A DNA stretch of 49,435 nt from Deltaproteobacteria bacterium. GTDB lineage: Bacteria; Myxococcota_A; JAADFL01. The stretch is from contig JAADFL010000161.1 of the NCBI GenBank assembly GCA_013152945.1, positions 1 through 49,435 on the forward strand, in the 5' to 3' direction. Under the pieces are notes generated by a model. It was not told the origin of the DNA and ran no database searches. It was given only the letters and a program-made list of their open reading frames with translations. Positions 1 to 49,435 of the stretch are shown in pieces; position 1 is the first letter of the stretch; every line of letters starts with the position of its first letter. Position numbers and translations under genes: made by a program.

Positions 1-160
1 CATGGTATTTTTGACCTCCATCGCAATATCTGATGAAACTATATGATACCATTTCTAAATTGTCAATAAAAATAACTTAGCGCTTATGGGGGTGGGGAGG
101 GAGGGTGGAGGCTACAAAGCAGTCTTGAAACCTGAACATATTATCAGTATAATCCGGCCC

Positions 161-3100
161 ATGAACTATGCCGAGTTATCATGCAAAACAGCGTTTTCCT
201 TTCTGTCGGCTGCATCCATGCCCGAAGACCTGGTGGACAAAGCAATCGAGCTCGGCTTGAGCGCCCTGGCAATAACAGACGAGGCAGGCCTGTACGGTGT
301 TCCACGGTTTTGCAAGGCTGCAAAGGAGGCAGGTCTCAAGGCAATAGTCGGTGCCCGCTTGGGTGTTAAGGCTCCCTTGCTTGGAAACAATGAGATTTTC
401 ATAAACCTGTTGGTGGAGAACAAGACAGGGTATCGCAACCTGTGCCGCCTCATTACCAATGCAAAGCTCTTGAGAGGCAGGCACGAGAAAACCGTTACCC
501 TTGATGAGCTTGAAGAGCATGCATCAGGGTTGTTCTGTCTTGCAGGGCCGGAGCTCGCTCCAGGCTTGGAGCAAGACAATCTCGGCGTTGTCATGTCCCT
601 ATTTCAAAAAGATCACCTTTTCGTAGAGGTACAGCGCCACCTTGTCAGGGAAGAAGAGAAAAAGTTGAAGAGGCTCGTTGCAGCGGCAAAGAAACTTGAA
701 CTGCCGCTGGTCGCTGACAACGGCGTGTTATATGCGACAGCCGGGGACGCACCCCTCCTGGATGTATTGACTTGCATGAAACACAGGGTCGACCTGGACT
801 CTGCAGGCAGGCTCCTGAAACCGAACAGGGAATGGAGGTTGAAATCGGCCCGTGAGATGAATACCCTGTTTCAAGATCTTTTGGGAGCGATCAACACGGG
901 GCTGGAGCTTTCAAGACAGTGTAACTTCGATATCTCCGACCTGAATTACAGGTTCCCTGATTTTCCCACGAGAGGCGGTAAGAGTGACGCGGAAATGCTG
1001 TCAGAACTCGTGTACTCCGGCGCAAGGGAGAGATACGGTCACTTGTCGCCAAGGGTCAAGAGACAGCTTGAAAAGGAACTTTATTTGATAACCAAGCTGG
1101 GTTTCACCGGTTACTTTCTAATAGTATGGGACATAGTGCGGTTCTGCATGGAACAGGGAATCATGGTCCAGGGACGGGGCTCGGCAGCAAACTCCGCAGT
1201 GTGTTACTGTCTGAAAATTACTGCTGTCGATCCCATAGGCTACGATCTGCTTTTCGAACGATTCCTGTCCGAGGCCAGGGGAGAGTGGCCTGACATCGAC
1301 CTGGACCTGCCTTCCGGAGAAAAGAGGGAAAGGGTAATCCAGTACGTATATTCAAGGTACGGCGATAAGGGCGCAGCCCTGACCGGGTCCTTTATAATCT
1401 TCAGGGGCAGGTTGGCTGCCAGGGAACTCGCCAAGGTAATGGGTTTCACCGAACAACAAGCAGACAAGCTTGCCGGCGGCGCATCTCCATGGCCCGGCTC
1501 CAAAAGCCGTTCGGAGAGTAAACCCGGTGAATGGCTGGAGGACGCCGGCCTGGACCCGGGCTCCAGGAAAAGCCGCATCTTCCTCTCATTGTGGCAACAG
1601 CTTCAAGGCTTGCCGAGACACACGAGCCAACACCCGGGAGGAATGGTGATAGCCGCAGGCAGGCTGGACGATGTCGTTCCCCTCGGGCCTACCGCGATGC
1701 AGGGACGGAGAGTCATCCAGTGGGACAAGGACGATTGTGCCGATCTCGGCATACTCAAGATAGATCTACTCGGCCTTGGCATGCTCGACGTGCTGGAGAG
1801 ATCCATCAGCCTGGTGAAAAAGCACGAAGGCGTGGACGTGGACTTTGCAAAACTGCCCAAACGAGACAAGCAGGTGTTCGACATGCTCAAGGCAGCCGAT
1901 ACAGTGGGGGTCTTCCAGGTGGAGAGCAGGGCGCAGATGGCTACCCTCCCGAGAATGAAACCGGATCGTTTCTATGATTTGGTAGTGGAGGTGGCGCTGA
2001 TAAGGCCGGGACCGATTGTGGGAAAGATGGTACATCCGTACTTGAACAGGCGCGCCGGCCTGGAGCCTGTCAGGTATGCCCACCCATGTCTCAAGCCCAT
2101 ACTGGAGCGCACCCTCGGCGTTCCGCTCTTCCAGGAGCAGGTCATGCGCATCGCAATGGAAGCGGCGGGCTTTTCTGCAGGAGAGGCGGAGAAACTACGG
2201 CGGGCCATGGGCTTCAAGCGACCGGGTAATCGTATGAAAAGGCTGGAGGAAAAGCTGCGGGCGGGATTGTCCAAAAAAGGCTTTTCAAACAAGGCCGTCA
2301 AAGAGGTGGCGGAGAGCCTGCGTTCGTTCTCGGAATACGGCTTTCCCGAATCCCATGCAGCATCGTTCGCGCTCATTACTTATGCCAGTGCTTATATGAA
2401 GGTTCACCACCCGGAATGCTACCTTGCAGCCATGCTGAATGCCTATCCCATGGGTTTCTACCCGCCTGCAGTGCTCCTCAAGGACGCCCAGAGACACGGC
2501 GTTCAGGTTTTGCCCATGGACGTAAATCGATCCGGATGGGAGTGCAGGCCCGAGCACCTGCCGAATACACGGAAGGGACTTGGCGTGCGGCTTGGATTCC
2601 GCTTCATCTCCGGCATGAGGATGAACACGATTGCAACCCTGGAGGCGGAGCAGGCAAGGCGCCTGTTTCATGATGTCTCCGACCTTACGTCGCGGTGTGG
2701 TTTCAACACTGCCGAGCTCTCCAGCCTGGCTGAAATAGGAGCAATGGCATCCTTGGGCCTTGGGAGACGGCAGGCATTGTGGCAGGTGTACAAGGTGGGC
2801 CGATTCGGGCCGGGCAGCCTTCCAGGCCTGGCTCGTTGCACCGAAATCGAAGAAAACGCTTTCCCGCTGCGCGAGATGAACAAGCAGGAAGAGATTTCAG
2901 CCGATCTGAAACTTTCAGGAATGACCACGGGCGCTCATCCGGTGTCATTCTTCAGGACGGCCCTGACCGGCCTTGGAGTGATCAGGGCAAAAGACATGGC
3001 CATCAGGTCGGACGGCGAACAAGTAAAAGCTGCAGGCCTTGTAATCGCCAGGCAGAGGCCTCACACGGCAAAAGGCGTCCTATTCATCACTATCGAGGAT

Positions 3101-3304
3101 GAGACGGGTTTTGCAAACCTGATTGTGAAACCGGACGTGCTTGAGCGAAACAGGAAAACTATTACAAGGGCCGGGTTCATGCTGGCCTCCGGCATCCTGG
3201 AAAAGAGATCCGGCGTGCTCCAGGTGCTGGTCAAAGAGATCGAGGACCTGGCTGAAAAAAACATGAATGTGCGAACCAGGGCCAAGTCACATGATTTCAG
3301 GTAA
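161..3304 (+). CDS. dnaE2: Error-prone DNA polymerase III alpha subunit, DnaE2/ImuC type
   Basis: Translesion replicative-type polymerase of about 1047 residues, the usual DnaE2 size (DnaE1 is nearer 1160). The order is PHP-like domain, palm, fingers, helix-hairpin-helix and a C-terminal OB-fold near residues 945-1030. The catalytic signature PDIDLD lies at about 377-382, and the third aspartate is in LKIDLLGLG. The PHP metal ligands are degenerate: the usual ELHxHS is ELSCKT, and the usual TDHD-type motif is TDEAG, so the PHP site probably does not bind metal. I chose ATG 161 because family homology begins at once (MNYAEL); the frame is open back to ATG 86 but that extension is Gly-rich and unlike the family. 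No clear ribosome-binding site precedes either start. The partners imuA and imuB are not in the window. DnaE2 is usually SOS-induced, but I saw no LexA box in the 160 upstream bases. Confidence 0.93.
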   Translation: MNYAELSCKTAFSFLSAASMPEDLVDKAIELGLSALAITDEAGLYGVPRFCKAAKEAGLKAIVGARLGVKAPLLGNNEIFINLLVENKTGYRNLCRLITNAKLLRGRHEKTVTLDELEEHASGLFCLAGPELAPGLEQDNLGVVMSLFQKDHLFVEVQRHLVREEEKKLKRLVAAAKKLELPLVADNGVLYATAGDAPLLDVLTCMKHRVDLDSAGRLLKPNREWRLKSAREMNTLFQDLLGAINTGLELSRQCNFDISDLNYRFPDFPTRGGKSDAEMLSELVYSGARERYGHLSPRVKRQLEKELYLITKLGFTGYFLIVWDIVRFCMEQGIMVQGRGSAANSAVCYCLKITAVDPIGYDLLFERFLSEARGEWPDIDLDLPSGEKRERVIQYVYSRYGDKGAALTGSFIIFRGRLAARELAKVMGFTEQQADKLAGGASPWPGSKSRSESKPGEWLEDAGLDPGSRKSRIFLSLWQQLQGLPRHTSQHPGGMVIAAGRLDDVVPLGPTAMQGRRVIQWDKDDCADLGILKIDLLGLGMLDVLERSISLVKKHEGVDVDFAKLPKRDKQVFDMLKAADTVGVFQVESRAQMATLPRMKPDRFYDLVVEVALIRPGPIVGKMVHPYLNRRAGLEPVRYAHPCLKPILERTLGVPLFQEQVMRIAMEAAGFSAGEAEKLRRAMGFKRPGNRMKRLEEKLRAGLSKKGFSNKAVKEVAESLRSFSEYGFPESHAASFALITYASAYMKVHHPECYLAAMLNAYPMGFYPPAVLLKDAQRHGVQVLPMDVNRSGWECRPEHLPNTRKGLGVRLGFRFISGMRMNTIATLEAEQARRLFHDVSDLTSRCGFNTAELSSLAEIGAMASLGLGRRQALWQVYKVGRFGPGSLPGLARCTEIEENAFPLREMNKQEEISADLKLSGMTTGAHPVSFFRTALTGLGVIRAKDMAIRSDGEQVKAAGLVIARQRPHTAKGVLFITIEDETGFANLIVKPDVLERNRKTITRAGFMLASGILEKRSGVLQVLVKEIEDLAEKNMNVRTRAKSHDFR

Positions 3305-3505
3305 AACTATGGAACGTCCCCGGCAAGCCATAAAATCCCCGGCATATAGACATGGGATTTTGATGCCCATTGCGAATACGGCAGGAAAACTGTAATATAT
3401 TTCCATAAAATGGAAACCATATGTTCCTGACGGCTCATACAATGTTTGACGCAATATAATTCATCGTGATAATTAATAACGGTGCTTTTTTTGGAGGAAA
3501 ATATC

Positions 3506-5281
3506 ATGGCGCAAAGCAAGGCATGGAAAACTTTTCTCGCATCGTTGGCTGCATCTTTTTTGTTTTTTGCCACACTCGGCACATGTACACCCGCCATGGC
3601 AGGCGCGAAACAGGCGGGAAAAAAGAAGATAACCGAGAAGAAGACAACCGGGCATGTGGGCAATACATCAAAGAGCGACCTTTGTTTCGACAACCTGATG
3701 GAGCTGGATAAGAATCAATCAAAAAGTCCACTCGAAAAGCTGCAATATTGGACCAAATTCCTTGAAAATGCGAAAAAACACATCAAGTTTGCAAAAAAAC
3801 GTATTGTGCAACTCCGCAAGAAGGCAGCAAAGGCCATTGCTTCCAAGGCGAAATCCATTGCATCCGATGCATCGAAGCCCCTTGAGGACCGGTTGAAGTC
3901 CCTGGTTGAACTTGGAAATTCCATGTCAAAAACAGAGGCCAGAAAATATGTGCTTCCTCTTTACAGAAAACTCAAAGCCAAGCTAAAAAAAGAGAACCTT
4001 AAAAAGATCATACCGGTTGTACGGAAGGCTAAGAAACTCCTCAAGGACAAAAGCAGACCTCTCGAGGAAGTAATCAAGGCCTGGCAGGATATCGTTAAAA
4101 AGGGAGAAGGCACGAAATACGCCAGGCAAGCAAAGATGGTATTGAAGAAGTTGATGACCAAGAGATTGATGGCGACTTTAAAAGCCGCGAAAAAAGCCGA
4201 CAGGAAAACACAGAGTAAAAAGAAAAAGAACGAAACAAATAAATTGGTTGCTGCAATAGCAGCCTGGCAGGCTGTGCAAAGCGCAGCAACCGGGTATCCC
4301 TTGCAAAAAAAAGCCAAGCCTATATTGAAAAAAGCTGCAACAAGGATTGGCAAACTCGAGAAACTCCTTTTTGATACTGTCGACAAACTGGACAACAGAA
4401 GTGATATTGCTGCATCCGAGAAAATCTCGGCTTGGCGCACTGCCTTGCCTTTGTTTGAAAAAGGCAGCGACCGGTATCGTTATGCTTCAAAGCGAATCAG
4501 TGTCCTGACCGGTGAAAACAAGGCTGCTTCCCGGGAAAAGGCCCCGGCAACTCAAAGCAAGGCGAAAAAAGGACAAGAACAAACTTCCGGCGAAAAACCA
4601 AAAACCAGGAAGGAATTGAAACCCGGGCTTAACATAGGATCCAGCGCCCCGAGGTTTACTTTACGTACAATAAATCCAAAGGCATGCAAGGCTCCTCTTG
4701 TCAACCTGGATTCCTACCTTTCATCAAAAGGTAAAAAGGCCAAGGTCAAGGCCGTGATATTGAGCTTTTTTGCCAATTACTGCCAGCCATGCAAAAAAGA
4801 ACTCCCGTTCCTGATGAAATTACATGATGAACTCGGGCCAAAGGGCCTTGTAATCTTCTCCATATCGATAGATAAGAAAAAAGAAGACCGGAAGGCAGTC
4901 GAGGCCCTGATATCAAAGAACGGCGTGACATATCCCGTATTGAGGGACCAATTGAACATAGTTGCACGGCGGTATAAAGTCGAGCGTTTGCCCGCAGTAT
5001 ACTTTCTGGACCAATCCGGCAAGGTTGTAGCTGCAAAAGTCGGATACGACGAGGAAGGGCCTTCTTTCATTAGAACACAAGCACTAAAGATGCTTGGAAT
5101 AAGCGAGTCGAGCCAATCATCTGTAGCAAAAGAGGCGGCTCCAAAAACCGTAAAGACCGGGGAAAAAGCAAGTGCCGGGAAGCAACAAAAGAAGGAGACA
5201 ATAAGTCAGGGTAAGAAGAAAAAACCGGCAGACGACGAAGAAGAAGATGAGGATGAGGAAGATGAGGATGACGATGAATAA
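3506..5281 (+). CDS. Exported Lys-rich protein with C-terminal thioredoxin-like (TlpA/ResA) domain
   Basis: Encodes 591 residues. ATG 3506 is preceded by TTGGAGGAAA (3491-3500), a good ribosome-binding site; the frame is open from 3482 without support. A signal peptide (FLASLAASFLFFATLG, cleavage near AMA-GA) directs export. Residues 40-330 are Lys/Ala-rich, mostly helical and of no family I recognise. Residues about 380-535 form a TlpA/ResA/AhpC-TSA-like fold with an active-site CQPC at C426/C429 and the cis-Pro region VERLPAVYFLD, so a periplasmic thiol-disulfide oxidoreductase is likely. The last 60 residues are Lys-rich and then a run of about 20 Asp/Glu. The very basic body and acidic tail are unusual for TlpA proteins. 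It could supply disulfide chemistry for the many Cys-rich secreted proteins nearby, which is inference. Confidence 0.85.
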   Translation: MAQSKAWKTFLASLAASFLFFATLGTCTPAMAGAKQAGKKKITEKKTTGHVGNTSKSDLCFDNLMELDKNQSKSPLEKLQYWTKFLENAKKHIKFAKKRIVQLRKKAAKAIASKAKSIASDASKPLEDRLKSLVELGNSMSKTEARKYVLPLYRKLKAKLKKENLKKIIPVVRKAKKLLKDKSRPLEEVIKAWQDIVKKGEGTKYARQAKMVLKKLMTKRLMATLKAAKKADRKTQSKKKKNETNKLVAAIAAWQAVQSAATGYPLQKKAKPILKKAATRIGKLEKLLFDTVDKLDNRSDIAASEKISAWRTALPLFEKGSDRYRYASKRISVLTGENKAASREKAPATQSKAKKGQEQTSGEKPKTRKELKPGLNIGSSAPRFTLRTINPKACKAPLVNLDSYLSSKGKKAKVKAVILSFFANYCQPCKKELPFLMKLHDELGPKGLVIFSISIDKKKEDRKAVEALISKNGVTYPVLRDQLNIVARRYKVERLPAVYFLDQSGKVVAAKVGYDEEGPSFIRTQALKMLGISESSQSSVAKEAAPKTVKTGEKASAGKQQKKETISQGKKKKPADDEEEDEDEEDEDDDE

Positions 5282-5318
5282 ACACCAAGTATCGGCTCTC
5301 AATCCCAGGGAGGTATGA

Positions 5319-5684
5319 ATGCTTCATTTTCATGACAACAAAGTCCAGGAAGAAATAGTGGACATGAAGGGCGCCGAAGGGGTGACGATACGCTGGCTGC
5401 TCGCAGATGCACAAGGAGCTACAAATTTCTTCATGCGCAGGTTCGATGTATCCTCCGGAGGCAGAACGCCGATGCACAGGCATGATTACGAACATGAAGT
5501 CTATGTCTTGTCAGGCCGTGGCAGGGTATGGAACGCCCATGAGTCCAGGTGGGAAGAACTGTCACAGGGTGACGTGGTGTTTGTGCCACCGGGAGAAGAG
5601 CATTCCTTCGAAGCTTCGGAAGATTCCTCCATCGTATTTCTTTGCATTATACCCGCAGGCCCGGCTTCACAAAAAAACCGGTAG
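5319..5684 (+). CDS. Small cupin-domain protein
   Basis: Encodes 121 residues forming a single cupin_2 barrel. Motif 1 is present as H-R-H-D-Y-E-H-E-V-Y (about residues 51-60), with two His and a Glu able to bind metal. Motif 2 is the GDVVFVPPGEEHSF stretch with the final His. Start ATG 5319 follows AGGGAGG at 5307-5313; the nearer ATG 5315 hits a stop after six codons and is excluded. The gene lies 37 bp behind the thioredoxin-like gene and may share its transcript. Single-domain cupins of this type bind small metabolites or act as isomerases or dioxygenases; no substrate can be named. Confidence 0.85.
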   Translation: MLHFHDNKVQEEIVDMKGAEGVTIRWLLADAQGATNFFMRRFDVSSGGRTPMHRHDYEHEVYVLSGRGRVWNAHESRWEELSQGDVVFVPPGEEHSFEASEDSSIVFLCIIPAGPASQKNR

Positions 5685-5766
5685 CCTCTGCTGGCCGGAA
5701 TATTTTGAACATTATCGCGAAATTGGGAAAATATAGAAAATAAATGCAATAATATGACGCAAGTTA

Positions 5767-5796
5767 TTGACAGGGCATATTAAAAAAGAATATCGT
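5767..5796 (+). promoter_or_regulatory. Candidate sigma-70-type promoter of the PEGA kinase gene
   Basis: TTGACA at 5767-5772, an 18-base spacer and TATCGT at 5791-5796, ending 27 bases before ATG 5824. The -35 box is perfect and the -10 box weak. Confidence 0.4.
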
Positions 5797-5823
5797 GCCT
5801 TTTGAGGTTATAAAATTAACCCT

Positions 5824-8547
5824 ATGGGGAAAGGTTTGGCCGGGGAGAGATTCGGTAAATATATCTTACTTCACAAGCTCGCAACAGGCGGGATGGCCGA
5901 GATTTTCCTTTCGAGACAGATCGGTGTCGCACAATTCGAAAAACTGGTTGTAATAAAGAGAATCCTCCCTCATCTTTCGGACAACCAGGAATTCGTAAAC
6001 ATGTTTCTTGATGAAGCCAGGATAGCGGCCCAACTCAATCACCCGTATATAGTCCAAATCTTCGACCTTGGCAAAATTGAAGGCTCTTACTTCATAGCCA
6101 TGGAATATATTCATGGCGAAGACCTCTCCCAGGTAGTCAAGCAGGGACAAAAAATCGGCAGGCCCTTACCAACGGACCATACTGTCAAGATTGTCTCCAT
6201 GGTCTGTGAAGCCTTGTACTATGCCCATACCAAGACAGACATGGTGGGTAAACCTCTCAACATTGTACATCGGGATATCAGCCCGCAAAATATCATCGTT
6301 ACATACGAGGGCTCAACAAAGTTGGTTGACTTTGGTATTGCCAAGGCTGCCAGCCAGGCCGGTCAAACACGAGCAGGCGTACTAAAAGGTAAATTCGCCT
6401 ATATGTCGCCGGAACAAATCATGGGCGAAGAACTTGACGGAAGATCCGACATTTTTGCGGTCGGGATAATGCTTTACGAACTATGTGTGGGAAGGCGCCT
6501 GTTCAAACGCGATTCTGAACCCGAGACCATGAGAGCGATAACCGAAGGCCAAGTACCTCCCCCCAGGAAAATCAACCCTGATGTGCCGCCCGAACTGGAA
6601 GGGATAATAATGAAGGCCCTTGCTACGAATCGTGACGAGAGGTACCCGGATGCCAGGCGGATGCAGATGGACCTGGAAGGCCTGTTCAGAAAAGGGCTGT
6701 TTACATCGAGCACCATACACATCTCGAACCATATGAAAAAGATCTTCAAAGACAAGCTCAAGAAACAACAGAAAATACTTGAGAAGGCCCAGGTGGACAG
6801 CATTGACCAACTCCTGGACCATTCCGACGAAAAATTTGAAGATTCACCGGCCAGTGAATTCGATGAATTCTTCGATCCGAATCCAGACCATAAGCAAGGG
6901 CCCGCTATTCCCAAAAGACGCAATACCGTGGGATTGGACCTTGAGCCCATTGCCGGAACAATACCGCCCAGGAGCAGAGATAACATACCTGTCAGGCGAC
7001 CCAGCGGCACCTTTCCTTCCCCGCCTCCTCTTCGAAAAATCAGGAGCACTGGGACCGGAAGGAGACAGGAAGGTGTCAGGTATAGGCCGGGAATACAGCA
7101 AAGTTCGGAACTTGAATTGGATCTGGATACCGCTGAATCCCGCCGTTTCCAGGATCTCGAAGAACAACACCAGACAAGAAAACCATCTACAATAACCACG
7201 ACAACTGCTTCCAGGCTCACTCCGTCACAATCCATATCCAAGACCTCAAGCGGTATCAAGGTCGCCAGGTTACAGAGGTCGGGCGGCAATAGGTTGATTT
7301 GGGCTGCAGTTACCTTGGCGCTTCTGGTCTGTACAAGTGCCCTTGGGGTTGTATTCTGGGACAATATAAAAGCCGCCTTGAAAAGCAACCAGGGAAAAAT
7401 AATAACCGAAGGCACTGTCAGGATTTCGACCAATCCTTCAGGGGCAAGCATTACTTTGGACGATAATACCCAGTTGCCCCAAAAAACACCTGCATTGATA
7501 AATCTCAAGCTCAACGAGACACATTATGTGAAACTCGCAAAAGAGGGTTACGAAGACAAGGTCATTTTGGACATCAAACTGACCCAGAAGCACCCATCGA
7601 AAGAAATAAGAATCGATTTGGTTCCACAAAAAAAAGGTTATTCCTCTAAAATCAGATTACGCATTTCATCACAACCGCCGGGTGCACAGGTTTTTCTCGA
7701 TGGGAACAAGGCTTGTAATGAGACACCCTGTGCCTTGCAGGGACTTAAGCTGAACAGGCAATACAAGATAATTGTAACCAAAAGAGGATATGCCAAGGGG
7801 ATCAAGTATTTTACTCCTACCGTACATAACAATAAAAAGATCCTGCGATTCAGGCTGAAACCCATACAGGCCTCGTTAAAAAACAACGGCAAGCCGGGAA
7901 TACTTTCGATAAGGTCTCAACCCCCTGGCGCGGAGATTATCATAAACGGGCAACCAACAGGCATATTGACACCCGCAGACAACATAGAGATCCAGCCGGG
8001 TAAAAAAGTCAAAATCGGTCTAACGCTGGCAGGATACAAGAGGTATGCAAACTTGGTCATCCTAAAGGGCGGCAAGACCCGTACAATAGAAGCATCATTG
8101 AAACCCCTCAATCCGGGAAAAGGAAAAAAACCCGGCTATCTCACTCTTAATTCTTCACCTCCATGTGATGTATACCTGGACGGCAGGCGCATCGGCAGGT
8201 CACCTATTGAGAAAAAGCTGCTATCTTCGGGAAAACACACATTGAGACTGCGTAACCTTGTGGAATTTCTTGATAGGAGCTTTTATCTCACTATCGAGCC
8301 GGGCAAAGAAACAGTCCGGAATATCAGGCTCAGAAAGGGTAGTGTGACCTTTACCGCTTTACCCGGAATCGAGATCTACCTTGGCAACCAAAAACTCGGG
8401 CAGACTCCCATGGAGCCTGTAAAGCTCTGGGAAGGAGAGTACGTAATAAAGGCCGTAGATACCAATACAGGCGTACAAAAGAGGCAGAGAATAATCGTAA
8501 AACCTGACAAGGCCCAGATGATCGACATTGATTTAAGTAAGAAATAG
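5824..8547 (+). CDS. Membrane Ser/Thr protein kinase with extracytoplasmic PEGA repeats
   Basis: Encodes 907 residues. An N-terminal Hanks-type kinase (about 11-290) has the Gly loop ATGGMAEIF, ATP-anchoring K45 in VVIKR, catalytic HRDISPQN (H149, D151), DFG at 169-171 and the SPEQ motif, so it should be active. A Ser/Pro-rich linker follows, then one membrane helix at about 491-512. The outside part holds about five beta-rich PEGA-like units starting near 529, 608, 692, 770 and 840, with motifs such as SSQPPGAQVFLDG and SIRSQPPGAEIIING. This is the common myxobacterial layout in which PEGA domains sense or bind cell-wall or surface ligands. No partner phosphatase or FHA protein is adjacent. 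The start has only a distant GAGGTT; ATG 5824 fits the family N-terminus (GKYILLHKLATGG). Confidence 0.93.
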   Translation: MGKGLAGERFGKYILLHKLATGGMAEIFLSRQIGVAQFEKLVVIKRILPHLSDNQEFVNMFLDEARIAAQLNHPYIVQIFDLGKIEGSYFIAMEYIHGEDLSQVVKQGQKIGRPLPTDHTVKIVSMVCEALYYAHTKTDMVGKPLNIVHRDISPQNIIVTYEGSTKLVDFGIAKAASQAGQTRAGVLKGKFAYMSPEQIMGEELDGRSDIFAVGIMLYELCVGRRLFKRDSEPETMRAITEGQVPPPRKINPDVPPELEGIIMKALATNRDERYPDARRMQMDLEGLFRKGLFTSSTIHISNHMKKIFKDKLKKQQKILEKAQVDSIDQLLDHSDEKFEDSPASEFDEFFDPNPDHKQGPAIPKRRNTVGLDLEPIAGTIPPRSRDNIPVRRPSGTFPSPPPLRKIRSTGTGRRQEGVRYRPGIQQSSELELDLDTAESRRFQDLEEQHQTRKPSTITTTTASRLTPSQSISKTSSGIKVARLQRSGGNRLIWAAVTLALLVCTSALGVVFWDNIKAALKSNQGKIITEGTVRISTNPSGASITLDDNTQLPQKTPALINLKLNETHYVKLAKEGYEDKVILDIKLTQKHPSKEIRIDLVPQKKGYSSKIRLRISSQPPGAQVFLDGNKACNETPCALQGLKLNRQYKIIVTKRGYAKGIKYFTPTVHNNKKILRFRLKPIQASLKNNGKPGILSIRSQPPGAEIIINGQPTGILTPADNIEIQPGKKVKIGLTLAGYKRYANLVILKGGKTRTIEASLKPLNPGKGKKPGYLTLNSSPPCDVYLDGRRIGRSPIEKKLLSSGKHTLRLRNLVEFLDRSFYLTIEPGKETVRNIRLRKGSVTFTALPGIEIYLGNQKLGQTPMEPVKLWEGEYVIKAVDTNTGVQKRQRIIVKPDKAQMIDIDLSKK

Positions 8548-8776
8548 AAAAATTAACAACAATACTTGATTGCTTCTCCATAGATTCGTCTTGAGCCGGC
8601 AGTTACGCTGATTTTCCTTCCGTTGTGACAAGTCACCTCGGTTTTTTTCAGCCTCCCAATGAACCGCATCCGGACAAAGCGTAAAACAGAGGCGGGATTC
8701 TTTGGCAAACTATACAAACGAATGAAGAAAATATTTTTTTATAGTAGATATTAAGTACCAAATCCCACGAAAAGTT

Positions 8777-10201
8777 TCACCATTCGCCGGTTTCGAGGTA
8801 CTCATTGATTGATGCTGCGGCATTTCTTCCCGCTCCCATGGCCAGGATAACCGTTGCCGCGCCTGTCACAATGTCTCCGCCTGCAAATACTCCGCGTTTA
8901 GATGTACGGCCGGTCGCTTCATCGGCCAGGATGTTTCCCCACTTGCTCACCTTCAGGTCCGGTGTCGTCTGGGGCACAAGAGGATTCGGACTGTTGCCGA
9001 TGGCTATTACAACCGTATTAACAGCCATCTCGAACTCCGAGCCTTGTATTGGGATCGGCCTTCTCCTGCCCGATGCATCGGGTTCACCCAGTTCCATCTT
9101 AATGCATTCCAGGCCCGTTACCCATCCTTTTTCGTTACCAATTACTCTTTTCGGATTGGTCAGGAGGTGAAAATCAACTCCCTCTTCCTCTGCATGGTGC
9201 ACCTCTTCTGCTCTTGCAGGCATCTCGTTTCTGCTCCTGCGGTAGACCAGCATCACCTTTTCGGCCCCCAGCCTCAATGCAGTCCTTGCCGAGTCCATGG
9301 CGACATTCCCGCCTCCGACTACGGCGACACAACCGCCACGGGGAATCGGAGTGTCATAGTTAGGAAAGTCATATGCTTTCATCAGGTTCGACCTGGTAAG
9401 ATATTCATTGGCCGAAAAGACGCCAATAAAATTTTCTCCGGGGATGTGCAGGAACAGAGGCAGTCCGGCACCGGTCCCGAGAAACACCGCGTCAAAATCT
9501 TCCAAGAGTTCATCCAAGGTGTCTGTTTTGCCTATTACATAGTTGTAATGTATCTGAACCCCCATGTTTTCGGCGTTCTTCACCTCGGCCCCTACAATGG
9601 CCTTGGGCAACCTGAATTCCGGGATTCCATATGAAAGGACGCCGCCGGGTTTGTGGAGGGCTTCGAAAATCTCGACATGGTGTCCTGCCCTTGCACAATC
9701 AATGGCAACAGTCAAGCCGGCAGGCCCGGCACCAACGACAGCCACCTTCTTGCCTGTGGCGGGTTTTATATCCGGCAGCTCCACCTGGCCGCTGGCCCGT
9801 TCCCAGTCCGCGCAGAACCTCTCGAGCCTGCCTATTGCCAATGGATCACTTTTTTTGCCAAGGAGGCACTTGGCCTCACATTGTGTCTCCTGTGGACATA
9901 CCCTGCCACATATAGCCGGCAACATGTTGGTTTCTTTTATTTTCCTCACTGCTCCCCTGAAATCGCCCTCAGCCACAAGGTTTACAAATGACGGAATGTC
10001 TATGCCCACGGGACAACCCTCCATGCAGGTGGGTTTCTTACACTCGAGACACCTGCTGGCCTCCAGCATGGCGGTCTCGGGTGAATAACCGTAAGGGACT
10101 TCCTTGAAATTCCGCGCCCTTTCTCCCGGATCCTGTTCGGGCATGGGTTGGCGGGGCATTTTCATCCGTTCTGCTTTTGAAGGTCTCTCTTTTTCGCTCA
10201 T
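8777..10201 (-). CDS. nfnB: NfnB/SudA-like, GltD-type NADPH oxidoreductase subunit
   Basis: Encodes 474 residues. N-terminal Cys clusters for two 4Fe-4S centres (CLECKKPTCMEGCP and CGRVCPQETQCEAKC) are followed by two Rossmann motifs, VAVVGAGPAGLT for FAD and VAVVGGGNVAMD for NADPH. The length matches the homotetrameric-type glutamate synthase small subunit family, which includes NfnB. Its neighbour, 61 bp upstream in the same operon, is the FNR-like NfnA. No glutamate synthase large subunit is present, so NfnAB (NADH-dependent reduced ferredoxin:NADP+ oxidoreductase, electron bifurcating) is the better call than GltD. ATG 10201 is preceded by TGAGGT. An alternative is the sulfide dehydrogenase SudAB, which is the same protein pair under an older name. 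Confidence 0.9.
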   Translation of the reverse strand: MSEKERPSKAERMKMPRQPMPEQDPGERARNFKEVPYGYSPETAMLEASRCLECKKPTCMEGCPVGIDIPSFVNLVAEGDFRGAVRKIKETNMLPAICGRVCPQETQCEAKCLLGKKSDPLAIGRLERFCADWERASGQVELPDIKPATGKKVAVVGAGPAGLTVAIDCARAGHHVEIFEALHKPGGVLSYGIPEFRLPKAIVGAEVKNAENMGVQIHYNYVIGKTDTLDELLEDFDAVFLGTGAGLPLFLHIPGENFIGVFSANEYLTRSNLMKAYDFPNYDTPIPRGGCVAVVGGGNVAMDSARTALRLGAEKVMLVYRRSRNEMPARAEEVHHAEEEGVDFHLLTNPKRVIGNEKGWVTGLECIKMELGEPDASGRRRPIPIQGSEFEMAVNTVVIAIGNSPNPLVPQTTPDLKVSKWGNILADEATGRTSKRGVFAGGDIVTGAATVILAMGAGRNAAASINEYLETGEW

Positions 10202-10262
10202 ATGTACCTCACGTCACGGTTCGACATTAACAGGGCCGGACTCGTTAACCAATTTGATTGTG

Positions 10263-11105
10263 TCAAGCAGGAATTTCATGATTTGAACGCCATATTTCCA
10301 TTGCCTGATTTTCCTGCTCCTTGTAAGCTTGCAGCCTCTGCATCAGTAATTCAAAATCCACCTTGTGGGCATCGAATTCAGGCCCGTCGACACAAACAAA
10401 TTTCGTTTCTCCACCCACGGATACCCTGCAACAACCACACATTCCTGTTCCGTCTACCATTATTGAATTCAGGCTCACCAATGTCTTGATGCCATAGGGC
10501 AAAGTCGTCTTGGCAACAAACTTCATCATGATTGGCGGACCTATGGCCATTACGAAATCTACTTTATTATCCAGCTCCTTTATCCATTCATCCAGTACAT
10601 TGGTTACAAGCCCCTTGGTTCCGTAACTGCCGTCGTCGGTGCAGATCCTTACCTCGTGGCTTACCCTGCGCATCTGCTCTTCCATGATGAAAAGATCTTT
10701 TGTCCTGGCACCAAGAACCGTAAGAACCCGGTTGCCGGCATTCTTTAGAGCTTGTGCTATGGGATAGAGCGGAGCAATCCCGATTCCGCCACCAACACAA
10801 ATCGTAGTACCGAAGTTATCGATGTGAGTCGGCTTTCCGAGCGGACCCGCAATGTCCTGGATCGAATCTCCTTCTTTTAACGCTGAAAGCGCTGCCGTGG
10901 TCTTGCCCACCACCTGGAAAACCAAGGTTATCGTGCCCTGCCCGGGATCTGCGCCGGCAATTGTCAGGGGTATCCTCTCGCCTGTTTCGTTGATTCGCAA
11001 AACCACGAACTGGCCGGCCTTCCTCTTCCGGGCGATTTTCGGTGCAATCACCTCGAAATGGAAAACATCCGGTCCTATCTTGCTGGCCTTGACAATCTCG
11101 TGCAT
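10263..11105 (-). CDS. nfnA: NfnA/SudB-like FAD/NAD- and 2Fe-2S-binding subunit
   Basis: Encodes 280 residues of the ferredoxin-NADP reductase / dihydroorotate dehydrogenase electron-transfer subunit fold. The FAD part contains ERIPLTIA, the NAD-binding part CVGGGIGIAPLYP, and the 2Fe-2S loop near the C-terminus is D-G-T-G-M-C-G-C-C with a distal Cys in KFVCVDG. Start ATG 11105 (MHEIVKA) is chosen over ATG 11126 because homology begins there and GGAG lies a few bases upstream. It is first in the nfnA-nfnB operon. The pair couples NADH and reduced ferredoxin to NADPH formation, which points to ferredoxin-based anaerobic metabolism. Confidence 0.9.
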   Translation of the reverse strand: MHEIVKASKIGPDVFHFEVIAPKIARKRKAGQFVVLRINETGERIPLTIAGADPGQGTITLVFQVVGKTTAALSALKEGDSIQDIAGPLGKPTHIDNFGTTICVGGGIGIAPLYPIAQALKNAGNRVLTVLGARTKDLFIMEEQMRRVSHEVRICTDDGSYGTKGLVTNVLDEWIKELDNKVDFVMAIGPPIMMKFVAKTTLPYGIKTLVSLNSIMVDGTGMCGCCRVSVGGETKFVCVDGPEFDAHKVDFELLMQRLQAYKEQENQAMEIWRSNHEIPA

Positions 11106-11165
11106 TTCTCCAACTCCTTGCCCCATACACCGTCTTGAGAGCGCGTGGTAAAAAATCCGACAAGT

Positions 11166-11194
11166 TTGGTACCAAAGGCATGGCCTGCTGTCAA
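11166..11194 (-). promoter_or_regulatory. Candidate promoter of nfnAB
   Basis: On the minus strand TTGACA (11194-11189), a 17-base spacer and TACCAA (11171-11166), about 60 bases upstream of the nfnA start. The -35 box is perfect and the -10 box poor. Confidence 0.35.
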
Positions 11195-11308
11195 GGTTGA
11201 AGCACGATTATTACATGTTATTTGTGTAAAAAACAATCATGGTTGAACCGTGGCTCGAAATCGTACATTGTTTATCAACGGTTGGCTCAACGCCGGAGGA
11301 GAGTTTGC

Positions 11309-11731
11309 ATGATATCAAAATTGCTGGAATTCGAGATACAATCGCAGGGATTCACCGACATCATCGACGTTACCGGAAAAGTGCGCCGAACTTTACAGCA
11401 GGAAGGTTTAAAGGAAGGCACGGTCACAATTTTCACTCCGGGTGCCACTGCCTCCGTAACAACGATCGAATATGAAAGCGGCGCTGTATCCGACCTCAAG
11501 TCTGCCATTGAAAGAATGGCTCCTGAAAACATCAATTATAAACATGACGCCCGCTGGGGTGACGGTAACGGCTTTTCCCATGTTCGGGCTGCAATCATAG
11601 GTCCTTCCCTATGTGTACCCGTCGAAAATGGGAATCTTGTACTTGGAACCTGGCAACAGATAGTTGTCATCGACCATGACAACCGTCCACGCAATCGCAG
11701 GGTGGTGATTCACCTTCTTGGAACAGGGTAG
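11309..11731 (+). CDS. yjbQ: YjbQ family (UPF0047) protein
   Basis: Encodes 140 residues, the usual size for this family. Recognisable blocks are the T-P-G-A-T-A-S-V-T-T strand, the NYKHD-ARWGDGNG-SHVRA metal-site region and the C-terminal LGTWQQIVVIDHDNRPRNR. YjbQ proteins are trimeric metal-binding enzymes annotated as secondary thiamine-phosphate synthases; the true substrate is unsettled. Start ATG 11309 has GGAGGA at 11295-11300; the frame continues upstream to 11222 without support. It is divergent from nfnAB and may be co-transcribed with rnd, 33 bp downstream. Confidence 0.9.
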   Translation: MISKLLEFEIQSQGFTDIIDVTGKVRRTLQQEGLKEGTVTIFTPGATASVTTIEYESGAVSDLKSAIERMAPENINYKHDARWGDGNGFSHVRAAIIGPSLCVPVENGNLVLGTWQQIVVIDHDNRPRNRRVVIHLLGTG

Positions 11732-11764
11732 ACCGGCAACCCTTATTCGTCATATATAGTCAAC

Positions 11765-12940
11765 ATGGAAGATCTTCGTAAACGGCCGGTGCATATCATC
11801 ACTGACAAAAGGGGAATGGATTCCGCGTACAAAGCATTGCAGGATCAAGATCGCCTGGCCGTGGACACCGAGGCCAATTCCTTCTTCGCTTACATGGAAA
11901 AAATATGTGTGGTTCAGGTCTCCACCCCGGCAAAGGACTGGATTTTCGACATGATTGCATTGGACACGCTGGAACCAATCGATGAATTGCTCACTTCGAA
12001 AAAGATACTGAAGATCCTGCATGGCGCGGACTATGATATAGTGAGCCTGAAACGGGATTTCGACATAGGCATTTCCCCGGTGTTCGATACCGTGATTGCT
12101 TGCAGGCTTCTTGGAATCGAAAATTTCGGCCTTTCCGACCTTGCCATGAAGTTTGCCGGCGTCGAGCTTTCAAAGGAAATGCAACGAATAGATTGGTCCA
12201 AGAGACCTTTTACCACGGGCCAGGTGGAATACCTACGGAATGATTCCAGGTTATTGTTCAAAATATCCGAAGAACTGGAAACCATGCTCGGCAATGCCGG
12301 CCTACTGGAAGAGGCTGATATCGAGTTCAGGCGCCTCGAAGCAAGAGAGTGGAGTAAGAAAGAATTTGATCCGGATGGATGGGCATGTATTCGTGGCGCC
12401 ATTGAGCTTGCCCATGACAAAAAATCGATATTGAGGGAGTTGCACATTCTACGAAACGACCTTGCAAGGCAATTCGATTTTCCACCCCGGAAACTTCTCC
12501 CTGATCGCCTGTTGCTGAAATTGGCTGAAAAGAAACCAACCTCGGGCAGGGCCCTTGCCGCCGTGAAAGGGATCCCCGGCTTCTTGAGAAAGAAATCAAG
12601 CAAGGAGTTCATTGGAGCAATAAGAAGAGGCTTGTTGAACGATGATCTCGAGAAAGTGCGCCATGTCAAGCAGAGAGCTTCATGGGGGAATGTAAGGCTT
12701 GAAAATGATGCCCGTGCAAGAGCTTCGAGACTGAAAGATTGGAGAAAGCAAGCCTGCTCAAAGACAGGCCGCACAACAATTGCAATTCTTCCGAATCCTG
12801 TTCTGGTGGAACTTGCAAAAAATCCGCCATCCACCATGAATGAGCTTTCAGGATTCCCCGGACTGGGCAAATCCAGGTTCAAGACTTTCGGAAAAGAAAT
12901 CCTGGAAGTCCTCCTTGAGCGTCCCCGGAAGAAAAAATAA
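11765..12940 (+). CDS. rnd: Ribonuclease D (DEDDy exonuclease with HRDC domains)
   Basis: Encodes 391 residues. The 3'-5' exonuclease domain has Exo I VDTE (D34, E36), Exo II HGADYDIVSL and Exo III YLRND (the Tyr of the DEDDy class). Two HRDC-type helical regions follow, at about 205-285 and 310-385, the standard RNase D layout. It trims 3' ends of tRNA precursors and other stable RNAs. Start ATG 11765 lacks a strong ribosome-binding site but is the first in-frame ATG and fits the family. Confidence 0.92.
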   Translation: MEDLRKRPVHIITDKRGMDSAYKALQDQDRLAVDTEANSFFAYMEKICVVQVSTPAKDWIFDMIALDTLEPIDELLTSKKILKILHGADYDIVSLKRDFDIGISPVFDTVIACRLLGIENFGLSDLAMKFAGVELSKEMQRIDWSKRPFTTGQVEYLRNDSRLLFKISEELETMLGNAGLLEEADIEFRRLEAREWSKKEFDPDGWACIRGAIELAHDKKSILRELHILRNDLARQFDFPPRKLLPDRLLLKLAEKKPTSGRALAAVKGIPGFLRKKSSKEFIGAIRRGLLNDDLEKVRHVKQRASWGNVRLENDARARASRLKDWRKQACSKTGRTTIAILPNPVLVELAKNPPSTMNELSGFPGLGKSRFKTFGKEILEVLLERPRKKK

Positions 12941-13052
12941 TGTTTATGACTTTGAAAAAAGTCTTGAAGGGCTTCATGGCATAGTACGTTTTGATCTTAT
13001 TAACAGCCTCTCTAATTTAAATTAAAATTATATCATCCATGGCTCATGCTCC

Positions 13053-13072
13053 GACTTCTTACGAAGCCGTCA
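13053..13072 (-). repeat. Short dispersed motif TGACGGCTTCGTAAGAAGTC
   Basis: A 20-base intergenic motif, read on the minus strand, with related copies at 37964-37983 and 45423-45442 on the plus strand. Its role is unknown. Confidence 0.4.
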
Positions 13073-13122
13073 ATGATAATAATAACTTTAGAGCATTTTG
13101 TGACAAAGCTGCTTTATAAGAC

Positions 13123-13151
13123 TTGCAGCATGAATTGTTATTGGATAGTTT
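13123..13151 (+). promoter_or_regulatory. Weak candidate promoter of the Cys-rich lipoprotein gene
   Basis: TTGCAG at 13123-13128, 17-base spacer, TAGTTT at 13146-13151, about 70 bases upstream of ATG 13221. The rest of the 280-base gap after rnd shows only the dispersed motif at 13053 and the AT-rich palindrome TAATTTAAATTA near 13012. Confidence 0.3.
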
Positions 13152-13220
13152 TCGTCTCATGTTTTGGCTGGAATCTCGGCAGGTATGTAGCAAGGCTTGA
13201 ATATGAAAAGGAGGGCTTAA

Positions 13221-14129
13221 ATGAAAAGCAAGGCGTTGTCGGTAATCGGTAGTATTTTCCTGTTCATGCTGTCGGCATGTACAGGAACCTCCAGGCCGGT
13301 CGAAAGTTGTGACGAGTGTCAAAAAAACATGAACGGGCGGGCCGATGAGTACTGTGTTCAGGGAGAGGGGACACAACTCTATTGTGCAAATCCCTGTGTC
13401 ACCCACCTGGATTGTACTGCATCTCAATGGTGCGTGCCGTTACCCGACCAGGGAACTCCCTGGGACGATCACGTTGGCAGGATACGTTTCGTATGCATGC
13501 CTGATTCTTTTTATTATGGAAAGAGCAAGGTCAGGCTGGTATCGGACTGCCAGTTCTGTGACCAGAATGAGACCTGTCTTCAGGATTCGAATGACAATCG
13601 AACCTATTGTTCCGAGGGATGCTCCTCCGACTCGGATTGTCTCTCGCTCTGCTGTGCAGAGACACAACAGGGAAACCATTACTGTGCACCGTACAATTAC
13701 TGCAAGTCTGTTGACGAGATCGACGATTGCAGTAATTGCCAGGGGGGAACGGTCTGCGTGAAACCGGAGGCGGACAGCAGCAACCTGATGTGCACCACAA
13801 AATGTAGCTCCAGTGATGAATGTCCTTTTGGCCACCTGTGCCTGCCCTTCAACGATGCTTCCAAGTCGGACGGCTCGTACGAATGGGTCTGCATGCCGTC
13901 AAAGTATTACGAGAGCAAGGGCAAATCCAGGCGCATGGGAGGTGACTGTACCACCGATACTTACAAGTGCGGTACCAACGAAAATTGTCTTTATGACGAT
14001 TCCCAGGACCCGTACATCTATTTCTGCTCGGATGAGTGCACCAACAGTGCGGATTGCGTCACAGGTTGCTGCACGAATGCAGGCGGTCAAAAGGACTACT
14101 GTGCTCCTGTCGACTATTGCAAGAAATAG
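13221..14129 (+). CDS. Cys-rich lipoprotein with an internally duplicated module
   Basis: Encodes 302 residues. AGGAGGG sits just before ATG 13221. The signal peptide ends in the lipobox LSAC (Cys20), so the protein should be lipid-anchored. The rest is two related halves of about 135 residues, each with many Cys pairs. Both halves contain the patterns CVP/CLP, a Met-Pro-x-x-(F/K)-Y-Y-x-x-K segment, a CSxxCSSDSDC- or CTNSADC-like stretch and a closing YCAPxxYCK. Such modules fold through disulfides. It resembles the N-terminal parts of the larger Cys-rich proteins in this window. No enzymatic motif is visible and I cannot assign a function. Confidence 0.8.
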   Translation: MKSKALSVIGSIFLFMLSACTGTSRPVESCDECQKNMNGRADEYCVQGEGTQLYCANPCVTHLDCTASQWCVPLPDQGTPWDDHVGRIRFVCMPDSFYYGKSKVRLVSDCQFCDQNETCLQDSNDNRTYCSEGCSSDSDCLSLCCAETQQGNHYCAPYNYCKSVDEIDDCSNCQGGTVCVKPEADSSNLMCTTKCSSSDECPFGHLCLPFNDASKSDGSYEWVCMPSKYYESKGKSRRMGGDCTTDTYKCGTNENCLYDDSQDPYIYFCSDECTNSADCVTGCCTNAGGQKDYCAPVDYCKK

Positions 14130-14342
14130 CTGTCAGCCGCTAGCGGAAGTCCCGGGTGTTCACCGGTTCCAAATTCAACCTGTTGCAATTCAAAGAGGCC
14201 GTAATGTAACGTTGAAGTTCATAGAAAAGATCAATAAGACATCCGGAAGATACAAAGACAGCATATCATCCGCAATTTCAGCCTCTTGAGTCCTTCGTGC
14301 CAACTACCACATTATTTACCAAGCGCCTTGATGCGCAATAGA

Positions 14343-14372
14343 TTGACTGAATGGGCATTAAAAATGGATAAT
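14343..14372 (+). promoter_or_regulatory. Candidate sigma-70-type promoter of the ASH-repeat lipoprotein gene
   Basis: TTGACT at 14343-14348, 18-base spacer, GATAAT at 14367-14372, about 74 bases upstream of ATG 14446. The rest of the 316-base gap 14130-14445 shows no gene or repeat I can support. Confidence 0.45.
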
Positions 14373-14445
14373 GTTTAATCATGAAAAACTATACACTCAA
14401 AGACACGAACCAGGTAAGGATACAAGCAGAGGATCGGAGGATCGA

Positions 14446-17400
14446 ATGTCGCTGAAAAATCAAACATTGCTGAAAAAGATATCCGGCAAAAGGATTTTCA
14501 TGGCTGTTGCAGTTACGGTGCTGCTTTCTTTTATTTTAATAGTGTCCGGGTTGAGCTGCGGGAGCGACACTGTTTCATCCGGAAACAAGGTCTGTCATAG
14601 CGACGACGACTGCGATCAATGGGAGACTTGTGATGGCGGCGTCTGCACATTGAAGGAGCCGTCATGCAACAATGACAGGGACTGTGATCCCTGGGAAATG
14701 TGTCTGAAAGGCAAGTGCATCCTTAAACAGGTCACGGAAGAAGAAGCTGACGCCGAGGCTGATGCAGGTGATGCGGAACAGAGCGAGGCAGAGGAACTCG
14801 TTCCTCCTGAAATCGACGTGGAGCCGAGCAAGGTGGATTTCGGCGCTGCAAGAATCGGATCCCCTGTTACCAGGGATATTTGGATACACAACCGGGGTCA
14901 GGAAATTCTGCATGTTCATTCCATCGAGTTAGAGCAGTCGGGCGGAAACACCTTCGAACTTTCCTATGCAGGAGACCTGCCGTTTCTCGTCAAGCCCATG
15001 GAACCCAGAAAAGTGACAATAACGTACACCCAGGATGACGGGATTCCGGATCAAGGTACATTGCTCATAGCAAGTGATGATCCGGATCCTGATGATGCAT
15101 TGCTTACAGTGCCTCTTTATTCCAGTTATAAGGGCAGCAGTGATCTGGCGGTAGTATTCGATCCTCTGTCGAACGAGCCCGGCGTTCAAAAATTGGACAT
15201 GGGTGAAATCCCTGTAGGAACCGGCACGACTACAGTCATCTATCTGAAGAACATCGGCACGGGCAATTCAGTGCTGTCCATCGACGAACTGGGGATTAGC
15301 CCTCCCACTGCCACTGACTTTTCCGTCAAAGCCACACCCTTGATTCCGGCCTTGCTGTACCCGTTCCAGTCTACTTGTGAAAAGGCGGGTGATTCAGACA
15401 CGGACACGGATACGGATACCGATACGGATACTGATACAGATACTGATACTGATACTGATACTGATACGGATACGGATACGGATACGGATACCGATTCAGG
15501 CACTGATAGTGACACGGGTACTGGTGAAAATAGTTATTGCATCAACAAGTTTGGAAGCGACTACACCTGCACTGATGGTTTGTGTACCGATAAGGATGGA
15601 AACGTGCCTGACCTGGTTAAGGTCGAGATAACATTTCACCCGACAACCGAAGGTGTTTTGCAAGCCTTGCTTGTAATCGGCAACAACAGTGATGCAAGTA
15701 ACGGGGAAACACTGCTTATACCGGTTTCGGGCACAGGCGTGGTCGGCGATCTGTCCGCAGCTCCCAATCCATTGGATTTCGGCATGAAATATACCGGCTC
15801 CACATACAAAGCAGATGTAACAGTTACAAATGCAGGAGGAGATACATTACATATTTCAGCCGTTAAGATGGAGGACGGTGCCAAGAATTTTACTTTTACT
15901 CTCGATAGTTCCCTGCCCATAGTGCTCGAACCATCCAAATATACCGTAATCCACGTGAGCTATTCTCCTGTAAATCCGAGCTTAAGCACAGACAAGATAA
16001 TTGTCGCCAGCGATGCGCCCAGCACTCCAAATTACGAGATCCGGCTTGTAGGCACTGCAATTGATCCACCCATCTTGCAAATCACACCCGGCGCCTTGAA
16101 TTTCGGTTCGGTCCAAGTCGGAGATAGGAAGCAAATGGACCTGAATTTACGAAACATCGGCGGAGATGATCTCTCTTTTTCAGGACTTTCACTTGCATCC
16201 GGCAACAAGTGTTTCTCGTTCACTCCAAATGTGCTTCCAGTACTTACTCCGGGAAAAGCAGCCATGTTGTACGTGGTCTGCGAACCAACCGGCACCGGTA
16301 AGCTCGAAGATCAGTTGGTTATACAAAGTAATGACGCCAGAAATCCTGTCATCAAGGTTAATCTCGATGCCACCGGCAACCAACCCAAACTCTCGGTCAC
16401 GCCGTGGCCTGTGCTGGATTTCCAGGATCTTTACTTCCTTGACATATCTTCCACAAAGACGGTGCACGCCACCAATCAGGGTTTCGGCCCACTGGTAATC
16501 AAGGATATCAACCTTTCAGAAGGAAGCAGCTCGGACTTCACAATGGGTAACGTAAAACTCAACGGCAAAGTTACCAGCCTTCCGGTAACCCTGAATGATT
16601 CGAACTCGGAAATCACTTTCAACGTAACCTATGATCCTGATTCCATAGGCCAGGATACCGGGGCGATTGAATTTCTCAGCAATGTGTTCGGCCAGGAAAG
16701 ATCTTACCTGGGCCTTTCCGGAGTTGGCAGAGATTGTCTTCCCGGAAGCACGGATCTCGATCCCAATGTTCCGGGGTGCGAAACCAAGTGCATTGCCGGA
16801 GCCGAGACCAAGTGCGACAACAAGGACGAAAACTGTGACGGCAAAGTGGACGAAGGATTGTCCAGGCCTTGTTCGGCAAGGTGTGGAGATGGGCTCGAAT
16901 ATTGCAGTCACGGGTCGTATGCAAATTGTGATGCACCGGTGGAATTGCCTGATTTCTATGAGCGACACGAATTCCAGGACGTCATTTACGATGACAACGA
17001 CACGTGCGAGCATGCTACTTTCCTCGGGACCAGCCCGACGAACGTAAATCTCATGGCGACACTGGATACCGATTCTGATGTCGACTATTACGTTTTTTAC
17101 GGCCGGGACGAGTGCAGCATCGTAGATTCCAAGCAACAACTTGTAGACGTGTTTTTACGTGAACTGCCGGATGACTATGATCTCTTCTTGTACAAGGGAT
17201 TAGACAACTGTAAGAGCGACACACCTATACCCAACAACCAGGGTAACACCGGATCATCAACCAATCCCGGGCAAAATGACGAAGAGGTCAAGTACTACGA
17301 GGCCTTTCCAGACCCTTGGACAGGAGGATGGACCGGCGGATGTCCTGATCCATGGGTACAAGACAATGATTCCGATTATTATTACCTTAAAGTCAAGAGG

Positions 17401-17475
17401 GCTTCCACTGGAAAATCCAAGTGTTTGCAGGAGTACAAGCTTGATATCGTTTGGGGCCTGTCACAAACGAACTGA
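14446..17475 (+). CDS. Large lipoprotein with choice-of-anchor-D (ASH) repeats, Asp-Thr tract and MopE-like motif
   Basis: Encodes 1009 residues. ATG 14446 has CGGAGG at 14435-14440; the frame is open from 14371 without support. The signal peptide ends near SGLSCGS, a probable though imperfect lipobox. Next come short Cys-rich repeats (CDQWETCDGGVC, CDPWEMCLKGKC), an Ala/Glu/Asp stretch, and several ASH/choice-of-anchor-D beta domains recognised by repeated 'D-F-G ... V/T-G ... V/I-N/T-G-G/T' patterns. The Asp-Thr tract interrupts one of these domains. Near residue 790 lies CDNKDENCDGKVDEG, the putative metal-binding motif of MopE-type proteins. The C-terminal 200 residues resemble a pre-peptidase-like beta domain (DDYDLFLYKG). 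Probably a cell-surface structural or binding protein; no enzyme activity is seen. Confidence 0.85.
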   Translation: MSLKNQTLLKKISGKRIFMAVAVTVLLSFILIVSGLSCGSDTVSSGNKVCHSDDDCDQWETCDGGVCTLKEPSCNNDRDCDPWEMCLKGKCILKQVTEEEADAEADAGDAEQSEAEELVPPEIDVEPSKVDFGAARIGSPVTRDIWIHNRGQEILHVHSIELEQSGGNTFELSYAGDLPFLVKPMEPRKVTITYTQDDGIPDQGTLLIASDDPDPDDALLTVPLYSSYKGSSDLAVVFDPLSNEPGVQKLDMGEIPVGTGTTTVIYLKNIGTGNSVLSIDELGISPPTATDFSVKATPLIPALLYPFQSTCEKAGDSDTDTDTDTDTDTDTDTDTDTDTDTDTDTDTDTDSGTDSDTGTGENSYCINKFGSDYTCTDGLCTDKDGNVPDLVKVEITFHPTTEGVLQALLVIGNNSDASNGETLLIPVSGTGVVGDLSAAPNPLDFGMKYTGSTYKADVTVTNAGGDTLHISAVKMEDGAKNFTFTLDSSLPIVLEPSKYTVIHVSYSPVNPSLSTDKIIVASDAPSTPNYEIRLVGTAIDPPILQITPGALNFGSVQVGDRKQMDLNLRNIGGDDLSFSGLSLASGNKCFSFTPNVLPVLTPGKAAMLYVVCEPTGTGKLEDQLVIQSNDARNPVIKVNLDATGNQPKLSVTPWPVLDFQDLYFLDISSTKTVHATNQGFGPLVIKDINLSEGSSSDFTMGNVKLNGKVTSLPVTLNDSNSEITFNVTYDPDSIGQDTGAIEFLSNVFGQERSYLGLSGVGRDCLPGSTDLDPNVPGCETKCIAGAETKCDNKDENCDGKVDEGLSRPCSARCGDGLEYCSHGSYANCDAPVELPDFYERHEFQDVIYDDNDTCEHATFLGTSPTNVNLMATLDTDSDVDYYVFYGRDECSIVDSKQQLVDVFLRELPDDYDLFLYKGLDNCKSDTPIPNNQGNTGSSTNPGQNDEEVKYYEAFPDPWTGGWTGGCPDPWVQDNDSDYYYLKVKRASTGKSKCLQEYKLDIVWGLSQTN
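15391..15525 (+). repeat. Asp-Thr codon tract (GATACG/GATACT type)
   Basis: Near-perfect hexamer array coding (Asp-Thr)n inside the ASH-repeat lipoprotein, mostly GAT ACG, GAT ACT and GAT ACC. A slippage-prone flexible acidic linker. Confidence 0.9.
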
Positions 17476-17586
17476 CAGCGGAACCATATAATCTTTCCCG
17501 GTTGAAAGCAGGTGTTGTCCCCTGGAACGAACAGCATGTTTGCCGGGATGTCTGCAGCAACTCCGCCACCCACCGGCCGAAAGGTA

Positions 17587-19032
17587 TCAGGGCGACTTGG
17601 ACTCGAGTTCCTCTCTCACTATCGAAAATGAGTAAAGTCCTTTTCCTCTTTCCTTGCCCCTTTGGACCGTCAATTCTACCACGCTGCCCTCTTCACCCCT
17701 TATCATGGCCGCAACACGGTAAGCGGGTACACCCTGGACTTTTTCACCGTCTACGGTCAAGATCCTGTCTCCAACCCGTAGACCTTCCCTGTCCGCCGGG
17801 CTGTCCGGCACAATCCGGCTGACCAGTATCCTGCCGGCCCTTGAAATAATGGATGCGCCGATTCCCGAGTATTCGATTTTATATGCCCTTCTACCTTTGT
17901 TCTTTTCATTGGAAACCCTATCCATTTGTAGTGTACCCAGGTCCAAGTCACGGCCCTTGCTGACAGTGATGTCCAACTTGAACAATCGCATGTAACCCCT
18001 CTTGGTTACAGTAAGCGAGTAATCGCCTTCTTCTGCCTGCTCAATCCTGAAGAATCCGTCTTTTCGGCTCTGTGTCCTGTAGCCGGCTCGTCCCCCGGCC
18101 AAAGATTTGCCCTCGAGAACAACTCTTGAATCTTCCAATGGTTCTCCCGTGTCTGAATCCGCCAGAACACCGCTTACGGAACCTGTTCCGACAAATTCCA
18201 GTCTTACTTCGTTTTTACCGGTATCATCGAGCGTGACCGTAACGGCTGCATGACCACCATCCATGGTCGTGCCCTGGATTCGATATACCCCGGTTTTTAG
18301 GCCATGCACCTCGAACCATCCGTGGTCGTTCTTTACATGCACGTTACCAGGCAAGGGAACCGGTTTTATTACCAGGTGATACCGTCCTTCAGGGCCGAAA
18401 GTTTCGTTTCCTTCCTGTCGAGCGTCAGGTTCGGACCATTCATCGAGATTTACCGGTTTGATCGAAAGATTGAAATCGGTTACAGGAGCCATGTTGCCGG
18501 TTTTCCAGACTGCATTGCCTGTCAACACGAGGTCTCTTCTAATAACAAGCTCCAGTTTGTTTATTCCTGGAGGTATGTTGAAAGTTGCGTCAAAGAACCC
18601 CTGTGCCTGGATATCTATCCTGAACCATCCGCATTCAGGCAACCTTGAAGCAAAAGAACCTTGTTCATCGGTTGTTGTCGTTGAAGCCCCGAGGCTGCAA
18701 TTTAGGAGTACGTCGGCATCTTTTACTGGTCTCTGCTCAAGGTCCGTCACCCTGCCTTGTACCAGCCTGTTGTACGGCGCATTTTCAATAGATACATGCA
18801 ATGGGCCGGATCGGTTGATTTCTTCGGCAAGATTGGATGCATCAGCCGGGATTTCCGCATCAGCCTGCCCTGACCCTGATTCAACAAAGCCAAAGCCTGT
18901 CTTATTGTTCTTCACTCCACCCGGGGATCCACCTGAATATAAAATAATGACAAGATAGTAAGAGACGATTAAAAGTAGTGCTGTAACGGCAACGGCCAAA
19001 AACCAGGCTCGAATGGATTTCCCGCGCTTCAT
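17587..19032 (-). CDS. Membrane-anchored protein with carboxypeptidase-regulatory-like domains and C-terminal PDZ
   Basis: Encodes 481 residues. An N-terminal membrane helix (about 11-33) is followed by two beta-sandwich domains of the CarboxypepD_reg-like type (about 90-155 with GRVTDLEQRPVKDADV, and 275-345 with GSVSGVLADSDTGEPLEDS). A PDZ domain at about 390-470 carries ILVSRIVPDSPADREGLRVG and DRILTVDGEKV. No protease domain is present, so the PDZ probably recruits or scaffolds other envelope proteins. Start ATG 19032 (MKRGKS) has no clear ribosome-binding site. The first 20 bases of the gene and 40 upstream bases are duplicated at 19178-19239. It is on the same strand as, and downstream of, the Cys-rich 19243-21441 gene and may share its transcript. 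Confidence 0.85.
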   Translation of the reverse strand: MKRGKSIRAWFLAVAVTALLLIVSYYLVIILYSGGSPGGVKNNKTGFGFVESGSGQADAEIPADASNLAEEINRSGPLHVSIENAPYNRLVQGRVTDLEQRPVKDADVLLNCSLGASTTTTDEQGSFASRLPECGWFRIDIQAQGFFDATFNIPPGINKLELVIRRDLVLTGNAVWKTGNMAPVTDFNLSIKPVNLDEWSEPDARQEGNETFGPEGRYHLVIKPVPLPGNVHVKNDHGWFEVHGLKTGVYRIQGTTMDGGHAAVTVTLDDTGKNEVRLEFVGTGSVSGVLADSDTGEPLEDSRVVLEGKSLAGGRAGYRTQSRKDGFFRIEQAEEGDYSLTVTKRGYMRLFKLDITVSKGRDLDLGTLQMDRVSNEKNKGRRAYKIEYSGIGASIISRAGRILVSRIVPDSPADREGLRVGDRILTVDGEKVQGVPAYRVAAMIRGEEGSVVELTVQRGKERGKGLYSFSIVREELESKSP

Positions 19033-19071
19033 GAACAGATAAGTAGAACTATGATGGAAGTTTTGTCCAGT
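19010..19071 (-). repeat. Copy A of a 62-bp duplication (gene start region)
   Basis: Covers the 5' end of the PDZ-protein gene and its leader. About 80 percent identical, by eye, to copy B at 19178-19239 at a constant 168-base offset. Confidence 0.65.
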
Positions 19072-19177
19072 ACCACTTTATCTATAACCCGCTCTTGCCG
19101 GCCTGGACAGGATTGGCAACTATGTAAAACAAAATCCTCTGCTCCGCCTTCTCGTCCGTCCCGGCCTGACGCAGATC

Positions 19178-19239
19178 CGAATGGATTGCCCGCAATTCAT
19201 GAATAGATAAGTGGGACTATGACAGAGGTTTTACCCGGT
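19178..19239 (-). repeat. Copy B of the 62-bp duplication (relic of a gene start)
   Basis: Reads as a second, decayed start of the PDZ-protein gene: ATG 19200 then a frame like MNCGQSIR, which stops near 19120. Ten of the twelve differences from copy A that I counted are transitions. Confidence 0.6.
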
Positions 19240-19242
19240 TGG

Positions 19243-21441
19243 CTAATTGCAGAACTTCTTGGGATCGTCCACGCACGCCCAGGAGGACTGGAAGCAATAA
19301 CACCAGAAGACTTTTTTGCCGTCCTCGCATGTATATTCCCTGACCTGTCCTTCCTCGCACCAGTCAGGGCACTGGGTCTCCGGTGAATCTATGCAGTACC
19401 ACTTCCCGGTGTCGCACTTGCACCATGGTACAGTCGTGCCGTCATTGCAAGTGTAGTCCTTTGTCTGGCCGTCGGTACAACCGCATTGGCAGAGTCCGTC
19501 CACGCAACTTGGATTCACACAATTCAGGTCGGTACAGTCACTGTCACTCCAACATTCCGCATCGACGCATTCCCCATTCCTACAGACCTTGCCGTCCAAG
19601 GTTTCAGAGGAAACACTGCATTGACCATTGGCACAAAATGGCTTCTTCAGCATGCAGGTCTTGTCTGCCTGCGCGCAGGACGGATCTCCGCATTCTTTGT
19701 CGGAATTACATTTCTGTGGATTCGGAGGCGGGCAGTCATCCGGGCAATTGCACCAATTCTCGCCCGGTCCACACACCTGGTTGCCGCACCTGGTGCAAAC
19801 GAAGCAGGGACAATCCAGGTACTCGCAGTAAGGTTCCGTACCGGGATTCTCGACAGGTGTTGCATCGTCCACCTGGGTCAGGCCGGGACAGCATACATCA
19901 TTGGGACCCGTTTGCGTGAAATGTTCGCCTTCTTTGTGGCAGTCGGTCTGGTCCGGTAAACAGCAAAAGCCTATGTCACCACCAGAGGGATTACAGCTTT
20001 GATCTTGCACCTGGTGGTATCCTTGTTCACATCTTCCACCGATTCCTATGCAGTAACCGCCTTGTTCCTCGCATTTTCCCTGGACAGGCAGGCAACACTT
20101 GGCGGATCGGCCGCCCGGGCAGTCCATTGGTCCCGCATCCTTGAAATTTGGCTCGCAAGGGCTCTGCCACCACGTGCAGTAGCCACCGTTCGTTTCACAC
20201 TCGGTGACCGGTTCGCAATCTGCAGGGCATGTCTTGCTCCTGTTCTCATAATCATCACAGTACCCGTCTCCACATATTCCTCCACAATAGCACTCACCCG
20301 CCTCGATATCACAAAGAGGTTTATCTCCGCCCTGCACAGGTGGACACACAATACTCTGCCTGCATTCTTCGTCGCTTTTGCAGCCAAGGCTGCATTTCCC
20401 TGTATCCTGATCGCACTTGGCATCCGGTACCAAGTTTTCCTTGGTGGAACACTTGCCGTTTTCACAATAAGGAATAATTTCCTGGCAACCATTGTTGGAA
20501 TCCTTGCACTCGGGATTACCGCAATCACCATCGACCCGGCATTCGTTTGGACCCGGTTTATCGCAATCGGCCGGGCAATTACACCAGTTTTCACCGATTC
20601 CACATTCCTTGTCTCCGCACTTGGTGCAGACATAGCATTCGCAGTCCGGGTAACTGCATTGCGGCTGTCCATTTTGGTCGAACCATAACTTTGCATCATC
20701 TACAGCCTTGAGACCTGGACAGCATTTCTGATTGGAGCCAGGTTTGACCTCGTAATGTTCGCCTTCCTCGATACATGATGCCCTGGGAAGGCAACACTCG
20801 GCAGATCTTCCACCCGGGCACCCCATTGGATCCTGTGATGTAACGTACCCGTCTTTGCAGGGATTCATGAAATAGTCACAGTATCCACCCTGTTTTTCGC
20901 AAATATTCTGGGTAGGGCACTGGGATTCCGGAGAATCTATGCATGCCCAGTCACCTTTATAGCACTTGCACCAAGGTACCTTTGTGCCGTCAGAACATGT
21001 GTAAGGCTTTTCTTCGCCTTCCCTGCATCCTGTGTCAGTGTCTGCATCTGTGTCAACGTCGGTGTCAACGTCGGTGTCAACGTCGGTATCAACGTCGGTA
21101 TCAACGTCGGTATCAACGTCGGTATCAACGTCGGTGTCAACGTCGGTGTCAACGTCGGTATCAACGTCGGTGTCAACGTCGGTGTCAACGTCTGTGTCAA
21201 CGTCTGTGTCAACGTCTGTGTCAACGTCGGTGTCAACGTCGGTGTCAACGTCTGTGTCAACGTCTGTGTCAACGTCGGTATCAACGTCGGTATCTGTGTC
21301 CGTGTCGGTGTCGGTGTCCGTGTCAGTGTCAACGTCCGTGTCCCCACTTGGGTTGACATCGCTTGAACATCCCTGGGTAAGACTAAAACCCGGCATCAAC
21401 ATGAATACAGCAATAAAATAACTTAAAAAAAACTTTTTCAT
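19243..21441 (-). CDS. Very Cys-rich lipoprotein with Asp-Val-Asp-Thr tract
   Basis: Encodes 732 residues. GGAGGAG directly precedes ATG 21441. The signal peptide ends in the lipobox LTQGC. A linker of about 100 residues, mostly Asp-Thr-Asp-Val, follows. The remainder is built of disulfide-rich repeats. One unit of about 38 residues (CxxGxxxxYTCxDGTxVPWCKC, then a W-x-C-I-D-S-P-E-x-Q-C end) occurs three times, once after the linker and twice at the C-terminus. A longer block (QGGYC, PGGRSAxCCLP, GEHY, CCPGL, CxVCTxCG, GENWCNCPxDC) occurs twice. No catalytic motif is visible. Likely a rigid extracellular surface protein held out by the acidic linker. Confidence 0.85.
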   Translation of the reverse strand: MKKFFLSYFIAVFMLMPGFSLTQGCSSDVNPSGDTDVDTDTDTDTDTDTDTDVDTDVDTDVDTDVDTDVDTDVDTDVDTDVDTDVDTDVDTDVDTDVDTDVDTDVDTDVDTDVDTDVDTDVDTDVDTDVDTDADTDTGCREGEEKPYTCSDGTKVPWCKCYKGDWACIDSPESQCPTQNICEKQGGYCDYFMNPCKDGYVTSQDPMGCPGGRSAECCLPRASCIEEGEHYEVKPGSNQKCCPGLKAVDDAKLWFDQNGQPQCSYPDCECYVCTKCGDKECGIGENWCNCPADCDKPGPNECRVDGDCGNPECKDSNNGCQEIIPYCENGKCSTKENLVPDAKCDQDTGKCSLGCKSDEECRQSIVCPPVQGGDKPLCDIEAGECYCGGICGDGYCDDYENRSKTCPADCEPVTECETNGGYCTWWQSPCEPNFKDAGPMDCPGGRSAKCCLPVQGKCEEQGGYCIGIGGRCEQGYHQVQDQSCNPSGGDIGFCCLPDQTDCHKEGEHFTQTGPNDVCCPGLTQVDDATPVENPGTEPYCEYLDCPCFVCTRCGNQVCGPGENWCNCPDDCPPPNPQKCNSDKECGDPSCAQADKTCMLKKPFCANGQCSVSSETLDGKVCRNGECVDAECWSDSDCTDLNCVNPSCVDGLCQCGCTDGQTKDYTCNDGTTVPWCKCDTGKWYCIDSPETQCPDWCEEGQVREYTCEDGKKVFWCYCFQSSWACVDDPKKFCN
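21032..21344 (-). repeat. Asp-Val-Asp-Thr codon tract (12-base unit)
   Basis: Array of a 12-base unit, minus-strand GACACCGACGTT with minor variants, over about 310 bases. It codes the linker of the Cys-rich lipoprotein. It has no spacers and is not a CRISPR. Confidence 0.9.
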
Positions 21442-21717
21442 GCTTCTCCTCCTTTGGTTTTCTTAAGAAGCCTGCATTTTTACCATATCAAGGCCGTTCA
21501 ATAAGGCAACTTTCGTGCCATTATTCATTCACTGAAAAAGCCAATGATGTCCTTATAATCATCAATACACATGTACGTTGACTGTAATGATGTTTTGACA
21601 CTGAATTGAAATTTTTGCAAGCTCTGTCATAGTAATGGATGTGCGCTTTGATTCGGATCGTCCCCTTTCGGAACGTCCCCCCGGATCGTCCCCTCATCAT
21701 CGTCCCCTCATCATCGT

Positions 21718-21989
21718 CCCCTCCGTGGTTGATTTTTCGTGGGCCGGATATAGCCGTGATATCAATAGGATATAATGAGTCAAAAAACCGGGACTGTGCA
21801 TTATATGACTGTCGGACGTATAGAGCGGTTTTTTGAGGGGCCCTTTTAGGTGGAAAGCCGACTTGGTCCGGGAGACAAAATAAAAATTGTCTGGATTGGA
21901 TCTCGCATGGGCGGTTCGCGAACCGCCCCTACAACTTCATGAAATGACAGCAAGTTTTTGATGCCTTGAAAATCAACCTGGGTGGGGAG
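21718..21989. mobile_element. MITE-like element, copy 1
   Basis: Non-coding element of about 272 bases. The left end CTCC..GTGGTTGATTTTT and the right end GAAAATCAACCTGGGTGGGG form terminal inverted repeats. Inside are a long imperfect hairpin (AAAAAACCGGGAC ... GGTTTTTT), a short AGACAA/TTGTCT hairpin and a perfect 20-base palindrome at 21909-21928 (GGGCGGTTCGCGAACCGCCC). It matches copy 3 along its whole length. It is preceded by two 14-base CATCATCGTCCCCT repeats (about 21695-21720). I cannot see a target-site duplication. The rest of 21442-21717 shows only the leader of the Cys-rich lipoprotein gene. Confidence 0.75.
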
Positions 21990-22028
21990 CCAGGATCGCC
22001 GTTGACAGGGAGCGAGCCCAGCGCTTGG

Positions 22029-22553
22029 TCATCTGGAAGATTCCCAAAGCACCACTGTCATGGAAGAAACCAGCACACCATCACCATTTTTCGGATCCGC
22101 GCAGGTGCCGAGGTGCCATGGAACGAACCTTGCCTCTATGGTGCCAAGACATTCGAGGAACGATCTCTCCAGGGCTTTCCCCGGACCACCTCCTTTGAGC
22201 GGGACGATCCTGGCAACAGCGAGTCCCCTGCCAGGGCTGCTGGTGATACTGAACTTTACCTGCTCTGGTACGGCACTTGGTGCAGAGGTCTGCAGGCATC
22301 CGCACACAGCCTCCTGAATGGCGCGATAAATCGGTGTCAGGGCGCGGGCCACGGCCTGGCCGCTCAGCACCGCGCTCCTGTGAGGGACGGTCCAGGGCTC
22401 GAGGCACAGGTCCCCCTTGCGGTCGTATCTGCGGCCCTCCTGATGCTGTGCAGGCTCAACATGCATCTTGGGCGGCTGCGCCACGACAGCGCAAGAGCCT
22501 GCCAGCAGGGCCAATACGCCTATGATGAGCAGTCGTATGGCAATCTTAATCAT
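22029..22553 (-). CDS. Small lipoprotein with AgmX/PglI-like C-terminal region
   Basis: Encodes 174 residues. ATG 22553 (MIKIA) has GGAG a few bases upstream and is preferred to ATG 22565. The signal peptide ends in the lipobox LAGSC. The C-terminal 100 residues match the general pattern of the TonB-like AgmX/PglI C-terminal domain of gliding-motility and related myxobacterial proteins: a helix with Cys pairs, 'V-K-F-S-I', 'LE-S-FLECL' and 'FVPW'. This is a pattern judgement and not a confirmed homology. The gene ends just right of MITE copy 1 and transcribes toward it. Confidence 0.65.
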   Translation of the reverse strand: MIKIAIRLLIIGVLALLAGSCAVVAQPPKMHVEPAQHQEGRRYDRKGDLCLEPWTVPHRSAVLSGQAVARALTPIYRAIQEAVCGCLQTSAPSAVPEQVKFSITSSPGRGLAVARIVPLKGGGPGKALERSFLECLGTIEARFVPWHLGTCADPKNGDGVLVSSMTVVLWESSR

Positions 22554-22565
22554 GGACAACTCCAT

Positions 22566-22908
22566 TCACCTTGGTGCTTATGACAATCAAGCAGGGTTGT
22601 TGTTCCCTTTCACAGTATGAAACCATGAAATACGGAATTCATCCTTCCCCACCGATCTCTTTCCCCACCGGGGTATCCTGTGAATTATTTTTTTTAACAA
22701 AAGCGCAAAACTCCTCTGGCTGGACAGGAAAAACATTTACAGCGCTAAAAAAACAGTTATGGTACGGATTTACATGGGAAATTTCGTTACGCAATGTTCG
22801 TGCATATCCTGTGCTCGAAAACTACCATGCTTGATAATGAATCACGAAACATGGGGCTGCGAATGTGAGACGCTTGGCGAGCCGCCCATGACCGGGCCTG
22901 AAAGGGCT
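22566..22908. other. Intergenic stretch
   Basis: 343 bases between the small lipoprotein and the barrel protein. Short reading frames here lack ribosome-binding sites. It contains CCCCACCGAT-type pieces near 22650, like the flanks of the MITE copies, and nothing else I can support. Confidence 0.5.
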
Positions 22909-23466
22909 CTAGAAGAATGCCTGCACGCCCAGATATCCAATCGGAACGTTAAGCGAGCTGCCCTGGTCGTCGAGCCCGACGTTGTAGATGATGGTAGTGC
23001 CCAAGTCGACGCCCACGTGCTGGTTGAGCGGAATCAGCAGGCCAATGGGAACACCGATTGCCAGGGACTTAATCGAGTCGCCCTTGTCCGGCGACATTAT
23101 CGCCATTGCCACGGCCACTCCCAGGTGCAGCTTGAAGGAGCTTACTCCAATGAAGTAGTTGGCCCCTGCGCCAAAAGAGTAGTTCTTGGAAGATCCGTCA
23201 TAGAGATCGCCGAAGCCCAGGCCAATGCCTGCCGATACGGTAAGCTCCAGGTCGTCAATCACGAAGTAACCTGCGTTCGGACTCACTTGGAACCAGAACC
23301 CTGTCTGACTGTCCCCTTTCTCTGGCATGAACATGTCGATCGAGAACGTGGTACGTCCCCCGAGCTGCATGGTTCCCGCAGTCGTTTGCAGATCCTCTGC
23401 AGCAACAAGTGAGCTCAACACCATTGCAGAACTCAAGGTTAGTGCAACAACAATAGATTTTCTCAT
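22909..23466 (-). CDS. Small outer-membrane beta-barrel-like protein
   Basis: Encodes 185 residues. Start ATG 23466 (MRKSIVVALTL) is preceded by GGGAGGTG, and a Sec signal peptide ends near SLVAAED. The frame continues upstream to 23628 without support. The mature part is an alternating Gly/aromatic/hydrophobic pattern with about eight beta strands (FSFGAGANYFIG, LELTVSAGIGLGFG) and ends in Phe-Phe, as outer-membrane barrels with a terminal aromatic do. It resembles OmpA-like or Opa-type eight-stranded barrels in size. Ligand unknown. Confidence 0.75.
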   Translation of the reverse strand: MRKSIVVALTLSSAMVLSSLVAAEDLQTTAGTMQLGGRTTFSIDMFMPEKGDSQTGFWFQVSPNAGYFVIDDLELTVSAGIGLGFGDLYDGSSKNYSFGAGANYFIGVSSFKLHLGVAVAMAIMSPDKGDSIKSLAIGVPIGLLIPLNQHVGVDLGTTIIYNVGLDDQGSSLNVPIGYLGVQAFF

Positions 23467-24048
23467 CTTCCACCTCCCTGTGTTGTGGTTTTGCATCGTT
23501 TCTAAAGCAATACGTGTGCCAGGAGCATCCCTTCTCGGAATACACATTACCTGTTTGTACCAGCATGATTCAGACTGCACTTTATTTGTTATGCTCCCTT
23601 GTACGACCGCGGCCTTCCTGTTCGACAACGCACCACCACCGTGCGATATCGAACGCTGCCCTAGTGAACAATCACCTCCATGTCCCTAATGTCCACCGAG
23701 GGCTGCAGCGCCGTGGCCATGATGGTTGCGGTCGCAGCCACGACCACCAGGTCCTCCCCCACGATCCTCGATCCTCCCCCACCGATCCTCCCCATCCTCC
23801 CCCTCGATCCTCCGATCCTCCCCCACCGAGGTTGATTACATCACCCCTGAAAAACCTCGTGCTTTCAAAAAGATAAATCACTCCAAAAAAACCGCGGTAC
23901 CCAAACACTGAAGTTGCAAACCATGACCTGCTGGCCCTGGTGCTCAATCCACTGATTTTGGGTGTCTCGAAGGTAAAAATGGGGAACTTTTAGGGTATTC
24001 TGTTGGCGGGTCGGCCCGCAGAGTCAGGCGCGAAAAATATGTGGAAGA
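23467..24048. other. Intergenic region with C/T-rich array and a solo element end
   Basis: 582 bases without a convincing gene. 23745-23837 is a C/T-rich array of CGATCCTCCCCC-like units. It ends in CCCCACCGAGGTTGATT (23821-23837), which matches the left terminus of the MITE-like element and then diverges. Confidence 0.55.
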
Positions 24049-24648
24049 CTAAACAATCCTGATTTTGCATTTTCTAGCTGCACTGGCAATTCGATGCCAA
24101 ACTGCCGTCTCTGATACCTCATGATCACTGAGCCGAATTAATGTTGCTAGATTCGCCCTATCCGTTAATATGACATTCTCAGATGAAGCCTGACGCCCTC
24201 TCCAGCGTATCCCAACAAGATCAGGGAATTGTAAATATAATGCCCTCGCCCACTCTTGAGTTGCTCCATAGTCGGTTGTAGTACAGATTTGCTGATCCAA
24301 TCCAAGATGACGCGGTCCGACTCCATAGAAGTCAACTACATCGAATGGCGCTGTAAGTTCAACAGTGCAGATTCGCCTCCCGCAATTCTGGTCAAGAAAC
24401 CCTGTCCTTCCGAAGGATTCTGCTACTGCACCGATCAATGAACCTGAAGCATACCAGACTGACTCCGGATCGGAGTCGCCTTTGGGGGGTGGATGGTGAT
24501 CAAAGCGTTGATCTCTCATTGGTCCATAGTGCCGGCCAGTGTTCCAATTCTGTCTAAATGGATTGTAGAAACGTACAAGCTTCTTCCCTACAGGTAGGGA
24601 ATGAACTTTTGGTCTTGGGAGCGGTGTTGATGGTCGAGGGATAGTCAA
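24049..24648 (-). CDS. RES-domain toxin-like protein
   Basis: Encodes 199 residues. The RES fold is suggested by the order RFYNPF / RDQRFDHHP (conserved Arg), VWYASGSLIGAVAESFG (conserved Glu), TTDYGATQEWARALY and GIRWRGRQASSENVILTDR. RES toxins degrade NAD+ or ADP-ribosylate targets. The third signature residue, a Ser in a Y-x-S-R context, appears as Gly (WRGR), with two Ser shortly after, so activity may differ from characterised RES toxins. The start is TTG 24648, overlapping the TGA of the upstream antitoxin (TTGA), so the two are translationally coupled. Antitoxin-first order is typical of Xre/RES loci. Base composition is more AT-rich than the neighbourhood, consistent with transfer. 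Confidence 0.75.
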   Translation of the reverse strand: MTIPRPSTPLPRPKVHSLPVGKKLVRFYNPFRQNWNTGRHYGPMRDQRFDHHPPPKGDSDPESVWYASGSLIGAVAESFGRTGFLDQNCGRRICTVELTAPFDVVDFYGVGPRHLGLDQQICTTTDYGATQEWARALYLQFPDLVGIRWRGRQASSENVILTDRANLATLIRLSDHEVSETAVWHRIASAARKCKIRIV

Positions 24649-25445
24649 GGCATATGGCCGTGCTCTTCAGCGAGCTCAATGACATCGTCAGTTTGTCCAG
24701 TTCTGAGCAACTCAATTGGCGCATGATTTCCAAGGTCCTTGAAAGCCTTGGTGAGCCATGCAGCCGACCCTGCTGGCGAAAGTTGGAGATGAGCCAGGAC
24801 CTCTCCTAGTCCTGGAAGTACACCTCCGGGATAATCGGGATCAAATTGCCAACGCGGGTACCTCCAACGATTCTTTACACGAAGTGCCAGGATCTTTCCT
24901 TTTCGACGTAGTTCTTCTAATCGCTGACGTGTGCGTTCCGCTATTCGTGCTGCATCCTCGACACCAATACAGCTTGCCAGAATCATCCTACGTAGCTCTC
25001 TAGTTTCAAGTTCTGCTTCCATTCGACCTAACAACACCTCCTTTTCGGATGTCTTATCTACCTCGGCAAGAGGATCTTCATCGGACGAAGCAAATCGTTC
25101 CAGTACTTCGGAAACACACTTTGATGCTATTTCAACCCTATCTTCATATGTCTTGTCCTGGCTTAGTTGAACGAGAGTCTCGATTACACCGAAGGCTTCT
25201 GATTCAAGACGAGCTGCGGCAACAGCTACCTCAAGCCTTTTAACCGGAATTTCTAATCGATAAGAAACTTCGCGCAGGACTTCTGCAACTGCATCTGGAA
25301 AACCAAGTGCTTTAGCTGAGTTCCCGGAAGGTCCAAATGCAGAGACTTTTCGAGTACAGGATGCCTGACGCCCGGATGTCTTATTGGCCTTTTTAGAGCT
25401 GCCCTTTTGCGCCCTTAGCCCTTGAGCTGCTTTCTTTTTTGCCAT
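24645..25445 (-). CDS. Antitoxin-like protein with ParS/MbcA/Xre-type toxin-binding end
   Basis: Encodes 266 residues. Start ATG 25445 (MAKKKAAQG) has GGAGG; the frame is open to 25502 without support. The N-terminus is a Lys/Ser-rich tail, then a helical region (about 60-150) of no known family. A HTH-like segment (about 165-210, IGVEDAARIAERTRQRLEELRRKGKI) follows. The C-terminal 50 residues have the motif W-L-T-K-A-F-x-x-L-G-x-x-A-P-I-E-L-L-R-T-G-Q typical of the domain that caps RES toxins. It is longer than ordinary Xre antitoxins (about 150 residues). It should neutralise the RES protein and repress the operon. Confidence 0.7.
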   Translation of the reverse strand: MAKKKAAQGLRAQKGSSKKANKTSGRQASCTRKVSAFGPSGNSAKALGFPDAVAEVLREVSYRLEIPVKRLEVAVAAARLESEAFGVIETLVQLSQDKTYEDRVEIASKCVSEVLERFASSDEDPLAEVDKTSEKEVLLGRMEAELETRELRRMILASCIGVEDAARIAERTRQRLEELRRKGKILALRVKNRWRYPRWQFDPDYPGGVLPGLGEVLAHLQLSPAGSAAWLTKAFKDLGNHAPIELLRTGQTDDVIELAEEHGHMP

Positions 25446-25486
25446 GGGCAACCTCCTTGCTGCACCCTTGTAAAGGGTAGCAAAAG

Positions 25487-25502
25487 TTGCAATAAAATGC
25501 AA
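25487..25502. promoter_or_regulatory. Candidate operator of the RES module
   Basis: Inverted repeat TTGCA-ATAAAA-TGCAA about 42 bases upstream of the antitoxin ATG, in an AT-rich segment. It would suit autorepression by the antitoxin. Confidence 0.3.
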
Positions 25503-25546
25503 GATATTATTACAAAACAGAGTACCCTTCTGCGCGTCCCCCGCGT

Positions 25547-25705
25547 CCCCCCACCGTGGTTGATTTTCCTGGAGGCGAATATAACCGTGATATCAACAGG
25601 ATATAATGAGTCAAAAAACCGGGACCATGCATGATATGGGTGTATGGCATATCGGTCGGGTTTTTTAGGGGCCTTTTTAGGTGCAAAGCCGACCTGGGTG
25701 GGGAG
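25547..25705. mobile_element. MITE-like element, copy 2 (internally deleted)
   Basis: About 159 bases. Left end CCCCCCACCGTGGTTGATTTTCC. It follows copies 1 and 3 through the AAAAAACC/GGTTTTTT-type hairpin (arms about 25613-25625 and 25654-25666) to GCAAAGCCGACCTGG. It then jumps straight to the right terminus GGTGGGGAG, losing the roughly 113 bases present in the other copies. Confidence 0.75.
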
Positions 25706-25744
25706 GCTTCAAGAGGATAAGAATTTTTAAACCAACAAAATCGT

Positions 25745-25806
25745 TATAATAAACTAAAACTTGCACACTAAACAAAAAAAGTTTAGTATGCAATAAAAGG
25801 TTTAGT
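25745..25806 (+). promoter_or_regulatory. Promoter and operator of the MarR-like/nucleotidyltransferase module
   Basis: TATAAT at 25745-25750 is a perfect -10 box; the -35 region is weak. Just downstream is an inverted repeat TTGCACACTAAAC (25761-25773) / GTTTAGTATGCAA (25781-25793), 12 of 13 pairs, with an A7 loop. Extra half-sites lie nearby, CTAAA near 25754 and GTTTAGT at 25800-25806. AbiEi-type antitoxins bind inverted repeats in this position. Confidence 0.55.
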
Positions 25807-25820
25807 CAAAAGGGGAAACA

Positions 25821-26810
25821 ATGATTTGGCTCCAAAAACTCAAGGACTACCTGGAAAACCTGCTGAGACAGGAACTTTCTATTGCTCCTTTGCCTCAGGG
25901 GAAAATGCATGGGCTACCTTTATATCTGTCAAAAATGTATGCGCCTTACCAGATGGAGGTTTTCGGGGGAAAACTTATTCTACTCAGAAATCTTGGTGAA
26001 ACCAGCTCGCCAGGAAAGATAGCCAAAGACATCGCCAGTCTGTATCGTCATTTTGGCATAAACGTCGCTGTTGTTTTTGATGACCTCACTTCATGGGAAA
26101 GAAAACGGCTCATAGAAAATGGGACGCCTTTTATTGTTCCGGGTCGTCAGCTTTTTCTGCCAATGTTTTTTTTGGATTTACGCGAACATTTTCCTAATGG
26201 ACCTGCTGAAAAGCCAAAGTACCTGTCGAGAGCAGCACAGCATGTCGTGCTGCGTCAGATCCTGCTAGGCGATCTGGAAAAACGAAACATGGCAGACCTC
26301 GCAACGCTTCTTGGTTATTCAGCAATGATGATGACAAAAATTCGCAACGAGCTTTTTGCTCTCGATCTTTGTGAGGTTGAAACCAAGGGTCGTGGTCGTT
26401 ATATGGTTTTTCCCCTGCCTCCTGAACAATTATGGCCAAAGGCACTTACAAAAATGCGTTCTCCTGTTTTTAAAACACACTTTCTTATCGGAAAAATCAG
26501 TGGTGTTAAAGTTGCAGGTGCAAGTGCCTTAGCAAAACGCAGTCTGCTCAAGCCGGATGGGTTGCCCACATTCGCGGTTTGGAAAAAAGAGTTCAAAAGC
26601 ATTCTGAAAGAAAACAGTCTTGTGGAGATTCAAAGTGAAGAGGGAGCCGATCTTGTTCTGGAGGAATGGTATTACGACCCGCAAAAGCTTTCGGATGATG
26701 CGCTGGTTGATCAACTATCTTTGTACTTATCTCTCCGTGATAATTCAGATGAACGCATACAAATAGCTCTTGAAGAAATGATGGAGACAGTACCATGGTC
26801 AAAGGAATAG
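25821..26810 (+). CDS. MarR-like winged-helix regulator/antitoxin (AbiEi-like partner)
   Basis: Encodes 329 residues. AGGGGA at 25811-25816 precedes ATG 25821. The N-terminal 120 residues form an uncharacterised alpha/beta domain ending in RKRLIENGTPFIVPGRQLFLP, a strongly family-like stretch. A winged helix follows at about 136-196 (HVVLRQIL, DLATLLGYSAMMMTKIRNEL, GRGRYMVF), then a C-terminal domain with VAGASALAKRSLL. I recognise the layout from proteins annotated as MarR-family regulators encoded directly before a nucleotidyltransferase. It overlaps the next gene by 16 bases. By analogy with AbiE it would be the antitoxin and autorepressor. Its function has not, to my knowledge, been shown for this subfamily. 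Confidence 0.75.
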   Translation: MIWLQKLKDYLENLLRQELSIAPLPQGKMHGLPLYLSKMYAPYQMEVFGGKLILLRNLGETSSPGKIAKDIASLYRHFGINVAVVFDDLTSWERKRLIENGTPFIVPGRQLFLPMFFLDLREHFPNGPAEKPKYLSRAAQHVVLRQILLGDLEKRNMADLATLLGYSAMMMTKIRNELFALDLCEVETKGRGRYMVFPLPPEQLWPKALTKMRSPVFKTHFLIGKISGVKVAGASALAKRSLLKPDGLPTFAVWKKEFKSILKENSLVEIQSEEGADLVLEEWYYDPQKLSDDALVDQLSLYLSLRDNSDERIQIALEEMMETVPWSKE

Positions 26811-27574
26811 ATTTTTTTCAAACCTACTTCGAGAAATACGCAGACTGCTACCTCGTCATCGGTGGCGCCGCTGCATCTGAGTGGTTCGCCAAACAGGAAC
26901 TGACATTTCGCGCCACCAAAGACATTGATATTGTGCTCTTGATTGAAGCGATTAACGATGCCTTTATAAAACACTTTTGGGATTTTGTGCTGGAAGGTGG
27001 TTATGAAATCAAACAACGCAGCGACGGTCGCCCTATTTACTACCGATTCGCCAAGCCACAAAGAAATGACTTTCCTGAAATGCTGGAACTTTTTTCCAGA
27101 GGACCCAGCGGATTATCTTTAGGCGATAAACAGACGGTTGTACCAATTCCAAAAGAAGATGATGCTTCAAGCCTTTCAGCAATCCTAATGGACGTAGATT
27201 ACTACAGGGTAGTTCACGATTTCAGAGAAGTAATCGCAGGTCTTCCTCTTATCACACCGGCTGGTATCATCCTGCTTAAAGCCAAAGCCTGGCTCGATTT
27301 ATCTGCTCGTTCCCGGTCCGGAGAAAGAATTGACGGCAAGCATATTAAAAAGCACCGAAACGATGTATTCAGAATGGCCATGCTTCTCCCTGCTGGCGAG
27401 GTATTCACAGTGCCGCAAAACGTATACGACGATCTTCACCTGTTTCTCGAAGCATTCCCTGAACAATCACCGGAGTGGAAAAACATCAAAGCGGCTGTTG
27501 GTAAAAACCCGGTGCTGCCGCCGGTACGTGAAGTAATCGCAGCTTTGAATGATGCTTTTAGTCCTCCCAAATAA
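26795..27574 (+). CDS. Nucleotidyltransferase, AbiEii/MNT-like toxin candidate
   Basis: Encodes 259 residues. The Pol-beta-type nucleotidyltransferase core is visible: the Gly-Gly helix start in VIGGAAASEWFA (G23-G24) and the metal-binding pair in FRATKDIDIVLL (D43, D45). A later acidic strand around MDVDYYRVV may give the third carboxylate. The C-terminal half is helical, with LLKAKAWLDLSARSRSGE and IKKHRNDVFRMAMLL, a Lys-rich stretch as in AbiEii-family proteins. It starts inside the preceding gene (16-base overlap). The likely action is transfer of nucleotides to tRNA or protein, but this is inferred from the fold only. Confidence 0.75.
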   Translation: MVKGIDFFQTYFEKYADCYLVIGGAAASEWFAKQELTFRATKDIDIVLLIEAINDAFIKHFWDFVLEGGYEIKQRSDGRPIYYRFAKPQRNDFPEMLELFSRGPSGLSLGDKQTVVPIPKEDDASSLSAILMDVDYYRVVHDFREVIAGLPLITPAGIILLKAKAWLDLSARSRSGERIDGKHIKKHRNDVFRMAMLLPAGEVFTVPQNVYDDLHLFLEAFPEQSPEWKNIKAAVGKNPVLPPVREVIAALNDAFSPPK

Positions 27575-27646
27575 ATGGTTTTATGGAATCACGAAAAAGT
27601 TATGATTATCGTCCCCTACCGATTGTCCCCTCTCTCTCGCGCGCGC

Positions 27647-27919
27647 CCTCCACCGTGGTTGATTTTCCGTGGGGCGAATATAACCGTGATATCAATAGGA
27701 TATAATGAGGCAAAAAACCGGGACCATGCATAATATGGGTGTACGGCATATCGGTCGGGGTTTTTAGGGGCCTTTTTAGGTGCAAAGCCGACCTGGTACG
27801 AGAGACAAAATATAAATTGTCTGGGTTGGATCTCGCATGGGCGGTTTGCGAACCGACCCTACAACTTCATGAAATAACAGCAAGTTTTTAATGCCTTGAA
27901 AATCAACCTGGGTGGGGAG
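27647..27919. mobile_element. MITE-like element, copy 3
   Basis: About 273 bases, the same orientation as copies 1 and 2, running from CCTCCACCGTGGTTGATTTTCC to GAAAATCAACCTGGGTGGGGAG. The internal palindrome is mutated here (GGGCGGTTTGCGAACCGACCC). It fills most of the 401-base gap between the nucleotidyltransferase and the subtilase gene. A GTCCCC-rich flank (27610-27646) precedes it. Confidence 0.75.
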
Positions 27920-27975
27920 CCAGGGTGGGTGGGGAAGCAAAGCAAGAGGCGCAATATTGTCGCCCTTTGGGCTTC

Positions 27976-29760
27976 TTAATACGGCTGACGTGATCGAATC
28001 ACCAGTAATAACAACAAGAATCCCAGGATCGGAATTACAAGGAAGTTACTCAAAGAGGTGTTACCCGTCCGCCTATAACCCTGGCATCCGCATCCACTGC
28101 CGGCCCCGGTGTTGGTGGGCCAGTTGTGCCCTGGAATGTTATCTCTTCCGGCATCCTGCTCGCCTGATCCGTCAAAGCCGGTTTCCTGGTTGTCGATTTG
28201 AGCATCTGCTTGGTCAAAGGAGTCTTGGTCGGCATCCTGCTCGCCTGATCCGTCAAGGCTGGTTTCCTGGTTGTCGATTTGAGCATCTGCTTGGTCAAAG
28301 GAATCTTGGTCGGCATCCGCCTCGCCTGATCCGTCAAGGCCGGTTTCCTGGTTGTCGATTTGAGCATCTGCTTGGTCAAAGGAATCTTGGTCGGCATCCG
28401 CCTCGGCCGAGTCCCCGGATTGCTCCATTTCAAACTTCGATGCCAGCAAATCAAGGGCCGCAGCCACATTGATTCGTGGAAATGTAAGATTGTTCTTCGG
28501 GTCGGTAACTGGTTTGCCAGAGTCTTTCAATGCCTGTTCGATATCTTCGGGACCTGCTTTGGGCACTGCTTGAATAAGCAAGGCTGCCGCGCCTGCTGCA
28601 TGTGGAGATGCCTGGGAGGTACCGTAATAGGTGGATATGGATGATGCTCTGCCTGTAGAAGTAATCGGTGCGCCAGGGGCAAGGAGGTCGAGACCAGGGC
28701 CGGTGTTGGAAAAGCAGGTTACCATGTCCGGTGCTGTTACTGCATCGGTACATCTGGCACAGGTGAACTTGCCAATGTTGGAATCGTACACCGCCCCGAC
28801 TGAAATTATCGACTCGATGCAGGCAGGGGCAGCCAGGCTGTCGGCAGAGCCATTGTTCATTGAAGAGGCAAAGATCATGGTTCCCCGGCTTTTAAGTCGC
28901 TCGGCCAACCTGGACAGAGAAAGCGTCCACGAAGTTTCCTTGTCACATGCACCTTTGTACAATGCGTCAGTGCCCAGGCTCATGTTGATGACCTTTACTT
29001 CAGGCCTGTTTGTAACAATCCAGTCCAGGGCCGAGATGACCTGTGTTATTGATTTGAAGCGGTTATTCTTGTCAATCACCTTTATGGCAACAATATCAGC
29101 TCCAGGTGCTACACCGGCTGGTGCGATTCCTCCCCTTCCCGCCACAATTCCGGCAACATTAGTGCCGTGGCCATTGTCGTCTTCGGCACTTCCACGGCCA
29201 TCTTGCTCTACGGCGCCGGACGGGCAGCAGCCGGCAGCGCCTGAGCCCAGGCAGAAACAATGTTCTGCTACGAGTCCCGGCGCCAAGTCCGGGTGGTGTG
29301 TATCGATCCCGGTATCTAGAATGGCAGCCGTAACACCTTTCCCTGTATAGCCTTGTTGATGGACCTGATCCGCACCTATCATGGGTACGCTTTGGACCAA
29401 TCCGCCCCTCCCACTCACATCCAGATCGATTTTTTCGACCATTTCCAGGGATTGGAGAGCCAAGAGGCCCTGTTCGTCCACCAAAGCGGCAAAGGACGGC
29501 AGGGTCTTCCATGTAATGACCGGTATGACCCTTGCATTTTTTACCTGCTGTAATACGTTCATCCTTTCTTCTTTCACCTGCTCCAAGAGTCCTGGAAGTG
29601 AAAGAAGAGAGAATGTCTTGCTTGGACCCGGGCGAATCGAAACAATCACCATAGCCTGACCATCCTGGTTAATCTTTTTTTCAATTCCTTTTCCAACAAC
29701 GCCTGTCCCGGCTTGGCAGGCAATGGAAATCACAAGAGTGGAAATTAATAAAAATGGCAT
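27976..29760 (-). CDS. Subtilisin-family serine protease with MYXO-CTERM-like anchor
   Basis: Encodes 594 residues from ATG 29760; the frame extends to a TTG at 29838 inside pyrI, and no start has a good ribosome-binding site, so the N-terminus is uncertain. A lipoprotein-like signal peptide (FLLISTLVISIAC) and an I9-like propeptide precede the S8 domain. The triad is D149 (AAILDTGID), H198 (NGHGTNVAG) and S382 (GTSQASPHAAG), so it should be active. After the catalytic domain come three 27-residue acidic repeats, then GSGCGCQG, a membrane helix (LVIPILGFLLLLLVI) and RSR. That Cys/TM/Arg end is a MYXO-CTERM-type sorting signal, which implies surface anchoring after processing. It lies 23 bases behind pyrI on the same strand. 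Confidence 0.9.
   Translation of the reverse strand: MPFLLISTLVISIACQAGTGVVGKGIEKKINQDGQAMVIVSIRPGPSKTFSLLSLPGLLEQVKEERMNVLQQVKNARVIPVITWKTLPSFAALVDEQGLLALQSLEMVEKIDLDVSGRGGLVQSVPMIGADQVHQQGYTGKGVTAAILDTGIDTHHPDLAPGLVAEHCFCLGSGAAGCCPSGAVEQDGRGSAEDDNGHGTNVAGIVAGRGGIAPAGVAPGADIVAIKVIDKNNRFKSITQVISALDWIVTNRPEVKVINMSLGTDALYKGACDKETSWTLSLSRLAERLKSRGTMIFASSMNNGSADSLAAPACIESIISVGAVYDSNIGKFTCARCTDAVTAPDMVTCFSNTGPGLDLLAPGAPITSTGRASSISTYYGTSQASPHAAGAAALLIQAVPKAGPEDIEQALKDSGKPVTDPKNNLTFPRINVAAALDLLASKFEMEQSGDSAEADADQDSFDQADAQIDNQETGLDGSGEADADQDSFDQADAQIDNQETSLDGSGEQDADQDSFDQADAQIDNQETGFDGSGEQDAGRDNIPGHNWPTNTGAGSGCGCQGYRRTGNTSLSNFLVIPILGFLLLLLVIRSRQPY
28168..28410 (-). repeat. Three tandem 81-bp repeats in the subtilase gene
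   Basis: 243 bases, three units of 27 codons (S-G-E-x-D-A-D-Q-D-S-F-D-Q-A-D-A-Q-I-D...). The units differ by only a few bases, so the expansion looks recent. They form an acidic stalk between the protease and its anchor. Confidence 0.9.
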
Positions 29761-29783
29761 AACAATAATATGGTTACGAAAAC

Positions 29784-30272
29784 TCAAGTAAACATCTCTG
29801 GACTGTTTAAATAAACCCGCTCGCAATAGTGACAGCAAAGCTTTATTTCAGCCGAATTCCTGTCTTGGTTTCTGCCCACCAGGTGAAACCTCGGCTCCAC
29901 CTCCGGGTCCATGTTGGTTACACAGTTCGGGTTCGGACACCGAAGGAGTCCGCGTATGTCCTCCGGCACATTCATGGGCCTCTTTTCTACTACCTTGCCG
30001 TTTTCTATAATGTTTATGGTGGCGGTGGGTGCAACCAAGGCGATCAGGTCGGTTTCACGAGGCTCCAATATCCTGTTTTCGATCTTGACCACCCCCTTTT
30101 TTCCCAAGGTCTTGCTGTCAAAGTTTATACCAATGGTAACGATTCCGCCGCCCTCGGCAATTCCCAGTATTTCAAGGACCTTCAATGCCATGTGAGAAGG
30201 AATGTGATCAATGGCTGTTCCACGTTGGATCTTGTATACCTTGTACGGCCTGTCGGAATATTTTTCGCCCAT
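29784..30272 (-). CDS. pyrI: Aspartate carbamoyltransferase regulatory subunit
   Basis: Encodes 162 residues, slightly longer than the usual 150. The allosteric domain begins YKVYKIQRGTAIDHIPSHMALKVLEILG. The C-terminal zinc domain has the four Cys as CPNPNC and CCHYC, which contact the PyrB trimer. ATG 30272 overlaps the TAA of pyrB by one base (TAATG), so the two subunits are translationally coupled. It should give the CTP/ATP-regulated dodecameric enzyme of the E. coli/archaeal class. Confidence 0.95.
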   Translation of the reverse strand: MGEKYSDRPYKVYKIQRGTAIDHIPSHMALKVLEILGIAEGGGIVTIGINFDSKTLGKKGVVKIENRILEPRETDLIALVAPTATINIIENGKVVEKRPMNVPEDIRGLLRCPNPNCVTNMDPEVEPRFHLVGRNQDRNSAEIKLCCHYCERVYLNSPEMFT

Positions 30273-31198
30273 TATTCTATTGCTCCGGTTACCAGACCCA
30301 GTACAGCCTGGCGAGTAGGAACCCCATTATGCGCCTGCTTGAAATACAGGGCCCTGGGATCGGAATCCACACAGGGATCTATCTCGTCCACCCTGGGTAA
30401 GGGATGCATTATCTTGGTGTCAGGTCCCAGTTTGTCAAGGGTTTGCGTGGTTATCCTGTAAGAACCCGCCACCCTCTCGTACTCCTGGAAGTCACCAAAC
30501 CTTTCCTTTTGGATCCTGGTTACGTAGAGTACATCCAGAGAATCCTGGATGTCCCCGAGCTGTTGATGCTCCGAATATTTGCATCCCATGGATTCAAGGT
30601 TTTCCAGGAGATCTTTCGGTATGCGGAGTGACAAGGGTGAAATGAACGTCAGGTCGGCGCCGAACAGGCATAGTGCATGTGACAGGGAGTGCACTGTCCT
30701 TCCATATTTCAAGTCACCAACCATTCCCACCTTGAGGCCTTCCAATGTGCCCAGTTCCTCGTGCATTGTCATCAAGTCGAGGAATGTCTGCGTCGGGTGC
30801 TGGTTGGCGCCGTCACCTGCGTTTATTACAGGCACATCCGCAATCTCCGACGCCAGCCTTGCCGCCCCCTCCACGAAGTGACGTATGGCTATGACATCGC
30901 AGTAACCAGTAACTGTTTTTATGGTGTCTGTTATGGACTCACCTTTCTTGACAGACGTATGCCCCGGATCGGCAAAGCCGATCACCTTTCCACCCATGCC
31001 TACCATGGCGGATTCGAATGAGAGCCTGGTTCTTGTCGATGGCTCGAAAAACAAGGTGGCAAGGATTTTCCCCTCCATTGCCATTCGAAAAGCTCCCTGC
31101 TTGATTTCCAGGGCCTTGTTAATGATGTGCTCTATTTCTTCCTTGTCAAAGTCCCTGATGGATATAATGCTCCTGTCCCTGAATTTTCCTATTGGCAA
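30272..31198 (-). CDS. pyrB: Aspartate carbamoyltransferase catalytic subunit
   Basis: Encodes 308 residues, the family length. It catalyses carbamoyl phosphate + aspartate to carbamoylaspartate in pyrimidine synthesis. The carbamoyl-phosphate motif FFEPSTRTRLSFE, the HPTQTFLDL motif and the aspartate-binding HPLPRVDEI are all intact. The start is TTG 31198 with AGGAGG seven bases upstream; no ATG in frame lies nearer the family N-terminus. It is first of a pyrB-pyrI pair. I looked for a pyrimidine-responsive leader in the 200 bases upstream and saw none that I can defend. Confidence 0.95.
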   Translation of the reverse strand: MPIGKFRDRSIISIRDFDKEEIEHIINKALEIKQGAFRMAMEGKILATLFFEPSTRTRLSFESAMVGMGGKVIGFADPGHTSVKKGESITDTIKTVTGYCDVIAIRHFVEGAARLASEIADVPVINAGDGANQHPTQTFLDLMTMHEELGTLEGLKVGMVGDLKYGRTVHSLSHALCLFGADLTFISPLSLRIPKDLLENLESMGCKYSEHQQLGDIQDSLDVLYVTRIQKERFGDFQEYERVAGSYRITTQTLDKLGPDTKIMHPLPRVDEIDPCVDSDPRALYFKQAHNGVPTRQAVLGLVTGAIE

Positions 31199-31404
31199 GG
31201 CAAGCCTCCTTTACCTTGTTCAAGGTCTGGAGGATCTTCCACATGACCGGGTGTATAGTCAAGGTACAAGAAACGGAAAAGGGTCCGGCAATATCCCTTA
31301 CAATAGGATGGTGGGGTTGCCTTCATCAAATTGGTTGCATCTCTCCTTGCTTTTATGTCAGGCCGGAGTTAGGTTTTTCTGCAAAAGGCGGAGCGGAGGA
31401 TAAA

Positions 31405-31701
31405 ATGAAAACCACGCTTGTGTGTGAAGGCAAATCAATAAAACTGAATGCATTTGCAGAAGATTTCCTCGCCAATGTTTTGCACGGTGCGATTGTTCCA
31501 TTGCGAGATGTTCCCCGAGAACCGGACAAGATAGTTGTACAAAGGGATTACCAGGACCTAAGCATCATGTGCGACCTGGTGGAAATCGAGTGGTTCATGG
31601 CATTTTCGAAAAATGCGGTAAGGAATGTCTTGGACGCAGCAGTGCAGTCCCTTAAAGGGTGCGAACAATTCAATAAGTACAGACTGGAGGTGTCTAAATG
31701 A
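31405..31701 (+). CDS. Small conserved-looking hypothetical protein
   Basis: Encodes 98 residues. ATG 31405 is preceded by GGAGGA (31395-31400). The protein is soluble, mixed alpha/beta, without Cys clusters, signal peptide or known motif. It reads like a stand-alone small binding protein (KTTLVCEGKSIKLNAFAEDFL, IVVQRDYQDLS). Its TGA overlaps the ATG of the next gene (ATGA at 31698-31701), so it is coupled to a secreted lipoprotein gene. Function unknown. Confidence 0.65.
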   Translation: MKTTLVCEGKSIKLNAFAEDFLANVLHGAIVPLRDVPREPDKIVVQRDYQDLSIMCDLVEIEWFMAFSKNAVRNVLDAAVQSLKGCEQFNKYRLEVSK

Positions 31702-34232
31702 AGAGGCTTAAATTTTCGGGATCCGGCGTATTCCTGTTGCTGTTTGCAATTCTTTTGCTGGCATGGTCTTCAGGATGTGGCTCGGGCAGTACACCCGGAG
31801 GAGGTGACACGGACATCGACACCGACACTGACACCGACACTGACATCGACACCGACACTGACACCGACACCGACACCGACATCGACACCGACACTGACAC
31901 CGACACCGACATTGACACCGACACCGACACTGATACCGACACCGACACCGACGCCGACACCGACACTGATACCGACACCGACACTGACACCGACACTGAC
32001 ACCGGCGTGTGTACACAGGATGCTGATTGCCCAAACCAGTATACATTCGCATGTATAGATGGGACTTGTTACCAGAAATGCTTCAATGACCAAAACTGTA
32101 AGCCGGACGAGATATGTGATCCTGACCCGCAGCTTCACTGCGTGCCGGCAGAGTGCCAAAAAGATGAAGATTGCCAGGGCGAAAACGTGAGATGCCTGGA
32201 TAAACGATGCCAGACTTACGATGTTTGTCCGAACGGAACCGACGAAGAGTGCCCGCAGAATTTCAGGTGTATCGACTACAACGGTAAGAATATTTGCGAA
32301 AAGAGAAAGACATGTGTGGGAGACAATGATTGTCAGCAAGGAGAGATTTGCAAGAGCGGCTATTGTTATGAAGCGGCTACGTGTACGAAAGAGGCAGACT
32401 GCAAGAAAGACGAGGATTGTGTTGGAGGCAAGTGTGTGCCTCATGTTTGCAGGGGCCCGGACGATTGCAACGCCGGAGAGGTCTGCTCGGGCGGCAAGTG
32501 CGTGAAAGAGCCGGACAACCCGCCTCTGAACGATGTGAAGATCTTGACTCCGGGCAGTACCATGGAGATTGGGCAAAAGAAGCTATTCCTGGCACAAGGC
32601 TATGACCCGGCAGGTAACGTAATAGTGGGCTTGAAGTTCAAGTGGACATCCAGTGATGAGGGCATATTGGCTGTCGAACAGGATACCGGCATGGCAGAGG
32701 CCAAGGCAGAGGGACTGGCCGTGCTTACAGCCGATGCCTTGGTCGGCGGTGCTCCGAGTGGCACAAAAGACGATGTAACTGTAAAAGTCGTTGCCAAGGC
32801 AGGTGATACGGACTTGAGAATAATGGTCATGGACAAGGCCACCATGGAGCCTGTTGTTGGGGCAGTGGTTGAATACAATGGTGATACAAAGGATACAGAC
32901 AACAATGGACAGGCGACTTTTACAAAGGGAAACGGGAAGATCGATGTCACTGTTTTTGCAGAAGACTATGACTATGTTTCATTATTCGGTATCAACAAGA
33001 ATGATATCATGATCCCGTTGAAGAAGCGCACCGATCCTTCCAAGGCAGCGGGATTTACAGGAGCTTTTTCAGGCTATCCCGGCGGCAGGGCCATATCCCT
33101 TGGATTGGCCGGCGCCAGTATTGGAGGAGATATAACCAACATGAATCTACCCGTTCTCGTTGGTGACACTATCAATACAGAGGTGCAAATCCCCTGGGGT
33201 GGTACGTATAACATACCACTAACAGGGGGATTGACTCTTTCTATCGACTTGATGGGAACCAAATACCCTGTAAAGGAGCAATTCCAGGTTTTGGCCATGC
33301 CCGGCCAGAGGATGGCGTGGGGACTTGCAGGAACCCTTAATGCGAGCGAGTTGGACTGGAAGTCCATGAGCAATGGTGACCCGGCCGTAATCCTGGCAAA
33401 GGTCTTGCCGTTCTTCGAACGGTTCAACCATGCAATAAAATCCGTGGGTAAGTTAAACGCCATACCGAAAATCCAGGACAAGGATGACTATGACAAGGAT
33501 GGTGATACAACCGAAATGATTGCAAATTACAAGTCTTTTGCAACCAAGACATTGGATCCGGACCAGGAACAGACCTTGCGAGCCAACATTGTGCTGCCGA
33601 AACTTCCAGACTCCGGACCTCCATTGGATGCCGCATTGGTATTGCCCGGCACGCTGGTCCCATCCATAGGCTTCGTGCCGTTGGGTTTGAACGTAAAGAC
33701 AGCAGGCGACCAGGGCCTTGGAAGCATAACAATGAAACTTGCGCCTCAACATGGGGGCCTGGAGATAGGTACATACAGTATATTGGCATTGGCCATCGAC
33801 AGTTCAGGGGCTGGAAGTAACGGCCAGATTTCCACCCATGCCTCGGGTAGATTGGTTGTAACAAAAAACCTGCCGCCTGATATTGAATTTTCCGAACCCT
33901 TCCTGTCCTTTGCAGACCAGAGTAAATACACTGCGGCAGAAAGAAAGGTAGAGGTCGGTCCCAAGGTCGACGGCGCATCCTTTTATCGGGTCATAATAAA
34001 CGGAGAAAACAGGCATTGGGATGTTTATATTGCCGGCGATGATCTCTCGGCCAGGGTATTGCCCCAGGTTCCTGATGGATTCGATGACCCCGGGGTGTCC
34101 ACAACAGGTTGGATCGAGTCTATTTCAGATGTCGGGGGAAAGACTCTGGGTGATCTCGCAACAATGTCGTTGCAGGGTCTGGCCAGGTTGAATAAGTACT
34201 TGAGCGGTTTTTCAAGAATGGAGCTTCAATGA
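31698..34232 (+). CDS. Large lipoprotein with Asp-Thr/Ile tract, Cys-rich repeats, BIG2-like and regulatory-like beta domains
   Basis: Encodes 844 residues. The signal peptide ends in the lipobox SSGC. A tract of about 67 residues alternates Asp with Thr, with regular Ile. Six or so short Cys modules follow (CxxDxDC, CxxGxC pattern, about 110-275). A BIG2-like domain lies at about 280-370 ([32 protein letters not shown]) and a CarboxypepD_reg-like domain at about 375-440 ([22 protein letters not shown]). The last 400 residues are beta-rich and of no family I recognise. It is translationally coupled to the preceding small gene. Likely surface-exposed. Confidence 0.85.
31806..32006 (+). repeat. 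Asp-Thr/Ile codon tract (GACACC/GACACT/GACATC)
   Basis: Hexamer array coding the linker of the lipoprotein. It uses GAC almost exclusively, unlike the GAT-based tract at 15391. Confidence 0.9.
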
Positions 34233-34335
34233 TCAGCGGGCGGAATCCTTGCCGAAAATTATGGAAGTATTCCTGTTCGACAAAGTGGAGTGCTTGGTGA
34301 ACCTGGATAAATTGGAAAGCAAATCGGGAGGTTTT

Positions 34336-35442
34336 ATGAGTTTCGCTGAAAGTATATTGCCGGGCAAACCCGCTATACATGAATGGCGATATATGTTTTG
34401 TGCTGTTCATGTGCCAAAAAAGTTCATTAATCTGTCCTCCATGGCGGTTATGATTGTACTTTTTCTGCCCAATACTGTATCAGCAGGCACCCATAAGGGT
34501 ACCCGGGAAAAAATAGTGGTCATGGACTTGCGGTCGGAGCGCGGCCTGGACCAGGGGCTTACCAAGCTCCTGAACGAACTCATTCTCACAGAATTCCAGA
34601 AGACAGGTAGATACGAGGTGTTCGGCGAGCGTGACATTGTCTCCATGATGAACTTCGAGGATACGAAGATAAAGATGACAGGATGCAGTGACGATAGCTG
34701 CCTGGCGGAGATCGGCGGCGCCTTGGGTGTGGATATCATAGTGGCATCGAATATCGGCAAGATAGGAGACAATTACCTGCTGAACATGAAGATGCTGGAT
34801 GTCAAGAGAGCACGGGTGCGAAAGAGGGTGAGTGAAATAGTCAAGGCAGAGGAAAATGCCCTGATACATGCCATTCGAAAGGCAGTGGCCGGGCTTACAG
34901 GCGAATCATCGGCGGATTTGCAAAAAGAAGAGGGAAGAGAAAACAAGCAAGGAAACGAGCAGGATAAAAAGAAGGCTGTTGCTGTCAACGGGAATTCGGA
35001 AAGCAATGATTCCGGGAAAGCAAAGGCAACGGCCGGCAACAACGTTGTTGAAAGCAATGTCCCGAAACCAGGCTCGACACCTGAAAAAAACAACCATGGT
35101 AGAGGAATAAACCTTCCTGCATGGATCCTGCTTGGCGTCGGCTTGGCTGCAGGTGCGACAGGTGGAGTGCTCGGAGGGTTGGCATTTGCAGACAAGGATC
35201 TTTCGGGTCGATCTTTTGATTCACAGTCAGCGTACAATGACGCAGTTGACAGCGTCAACCACAAGGCCCTTGCAGCAGACGTTATGTTCGGAATCGGGGG
35301 GGCCGCACTGGCAGGTTCTGCGGTTTTCTTTCTTTTCCTGAACGGCAATGACGGCGATAATGCAAAAAAATCCACATCCGTATCAGCCGCAGTAGCTCCG
35401 CTTGAAGGAGGATGTGTAGTGATGGGCCGGGCCGGTTTTTAA
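34336..35442 (+). CDS. CsgG/FlgO-like N-terminal domain protein with C-terminal membrane helices
   Basis: Encodes 368 residues from ATG 34336, preceded by GGGAGG (34326-34331); an upstream ATG at 34249 lacks support. A hydrophobic segment at about 35-50 (MAVMIVLFLPNTVSAG) may be a late signal peptide. The next 120 residues resemble the CsgG/LpoB-type nucleotide-independent fold: KIVVMDLRSERGLDQGL, FQKTGRYEVFGERDIVSMM, CSDDSCLAEIGGALGVDIIVASNIGKIG. A Lys/Asn/Gly-rich linker and two hydrophobic helices (PAWILLGVGLAAGATGGVLGGLAF and FGIGGAALAGSAVFFLFL) follow. This layout is common in Myxococcota envelope proteins. Role unknown. Its stop shares TTAA with the convergent next gene. Confidence 0.75.
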   Translation: MSFAESILPGKPAIHEWRYMFCAVHVPKKFINLSSMAVMIVLFLPNTVSAGTHKGTREKIVVMDLRSERGLDQGLTKLLNELILTEFQKTGRYEVFGERDIVSMMNFEDTKIKMTGCSDDSCLAEIGGALGVDIIVASNIGKIGDNYLLNMKMLDVKRARVRKRVSEIVKAEENALIHAIRKAVAGLTGESSADLQKEEGRENKQGNEQDKKKAVAVNGNSESNDSGKAKATAGNNVVESNVPKPGSTPEKNNHGRGINLPAWILLGVGLAAGATGGVLGGLAFADKDLSGRSFDSQSAYNDAVDSVNHKALAADVMFGIGGAALAGSAVFFLFLNGNDGDNAKKSTSVSAAVAPLEGGCVVMGRAGF

Positions 35443-37544
35443 TCAGGCTGTGGACTGTCCTGCCATACACGGCCGTCTTCCACAAACTGTGAATCATCGG
35501 GACTCGCCGCGTTCCAGTCCACGTATCCCACTTCCCAAAACGTATCTTTCCGCAAGAGTTGCCTGGTCACGGATGCCTTTTCACTGCCATTCAGGAACAC
35601 TCTGACAGTGGCATAGGTGAATGGCGGGTATTTTGCGTAGTCATCGAAGTAATGGACTACCACCCTGTATGGTTTGTGGTTGGCGGGATCAGGCAACCTG
35701 ATGGTTTCCGGCCCCCATCCGTCGTCGTCATCCCTGTCCAGGCTCGGATGACCGTCACCTCCCCAGTTAGGGCTTTTCTCGTAGAACCAGCAGTCATCGC
35801 TACCCTTCCTGTACGAACCACCGGGTCTTATCATGTGAAGATCGACATCCGTATCCGGATTGTCCCAGGTGAGTTCGACCATTACCTTGACTTCCGGTTT
35901 GGCCTTTATGTTCACCTCTGCAACGTTCTTGCTGGATAATCCCTCGTTGTCGGTTACCACCAACCTGACCTTGTAGTCTCCTGCCAGGTCCAACCACAAC
36001 CTGGGTGTACCTGTCGTTGGATTCTGCAACGTCGTATGGCTGTTGGGGGGTGTGCCTGCTATTGTCCAGGAGTAAGCAGCAATACTTCCGTCCGGGTCAT
36101 AACTCGCTGTTCCATCAAGGGCCACGGTATCAAGGGGCTTGGCTTGTTGGTCAGGCCCTGCATCTGCAATAGGCGGCTTGTTCTCATAGTTTCCACTGCC
36201 GTTCATGGGCACGTCGAGCACTGATTCATCCAAGTCATCACTCTCTATGACCAGGGTGCCGTTGTCCACGTCACTCTCCAATGCAGGGGTATAGGCTACT
36301 TCAACGTGCAGGGGTTGACCGTTTTCATTTTCGCTCTTTATGTCGATGGGCAAAGCCAGATTGGATGTCATCCGGAAGTGGCTTGACGAGCCTGGATCAA
36401 GGTAGACCTTGCTGATTGTCAAGGTCCTTGTGCCGACATTCTTGATATCAAGACCCATTTTTGTATCCTGGCCGGGCCTGCACCCGCCGAAGTTGAGGTT
36501 GTCGGGTTCCACCTCGATCTCGGGATTGCCCTTGTACCGGCTGATGAGCTTAACCTTGGCATCGGGAATTTCAGGGTCGTCGCTATGGACTATTGCCGTA
36601 GCCTGGTCAGGCTTGTCGTCCAGTGCCTTGAGCTGGATCACGTATTGGTACGCCGATGATTGGGGCTTGAGTACCTTGCCGTTAGGCTGGGGAGTAATAG
36701 GCGAAAATTCCATCAAGGGATCATCCTCGATGGTTATCTCGCTGATAGTAAGGTCATCAGTCCCGATATTCCTTATGTACATGGTTTGCCTGCGCTCCGC
36801 TCCCTTGATTACACTGCCGAAGTCCATGATCGCCGGAGTTATGTAGATATTCTTACCCGTAATATCCGCAGGCCCTGTGTCAGTGTCAGTGTCAGTGTCG
36901 GTATCTGTATCAGTGTCGGTGTCTGTGTCAGTGTCGGTATCTGTATCAGTATCTGTATCAATATCCGTGTCGGTGTCGGTATCCGTATCCGTATCCGTGT
37001 CGGTGTCGGTATCCGTATCTGCGTCACCGCACTGGTCCTTGATACACCAACCATATCCCTTGTCGGGCAAGGGGACACATACATAGCACCTGGGGCAATC
37101 CTTGCCGGTTGTACATTTATCTCCCTGCACCACCTTGCAATGTTTGAACAGGCATCTCATGTCTTCCCTGGGACAATCCTGGTCCTGGTCACAGCCTGGA
37201 AGGGAAAAACATGTTCCGTTCTTGCAATACTGGCTGGCATTGCAATCCGTGTCCTTTTCGCAGGAACTGCGCGTGCAGGATCCGGCAACACATGTCATGT
37301 CCCCCCTAGGGCAGTCATCATCGTAAGTGCAGGCAGGCAGCAGCTTGCAAGAACCTGAATCACAGTAGTCGGAACCGGAGCAGTCAAAGTCGTCGTGACA
37401 TCCGGCTGTATTGTCCGAGCCGGCACAAGAAAACAGGGCGGGCAGGAAGAGCAATGCGGCGCCGGCTGCAATCATCGCTATCATCGTATTCCTGCCGGCC
37501 TGGGCTTTTTCCTTCGAACTTTTCAAAATGCTTGAAAATCTCAT
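35439..37544 (-). CDS. Secreted lipoprotein: Cys repeats, Asp-Thr tract, ASH domains, PKD and YfaP-like domain
   Basis: Encodes 701 residues. GGAGGG precedes ATG 37544. A signal peptide ends at LFSCAGS, a lipobox candidate. Residues about 48-170 hold Cys modules of the CxxDxDC/CxxGSC kind. The Asp-Thr tract spans about 173-223. Two ASH/choice-of-anchor-D domains follow (NIYITPAIMDFGSV, EVEPDNLNFGGCRPG), then a PKD domain (PPIADAGPDQQAKPLDTVALDG, YDPDGSIAAYSWTIAG). The C-terminus is a YfaP/DUF2135-like domain (VELTWDNPDTDVDLHMIRPGG, PYRVVVHYFDDY). It has the same building blocks as the 14446-17475 protein in another order. Probably a surface adhesin or scaffold. Confidence 0.85.
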   Translation of the reverse strand: MRFSSILKSSKEKAQAGRNTMIAMIAAGAALLFLPALFSCAGSDNTAGCHDDFDCSGSDYCDSGSCKLLPACTYDDDCPRGDMTCVAGSCTRSSCEKDTDCNASQYCKNGTCFSLPGCDQDQDCPREDMRCLFKHCKVVQGDKCTTGKDCPRCYVCVPLPDKGYGWCIKDQCGDADTDTDTDTDTDTDTDTDTDIDTDTDTDTDTDTDTDTDTDTDTDTDTDTGPADITGKNIYITPAIMDFGSVIKGAERRQTMYIRNIGTDDLTISEITIEDDPLMEFSPITPQPNGKVLKPQSSAYQYVIQLKALDDKPDQATAIVHSDDPEIPDAKVKLISRYKGNPEIEVEPDNLNFGGCRPGQDTKMGLDIKNVGTRTLTISKVYLDPGSSSHFRMTSNLALPIDIKSENENGQPLHVEVAYTPALESDVDNGTLVIESDDLDESVLDVPMNGSGNYENKPPIADAGPDQQAKPLDTVALDGTASYDPDGSIAAYSWTIAGTPPNSHTTLQNPTTGTPRLWLDLAGDYKVRLVVTDNEGLSSKNVAEVNIKAKPEVKVMVELTWDNPDTDVDLHMIRPGGSYRKGSDDCWFYEKSPNWGGDGHPSLDRDDDDGWGPETIRLPDPANHKPYRVVVHYFDDYAKYPPFTYATVRVFLNGSEKASVTRQLLRKDTFWEVGYVDWNAASPDDSQFVEDGRVWQDSPQPD
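36876..37026 (-). repeat. Asp-Thr codon tract (mixed GACACT/GATACA/GATACG)
   Basis: Hexamer array, about 150 bases, coding the (Asp-Thr)n linker with one Ile. Codon mixture differs from the other tracts. Confidence 0.9.
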
Positions 37545-37681
37545 GAAGCCCTCCAGAGTTTACATACATGATCAAGATTAATGGCTGGAGCACTCAGAGT
37601 CAACCAGGGTTGATTTCTTTGCAAAATTGGGCCAGATTCAAGTAAGAGATAATCCGCCCGAGCCGGGCCTGGAGGTGGCTG

Positions 37682-37966
37682 ATGACCCTACAGTGTTGGA
37701 AATGCAGACAGGACATCGAGTTGGAAGACAAGATAATGAGAGGGGATACTTGCCCGCATTGCGGTACAGATATGCGGTGTTGTTACAACTGCAGGTTCTA
37801 TGACCCCGGGCATCACAACCAGTGCCGTGAAAACATAAGCGAATACATCGAGGACAGGGGCAGGGCAAATTTCTGCTCGGCTTTCATGGTGCGCACAGAG
37901 CCTGCGCCCGAAGCCGGCGACCCTGAAGCAGCCAAGGTGATGTTGGACGCACTGTTCAAAAAATGA
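37682..37966 (+). CDS. Small zinc-ribbon-like protein
   Basis: Encodes 94 residues. GGAGGTG at 37671-37677 precedes ATG 37682. Eight or more Cys occur in CxxC-type knuckles: CWKC, CPHCG, CCYNC and later CRE and FCSAF. The first two pairs make a probable zinc ribbon. The C-terminus is helical (EAAKVMLDALFKK). The sequence style suggests a conserved but uncharacterised small protein of anaerobic delta-type bacteria. It converges with the ATPase gene at 38032. Confidence 0.75.
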   Translation: MTLQCWKCRQDIELEDKIMRGDTCPHCGTDMRCCYNCRFYDPGHHNQCRENISEYIEDRGRANFCSAFMVRTEPAPEAGDPEAAKVMLDALFKK

Positions 37967-37983
37967 CGGCTTTGTAAAAAATC
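37964..37983 (+). repeat. Short dispersed motif TGACGGCTTTGTAAAAAATC
   Basis: Begins on the stop codon of the zinc-ribbon gene; related copies at 13053-13072 (minus) and 45423-45442 (plus). Confidence 0.4.
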
Positions 37984-38031
37984 AAGGCATGACAGCCGCG
38001 TGATTCTGAATGACTGCTTTCGTGAATCAGC

Positions 38032-38895
38032 CTACCGGTTCTTCCAGGCCTGCCACAGGTCTTTAATGGCTTTTTTCGTGGAATCCTGCGCTGCATCGAA
38101 AGGCACCTTGCCTTTGCACAGGCCCTTCGGAATGTCCGGGTCAAATGGTATCCTGCCAATGACTTCCTTCCCCTTTTCCAGGCAGTGCTTTTCTATCATG
38201 TCTGTAACGTCCGGCGCGGTGTCGTACCTGTTTATCGCCACATAAACCTTTACCTTGAAGTGATCGGCGAGATCCAACAGCCGGTCCAGGTCATGAAGAC
38301 CGGAACTCGATGGTTCGGCCACAGCCAACATACGGTCTGCGCCTGTTACAGATGCGTGAACAGGGCATCCGATGCCCGGTGGGCCGTCTACGAGCAATAC
38401 CTCTGCATCGATGTCATCCGCCTTTTTTTTGGCTGTTTCAATGACTTCTGCAACCAATTTGCCCGAGTTGTCTTCGGCCACACCGAGTTCGGCATGCACG
38501 AGCATGCCGAACTCGGTCTCGCTTTCCATTATTTGACCGGCCCTGTTTTCCCTCAATGTAATTGCCTGTGTCGGGCAAACAAGGACGCATGCATTGCAAC
38601 CCTCGCAAGCCAGCCCGTCGATTGAGAATGCCGGGTCATGCTCTTCGATTGCATCGTACCTGCAGACTTCCAGGCAGGCGCCGCAGGCAGTACAGGTGTC
38701 ACTGTCGATAACTGCGGTCTCCCCGGAATAAAAGTCCTTGTCATTGATCCTTTTTGCTCCAAGGGCGATCGCGAGGTTGGCTGCATCGACATCTGCATCC
38801 GCAAGGACGGCATTGCCCGCCAACCGCGCAAAGGACGCAACCAAGCTGGTCTTGCCGGTTCCGCCTTTCCCACTAAGTACAACCCACTGATTCAA
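38032..38895 (-). CDS. MinD/Mrp-type ATPase with two 4Fe-4S clusters (ORP-type, second copy)
   Basis: Encodes 287 residues. A deviant Walker A, LSGKGGTGKTSL, opens the protein. A ferredoxin-like insert has two CxxCxxCxxxC clusters (CTACGACLEVC and CEGCNACVLVC). The switch region VLLVDGPPGIGCP follows. This architecture is the ATPase of the 'orange protein' complex (DVU2103/DVU2104 type in Desulfovibrio vulgaris), probably in metal-cofactor or Fe-S assembly. The start is TTG 38895, overlapping the TGA of the preceding ATPase gene (TTGA). The coding sequence contains a perfect 36-base hairpin at 38482-38517. Confidence 0.9.
   Translation of the reverse strand: MNQWVVLSGKGGTGKTSLVASFARLAGNAVLADADVDAANLAIALGAKRINDKDFYSGETAVIDSDTCTACGACLEVCRYDAIEEHDPAFSIDGLACEGCNACVLVCPTQAITLRENRAGQIMESETEFGMLVHAELGVAEDNSGKLVAEVIETAKKKADDIDAEVLLVDGPPGIGCPVHASVTGADRMLAVAEPSSSGLHDLDRLLDLADHFKVKVYVAINRYDTAPDVTDMIEKHCLEKGKEVIGRIPFDPDIPKGLCKGKVPFDAAQDSTKKAIKDLWQAWKNR
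38482..38517. repeat. Perfect 16-bp inverted repeat with 4-base loop inside the ATPase gene
   Basis: Arms ACCGAGTTCGGCATGC (38482-38497) and GCATGCCGAACTCGGT (38502-38517), loop ACGA. It codes TEFGMLVHAELGV on the minus strand. Confidence 0.9.
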
Positions 38896-39764
38896 GGTTC
38901 ACTCCCTGCCTTTGCCCTGTCCATGATCGCGTTGACAACCTTGGACATGTTACGGCCTGTTTCGGTATTTTCAGTAACAATTACCCTTCCTTGTGCACCG
39001 GCCGCGGCCAGTTCGGGGTCGTAAGGGATTTCTGCCAGGATGTCCAACCCCTCTTTGGAACAGTAATCCTGAATACGATCATCTCCGAGATCCGATCTGT
39101 TGATAACCACGCCGGTATCAATTGATAGTTTCTTGGCAAGGCCATGGACCACCTTTAGATCATGGAGCCCGAATGGTGTAGGCTCGGTGACCAAGAGCAG
39201 GAAATCACTGTGCTTGATCGCCTCCATTGTCGGACAAGTGGCTCCTGGCGGGGCGTCGGCTATTATTACCGTTTCTTCCGGTTCTGTATTTTTTTCTTCT
39301 TTCCAAAGTTCCGTTATAAGAGGCGTGGCCCTTGCCTCGCCGATGTTCAACATGGCATCCATGAATGACAGCCCGTCAGAATGGCCCCGGCGCAATAAAC
39401 CGATAGGTCTCGAAATTTCCTCAAGGGCATCCTTGGGGCATGCAATAAGGCAGGCTCCACAGGAATGACACAGCTCATCGAATACCATTACGGAATCATC
39501 GAGCGATAAAATCGACTTGAACCGGCAGGCCTTCTGGCACTCCCCGCAACCATCGCACTTACCCTTGATGCTCCTGGGAACAAGAACCGTAACATCGCGT
39601 TCCTGCTCTATTGCAGGTGACAGGTACAAATGGCCATTGGGCTCTTCCACGTCGCAATCGACGTAGATACAAGGCTTGCCGGATTTTGCCAGGTTGAAAG
39701 CGGTATTTACGGCCAGGGTGGTTTTGCCCACCCCGCCCTTGCCGCTGGCGAATGCGATTCTCAT
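38892..39764 (-). CDS. MinD/Mrp-type ATPase with two 4Fe-4S clusters (ORP-type, first copy)
   Basis: Encodes 290 residues, paralogous to its downstream neighbour. Deviant Walker A ASGKGGVGKTTL; ferredoxin-like insert with CDGCGECQKAC and CHSCGACLIAC; switch VIIADAPPGATCP. ATG 39764 overlaps the TGA of the NifX-like gene (ATGA), so three genes at 38032-40117 form one coupled unit. The two ATPases probably form a heterodimer acting on a metal cluster carried by the NifX-like proteins, by analogy with the Desulfovibrio ORP complex. Confidence 0.9.
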   Translation of the reverse strand: MRIAFASGKGGVGKTTLAVNTAFNLAKSGKPCIYVDCDVEEPNGHLYLSPAIEQERDVTVLVPRSIKGKCDGCGECQKACRFKSILSLDDSVMVFDELCHSCGACLIACPKDALEEISRPIGLLRRGHSDGLSFMDAMLNIGEARATPLITELWKEEKNTEPEETVIIADAPPGATCPTMEAIKHSDFLLLVTEPTPFGLHDLKVVHGLAKKLSIDTGVVINRSDLGDDRIQDYCSKEGLDILAEIPYDPELAAAGAQGRVIVTENTETGRNMSKVVNAIMDRAKAGSEP

Positions 39765-40117
39765 CTGTATTCCCTCATTGTCTGCTCCTCGATTTCGCCT
39801 TTCTCCAGCATATCCAGGATGTCTTCCACACTCTTGCCGTCAGGCGCATTGTACATGGTTATTTTCTCGGCCTTCAAACCGCTGGCGGCCTTCGGCCCGA
39901 ATCTGCCGGATATCACGGCATCCGCGCCCAGCTCGGCAACTTTCGCCGCCGCGCCGACACCTGCGCCGTGGGCAGCATTTTTCTCTTGATTGGGTACGAC
40001 TTCGATTACTTCCTTCTTGTCCGAATCCACGACCATGAATGCCTCGCACCTGCCGAACCTTGAATCGAGCTTTGCGGTAAGATCGTTTCCACCTTGAATA
40101 GTAATTACGATTTTCAA
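39761..40117 (-). CDS. NifX/NifB-C-terminal-like cofactor carrier (ORP-like)
   Basis: Encodes 118 residues of the dinitrogenase iron-molybdenum cofactor biosynthesis fold. Landmarks are SRFGRCEAFMVVD, the central loop AAHGAGVGAAAKVAELGADAV and SGRFGPKA. Stand-alone members bind metal-sulfide clusters; ORP binds a Mo-Cu-S cluster. The start is TTG 40117 with AGGAGG upstream. It is first of the unit with the two Fe-S ATPases. Confidence 0.88.
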   Translation of the reverse strand: MKIVITIQGGNDLTAKLDSRFGRCEAFMVVDSDKKEVIEVVPNQEKNAAHGAGVGAAAKVAELGADAVISGRFGPKAASGLKAEKITMYNAPDGKSVEDILDMLEKGEIEEQTMREYR

Positions 40118-40252
40118 AACATTCCTCCTTAGTTCTCTTTCAGCACCAAAGGTTTTTTAGACTATGAATAATAAACGGCACAATAAGGTACCCCGGGCCG
40201 TGCAGCGGCCTGTTTCCTTGAAAGCATTTTTCTCAACCGTTACAAAAAGATA

Positions 40253-41578
40253 TCAGTGTAACTCGTGACCGCCGTGGCCGTGCTCGTGATCGTGGTCGCA
40301 AGGCACTACGCCGGTGAGTTCACCGCTCAAGTACGCCTCCAGGACCTTGCCTGCTATGCCTGCGGCCCCGGTTGCTGCGTCAATTCCAAATGACTCGAAC
40401 AATTGTATTGCCCTCGGTCCCATGCCCCCTGCCAATATGGCGTCCACGCCCAAGTTTTTTATGAACTCGGGTACTACTCCGGGTTCATGGCCGTTGTAGT
40501 ATGGGTTTTCCGCTACTTCATGCCCCACGACTTCGCCATTCTCTACGGATGCAACCGTGTAATAGGGACACCTGCCGAAATGTGCGCTAACCTCGGCATC
40601 AAGCCCCCTGGAATCAGCGCATGCAATTGCCACCTTCATGTTTATCTTCTCCTTCTCTTTGGCTTTGTCGCTGTTTTGAGTTTCCATGGTGCCTTCTTTG
40701 TCTTCATGCCTGCTGGAGTCTTTGGCGGATGTACCGGATGTTTCGAGACCAAGATTGATTTTTTTGCCGACTGTTATCGCCAGTTCCTTGAGCGCCGATG
40801 CAGCCGGGTCATCGGGATGTGAACGCACCAGGGGCCTTCCCTGGTCGCCTGCCGCTGCTCCGTTCATTGAGATGGGGATCTTTCCCAGGAAAGGCACATC
40901 CATTTCTTTGGCCATAGCCTCTGAACCTCCGGGACCGAACAGCAAAATTTCCTTTCCACAATGGGGGCACGTCAATCCGCTGAAGTTCTCGACCACGCCG
41001 AGTATGGACAAATTGACCTGGCGGGCAAATGTTATGCTGCGTTTACCATCCATGAGGGCCACGGCTTGGGGACCGGTTACAACCACTGTGCCATCGGCAT
41101 CAGGTATAAGTTGCACCAGAGACAGGGGCTCATCACCTGTGCCGGGCGGTAAATCCACTACCAGCACATCCAGGTCACCGAACTCGCTGTCACCCAGGAA
41201 CTGTTCTATAACGGTATTCTTGATCGGGCCACGCCAAATGACTGCCGAGTCTTCCCTGGGCAAAAGGCCTGCAAGTGATACGACCTGTATGCCTGATGCC
41301 GGAGCAGGCCTTATCTTTTCGTCTACAACCGCCATGGATCCATCTGCAGCGCCGGCCATCAGAGCTGCATTCGGGCCATGCAAGTCGATATCCAGCAGAC
41401 CCACTTGTTTGCCCATATCAGCAAAGGCGACAGCCAGGTTTACTGCCACGGTTGTCTTGCCTACTCCTCCCTTGCCGCTCATCACCAGTATCTTGTGCTT
41501 GATCCTGGACAGGTTCTCCTTGATTCGTTCTTTACGCTGGTTCCTTGGATCTACGAATTTTTCATCTTTCTTATTCAA
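40253..41578 (-). CDS. mrp: Mrp/NBP35 ATPase fused to a C-terminal NifX-like domain with His-rich tail
   Basis: Encodes 441 residues. The P-loop ATPase (about 28-270) has Walker A MSGKGGVGKTTVA, LDIDLHGPN and VVDLPPGTGDE. The Mrp CxxC is present as CPHCG, used to bridge an Fe-S cluster. After a Ser/Glu/Lys-rich linker comes a complete NifX-like domain (about 312-420: MKVAIACADSRGLDAEVSAHFGRC). The tail is HDHEHGHGGHELH, a likely metal chelator. Mrp proteins are Fe-S carriers; the fusion suggests that cluster delivery and cofactor holding are combined. The start is TTG 41578 with AAGGAG. Confidence 0.9.
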   Translation of the reverse strand: MNKKDEKFVDPRNQRKERIKENLSRIKHKILVMSGKGGVGKTTVAVNLAVAFADMGKQVGLLDIDLHGPNAALMAGAADGSMAVVDEKIRPAPASGIQVVSLAGLLPREDSAVIWRGPIKNTVIEQFLGDSEFGDLDVLVVDLPPGTGDEPLSLVQLIPDADGTVVVTGPQAVALMDGKRSITFARQVNLSILGVVENFSGLTCPHCGKEILLFGPGGSEAMAKEMDVPFLGKIPISMNGAAAGDQGRPLVRSHPDDPAASALKELAITVGKKINLGLETSGTSAKDSSRHEDKEGTMETQNSDKAKEKEKINMKVAIACADSRGLDAEVSAHFGRCPYYTVASVENGEVVGHEVAENPYYNGHEPGVVPEFIKNLGVDAILAGGMGPRAIQLFESFGIDAATGAAGIAGKVLEAYLSGELTGVVPCDHDHEHGHGGHELH

Positions 41579-41765
41579 CTTATAACTCCTTCAAGCTAAA
41601 TAAACACATATACTCAAAACAACGGATCGCACCGGACAGGTATTTTGCACGTATATATTTTTTTGCCAAGCCATATTCCATCAAATCACCAAAAAAACAG
41701 GGATAACCGGGCCGGGGCAAGCGGAACCGGCCCGTACCCGGTCTTTCTATTTGGCTTCCCGACGA

Positions 41766-42107
41766 TCAGCTTTTCTCTTCTTTTTTGGCAAGCTCGTCAA
41801 GGCGCTTGCGTATGTCTGAAAGATTTCTCTCCATGGCCTTTGCTTCGGATTCCAGCCATTCCTGCTCGGCTGCGGGATCCAAAGTGCCATAATCCAAGGG
41901 ATAGGCAGGATATGGATAAGGTACTGCGCCATAGCCCCATCCTCTTCCATGCCCCCTGCCGAAACCCCTTCCATAGCCTCTGCCGAACCCGCGGCCATAG
42001 CCTCTGCCAAAGCCACCATACCCGGGACCATAACCGTTGCAGTATCCCAGGCCACGTCCCGTCCTTGGCCCCATTCCCATTGGTCCTGTTCGATCGTATC
42101 CAGGCAT
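41766..42107 (-). CDS. DUF5320-type Gly/Tyr/Arg-rich small protein
   Basis: Encodes 113 residues from ATG 42107 (MPGYDRTGPMGMGPRTGRG), the characteristic DUF5320 start; AGGAG lies upstream. The frame extends to 42137 without support. The middle is a repeat of GRGYGRG(F)-like units, the end a short coiled coil (EQEWLESEAKAMERNLSDIRKRLDEL). DUF5320 proteins are regularly encoded with NifX-like and Mrp proteins in anaerobes; biochemical role unknown. Confidence 0.85.
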   Translation of the reverse strand: MPGYDRTGPMGMGPRTGRGLGYCNGYGPGYGGFGRGYGRGFGRGYGRGFGRGHGRGWGYGAVPYPYPAYPLDYGTLDPAAEQEWLESEAKAMERNLSDIRKRLDELAKKEEKS

Positions 42108-42152
42108 TTCAACTTTCTCCTTTCCCCTCTCGAACAATCTAATCTCTATCGC

Positions 42153-42211
42153 AAAAAGCGGCCTGCCGGAAGCAGGTCGAGAGGGGGCGTTAACCCGCTC
42201 CCGAAGGCCGC
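42153..42211 (-). terminator. Candidate terminator/attenuator before the DUF5320 gene
   Basis: On the minus strand GCGGCC (42211-42206) pairs with GGCCGC (42163-42158), followed by TTTTT. A small hairpin CTGC-TTCCG-GCAG is nested within. It lies between two genes of the cluster. Confidence 0.45.
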
Positions 42212-42241
42212 CTAGCGCATTTTTCTAAAGCCGGTAATTTT

Positions 42242-42703
42242 TCACTTTCTACCTCTTCTTCTGTTTCCATTACGCCCGAATTCTCTTCCTCTCCGTCGCC
42301 TGCGCATCGGACCCAAGCACGTACCCGTGAAATATCCGATTCCTGCGCCATGCCACTGCCCCCTGCAGGGATTGGCCAGGAAGTCTTCTATCACCTGCCT
42401 GGCCTCCCCGGTAAGGCCCTGCACAACCTCTATTCCCATTGCCTGAAGCAAATATGATGCCTGCCTGTTGATACCGCAACACAAGACTATGTCCACTGCC
42501 TGGTTTTTGAGCCATTTTGTTAGGTCCAGGAAGGACATCCCATAATCGATTTCTATGATTTTCTCCGTATTTTCAGTATGATATTTTAATTGTACATTGC
42601 TTGTATCTTTTTTTTCTGCATCAATGGAGAAAAATAATATCTCCCTGGCAAAACATAGTCTTGGCGCGATTCTGTTCTCGAACAGGGGGACTGCTATTTT
42701 CAA
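42242..42703 (-). CDS. NifX-like protein with Arg-rich tail
   Basis: Encodes 153 residues. The N-terminal 110 residues follow the NifX-like fold: MKIAVPLFENRIAPRLCFAREILFFSID and the loop VDIVLCCGINRQASYLLQAMGIEVVQGLTG, with a Cys-Cys in the cluster-loop position. The last 30 residues are Gly/Arg-rich (MRRRRRGREFGRNG). The start is probably TTG 42703, with a weak AGGT upstream. An inverted repeat sits 18-35 bases upstream. A possible scaffold or sensor for the cofactor made by the cluster. Confidence 0.8.
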   Translation of the reverse strand: MKIAVPLFENRIAPRLCFAREILFFSIDAEKKDTSNVQLKYHTENTEKIIEIDYGMSFLDLTKWLKNQAVDIVLCCGINRQASYLLQAMGIEVVQGLTGEARQVIEDFLANPCRGQWHGAGIGYFTGTCLGPMRRRRRGREFGRNGNRRRGRK

Positions 42704-42720
42704 GAGTATTACCTATTCTC

Positions 42721-42738
42721 TGTTTCAGTAACGAAACA
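42721..42738 (-). promoter_or_regulatory. Inverted repeat TGTTTC-N6-GAAACA, operator-like
   Basis: Perfect 6-bp arms, with a third GAAACA half at 42755-42760. It lies within the leader of the NifX-like gene, too close to the start for a classical sigma-54 enhancer. Confidence 0.35.
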
Positions 42739-42823
42739 ATTAAATATGCAACATGAAACATCTAATGATTCAACATTGCAACACATAATCATACCAGATT
42801 TAATATGCCAAGGTGAAATGTGT

Positions 42824-43804
42824 CTAGACAACATCTTCATCACCTGCCCATTCATCAGGGTCTCTCTCTGTTTGGTATTTTTCCCAGTATGGGTCATGTC
42901 TATAAGCCTCTCGAAGTAATACGTGGCGTCCATCTTTCAGTCTGAGCCCAATGCTGTGATGAGGCTTTTTCTCATCCACTACTCCGGGCCCGAACAATGG
43001 GTGGTTTACCCTGTCTCCGAGCTGAAATACCTTGGAGGGTTCGTACTTCATCAGGTCGAGTTTTTTCTCGATTGACTGGAGATAAATAAAGGGGACCAGT
43101 ATTATTCGCTTATCATAATATGCCTTTCTCAGTTTTTCCGCATCAATGTCCAAGTCCCTTGCGACTTCACGGAACATCTCAGCCTTGTTTGTATATCCCC
43201 CGATCTGAAAAAGCTCATCCATTTTTGTCTTGTAAGACAGCCTGGGAATCACATCCTTGCCGTTATCGCTTCTCTTGAATGTTAGCACTTTTTCGTTCGA
43301 ACATTCATTCATCAATGATTTCAAACAATCCAGAACGGATTGAGGAGCACTGGCAAGGTTGCCCCGGTAGTACCTCAAGAGAGTAGTATTGTGTATCCCT
43401 GTCCTTTCAGAAATGACCCTGTAAAGCAATTGTCTTTCGGTAAGGCCCATGGCACCCATGAGCTTGTCCATGAGGGCCTTGACTTTCTTTGCCGGCACTC
43501 TGTTCCGTCTTGAGGAGCGACTGTTGCCGCCACTATTCGAGGATGGGTCAAAGTTGTGGTGGCGTTTAATGACCCTGGCCCTGAAGTGCAATAGATTGTC
43601 GAGTGTTTTCGATGGTATGGTATGCAATTCGCCCTTGTGATAACGCAGAAGGGTTACCGGGTGCACTCCGATTTTGCTTGCAATAAGTTTGTATATCCTG
43701 GACGTTGACATGGACCGAGACACGTTGATTATGTCATCGATTGCCTTTGAAGCGATATCAGCCTCGACCCTTTCTTCTTTTTTCAAGGCATATAATTTTG
43801 CCAT
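42824..43804 (-). CDS. Putative DNA-binding protein with three HTH-like repeats and CarD-like C-terminus
   Basis: Encodes 326 residues. GGGAGAG precedes ATG 43804. Two clearly related segments of about 38 residues occur near residues 36-73 (IYKLIASKIGVHPVTLLRYHKGEL...) and 131-168 (LYRVISERTGIHNTTLLRYYRGNL...). A weaker third lies near 208-245 (MFREVARDLDIDAEKLRKAYYDKR...). Each has the shape of a helix-turn-helix plus a following helix. The last 55 residues contain FQLGDRVNHPLFGPGVVDEKK, the signature start of a CarD/TRCF-like Tudor fold. A Ser/Asn/Arg-rich linker separates repeats 1 and 2. It lies 53 bases behind the sigma-54 activator gene, so both may be regulators of the ORP-like cluster. 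I know of no characterised homologue. Confidence 0.75.
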   Translation of the reverse strand: MAKLYALKKEERVEADIASKAIDDIINVSRSMSTSRIYKLIASKIGVHPVTLLRYHKGELHTIPSKTLDNLLHFRARVIKRHHNFDPSSNSGGNSRSSRRNRVPAKKVKALMDKLMGAMGLTERQLLYRVISERTGIHNTTLLRYYRGNLASAPQSVLDCLKSLMNECSNEKVLTFKRSDNGKDVIPRLSYKTKMDELFQIGGYTNKAEMFREVARDLDIDAEKLRKAYYDKRIILVPFIYLQSIEKKLDLMKYEPSKVFQLGDRVNHPLFGPGVVDEKKPHHSIGLRLKDGRHVLLREAYRHDPYWEKYQTERDPDEWAGDEDVV

Positions 43805-43857
43805 TGCTCTCCCGGCTCCAGGGAGACTAACAGCAAGTTACATGCCAGTTTGCTTGT

Positions 43858-45228
43858 TCAGATATCCAGTTTTTTCATCTTGCGCCAAAGGGTGGTGCGA
43901 CTGATGCCCAGTAACCGGGCGGCCTTTTCCTTGTTGCCACCGGTTGTGGCCAATGCATTCATTATGGCCCGGGTTTCCGCCATGGCCTGTGCATCGACTA
44001 TAGCCTTTGCTTCACCGGTTGAGGAGGGCCTGTGTACCGTGTCGTGGCTGTTTTCCGGCTCTTCCACCTGGTCCAGGAAATCGGGCGGGAGATGATTGAT
44101 AGCTATTTTTTCTTCTTCGCACATCACGAAAGCATGTTCCAGGACATTTTCCAGTTCCCTGACGTTGCCTGGAAAATCATGGTAGAGAAACAGTTCCATC
44201 ACATCCGGTTGCACACCTTTGATCGTTTTGCCTGTTCTAAGTGAAATTCGTTTGATGAGATGGTCCACGAGTACGGGGATGTCTTCCTTTCTTTGTTTTA
44301 ATGGCGGTATTTCGACAAATAAAACACGAAGTCTGAAGTACAGGTCTTCCCTGAATTTGCCTGTCAACACTTCCTGCTTCAAGTTTTTGTTTGTGGCGGC
44401 CAGGACTCTTACGTTCAGCTTGACCGTCTTGACGCTTCCGAGAGGCTGTATCTCTTTTTCCTGTAAGACTCTGAGTAGCTTTACCTGTAACTGGAGAGGC
44501 AGTTCACCTATCTCATCAAGTAAAATGGTTCCTCCCTGCGCCAGGGCGAAACGGCCCGGCTTTTCCGTCTTGGCGTCGGTAAATGCGCCCTTGGCATGGC
44601 CGAAGAGCTCTGATTCGAGTAATTCTCCCGGAAGTGCGCCACAATTAACTCGCTCGTAGGGGCCCCTCTGCCTTGGACCCAGGTCATGTAAGGCCTTAGC
44701 CACAAGTTCCTTGCCTGTCCCGCTGGGGCCTTGGATCAGCACGGTTGCATCGGATGCAGCCATGATCGGCAGCAGCCTGAACAGTTCCTGCATGGCCTTG
44801 CTTTTGCCCACCATGTCCTGGAGCCTGAATCTTTGCTGTGCCTCCCTTCTCAATGTCTCGATGGCGGACAGGTCCCTGAATATCTCGACTCCACCAAGCA
44901 TGGCTCCTGATTTGGAACGAAGAATTGCAGTGCTCACACTTATCGGCACTTCCTCGTTGGCCCTGTTCAGGATTTCCACCCGGATTTCCTTTAGAGGTTC
45001 GCCTGTTTCGATGGTATGCCGTAACGCACAGTTCCTGGTACAGATGTTAGCGCGAAAAATCTCGTAGCAATACCTTCCCTTGGCTTCTCTTGCATCAAAG
45101 CCTGTTATGTCCCGGGCCGCCTTGTTAAGATAAATTATCTTGAAATCCTTGTTTACTGCGAATACTCCCTCACCGATCGAGTCGAGGATCATCGGGAAGA
45201 GCCGCTTTGCAATATCGAATTCAGACAA
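43858..45228 (-). CDS. PAS-domain sigma-54-dependent activator
   Basis: Encodes 456 residues. An N-terminal PAS domain (about 8-115) includes a Cys-rich patch, CYEIFRANICTRNC, which could sense redox or bind an Fe-S cluster. The AAA+ domain has Walker A GPSGTGKE at about 167-174, ESELFGHAKGAFTDA (the GAFTGA loop with Asp instead of Gly, a known variant), GGTILLDEIGELP and the Arg-finger FREDLYFRLRV. A Fis-type HTH ends the protein (NKEKAARLLGISRTTLWRKMKKL). I prefer TTG 45228, preceded by GAGGTG; ATG 45192 is the alternative. The frame runs on to 45579 but that part is unlike any PAS protein. In Desulfovibrio the ORP operons are controlled by such an activator, which fits this position. Confidence 0.9.
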   Translation of the reverse strand: MSEFDIAKRLFPMILDSIGEGVFAVNKDFKIIYLNKAARDITGFDAREAKGRYCYEIFRANICTRNCALRHTIETGEPLKEIRVEILNRANEEVPISVSTAILRSKSGAMLGGVEIFRDLSAIETLRREAQQRFRLQDMVGKSKAMQELFRLLPIMAASDATVLIQGPSGTGKELVAKALHDLGPRQRGPYERVNCGALPGELLESELFGHAKGAFTDAKTEKPGRFALAQGGTILLDEIGELPLQLQVKLLRVLQEKEIQPLGSVKTVKLNVRVLAATNKNLKQEVLTGKFREDLYFRLRVLFVEIPPLKQRKEDIPVLVDHLIKRISLRTGKTIKGVQPDVMELFLYHDFPGNVRELENVLEHAFVMCEEEKIAINHLPPDFLDQVEEPENSHDTVHRPSSTGEAKAIVDAQAMAETRAIMNALATTGGNKEKAARLLGISRTTLWRKMKKLDI

Positions 45229-45422
45229 GTTGCACCTCGAGTCGAAAACCCAACAGTACCGTGCCGGTAGATAGAAGTTATTACATGGATAGTAACCAGG
45301 CAACCGCAAAGATCTGATGTGTGGTAGCAGAATTAAAATGTTCTTGAAATACCTCTTATTGAAACCATTATTGAAATTTACCATATTTTCAGGCAGAACA
45401 GCTCTCTGCAAGGATTTGCAGC

Positions 45423-45442
45423 GTTCGGCTTTGTAAAAAAAC
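45423..45442 (+). repeat. Short dispersed motif GTTCGGCTTTGTAAAAAAAC
   Basis: Third copy of the motif seen at 13053 and 37964, at the left edge of the rearranged block. Confidence 0.35.
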
Positions 45443-45462
45443 CGGAATGTAGGCTTTTGGGG

Positions 45463-45555
45463 TACGACTCTTCCCATCCCTGCCCTGACGGTTACATGTG
45501 CGTGGATACAGATGGCGGCACGAGCCAGTGCGTGCCGGACAAGGGGTGCGGCTAG
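45463..45555 (+). pseudogene. 3' fragment of a Cys-rich lipoprotein gene
   Basis: Codes DSSHPCPDGYMCVDTDGG... ending CVPDKGCG and TAG, nearly the same as the C-terminus coded at 49263-49356. The first Cys is Tyr here. Nothing upstream continues the protein, so it is a remnant left by recombination or insertion. Confidence 0.75.
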
Positions 45556-45598
45556 TAGGTGACGCCGCACCGGTGCCATGCAAAGCCGGCGGCCGTGA

Positions 45599-45660
45599 GC
45601 AATAGTCGGGTGGCCCCGGGAGGTTTCCCTCCCGGGGCTCCCACAGAACCGGACGTGCCC
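45599..45660 (-). mobile_element. Solo group II intron 3' end
   Basis: On the minus strand GGGCACGTCCGGTTCTGTGG resembles the 3' strand of intron domain V. It is followed by a domain VI-like hairpin (GAGCCCCGGGAGG / CCTCCCGGGGCC) and CCCGACTAT. The same 62-63 bases recur at 47570-47632. No other part of an intron is recognisable here. Confidence 0.6.
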
Positions 45661-45713
45661 AATTCTTCACCGCCGGTGGGCCCTTTAGGGGTGTGTTGGA
45701 CAAGAGTGGTCTT

Positions 45714-47246
45714 TTATAGAACCTCCGGCGTAGCAGTCCCATAGAAAGATTGGACTACCTGCTCCATCTGGGTGACTTCCCCATCGGATAAGAAGTTGAA
45801 ATGACTGGTTCGTTTTCTTTTTGAAAGTCGGCCGTTGTTCTGGAGACAAAATCTGATGAATAGGTCAATCTGCCGATCGGGCATATCCACGATTTCTTGG
45901 AGGGCCTTCTTGGTTCGATCGTAGTTGGCCAGGAAAGTGAGCTCCTCGGTAAGTTCTGTGTCGATAGTCTGCTTAATGAAATGGAAGAGAACCTCTGCTT
46001 GAGGCGTCATGTCGATATACCTGTACCAAAGAGCTGTTTCGTTGTGAACGGTCATGCGGCCGTCTTCGTCGAGCGTGTATTCCACCAACGACATAAGAGG
46101 GCGAGAGAAGGCTTCCAGGGAAGCATCATAGTCGGTAAGGCTTTTCAGCATGGCTGCTGATACGGGGAACATGATTCCTTTGGGAATAAAACCACGACGA
46201 GCAAGGATATTGTGGACCAGGAACCGGTGGATTCGACCGTTACCATCCTCGAACGGATGTAAGAAAACGAATCCGTATGCTACAACCGCGGCGTGGATAA
46301 CGACAGACACTTCGCCTTCGCTCATGCGTTCGTGTGCGGCGATCAGGCCTTCCATTAGATCAGTTAGATCTTCGGGTTTAGGACAGACGAAGTGTATCTT
46401 CTCTTTTTGCCAGGCTACTGTTTCGCCGACGTAATTTTGGCTTGTTCGGTGGTCGGAGACGCGAAAGCGTGAGTCGACGATTCGGTTCTGCAGATCGATC
46501 AACCGTGTTTTCTCACAGAAATCCTCGGTTTCCGCCAGACGAAGCAGCGACACGAAACGCTCAGTTCTTGTCGAGCTTGGCTTGATGTGTTCGATCTCAA
46601 AAGATGATTTCGTCTCTTTGGTATAGAGGTAAGTTATAGCCCGTTTCAATAGGTCCAGGGGGTAACTGGAGACGACTTTCCCACAGCGCTCGGGAAGGTT
46701 GGCTCGTTCAAAATCTCTAAGGGTATCGGTTCGTCGCACTATCGGACAAAACCGGCTGTCTCCCAACAAGTTGTTGTTGATGCGTTGGCGGCGAACTCGA
46801 CGGGGTTTGGCTATGGTGTAGTATCGTTCGGGATCGAGCAGGTCGACATAATTGCCCTGGTCCAAGTCTTTGAGTGGAAGAGTCCTGCCTGTAAGAAACT
46901 CATACAAAAACCACAGCCGGCGAGCGTACTTCCCAGTAGGTCTGGTCCGAATATAATCGAGGAGTTCTTTCTCTTCAATATTCTGAAAAAGAGCAGCGAG
47001 TATGCCGAGATTGGTGCCGTCGTACTTGAGTGCGAACTCAAGATGGCCCCCTAATTTATCCCCGGGCCAGTACCTGAAAGGATATACTTCTTCGACTAAG
47101 TCTTCTCTTGATGTAGCCCGGTGCATTCCCCCTGTTGCCACCCAAGAAGTATGCCAATTCGGGATGACGTTGAGCTCATATCGCTCAATGAGCGCTGCGT
47201 AGCCTGCTTTTCTCAGTACGCTTTGATTTTGGCCATTGCCAGCCAT
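45714..47246 (-). CDS. Fic-domain protein (AMP-transferase type)
   Basis: Encodes 510 residues; GAGGG lies eight bases before ATG 47246. The Fic core motif is complete, HPFEDGNGR at residues 330-338 with catalytic H330. An N-terminal inhibitory-helix-like segment SSFEIEH (about residue 216) fits the [S/T]xxxE pattern of class II Fic proteins, so self-inhibition is likely. The C-terminus is helical with a final winged-helix-like part. Such enzymes usually AMPylate target proteins. No Fic antitoxin is adjacent. The gene is flanked by copies of a group II intron 3' end and was probably brought in by rearrangement. Confidence 0.88.
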   Translation of the reverse strand: MAGNGQNQSVLRKAGYAALIERYELNVIPNWHTSWVATGGMHRATSREDLVEEVYPFRYWPGDKLGGHLEFALKYDGTNLGILAALFQNIEEKELLDYIRTRPTGKYARRLWFLYEFLTGRTLPLKDLDQGNYVDLLDPERYYTIAKPRRVRRQRINNNLLGDSRFCPIVRRTDTLRDFERANLPERCGKVVSSYPLDLLKRAITYLYTKETKSSFEIEHIKPSSTRTERFVSLLRLAETEDFCEKTRLIDLQNRIVDSRFRVSDHRTSQNYVGETVAWQKEKIHFVCPKPEDLTDLMEGLIAAHERMSEGEVSVVIHAAVVAYGFVFLHPFEDGNGRIHRFLVHNILARRGFIPKGIMFPVSAAMLKSLTDYDASLEAFSRPLMSLVEYTLDEDGRMTVHNETALWYRYIDMTPQAEVLFHFIKQTIDTELTEELTFLANYDRTKKALQEIVDMPDRQIDLFIRFCLQNNGRLSKRKRTSHFNFLSDGEVTQMEQVVQSFYGTATPEVL

Positions 47247-47314
47247 TTCGTCAATTCCCTCTATTCGGGCGTTTACAACGGTCCGCTAGGCTGAAAAATG
47301 ATTACAGCAACAGA

Positions 47315-47342
47315 ATTATAGTTATATTTTGCCGGGTGTCAA
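47315..47342 (-). promoter_or_regulatory. Perfect-consensus sigma-70 promoter of the Fic gene
   Basis: Minus strand TTGACA (47342-47337), 16-base spacer, TATAAT (47320-47315), 69 bases upstream of the ATG. Direct repeats AAACTGTTAT occur further upstream at about 47377 and 47405. The remaining 47247-47569 shows no gene I can support. Confidence 0.65.
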
Positions 47343-47569
47343 GAAAATTAATTACAGTTAAGCAGGATTCCGATGGAAACTGTTATTTGCTTTAGTGATT
47401 AGAAAAACTGTTATGCCGGCGGAAAAACGATTACGATAGGTGCATCTTCCGGAATAAAGCTTACGGGTAAGCTGCGCGGCGGCGAGAGGTGCCACCCGAA
47501 TAGTACCGAATAGTAACAGGCACGGTGTATTGCTGTAATAGCATGGAGATAAACACGTTCTTCCCGTTG

Positions 47570-48277
47570 GCAATAGTCGGGTGGCCCCGGGAGGTTTACC
47601 TCCCGGGGCCACCCACAGAACCGGACGTGCCCAAGCTGAAGAACCTTGTCCTCGAAAGCAGGAACCCCGATGGGACGGGTTCGCTTCCCGTCGCCCTTCG
47701 GAATATGCACTCGACGAACCGGATGCGCACGGTAGCGCCCGGACTTGAAGCGCTCCAGCAGATCCTGGAGGTTCGCCTCCAGGTCCGCTGCATATTGCGC
47801 TGCCGTCCGGCCATCAACTCCCACCGCGCCGTCCTCCCGTGTGCGGCGATAGGCCTCTCCAAGCCATTACTGGTCAATATGATGAGCTAAGGTCGTCCAC
47901 ACCATCTGCGGCGCCTCGTGCGACCGCTTCGCTACCTGCTGGAGTTTCGTTGACACGCTTCTCGGGCCCGATGTCCCGGACATCTTTCCCTCCAACAGCT
48001 CCATAGCCCGACTCCTCTCTTCCCTCCACGGGGTCCGACGGGTCACGTTCCCCCGCTTCAACGGTACTATCGAGGAGCTCCGACTTCTCGCCGACCATCC
48101 CCCGTCACTTCGTTGCCTTCGCTCTGGGGTACCATCGTGGCGCTCGCTTTTCGTCTCTCCCGCGGTTGCGAACACCAGCTTCCGCGGGCCTGGCCTTGGT
48201 CACCGGGTTGCCAGCCGGTCTGCTCGACACTACCTCATGTGGCTTCCCCCTTTCCCAAGCTTTGCTTGGCGCACACC
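47570..48277 (-). mobile_element. Deleted group II intron relic
   Basis: On the minus strand it begins near GTGTGCGCC (48277), a 5' GUGYG-type end, and runs through structured leader sequence into a reverse-transcriptase reading frame. After the codons for FEDKVLQ it jumps directly to the domain V/VI-like 3' end (47632-47570). Most of the maturase gene and the 5' strand of domain V are therefore missing. Confidence 0.65.
47636..47983 (-). pseudogene. Group II intron reverse transcriptase/maturase, N-terminal remnant
   Basis: Reads MSGTSGPRSVSTKLQQVAK ... LAHHIDQ, then a TAA (47869-47867) where the family normally has a sense codon (Glu by memory). It continues in the same frame as [19 protein letters not shown] ... 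[33 protein letters not shown]. These are the RT0-RT1 motifs. The protein breaks off before the YADD region, so it cannot be active. Confidence 0.85.
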
Positions 48278-48349
48278 AACCTCGGTCCGGTATTCATAAG
48301 GTCAAGGCGGGGCCGGGGCGCAAACCTTGGAGGGAGGTGCACTGTTAGC

Positions 48350-48700
48350 GCAGGCCGGGACCTGTACACCATCTCCACCGGCAAGACCAGGTGGCTTACA
48401 CTTGATCCTTCCAACCAGGACCAGGCCTGGGTGTATGGCGACGTTGTAGCGTGGACCGACCTTCGCAATGGTTACGAGGACTCTTACGGCAGGCGCTATG
48501 ACTCTGACATATACCTCTACGACATCAAGACGAACAGGGTGATACAGGTTACGGACATGGAGGGTGTGGACTATGCACCGAGGTTGTACGGCACAACGCT
48601 GGTATGGTATCACAATGCGAACGGCGCAATGTACTGGTACGACGACTGCTACATGATGGACATATCGCGTCTGATAGGCAGGAGCGAGAACCCAGGGTAG
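48350..48700 (+). pseudogene. 3' fragment of a beta-propeller (TolB-like) gene
   Basis: An open frame without a start ends at 48700. It contains propeller-type repeats: VYGDVVAWTDLRNG, SDIYLYDIKTNRVIQVTDM, APRLYGTTLVWYHN. The 5' part is absent; the intron relic begins about 70 bases upstream on the other strand. It lies 9 bases before the next lipoprotein gene, so they were probably one operon. Confidence 0.7.
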
Positions 48701-48709
48701 GGAGGTGAT

Positions 48710-49356
48710 GTGAGGTTGGGCGCTTATCGTCATTTGGGCAGGGACCTGCTTGCCCTGGTGCTTTTGGCTGGCCATGTGGCTTCCAGCTCTAGCTGCGACG
48801 AGCCAGGGTCTGGAGGTGGCAAGTACTATGTTTGCGCCCCGGGTGCAGAGGAGCCTTGCTCGTGCGGTAGCGGGCTCTCTGGCCTTAAGCGTTGCAGTGA
48901 TGACGGCGAGGCGTGGCTCGAGTGCGAGTGCAATGGCGGTGATACTGACGTTGATGTTGACACGGACACGGGCACTGGCACGGCCAGGCCTGCGTGTTGA
49001 CGCACCTTTACGACGGATCTGTGATCTCGAGTGTCGGCATGTGCACTCCAGGGAATTGCTCCCCGTCCTCTGGGTCCTCGCAGTGCAGCGGCCAGGACGG
49101 TTTGGTGTGCGATCCTTTGAGCCATCGGTGCGTCGTTCCAGGGAGCAAGGGTCTTTGCCAGGGTTGCATTGCCGATGCAGAGTGCGGTCTCGGGTCTGGA
49201 GATGGCCTTGAGGACTACTGCGTGTTCTTCCTTCCCATGGGGGGATTCTTTTGCACCCAGGGTTGCGACTCTTCCCATCCGTGCCCAGAGGGTTACGTGT
49301 GCGTGGAGACGAAAGGCGGCACGAGCCAGTGCGTGCCTGAGAAAGGGTGCGGCTAG
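48710..49356 (+). pseudogene. Cys-rich lipoprotein gene broken by a frameshift at its Asp-Thr tract
   Basis: GTG 48710 follows GGAGGTGAT. The first frame gives a signal peptide (LLALVLLAGHVASSSSC) and GGDTDVDVDTDTGTGT, then stops at 49000. A second frame, open from about the tract, gives ACVLTHLYDGSV ... CDSSHPCPEGYVCVETKGG ... CVPEKGCG and TAG. The two parts clearly belong to one protein of about 210 residues. The shift lies within or just after the repeated ACGGGCACTGGCACGG stretch (48965-48985). A real mutation, phase variation and a sequencing error are all possible. The remaining 79 bases of the window hold nothing I recognise. Confidence 0.7.
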
Positions 49357-49435
49357 GTGGACTGAAACCCAGGCCCCTTGCCTGCGGATATATCGATTTA
49401 TTCCGCATCAAGGCTTCCTTCAATCGTACCTGGTC

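Follow-up and report, generated by a model that had tools for sequence, protein, structure and literature searches.

Short gene-free elements of a Myxococcota genome are probably derivatives of a Y1/HUH transposon and carry tandem arrays at their ends

What are the three similar, gene-free stretches that lie between the genes of a Deltaproteobacteria bacterium (Myxococcota_A), and what could have placed them there? We analyzed them in a window that comprises the whole 49,435 nucleotides of contig JAADFL010000161.1. An earlier note on this DNA had described a same-orientation family of three copies sharing almost their whole length. All three do have the same orientation and copies 1 and 3 are 88% identical over 275 nt, but copy 2 (94% identical to copy 3 over 151 nt) is not near-full-length: it is a derivative of ~155 bp that corresponds to copy 3 without what lies between two direct ACCTGG repeats, terminates ACCTGGGTGGGGAG at 25705 and, owing to the deletion, has a right repeat without its inner part. 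The inverted-repeat ends proposed in the note were recovered as 5'-CCGTGGTTGATTTTC on the left, starting near 21723, 25553 and 27652, and GAAAATCAACCTGGGTGGGGAG on the right of copy 1 and of copy 3 (27898-27919). These terminal inverted repeats are ~22 bp and read outward as GAAAATCAACC-N-GGGGA. The starts given in the note had to be shifted, the similarity beginning at ~21721, 25551 and 27650 and the bases at which the note began the copies being already part of flanking arrays. That the copies lie between genes holds for all three; they have no coding capacity and no gene fits within them. A GTAG-tagged palindrome is found in the interior of copies 1 and 3, not at an element end, the DNA strand folds better than shuffled sequences (z -2.36), and comparison of the window with Rfam gave no match. 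The features are listed in Table 1.

Table 1. Positions of the elements, their ends and the arrays beside them in the window.
Feature	Position	Strand	Remarks
Copy 1, two-ended element (A-type)	21721..21989	+	no gene inside
Copy 2, internally deleted derivative	25551..25705	+	deletion between two ACCTGG repeats
Copy 3, two-ended element (A-type)	27650..27919	+	no gene inside
Copy 1, left terminal inverted repeat	21721..21738	+	CTCCGTGGTTGATTTTTC
Copy 1, right terminal inverted repeat	21968..21989	+	GAAAATCAACCTGGGTGGGGAG
GTAG-tagged palindrome inside copy 1	21909..21932	-	GTAGGGGCGGTTCGCGAACCGCCC; also in one-ended B-type copies
Left array outside copy 1	21657..21720	.	words ACGATGATGA, ACGATCCG, ACGTTCCGAAA (reverse strand) alternating with GGGG scraps
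Left array outside copy 2	25536..25550	.	GCG word alternating with TCCCCC
Left array outside copy 3	27609..27649	.	ACGAT../ACAATCGGTA words and GGGG scraps, reverse strand
Right array outside copy 3	27920..27936	.	CCAGGG word, then second TGGGTGGGGA scrap
End of second, related element family	23816..23959	-	outward end TAATCAACCTCGGTGGGGGA
Array outside second-family end	23760..23819	.	word GGATCG alternating with CGGTGGGGGA scraps

The copies are not a local duplication, a possibility that the note had raised against its own proposal: BLASTN of copy 3 against the 4.84-Mb genome gave 42 matches, genome-wide. The 19-nt right end AATCAACCTGGGTGGGGAG occurs at 115 sites with at most 2 mismatches, 61 of them exact, whereas the reversed pattern, used as a control, occurs at none. 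Two-ended elements of ~155-310 bp number 10 when distinct copies are counted, copy 2 and an element of another MAG among them, and ~27 B-type copies have the right end only; these one-ended copies have the right ~140 bp in common and other repeat modules to their left. Nor does the similarity fade gradually past the ends, which the note had likewise considered. Compared with a relative's copy on contig JAADFT010000029, ~30 copies have their right boundary on the same base (+/-1) and halt at the same GGGGAG. That contig belongs to a Calditrichota bin (L110/L117) and carries copies of the family under study; since it is the only contig of the bin that matched the query, it looks like a stray contig, i.e. 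binning contamination from a relative of the source organism. Many contigs of the genome begin or stop beside element ends, which is to be expected if a draft assembly contains such repeats. Analysis of the flanks of the 10 two-ended copies revealed no target-site duplication, the longest string common to both flanks having a mean of 3.6 nt compared with 3.57 nt for mismatched flank pairs. One copy (L010, around C212:88100-88450) lies between direct repeats of ~45 bp (AAACC.TTTCTATTATAGTAGGCATATGAGATG.AACTTTTTT). An empty-site comparison with the Calditrichota bin JAADFT01 was abandoned, as one bin contig matched the query and no close orthologous flank was found in the genome under study.

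The note's proposal to look for a transposase gene that shares these terminal repeats led to a second Myxococcota MAG, where the end adjoins a full Y1/HUH gene. Scanning 84,980 genomes for AAATCAACCTGGGTGGGG gave 22 stretches, most of them in unrelated sequence, and these look like chance. Three records stood out, namely the Myxococcota MAGs PMKP01 and JAGOFO01, each with several array-flanked ends, and the Calditrichota-bin contig with copies of the family. On JAGOFO010000075 the end motif is located directly upstream of a 323-aa transposase ORF, whose product scores 26.8 against Pfam Y1_Tnp (cut-off 23) and 62.6 bits against NCBIfam REP_Tyr_transpos (NF047646), under the cut-off of 80. Six aligned members of this transposase family all match NF047646 (best E 8.8e-18) and have invariant HUH histidines (H60/H62) and an invariant Y120; the best PDB match of their profile is TnpArep 4er8 (E 0.0042). 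The PMKP01 contig breaks just past the same end, and the start there reads MSLPREVLPGRTYMI, by eye the same transposase family. The family is present in 60 of the 377 genomes of the phylum, often in multiple copies; JAGOFO01 is one of the 377 (G160, 100% match), which assigns the genome under study to Myxococcota as well. The exact end motif was found among the 377 in the own genome only, indicating that the exact ends are lineage-specific, though the transposase family occurs in 60 of them.

In the own genome, a profile of six relatives detected four C-terminal transposase fragments (E 2.8e-19 to 3.7e-8), on contigs C92, C158 and C1, in each case at a contig end, and on C171. The same end motif recurs ~250 bp downstream of the C-terminal match on C1 and C171. 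At the contig ends of C92 and C158 (L135 and L136) the transposase C-terminus is followed by a common region with GAATAAGGA(A/T)(A/T)TAGTAGCTCC, duplicated in L136, which possibly represents a second TIRYT subfamily with other ends. No HUH domain and no intact autonomous copy were found in the assembled contigs, and the Pfam search of the genome for a RAYT-type Y1 gene was empty because only C-terminal fragments were assembled. Three of the four fragments lie at contig ends, and repeats were likely lost in assembly. An intact autonomous copy in the same genome is not part of the definition of the TIRtron class. Around L085 no long coding element with these ends was found, and among viral contigs two matches were obtained, neither with arrays or an element.

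We read the copies as non-autonomous (MITE-like) derivatives of a TIRtron, an insertion element with ~22-bp terminal inverted repeats on which a Y1/HUH transposase (TIRYT) acts, and give this reading a probability of roughly 0.65. It draws on what can be taken from the sequence: the family and its ends, the absence of target duplication, the association with TIRYT genes or gene fragments and the arrays in tandem beside the ends. The copies would have been mobilized by a TIRYT provided in trans, by way of cleavage of single strands and their transfer. Against this reading, the HUH domain is absent from the genome's own assembled contigs, and the driving enzyme is thus not visible there in intact form, and the copies and the own transposase elements have only the terminal repeat in common, not the interior. 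In addition, the ~27 copies with a right end only are left unexplained by a simple two-ended mechanism.

The earlier note knew of no named family with these ends. The class, known but scarcely studied, had been named TIRtron/TIRYT in 2013 by Di Nocera et al. (PMC3733652), while the sequence family is absent by name from that paper; the class probably corresponds to subclass 2.1 in Quentin et al. 2018 (PMC6006769). TIRtrons resemble the present system in their Y1/HUH transposase with a C-terminal extension and in long terminal inverted repeats with a GGGG core (PMC3733652). The published motif of these repeats is GGGGWSAS, and the ends found here, GGGGAG and GGGGAC, fit GGGGWS; the A that follows is not fixed, the flanking word beginning there. 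A further resemblance is that TIRYT repeats form moderately abundant families and are single, dimeric or grouped (PMC3733652). As differences, the repeats here bound gene-free elements of ~150-310 bp with a conserved interior of their own, read outward as GAAAATCAACC-N-GGGGA and are accompanied by word-plus-scrap arrays. With REP, REPIN and BIME sequences and their RAYT (TnpAREP) the family shares a related transposase, intergenic repeats and the GTAG-tagged palindrome inside copies 1 and 3; unlike in REPtrons, the ends are 22-bp inverted repeats and not GTAG hairpins, and the JAGOFO01 protein is under the cut-off of the NCBIfam RAYT model. IS200/IS605 members (IS608, ISDra2) likewise have a Y1 transposase and lack target-site duplication, but have no terminal inverted repeats (PMC2817692). 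Relative to the open-licence literature searched, three things are new: MITE-like derivatives that lack genes and have a conserved interior, how abundant these are in a Myxococcota genome, and the arrays.

The earlier note also overlooked the arrays around the ends. Just outside the ends, on both sides of elements, there are tandem repeats of a locus-specific word of 4-12 nt that take turns with truncated element ends; the array unit is [locus-specific word][right-hand scrap of element end]. On C61 the array reads end-TGCCCGG-GAG-TGCCCGGCT-GGGTGGGGAG-TGCCCGGCT-CCGGGAG-TGCCCGGCT-flank and on C72 end-AGTCCAGT-CAAAATCAACCTGGGTGGGGAG-AGTCCAGT-flank. Since the word opens the flank and the scrap extends up to the exact end of the element, every duplicated block straddles the junction. 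The 5-nt flank word recurs within 90 nt at 39 of 77 distinct ends, compared with a mean of 8.8 and a maximum of 19 for permuted words in 2000 permutations. The recurring word directly follows at least 3 nt of end scrap in 42 of 64 cases (3.9% at control positions) and at least 5 nt in 25 of 64 (1.8% in the control). Of the 64 junctions, 30 parse cleanly, the others being mutated or nested. In these 30, breakpoint microhomology is mild (mean 1.7 nt, 0.84 nt expected). The duplicated blocks vary at both ends, words and scraps about equally (SD 3.3 and 3.0); these values give no support to a constant word length, which would have indicated a fixed nick. The breakpoints have no clear consensus of a C|T cleavage signature. 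By eye, the inner word AATCCGG lies beside copies on both C95 and C73, the outer flanks of which differ, and arrays thus seem to have moved together with elements. In the flanks of TIRYT genes from other Myxococcota, 14 of 28 upstream and 10 of 24 downstream windows (24/52 altogether) contained direct repeats of 12 nt or more, compared with 4 of 49 control windows. The open-licence literature searched gave no description of such arrays for TIRYTs, and one may exist elsewhere; tandem reiteration with flanking DNA is mentioned for REP clusters by Di Nocera et al. (PMC3733652), and the phenomenon thus has some precedent.

How might the arrays have arisen? Cleavage by HuH enzymes including TnpAREP leaves a 5'-phosphotyrosine and a 3'-OH able to prime replication or to transfer a strand (PMC8266576). 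The transposase could nick at or near the end junction, the freed 3'-OH could prime short synthesis across the junction, and the end could then be rejoined to the 5'-phosphotyrosine strand; such a round of nicking, extension and rejoining would duplicate a block made of an element-end scrap and the flank word. We put forward this origin of the arrays tentatively, at somewhat less than even odds. The main rival, which we hold to be rather unlikely, accepts TIRYT-derived elements and ascribes the arrays to the host: slippage during replication, or the repair of breaks, at ends that are G-rich and form hairpins, the transposase taking no direct part. The ends are indeed G-rich (GGGTGGGGA) and pair with each other in the fold, some arrays are plain word repeats without element scrap, and the mild microhomology at the breakpoints is what slippage also predicts; together with the limited share of cleanly parsed junctions, it tells against the nicking model. 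Yet the repeats cluster at the element junction and not in windows 300 nt away (7/73), a recurring word was found at just 2 of the 11 G-rich motifs lying away from ends (a small sample, and at least one of the 2 may itself be another element's end), and arrays also accompany ends of different sequence beside TIRYT genes elsewhere, with a CACA word and AACCTGGGAGGGAAGG at L143 and with CTCAGGAAGC and GGGTCGGGG at L144.

The elements themselves could be classical MITEs, mobilized by a DDE transposase that recognizes terminal inverted repeats and duplicates its target, as the MITE-like label of the earlier note might suggest. Classical bacterial MITEs are defined, in PMC3733652, as gene-free, intergenic elements of 70-300 bp with terminal inverted repeats of 15-30 bp, and the copies agree with this, and with RUP, NEMIS and Nezha, in size, inverted repeats, missing coding capacity, dispersal and intergenic position. 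The label holds for these traits, for the copy number and sharp ends and for the existence of a transposase gene with the same ends, but not in the classical sense, as no target duplication was found and the transposase found with these ends is Y1/HUH and not DDE; we regard a DDE origin as very improbable. Marginally less probable again is an RNA-based, target-primed insertion, in which a reverse transcriptase would repeatedly add 5'-truncated copies at one nicked site and so generate the scrap-plus-word units. The constant end, the truncated scraps and the repeated target words do resemble truncated target-primed insertions; however, the arrays occur at both ends of inverted repeats, and the ends are tied to a Y1 transposase. 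An RVT_1 search of the own genome found no match to a reverse-transcriptase family, and a reverse-transcriptase origin was rejected on that account.

If TIRYTs nick and reseal their own insertion junctions again and again, with short primed synthesis in between, they would write locus-specific tandem arrays. These might then be a general signature of one branch of the HUH transposases and give rise to intergenic repeats that change quickly; this extension we offer more tentatively than the origin of the arrays itself. Delimited ends, many copies and a legible record at the junctions yield testable predictions on where the enzyme cuts and how strands are rejoined. A flank word in tandem with a truncated end is also a sequence signature by which such elements can be found in MAGs, where the transposase gene itself can drop out as assemblies break at it.

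The window holds further features. The related-family end between copies 1 and 2 (Table 1), not reported in the earlier note, has relatives on contigs C13, C19 and C73. Between the same copies, at 24049-25502 (-), the gene of a RES-domain protein (PF08808) overlaps an HTH gene, an arrangement that resembles a RES/Xre toxin-antitoxin pair. The interval from copy 2 to copy 3 has a further two genes that overlap (25821-27574, +); they had no Pfam, NCBIfam or PADLOC match and by eye resemble an AbiE-type pair of regulator and nucleotidyltransferase. Long 12-bp tandem repeats within reading frames (15379-15530, 20974-21390, 31776-32040 and 36855-37043) encode Asp/Thr-rich (DTDTD-like) linkers. At 45593-45662 and 47564-47634, ~1972 nt apart, there are near-identical stretches of ~70 nt with a CCCCGGGAGG..CCTCCCGGGGC palindrome.

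Follow-up and report, generated by a model that had tools for sequence, protein, structure and literature searches.

The gene at 42824–43804 on the minus strand of the window (the whole stretch of 49,435 nucleotides analysed here) encodes a 326-aa protein that is probably composed of three repeated HTH units followed by a UvrD-type Tudor arm, and it probably represents an unstudied gene regulator. The preferred reading is that of a sigma-54-induced DNA-binding regulator with an RNA polymerase (RNAP)-docking arm, to which a probability of about 0.4 was given; this value refers to the general reading, not to all of its steps at once. The open reading frame extends from an ATG at 43804 to a stop at 42824; the coordinates given in the initial annotation were exact, and so is the strand. 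A full-length paralogue in the same genome (G000:C35:5043-6020) shares 39% identity over 303 residues, every part of the protein included, which indicates that the reading frame corresponds to a real, maintained protein. The identity was higher in the HTH cores (50, 50, and 42%) than in the whole repeats (36, 45, and 35%). The pI was 9.6 for the whole protein and about 10 for repeats 1 and 2; the C-terminal tail is acidic. A helicase core was absent according to Pfam, and there was no catalytic domain. The AlphaFold prediction for the full-length protein, made without relatives, had a pLDDT of 44.8 and was too poor for use. As far as the collections searched show, the domain architecture is new and is composed of two known module types; in this sense, the suggestion of a "new kind of transcription factor" can be called plausible.

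The repeats are about 65 residues long, two of them strong (R1 and R2) and the third (R3) weaker. R1 (43574–43771, minus strand; aa 12–77) has its HTH core at about aa 34–60, R2 (43304–43501, minus strand; aa 102–167) contains the best HTH, and R3 (43055–43252, minus strand; aa 185–250) is a diverged, HTH-like copy; all three are supported by repeat statistics and profile matches within the own genome. The R1–R2 alignment scored 96, while shuffled sequences averaged 23.5 (sd 4.5) and none of 1000 shuffles was as good, and R2–R3 scored 44 (0/1000); the direct R1–R3 alignment was not significant (411/1000 shuffles). The same pattern was obtained for the paralogue (R1–R2, 0/1000; R2–R3, 1/1000 shuffles). 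The three repeats noticed initially are thus real by shuffle tests, the third being the weaker, but the limits then proposed (residues 36–73 and 131–168) span the HTH core only. The TGxHxxTLLRYxxGxL-type motif described for both strong repeats holds as a common core, GVHPVTLLRYHKGEL in R1 and GIHNTTLLRYYRGNL in R2, except that "TG" occurs in R2 only.

An HTH-like nature of the repeats was supported by both sequence and structure searches. R2 matched HTH_26 (PF13443, Cro/C1-type HTH) with 23.7 bits against a gathering score of 22 (E 5.8e-5) and was the only repeat to pass; no Pfam HTH model matched R1 or R3, and the repeat searched in isolation scored below the cut-off. The AlphaFold model of the repeat unit, for which the three window repeats aligned to one another served as the only input rows, had a pLDDT of 86.7 and a pTM of 0.73. 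It comprises helices 8–22, 24–38, 42–50, and 58–73 and strands 5–7 and 55–57, with a turn between helices 24–38 and 42–50, and the conserved GxHxxTLLRY segment sits at the position of the recognition helix. Searches of the PDB and of viral models yielded mostly XRE/Cro/C1 (lambda-repressor type) HTHs as its structural neighbours. Since the similarity scores were moderate (best Foldseek E 0.27; VIA-align Z no higher than 7.0, a level typical of common arrangements), an XRE/lambda-repressor-like HTH fold is supported for the repeats, not proven. Designed PPR proteins, which also appeared as PDB relatives of the repeat profile, were discarded because their high scores had accumulated from numerous sub-significant matches to repeats that are identical.

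The C-terminal module (42887–43048, minus strand; aa 253–306, GDRVNHPLFGPGVV...GRHVLLREAY) is, on profile evidence, Tudor-like and of the UvrD/PcrA type, not of the CarD/TRCF type. The module profile, built from 16 sequences (the 326-aa protein, its paralogue, and relatives from the phylum), matched UvrD/PcrA Tudor structures in the PDB with E values from 4e-6 to 4e-4, whereas 2lqk, which we take to be a transcriptional regulator of CarD type, was reached with an E of only 0.84. In hhalign comparisons, the module of the protein and paralogue gave 96% with the UvrD Tudors of the phylum versus 20% with CarD/Mfd (CarD/TRCF) domains, both sets having been excised by motif, which introduces a mild bias. 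No Pfam match to PF21196 (UvrD/PcrA Tudor) or to PF02559 (CarD/CdnL/TRCF RID) was found in the 326-aa protein or its paralogue. The CarD/TRCF-like end reported in the initial annotation was consequently correct in fold class, as assigned by homology, but not in family. The own genome also encodes a CarD-like protein, Mfd, and UvrD. The nearest relatives of the module (hhalign, 99%) were small zinc-ribbon proteins, which are common in the phylum. One of them in the own genome (L022, G000:C90:25294-25440) carries the same Tudor module directly upstream of a gene for a sigma-54 response regulator (L024), so that two Tudor-module genes of this genome, this one and that of the 326-aa protein, adjoin sigma-54 activators; among the phylum loci, spanning 1.5 kb on each side, no general association of this kind was detected. 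Two further proteins of the own genome carry the module (L027 and L028, on G000:C36 and G000:C120): one is again a zinc-ribbon protein, the other a large P-loop ATPase in which the module lies near the N-terminus.

The repair helicase UvrD holds RNA polymerase via a docking unit of this Tudor type. In PcrA, mutation of H681, W684, K712, and L714 severely lowers RNAP binding (PMC5397179). According to residue mapping by hand, H681, W684, and L714 correspond to H268, F271, and L296 of the 326-aa protein; the four positions read H, F, H, and L, that is, two identical, one conservative, and K712 lost (H294; E in the paralogue). A K/R at the K712 position is also missing from 2/10 UvrDs of the phylum. 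The Tudor docking motif [VIL]-D-x-x-T-G-E-[VIL]-[VILT] (helicase interaction motif, TGE) has been published (PMC8318588), and the own RpoB (L082) contains two exact matches to it, VDPKTGEII and VDLNTGEVI, which were placed in the SI1 region by eye from their position. No match was present in the own UvrB, and the TGE motif was absent from all proteins of the window. On these findings, RNA polymerase is a plausible, though unproven, partner for the Tudor module. The docking of RNA polymerase by this arm is rated as possible, at somewhat under even odds, and the docking idea of the initial annotation may survive by a UvrD-type route instead of the CarD one.

Immediately upstream of the gene, on the same strand and separated by 53 bp, lies the adjoining sigma-54 activator that had been recognised from the start. 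Its ORF (43858–45300, minus strand; the start codon is uncertain and the upper limit approximate) encodes an enhancer-binding protein with PAS, AAA+ (GAFTDA), and Fis HTH domains identified with Pfam. On the 3' side, the gene is followed by a cluster of the anaerobic Orange-Protein (ORP/MrpORP) type, with no repair genes among the neighbours. In downstream order, the cluster comprises an Orange-Protein-like Nitro_FeMo-Co (Di-Nase fold) protein (42242–42703; PF02579, E 4.4e-7), a DUF5320 protein, an MrpORP-like Fe-S carrier ATPase (40253–41578; NF041136, E 2e-117, below the curated cut-off), a second, small Orp-like Di-Nase protein (39761–40117), and two MinD-like ATPases with ferredoxin insertions (Orp3/Orp4-like; 38032–39764, with limits of 38892–39764 and 38032–38895); the features with coordinates are all on the minus strand. 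A terminator-like hairpin with a T-run at 42159–42179, after the first Di-Nase gene, suggests that the remaining ORP genes may form a separate transcript. In Desulfovibrio vulgaris, sigma-54 drives the orp operons together with DVU2106, an activator that also has GAFTDA (PMC3897727, PMC4641369). At the locus of the paralogue, no sigma-54 promoter and no ORP genes were present, and the link with ORP genes is therefore not a property of the family.

Several other features were noted in the window. A Fic-domain gene (45714–47246) is bracketed by two palindromes, at 45615–45636 and 47586–47607, that are nearly identical (CCCGGGAGGTTTnCCTCCCGGG), have flanks in common, and were found nowhere else in the genome; an ORF resembling a fragment of a group II intron reverse transcriptase, with no Pfam match, adjoins the second copy. 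A lipoprotein-like ORF at 35439–37544 has a long Thr-Asp dipeptide repeat between its Cys-rich and C-terminal domains. No Rfam families or tRNAs were found in the window.

The 53-bp gap upstream of the gene contains a sigma-54 (-24/-12) promoter-like site, TGGCATGTAACTTGCT (43832–43847, minus strand), with one mismatch to TGGCACRNNNNTTGCW and located about 28 nt 5' of the ATG; the expected transcription start is about 17 nt before the ATG. With both strands counted, the window holds four matches this good (0.04 per kb per strand), and as about 0.002 would be expected in the gap on the right strand, a chance site is unlikely. Control of the gene by sigma-54 is thus predicted with fair confidence. 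A short inverted repeat, TCTCCC-n7-GGGAGA (43808–43826), lies over the expected start site and the Shine-Dalgarno; a hairpin sequestering the latter was rejected, as the RNA fold was no better than those of shuffles. Comparison of promoter regions for a motif of the activator revealed no common motif and no shared palindrome. The interval that separates the gene from the ORP genes contains a weak sigma-70-like promoter and, shortly after it, a tandem pair of 22-nt repeats, GAAACA-n10-CAACAT, at 42733–42776. The GAAACA-n-CAACAT pattern had 12 matches genome-wide versus 3 for a reversed control, and the tandem pair was found at this place only, which is no more than suggestive of a candidate operator.

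From these elements, the following mechanism can be proposed. The neighbouring GAFTDA activator, situated beside ORP genes like DVU2106, would drive the gene of the 326-aa protein from the -24/-12 promoter at 43847–43832. The HTHs would read an operator that is long or repeated, for which the 22-bp tandem repeat at 42733–42776 upstream of the ORP genes is a possible candidate; DNA binding as such is likely. The Tudor end would serve for docking, its most likely target being the TGE hairpins of the RNA polymerase beta subunit, and the protein would thereby modulate transcription of the ORP iron-sulfur cluster. The ORP cluster is a tentative target, with chances a little short of even. In its most specific form, the proposal would define a new class of transcription cofactors, with tandem XRE-type HTHs on a repeated operator and a UvrD-type Tudor arm on beta TGE hairpins, activated by sigma-54 and constituting a second tier over anaerobic Fe-S (ORP) genes; this complete version is considered fairly unlikely.

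The most serious competitor, given about one chance in three, is a DNA-binding regulator, either a repressor or an architectural protein, with a Tudor module that binds a partner other than RNAP, such as another TGE-hairpin protein, DNA, or a partner in common with the zinc-ribbon/Tudor proteins of the phylum; the HTHs would then regulate, and the Tudor arm would oligomerise or recruit a co-regulator. The loss of the K712 equivalent, the acidic C-terminal tail, and the wide occurrence of the module on small zinc-ribbon proteins of the phylum, which points to a general-purpose role, are consistent with it. On the other hand, the domains of known structure that are most closely related to the module bind RNAP or UvrB, and the docking motifs are present in the own RpoB but not in UvrB. 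The lack of the motif in UvrB, together with the sigma-54 activator and Fe-S/ORP genes in place of repair genes as neighbours and the absence of a catalytic domain, also speaks against a role in DNA repair or chromosome maintenance, in which the protein would use the recruitment route of UvrD and would not be a transcription factor; with the UvrD type of the Tudor module in its favour, this reading is improbable.

Doubts about the N-terminal part lead to a different possibility, namely that the helical repeats bind RNA or protein, not DNA, and that the XRE-like fold is a scaffold only. Such a role would agree with the failure of R1 and R3 to match any Pfam HTH model alone and with structural matches that are merely moderate, but R2 exceeds the HTH_26 cut-off, the pI is basic, and the HTH cores are better conserved than the remainder, so it was considered slightly less improbable than a repair function and still rather unlikely. 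Membership in the CarD/CdnL/TRCF family is already disfavoured and very improbable: the Tudor-like fold class is held in common and a zinc-ribbon relative is weakly similar to PF02559 (E 0.18), yet PF02559 itself is not matched, the UvrD Tudor is clearly the better match, and the genome has separate CarD-like and Mfd proteins. The sigma-54-induced regulator with an RNAP-docking arm is hence retained as the preferred reading.

If docking is true, the contact between a UvrD-type Tudor and a TGE hairpin would be an RNAP docking code used by DNA-binding regulators too, beyond the recruitment of helicases; the many uncharacterised zinc-ribbon/Tudor proteins of the phylum may be transcription accessories too, and regulation of the ORP cluster by sigma-54 would involve a second regulator. 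The HTH-repeat/Tudor protein has so far been found in this genome only, where it has two copies. The HTH-repeat profile and the full-length protein had no matches in 376 other sampled genomes of the phylum, and homologue searches of genome contigs, viral contigs, plasmids, and phages found nothing. The nearest sampled genomes are related to this one at the level of the phylum only; little can therefore be concluded from the missing matches, and orthologues are to be expected in the unsampled class of the organism.

Compared with known systems, the repeats resemble XRE/Cro-C1 HTHs (PF13443, HTH_26) in helix arrangement and, for R2, in a sequence match; they differ in the presence of three tandem copies per chain, in their diverged sequences, and in the short two-strand pairing (residues 5–7 and 55–57) of the repeat model. 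With the C-terminal Tudor of PcrA/UvrD (PF21196; PDB 5dma, 7egs, and 6yi2), the module shares the GxRVxHPxFGxGxV motif, the C-terminal position, and the H, aromatic, and L residues of the RNAP-binding face, whereas the 326-aa protein is without a helicase and has H (E in the paralogue) as the equivalent of K712. The zinc-ribbon/Tudor proteins of the phylum have an N-terminal zinc ribbon where the 326-aa protein has HTH repeats. CarD/CdnL/TRCF RID domains (PF02559) share the Tudor-like fold class and, as a possible common target, RNAP beta, but they belong to a different sequence family, with YPxHGVG in place of the HPxFGxG of the module. The locus as a whole is similar to the DVU2106-controlled orp operons of Desulfovibrio vulgaris in having a sigma-54 activator with the GAFTDA motif adjoining ORP/MrpORP genes, and is distinguished from them by the additional HTH-repeat/Tudor gene, with its own sigma-54 promoter-like site, between the activator and the ORP genes.
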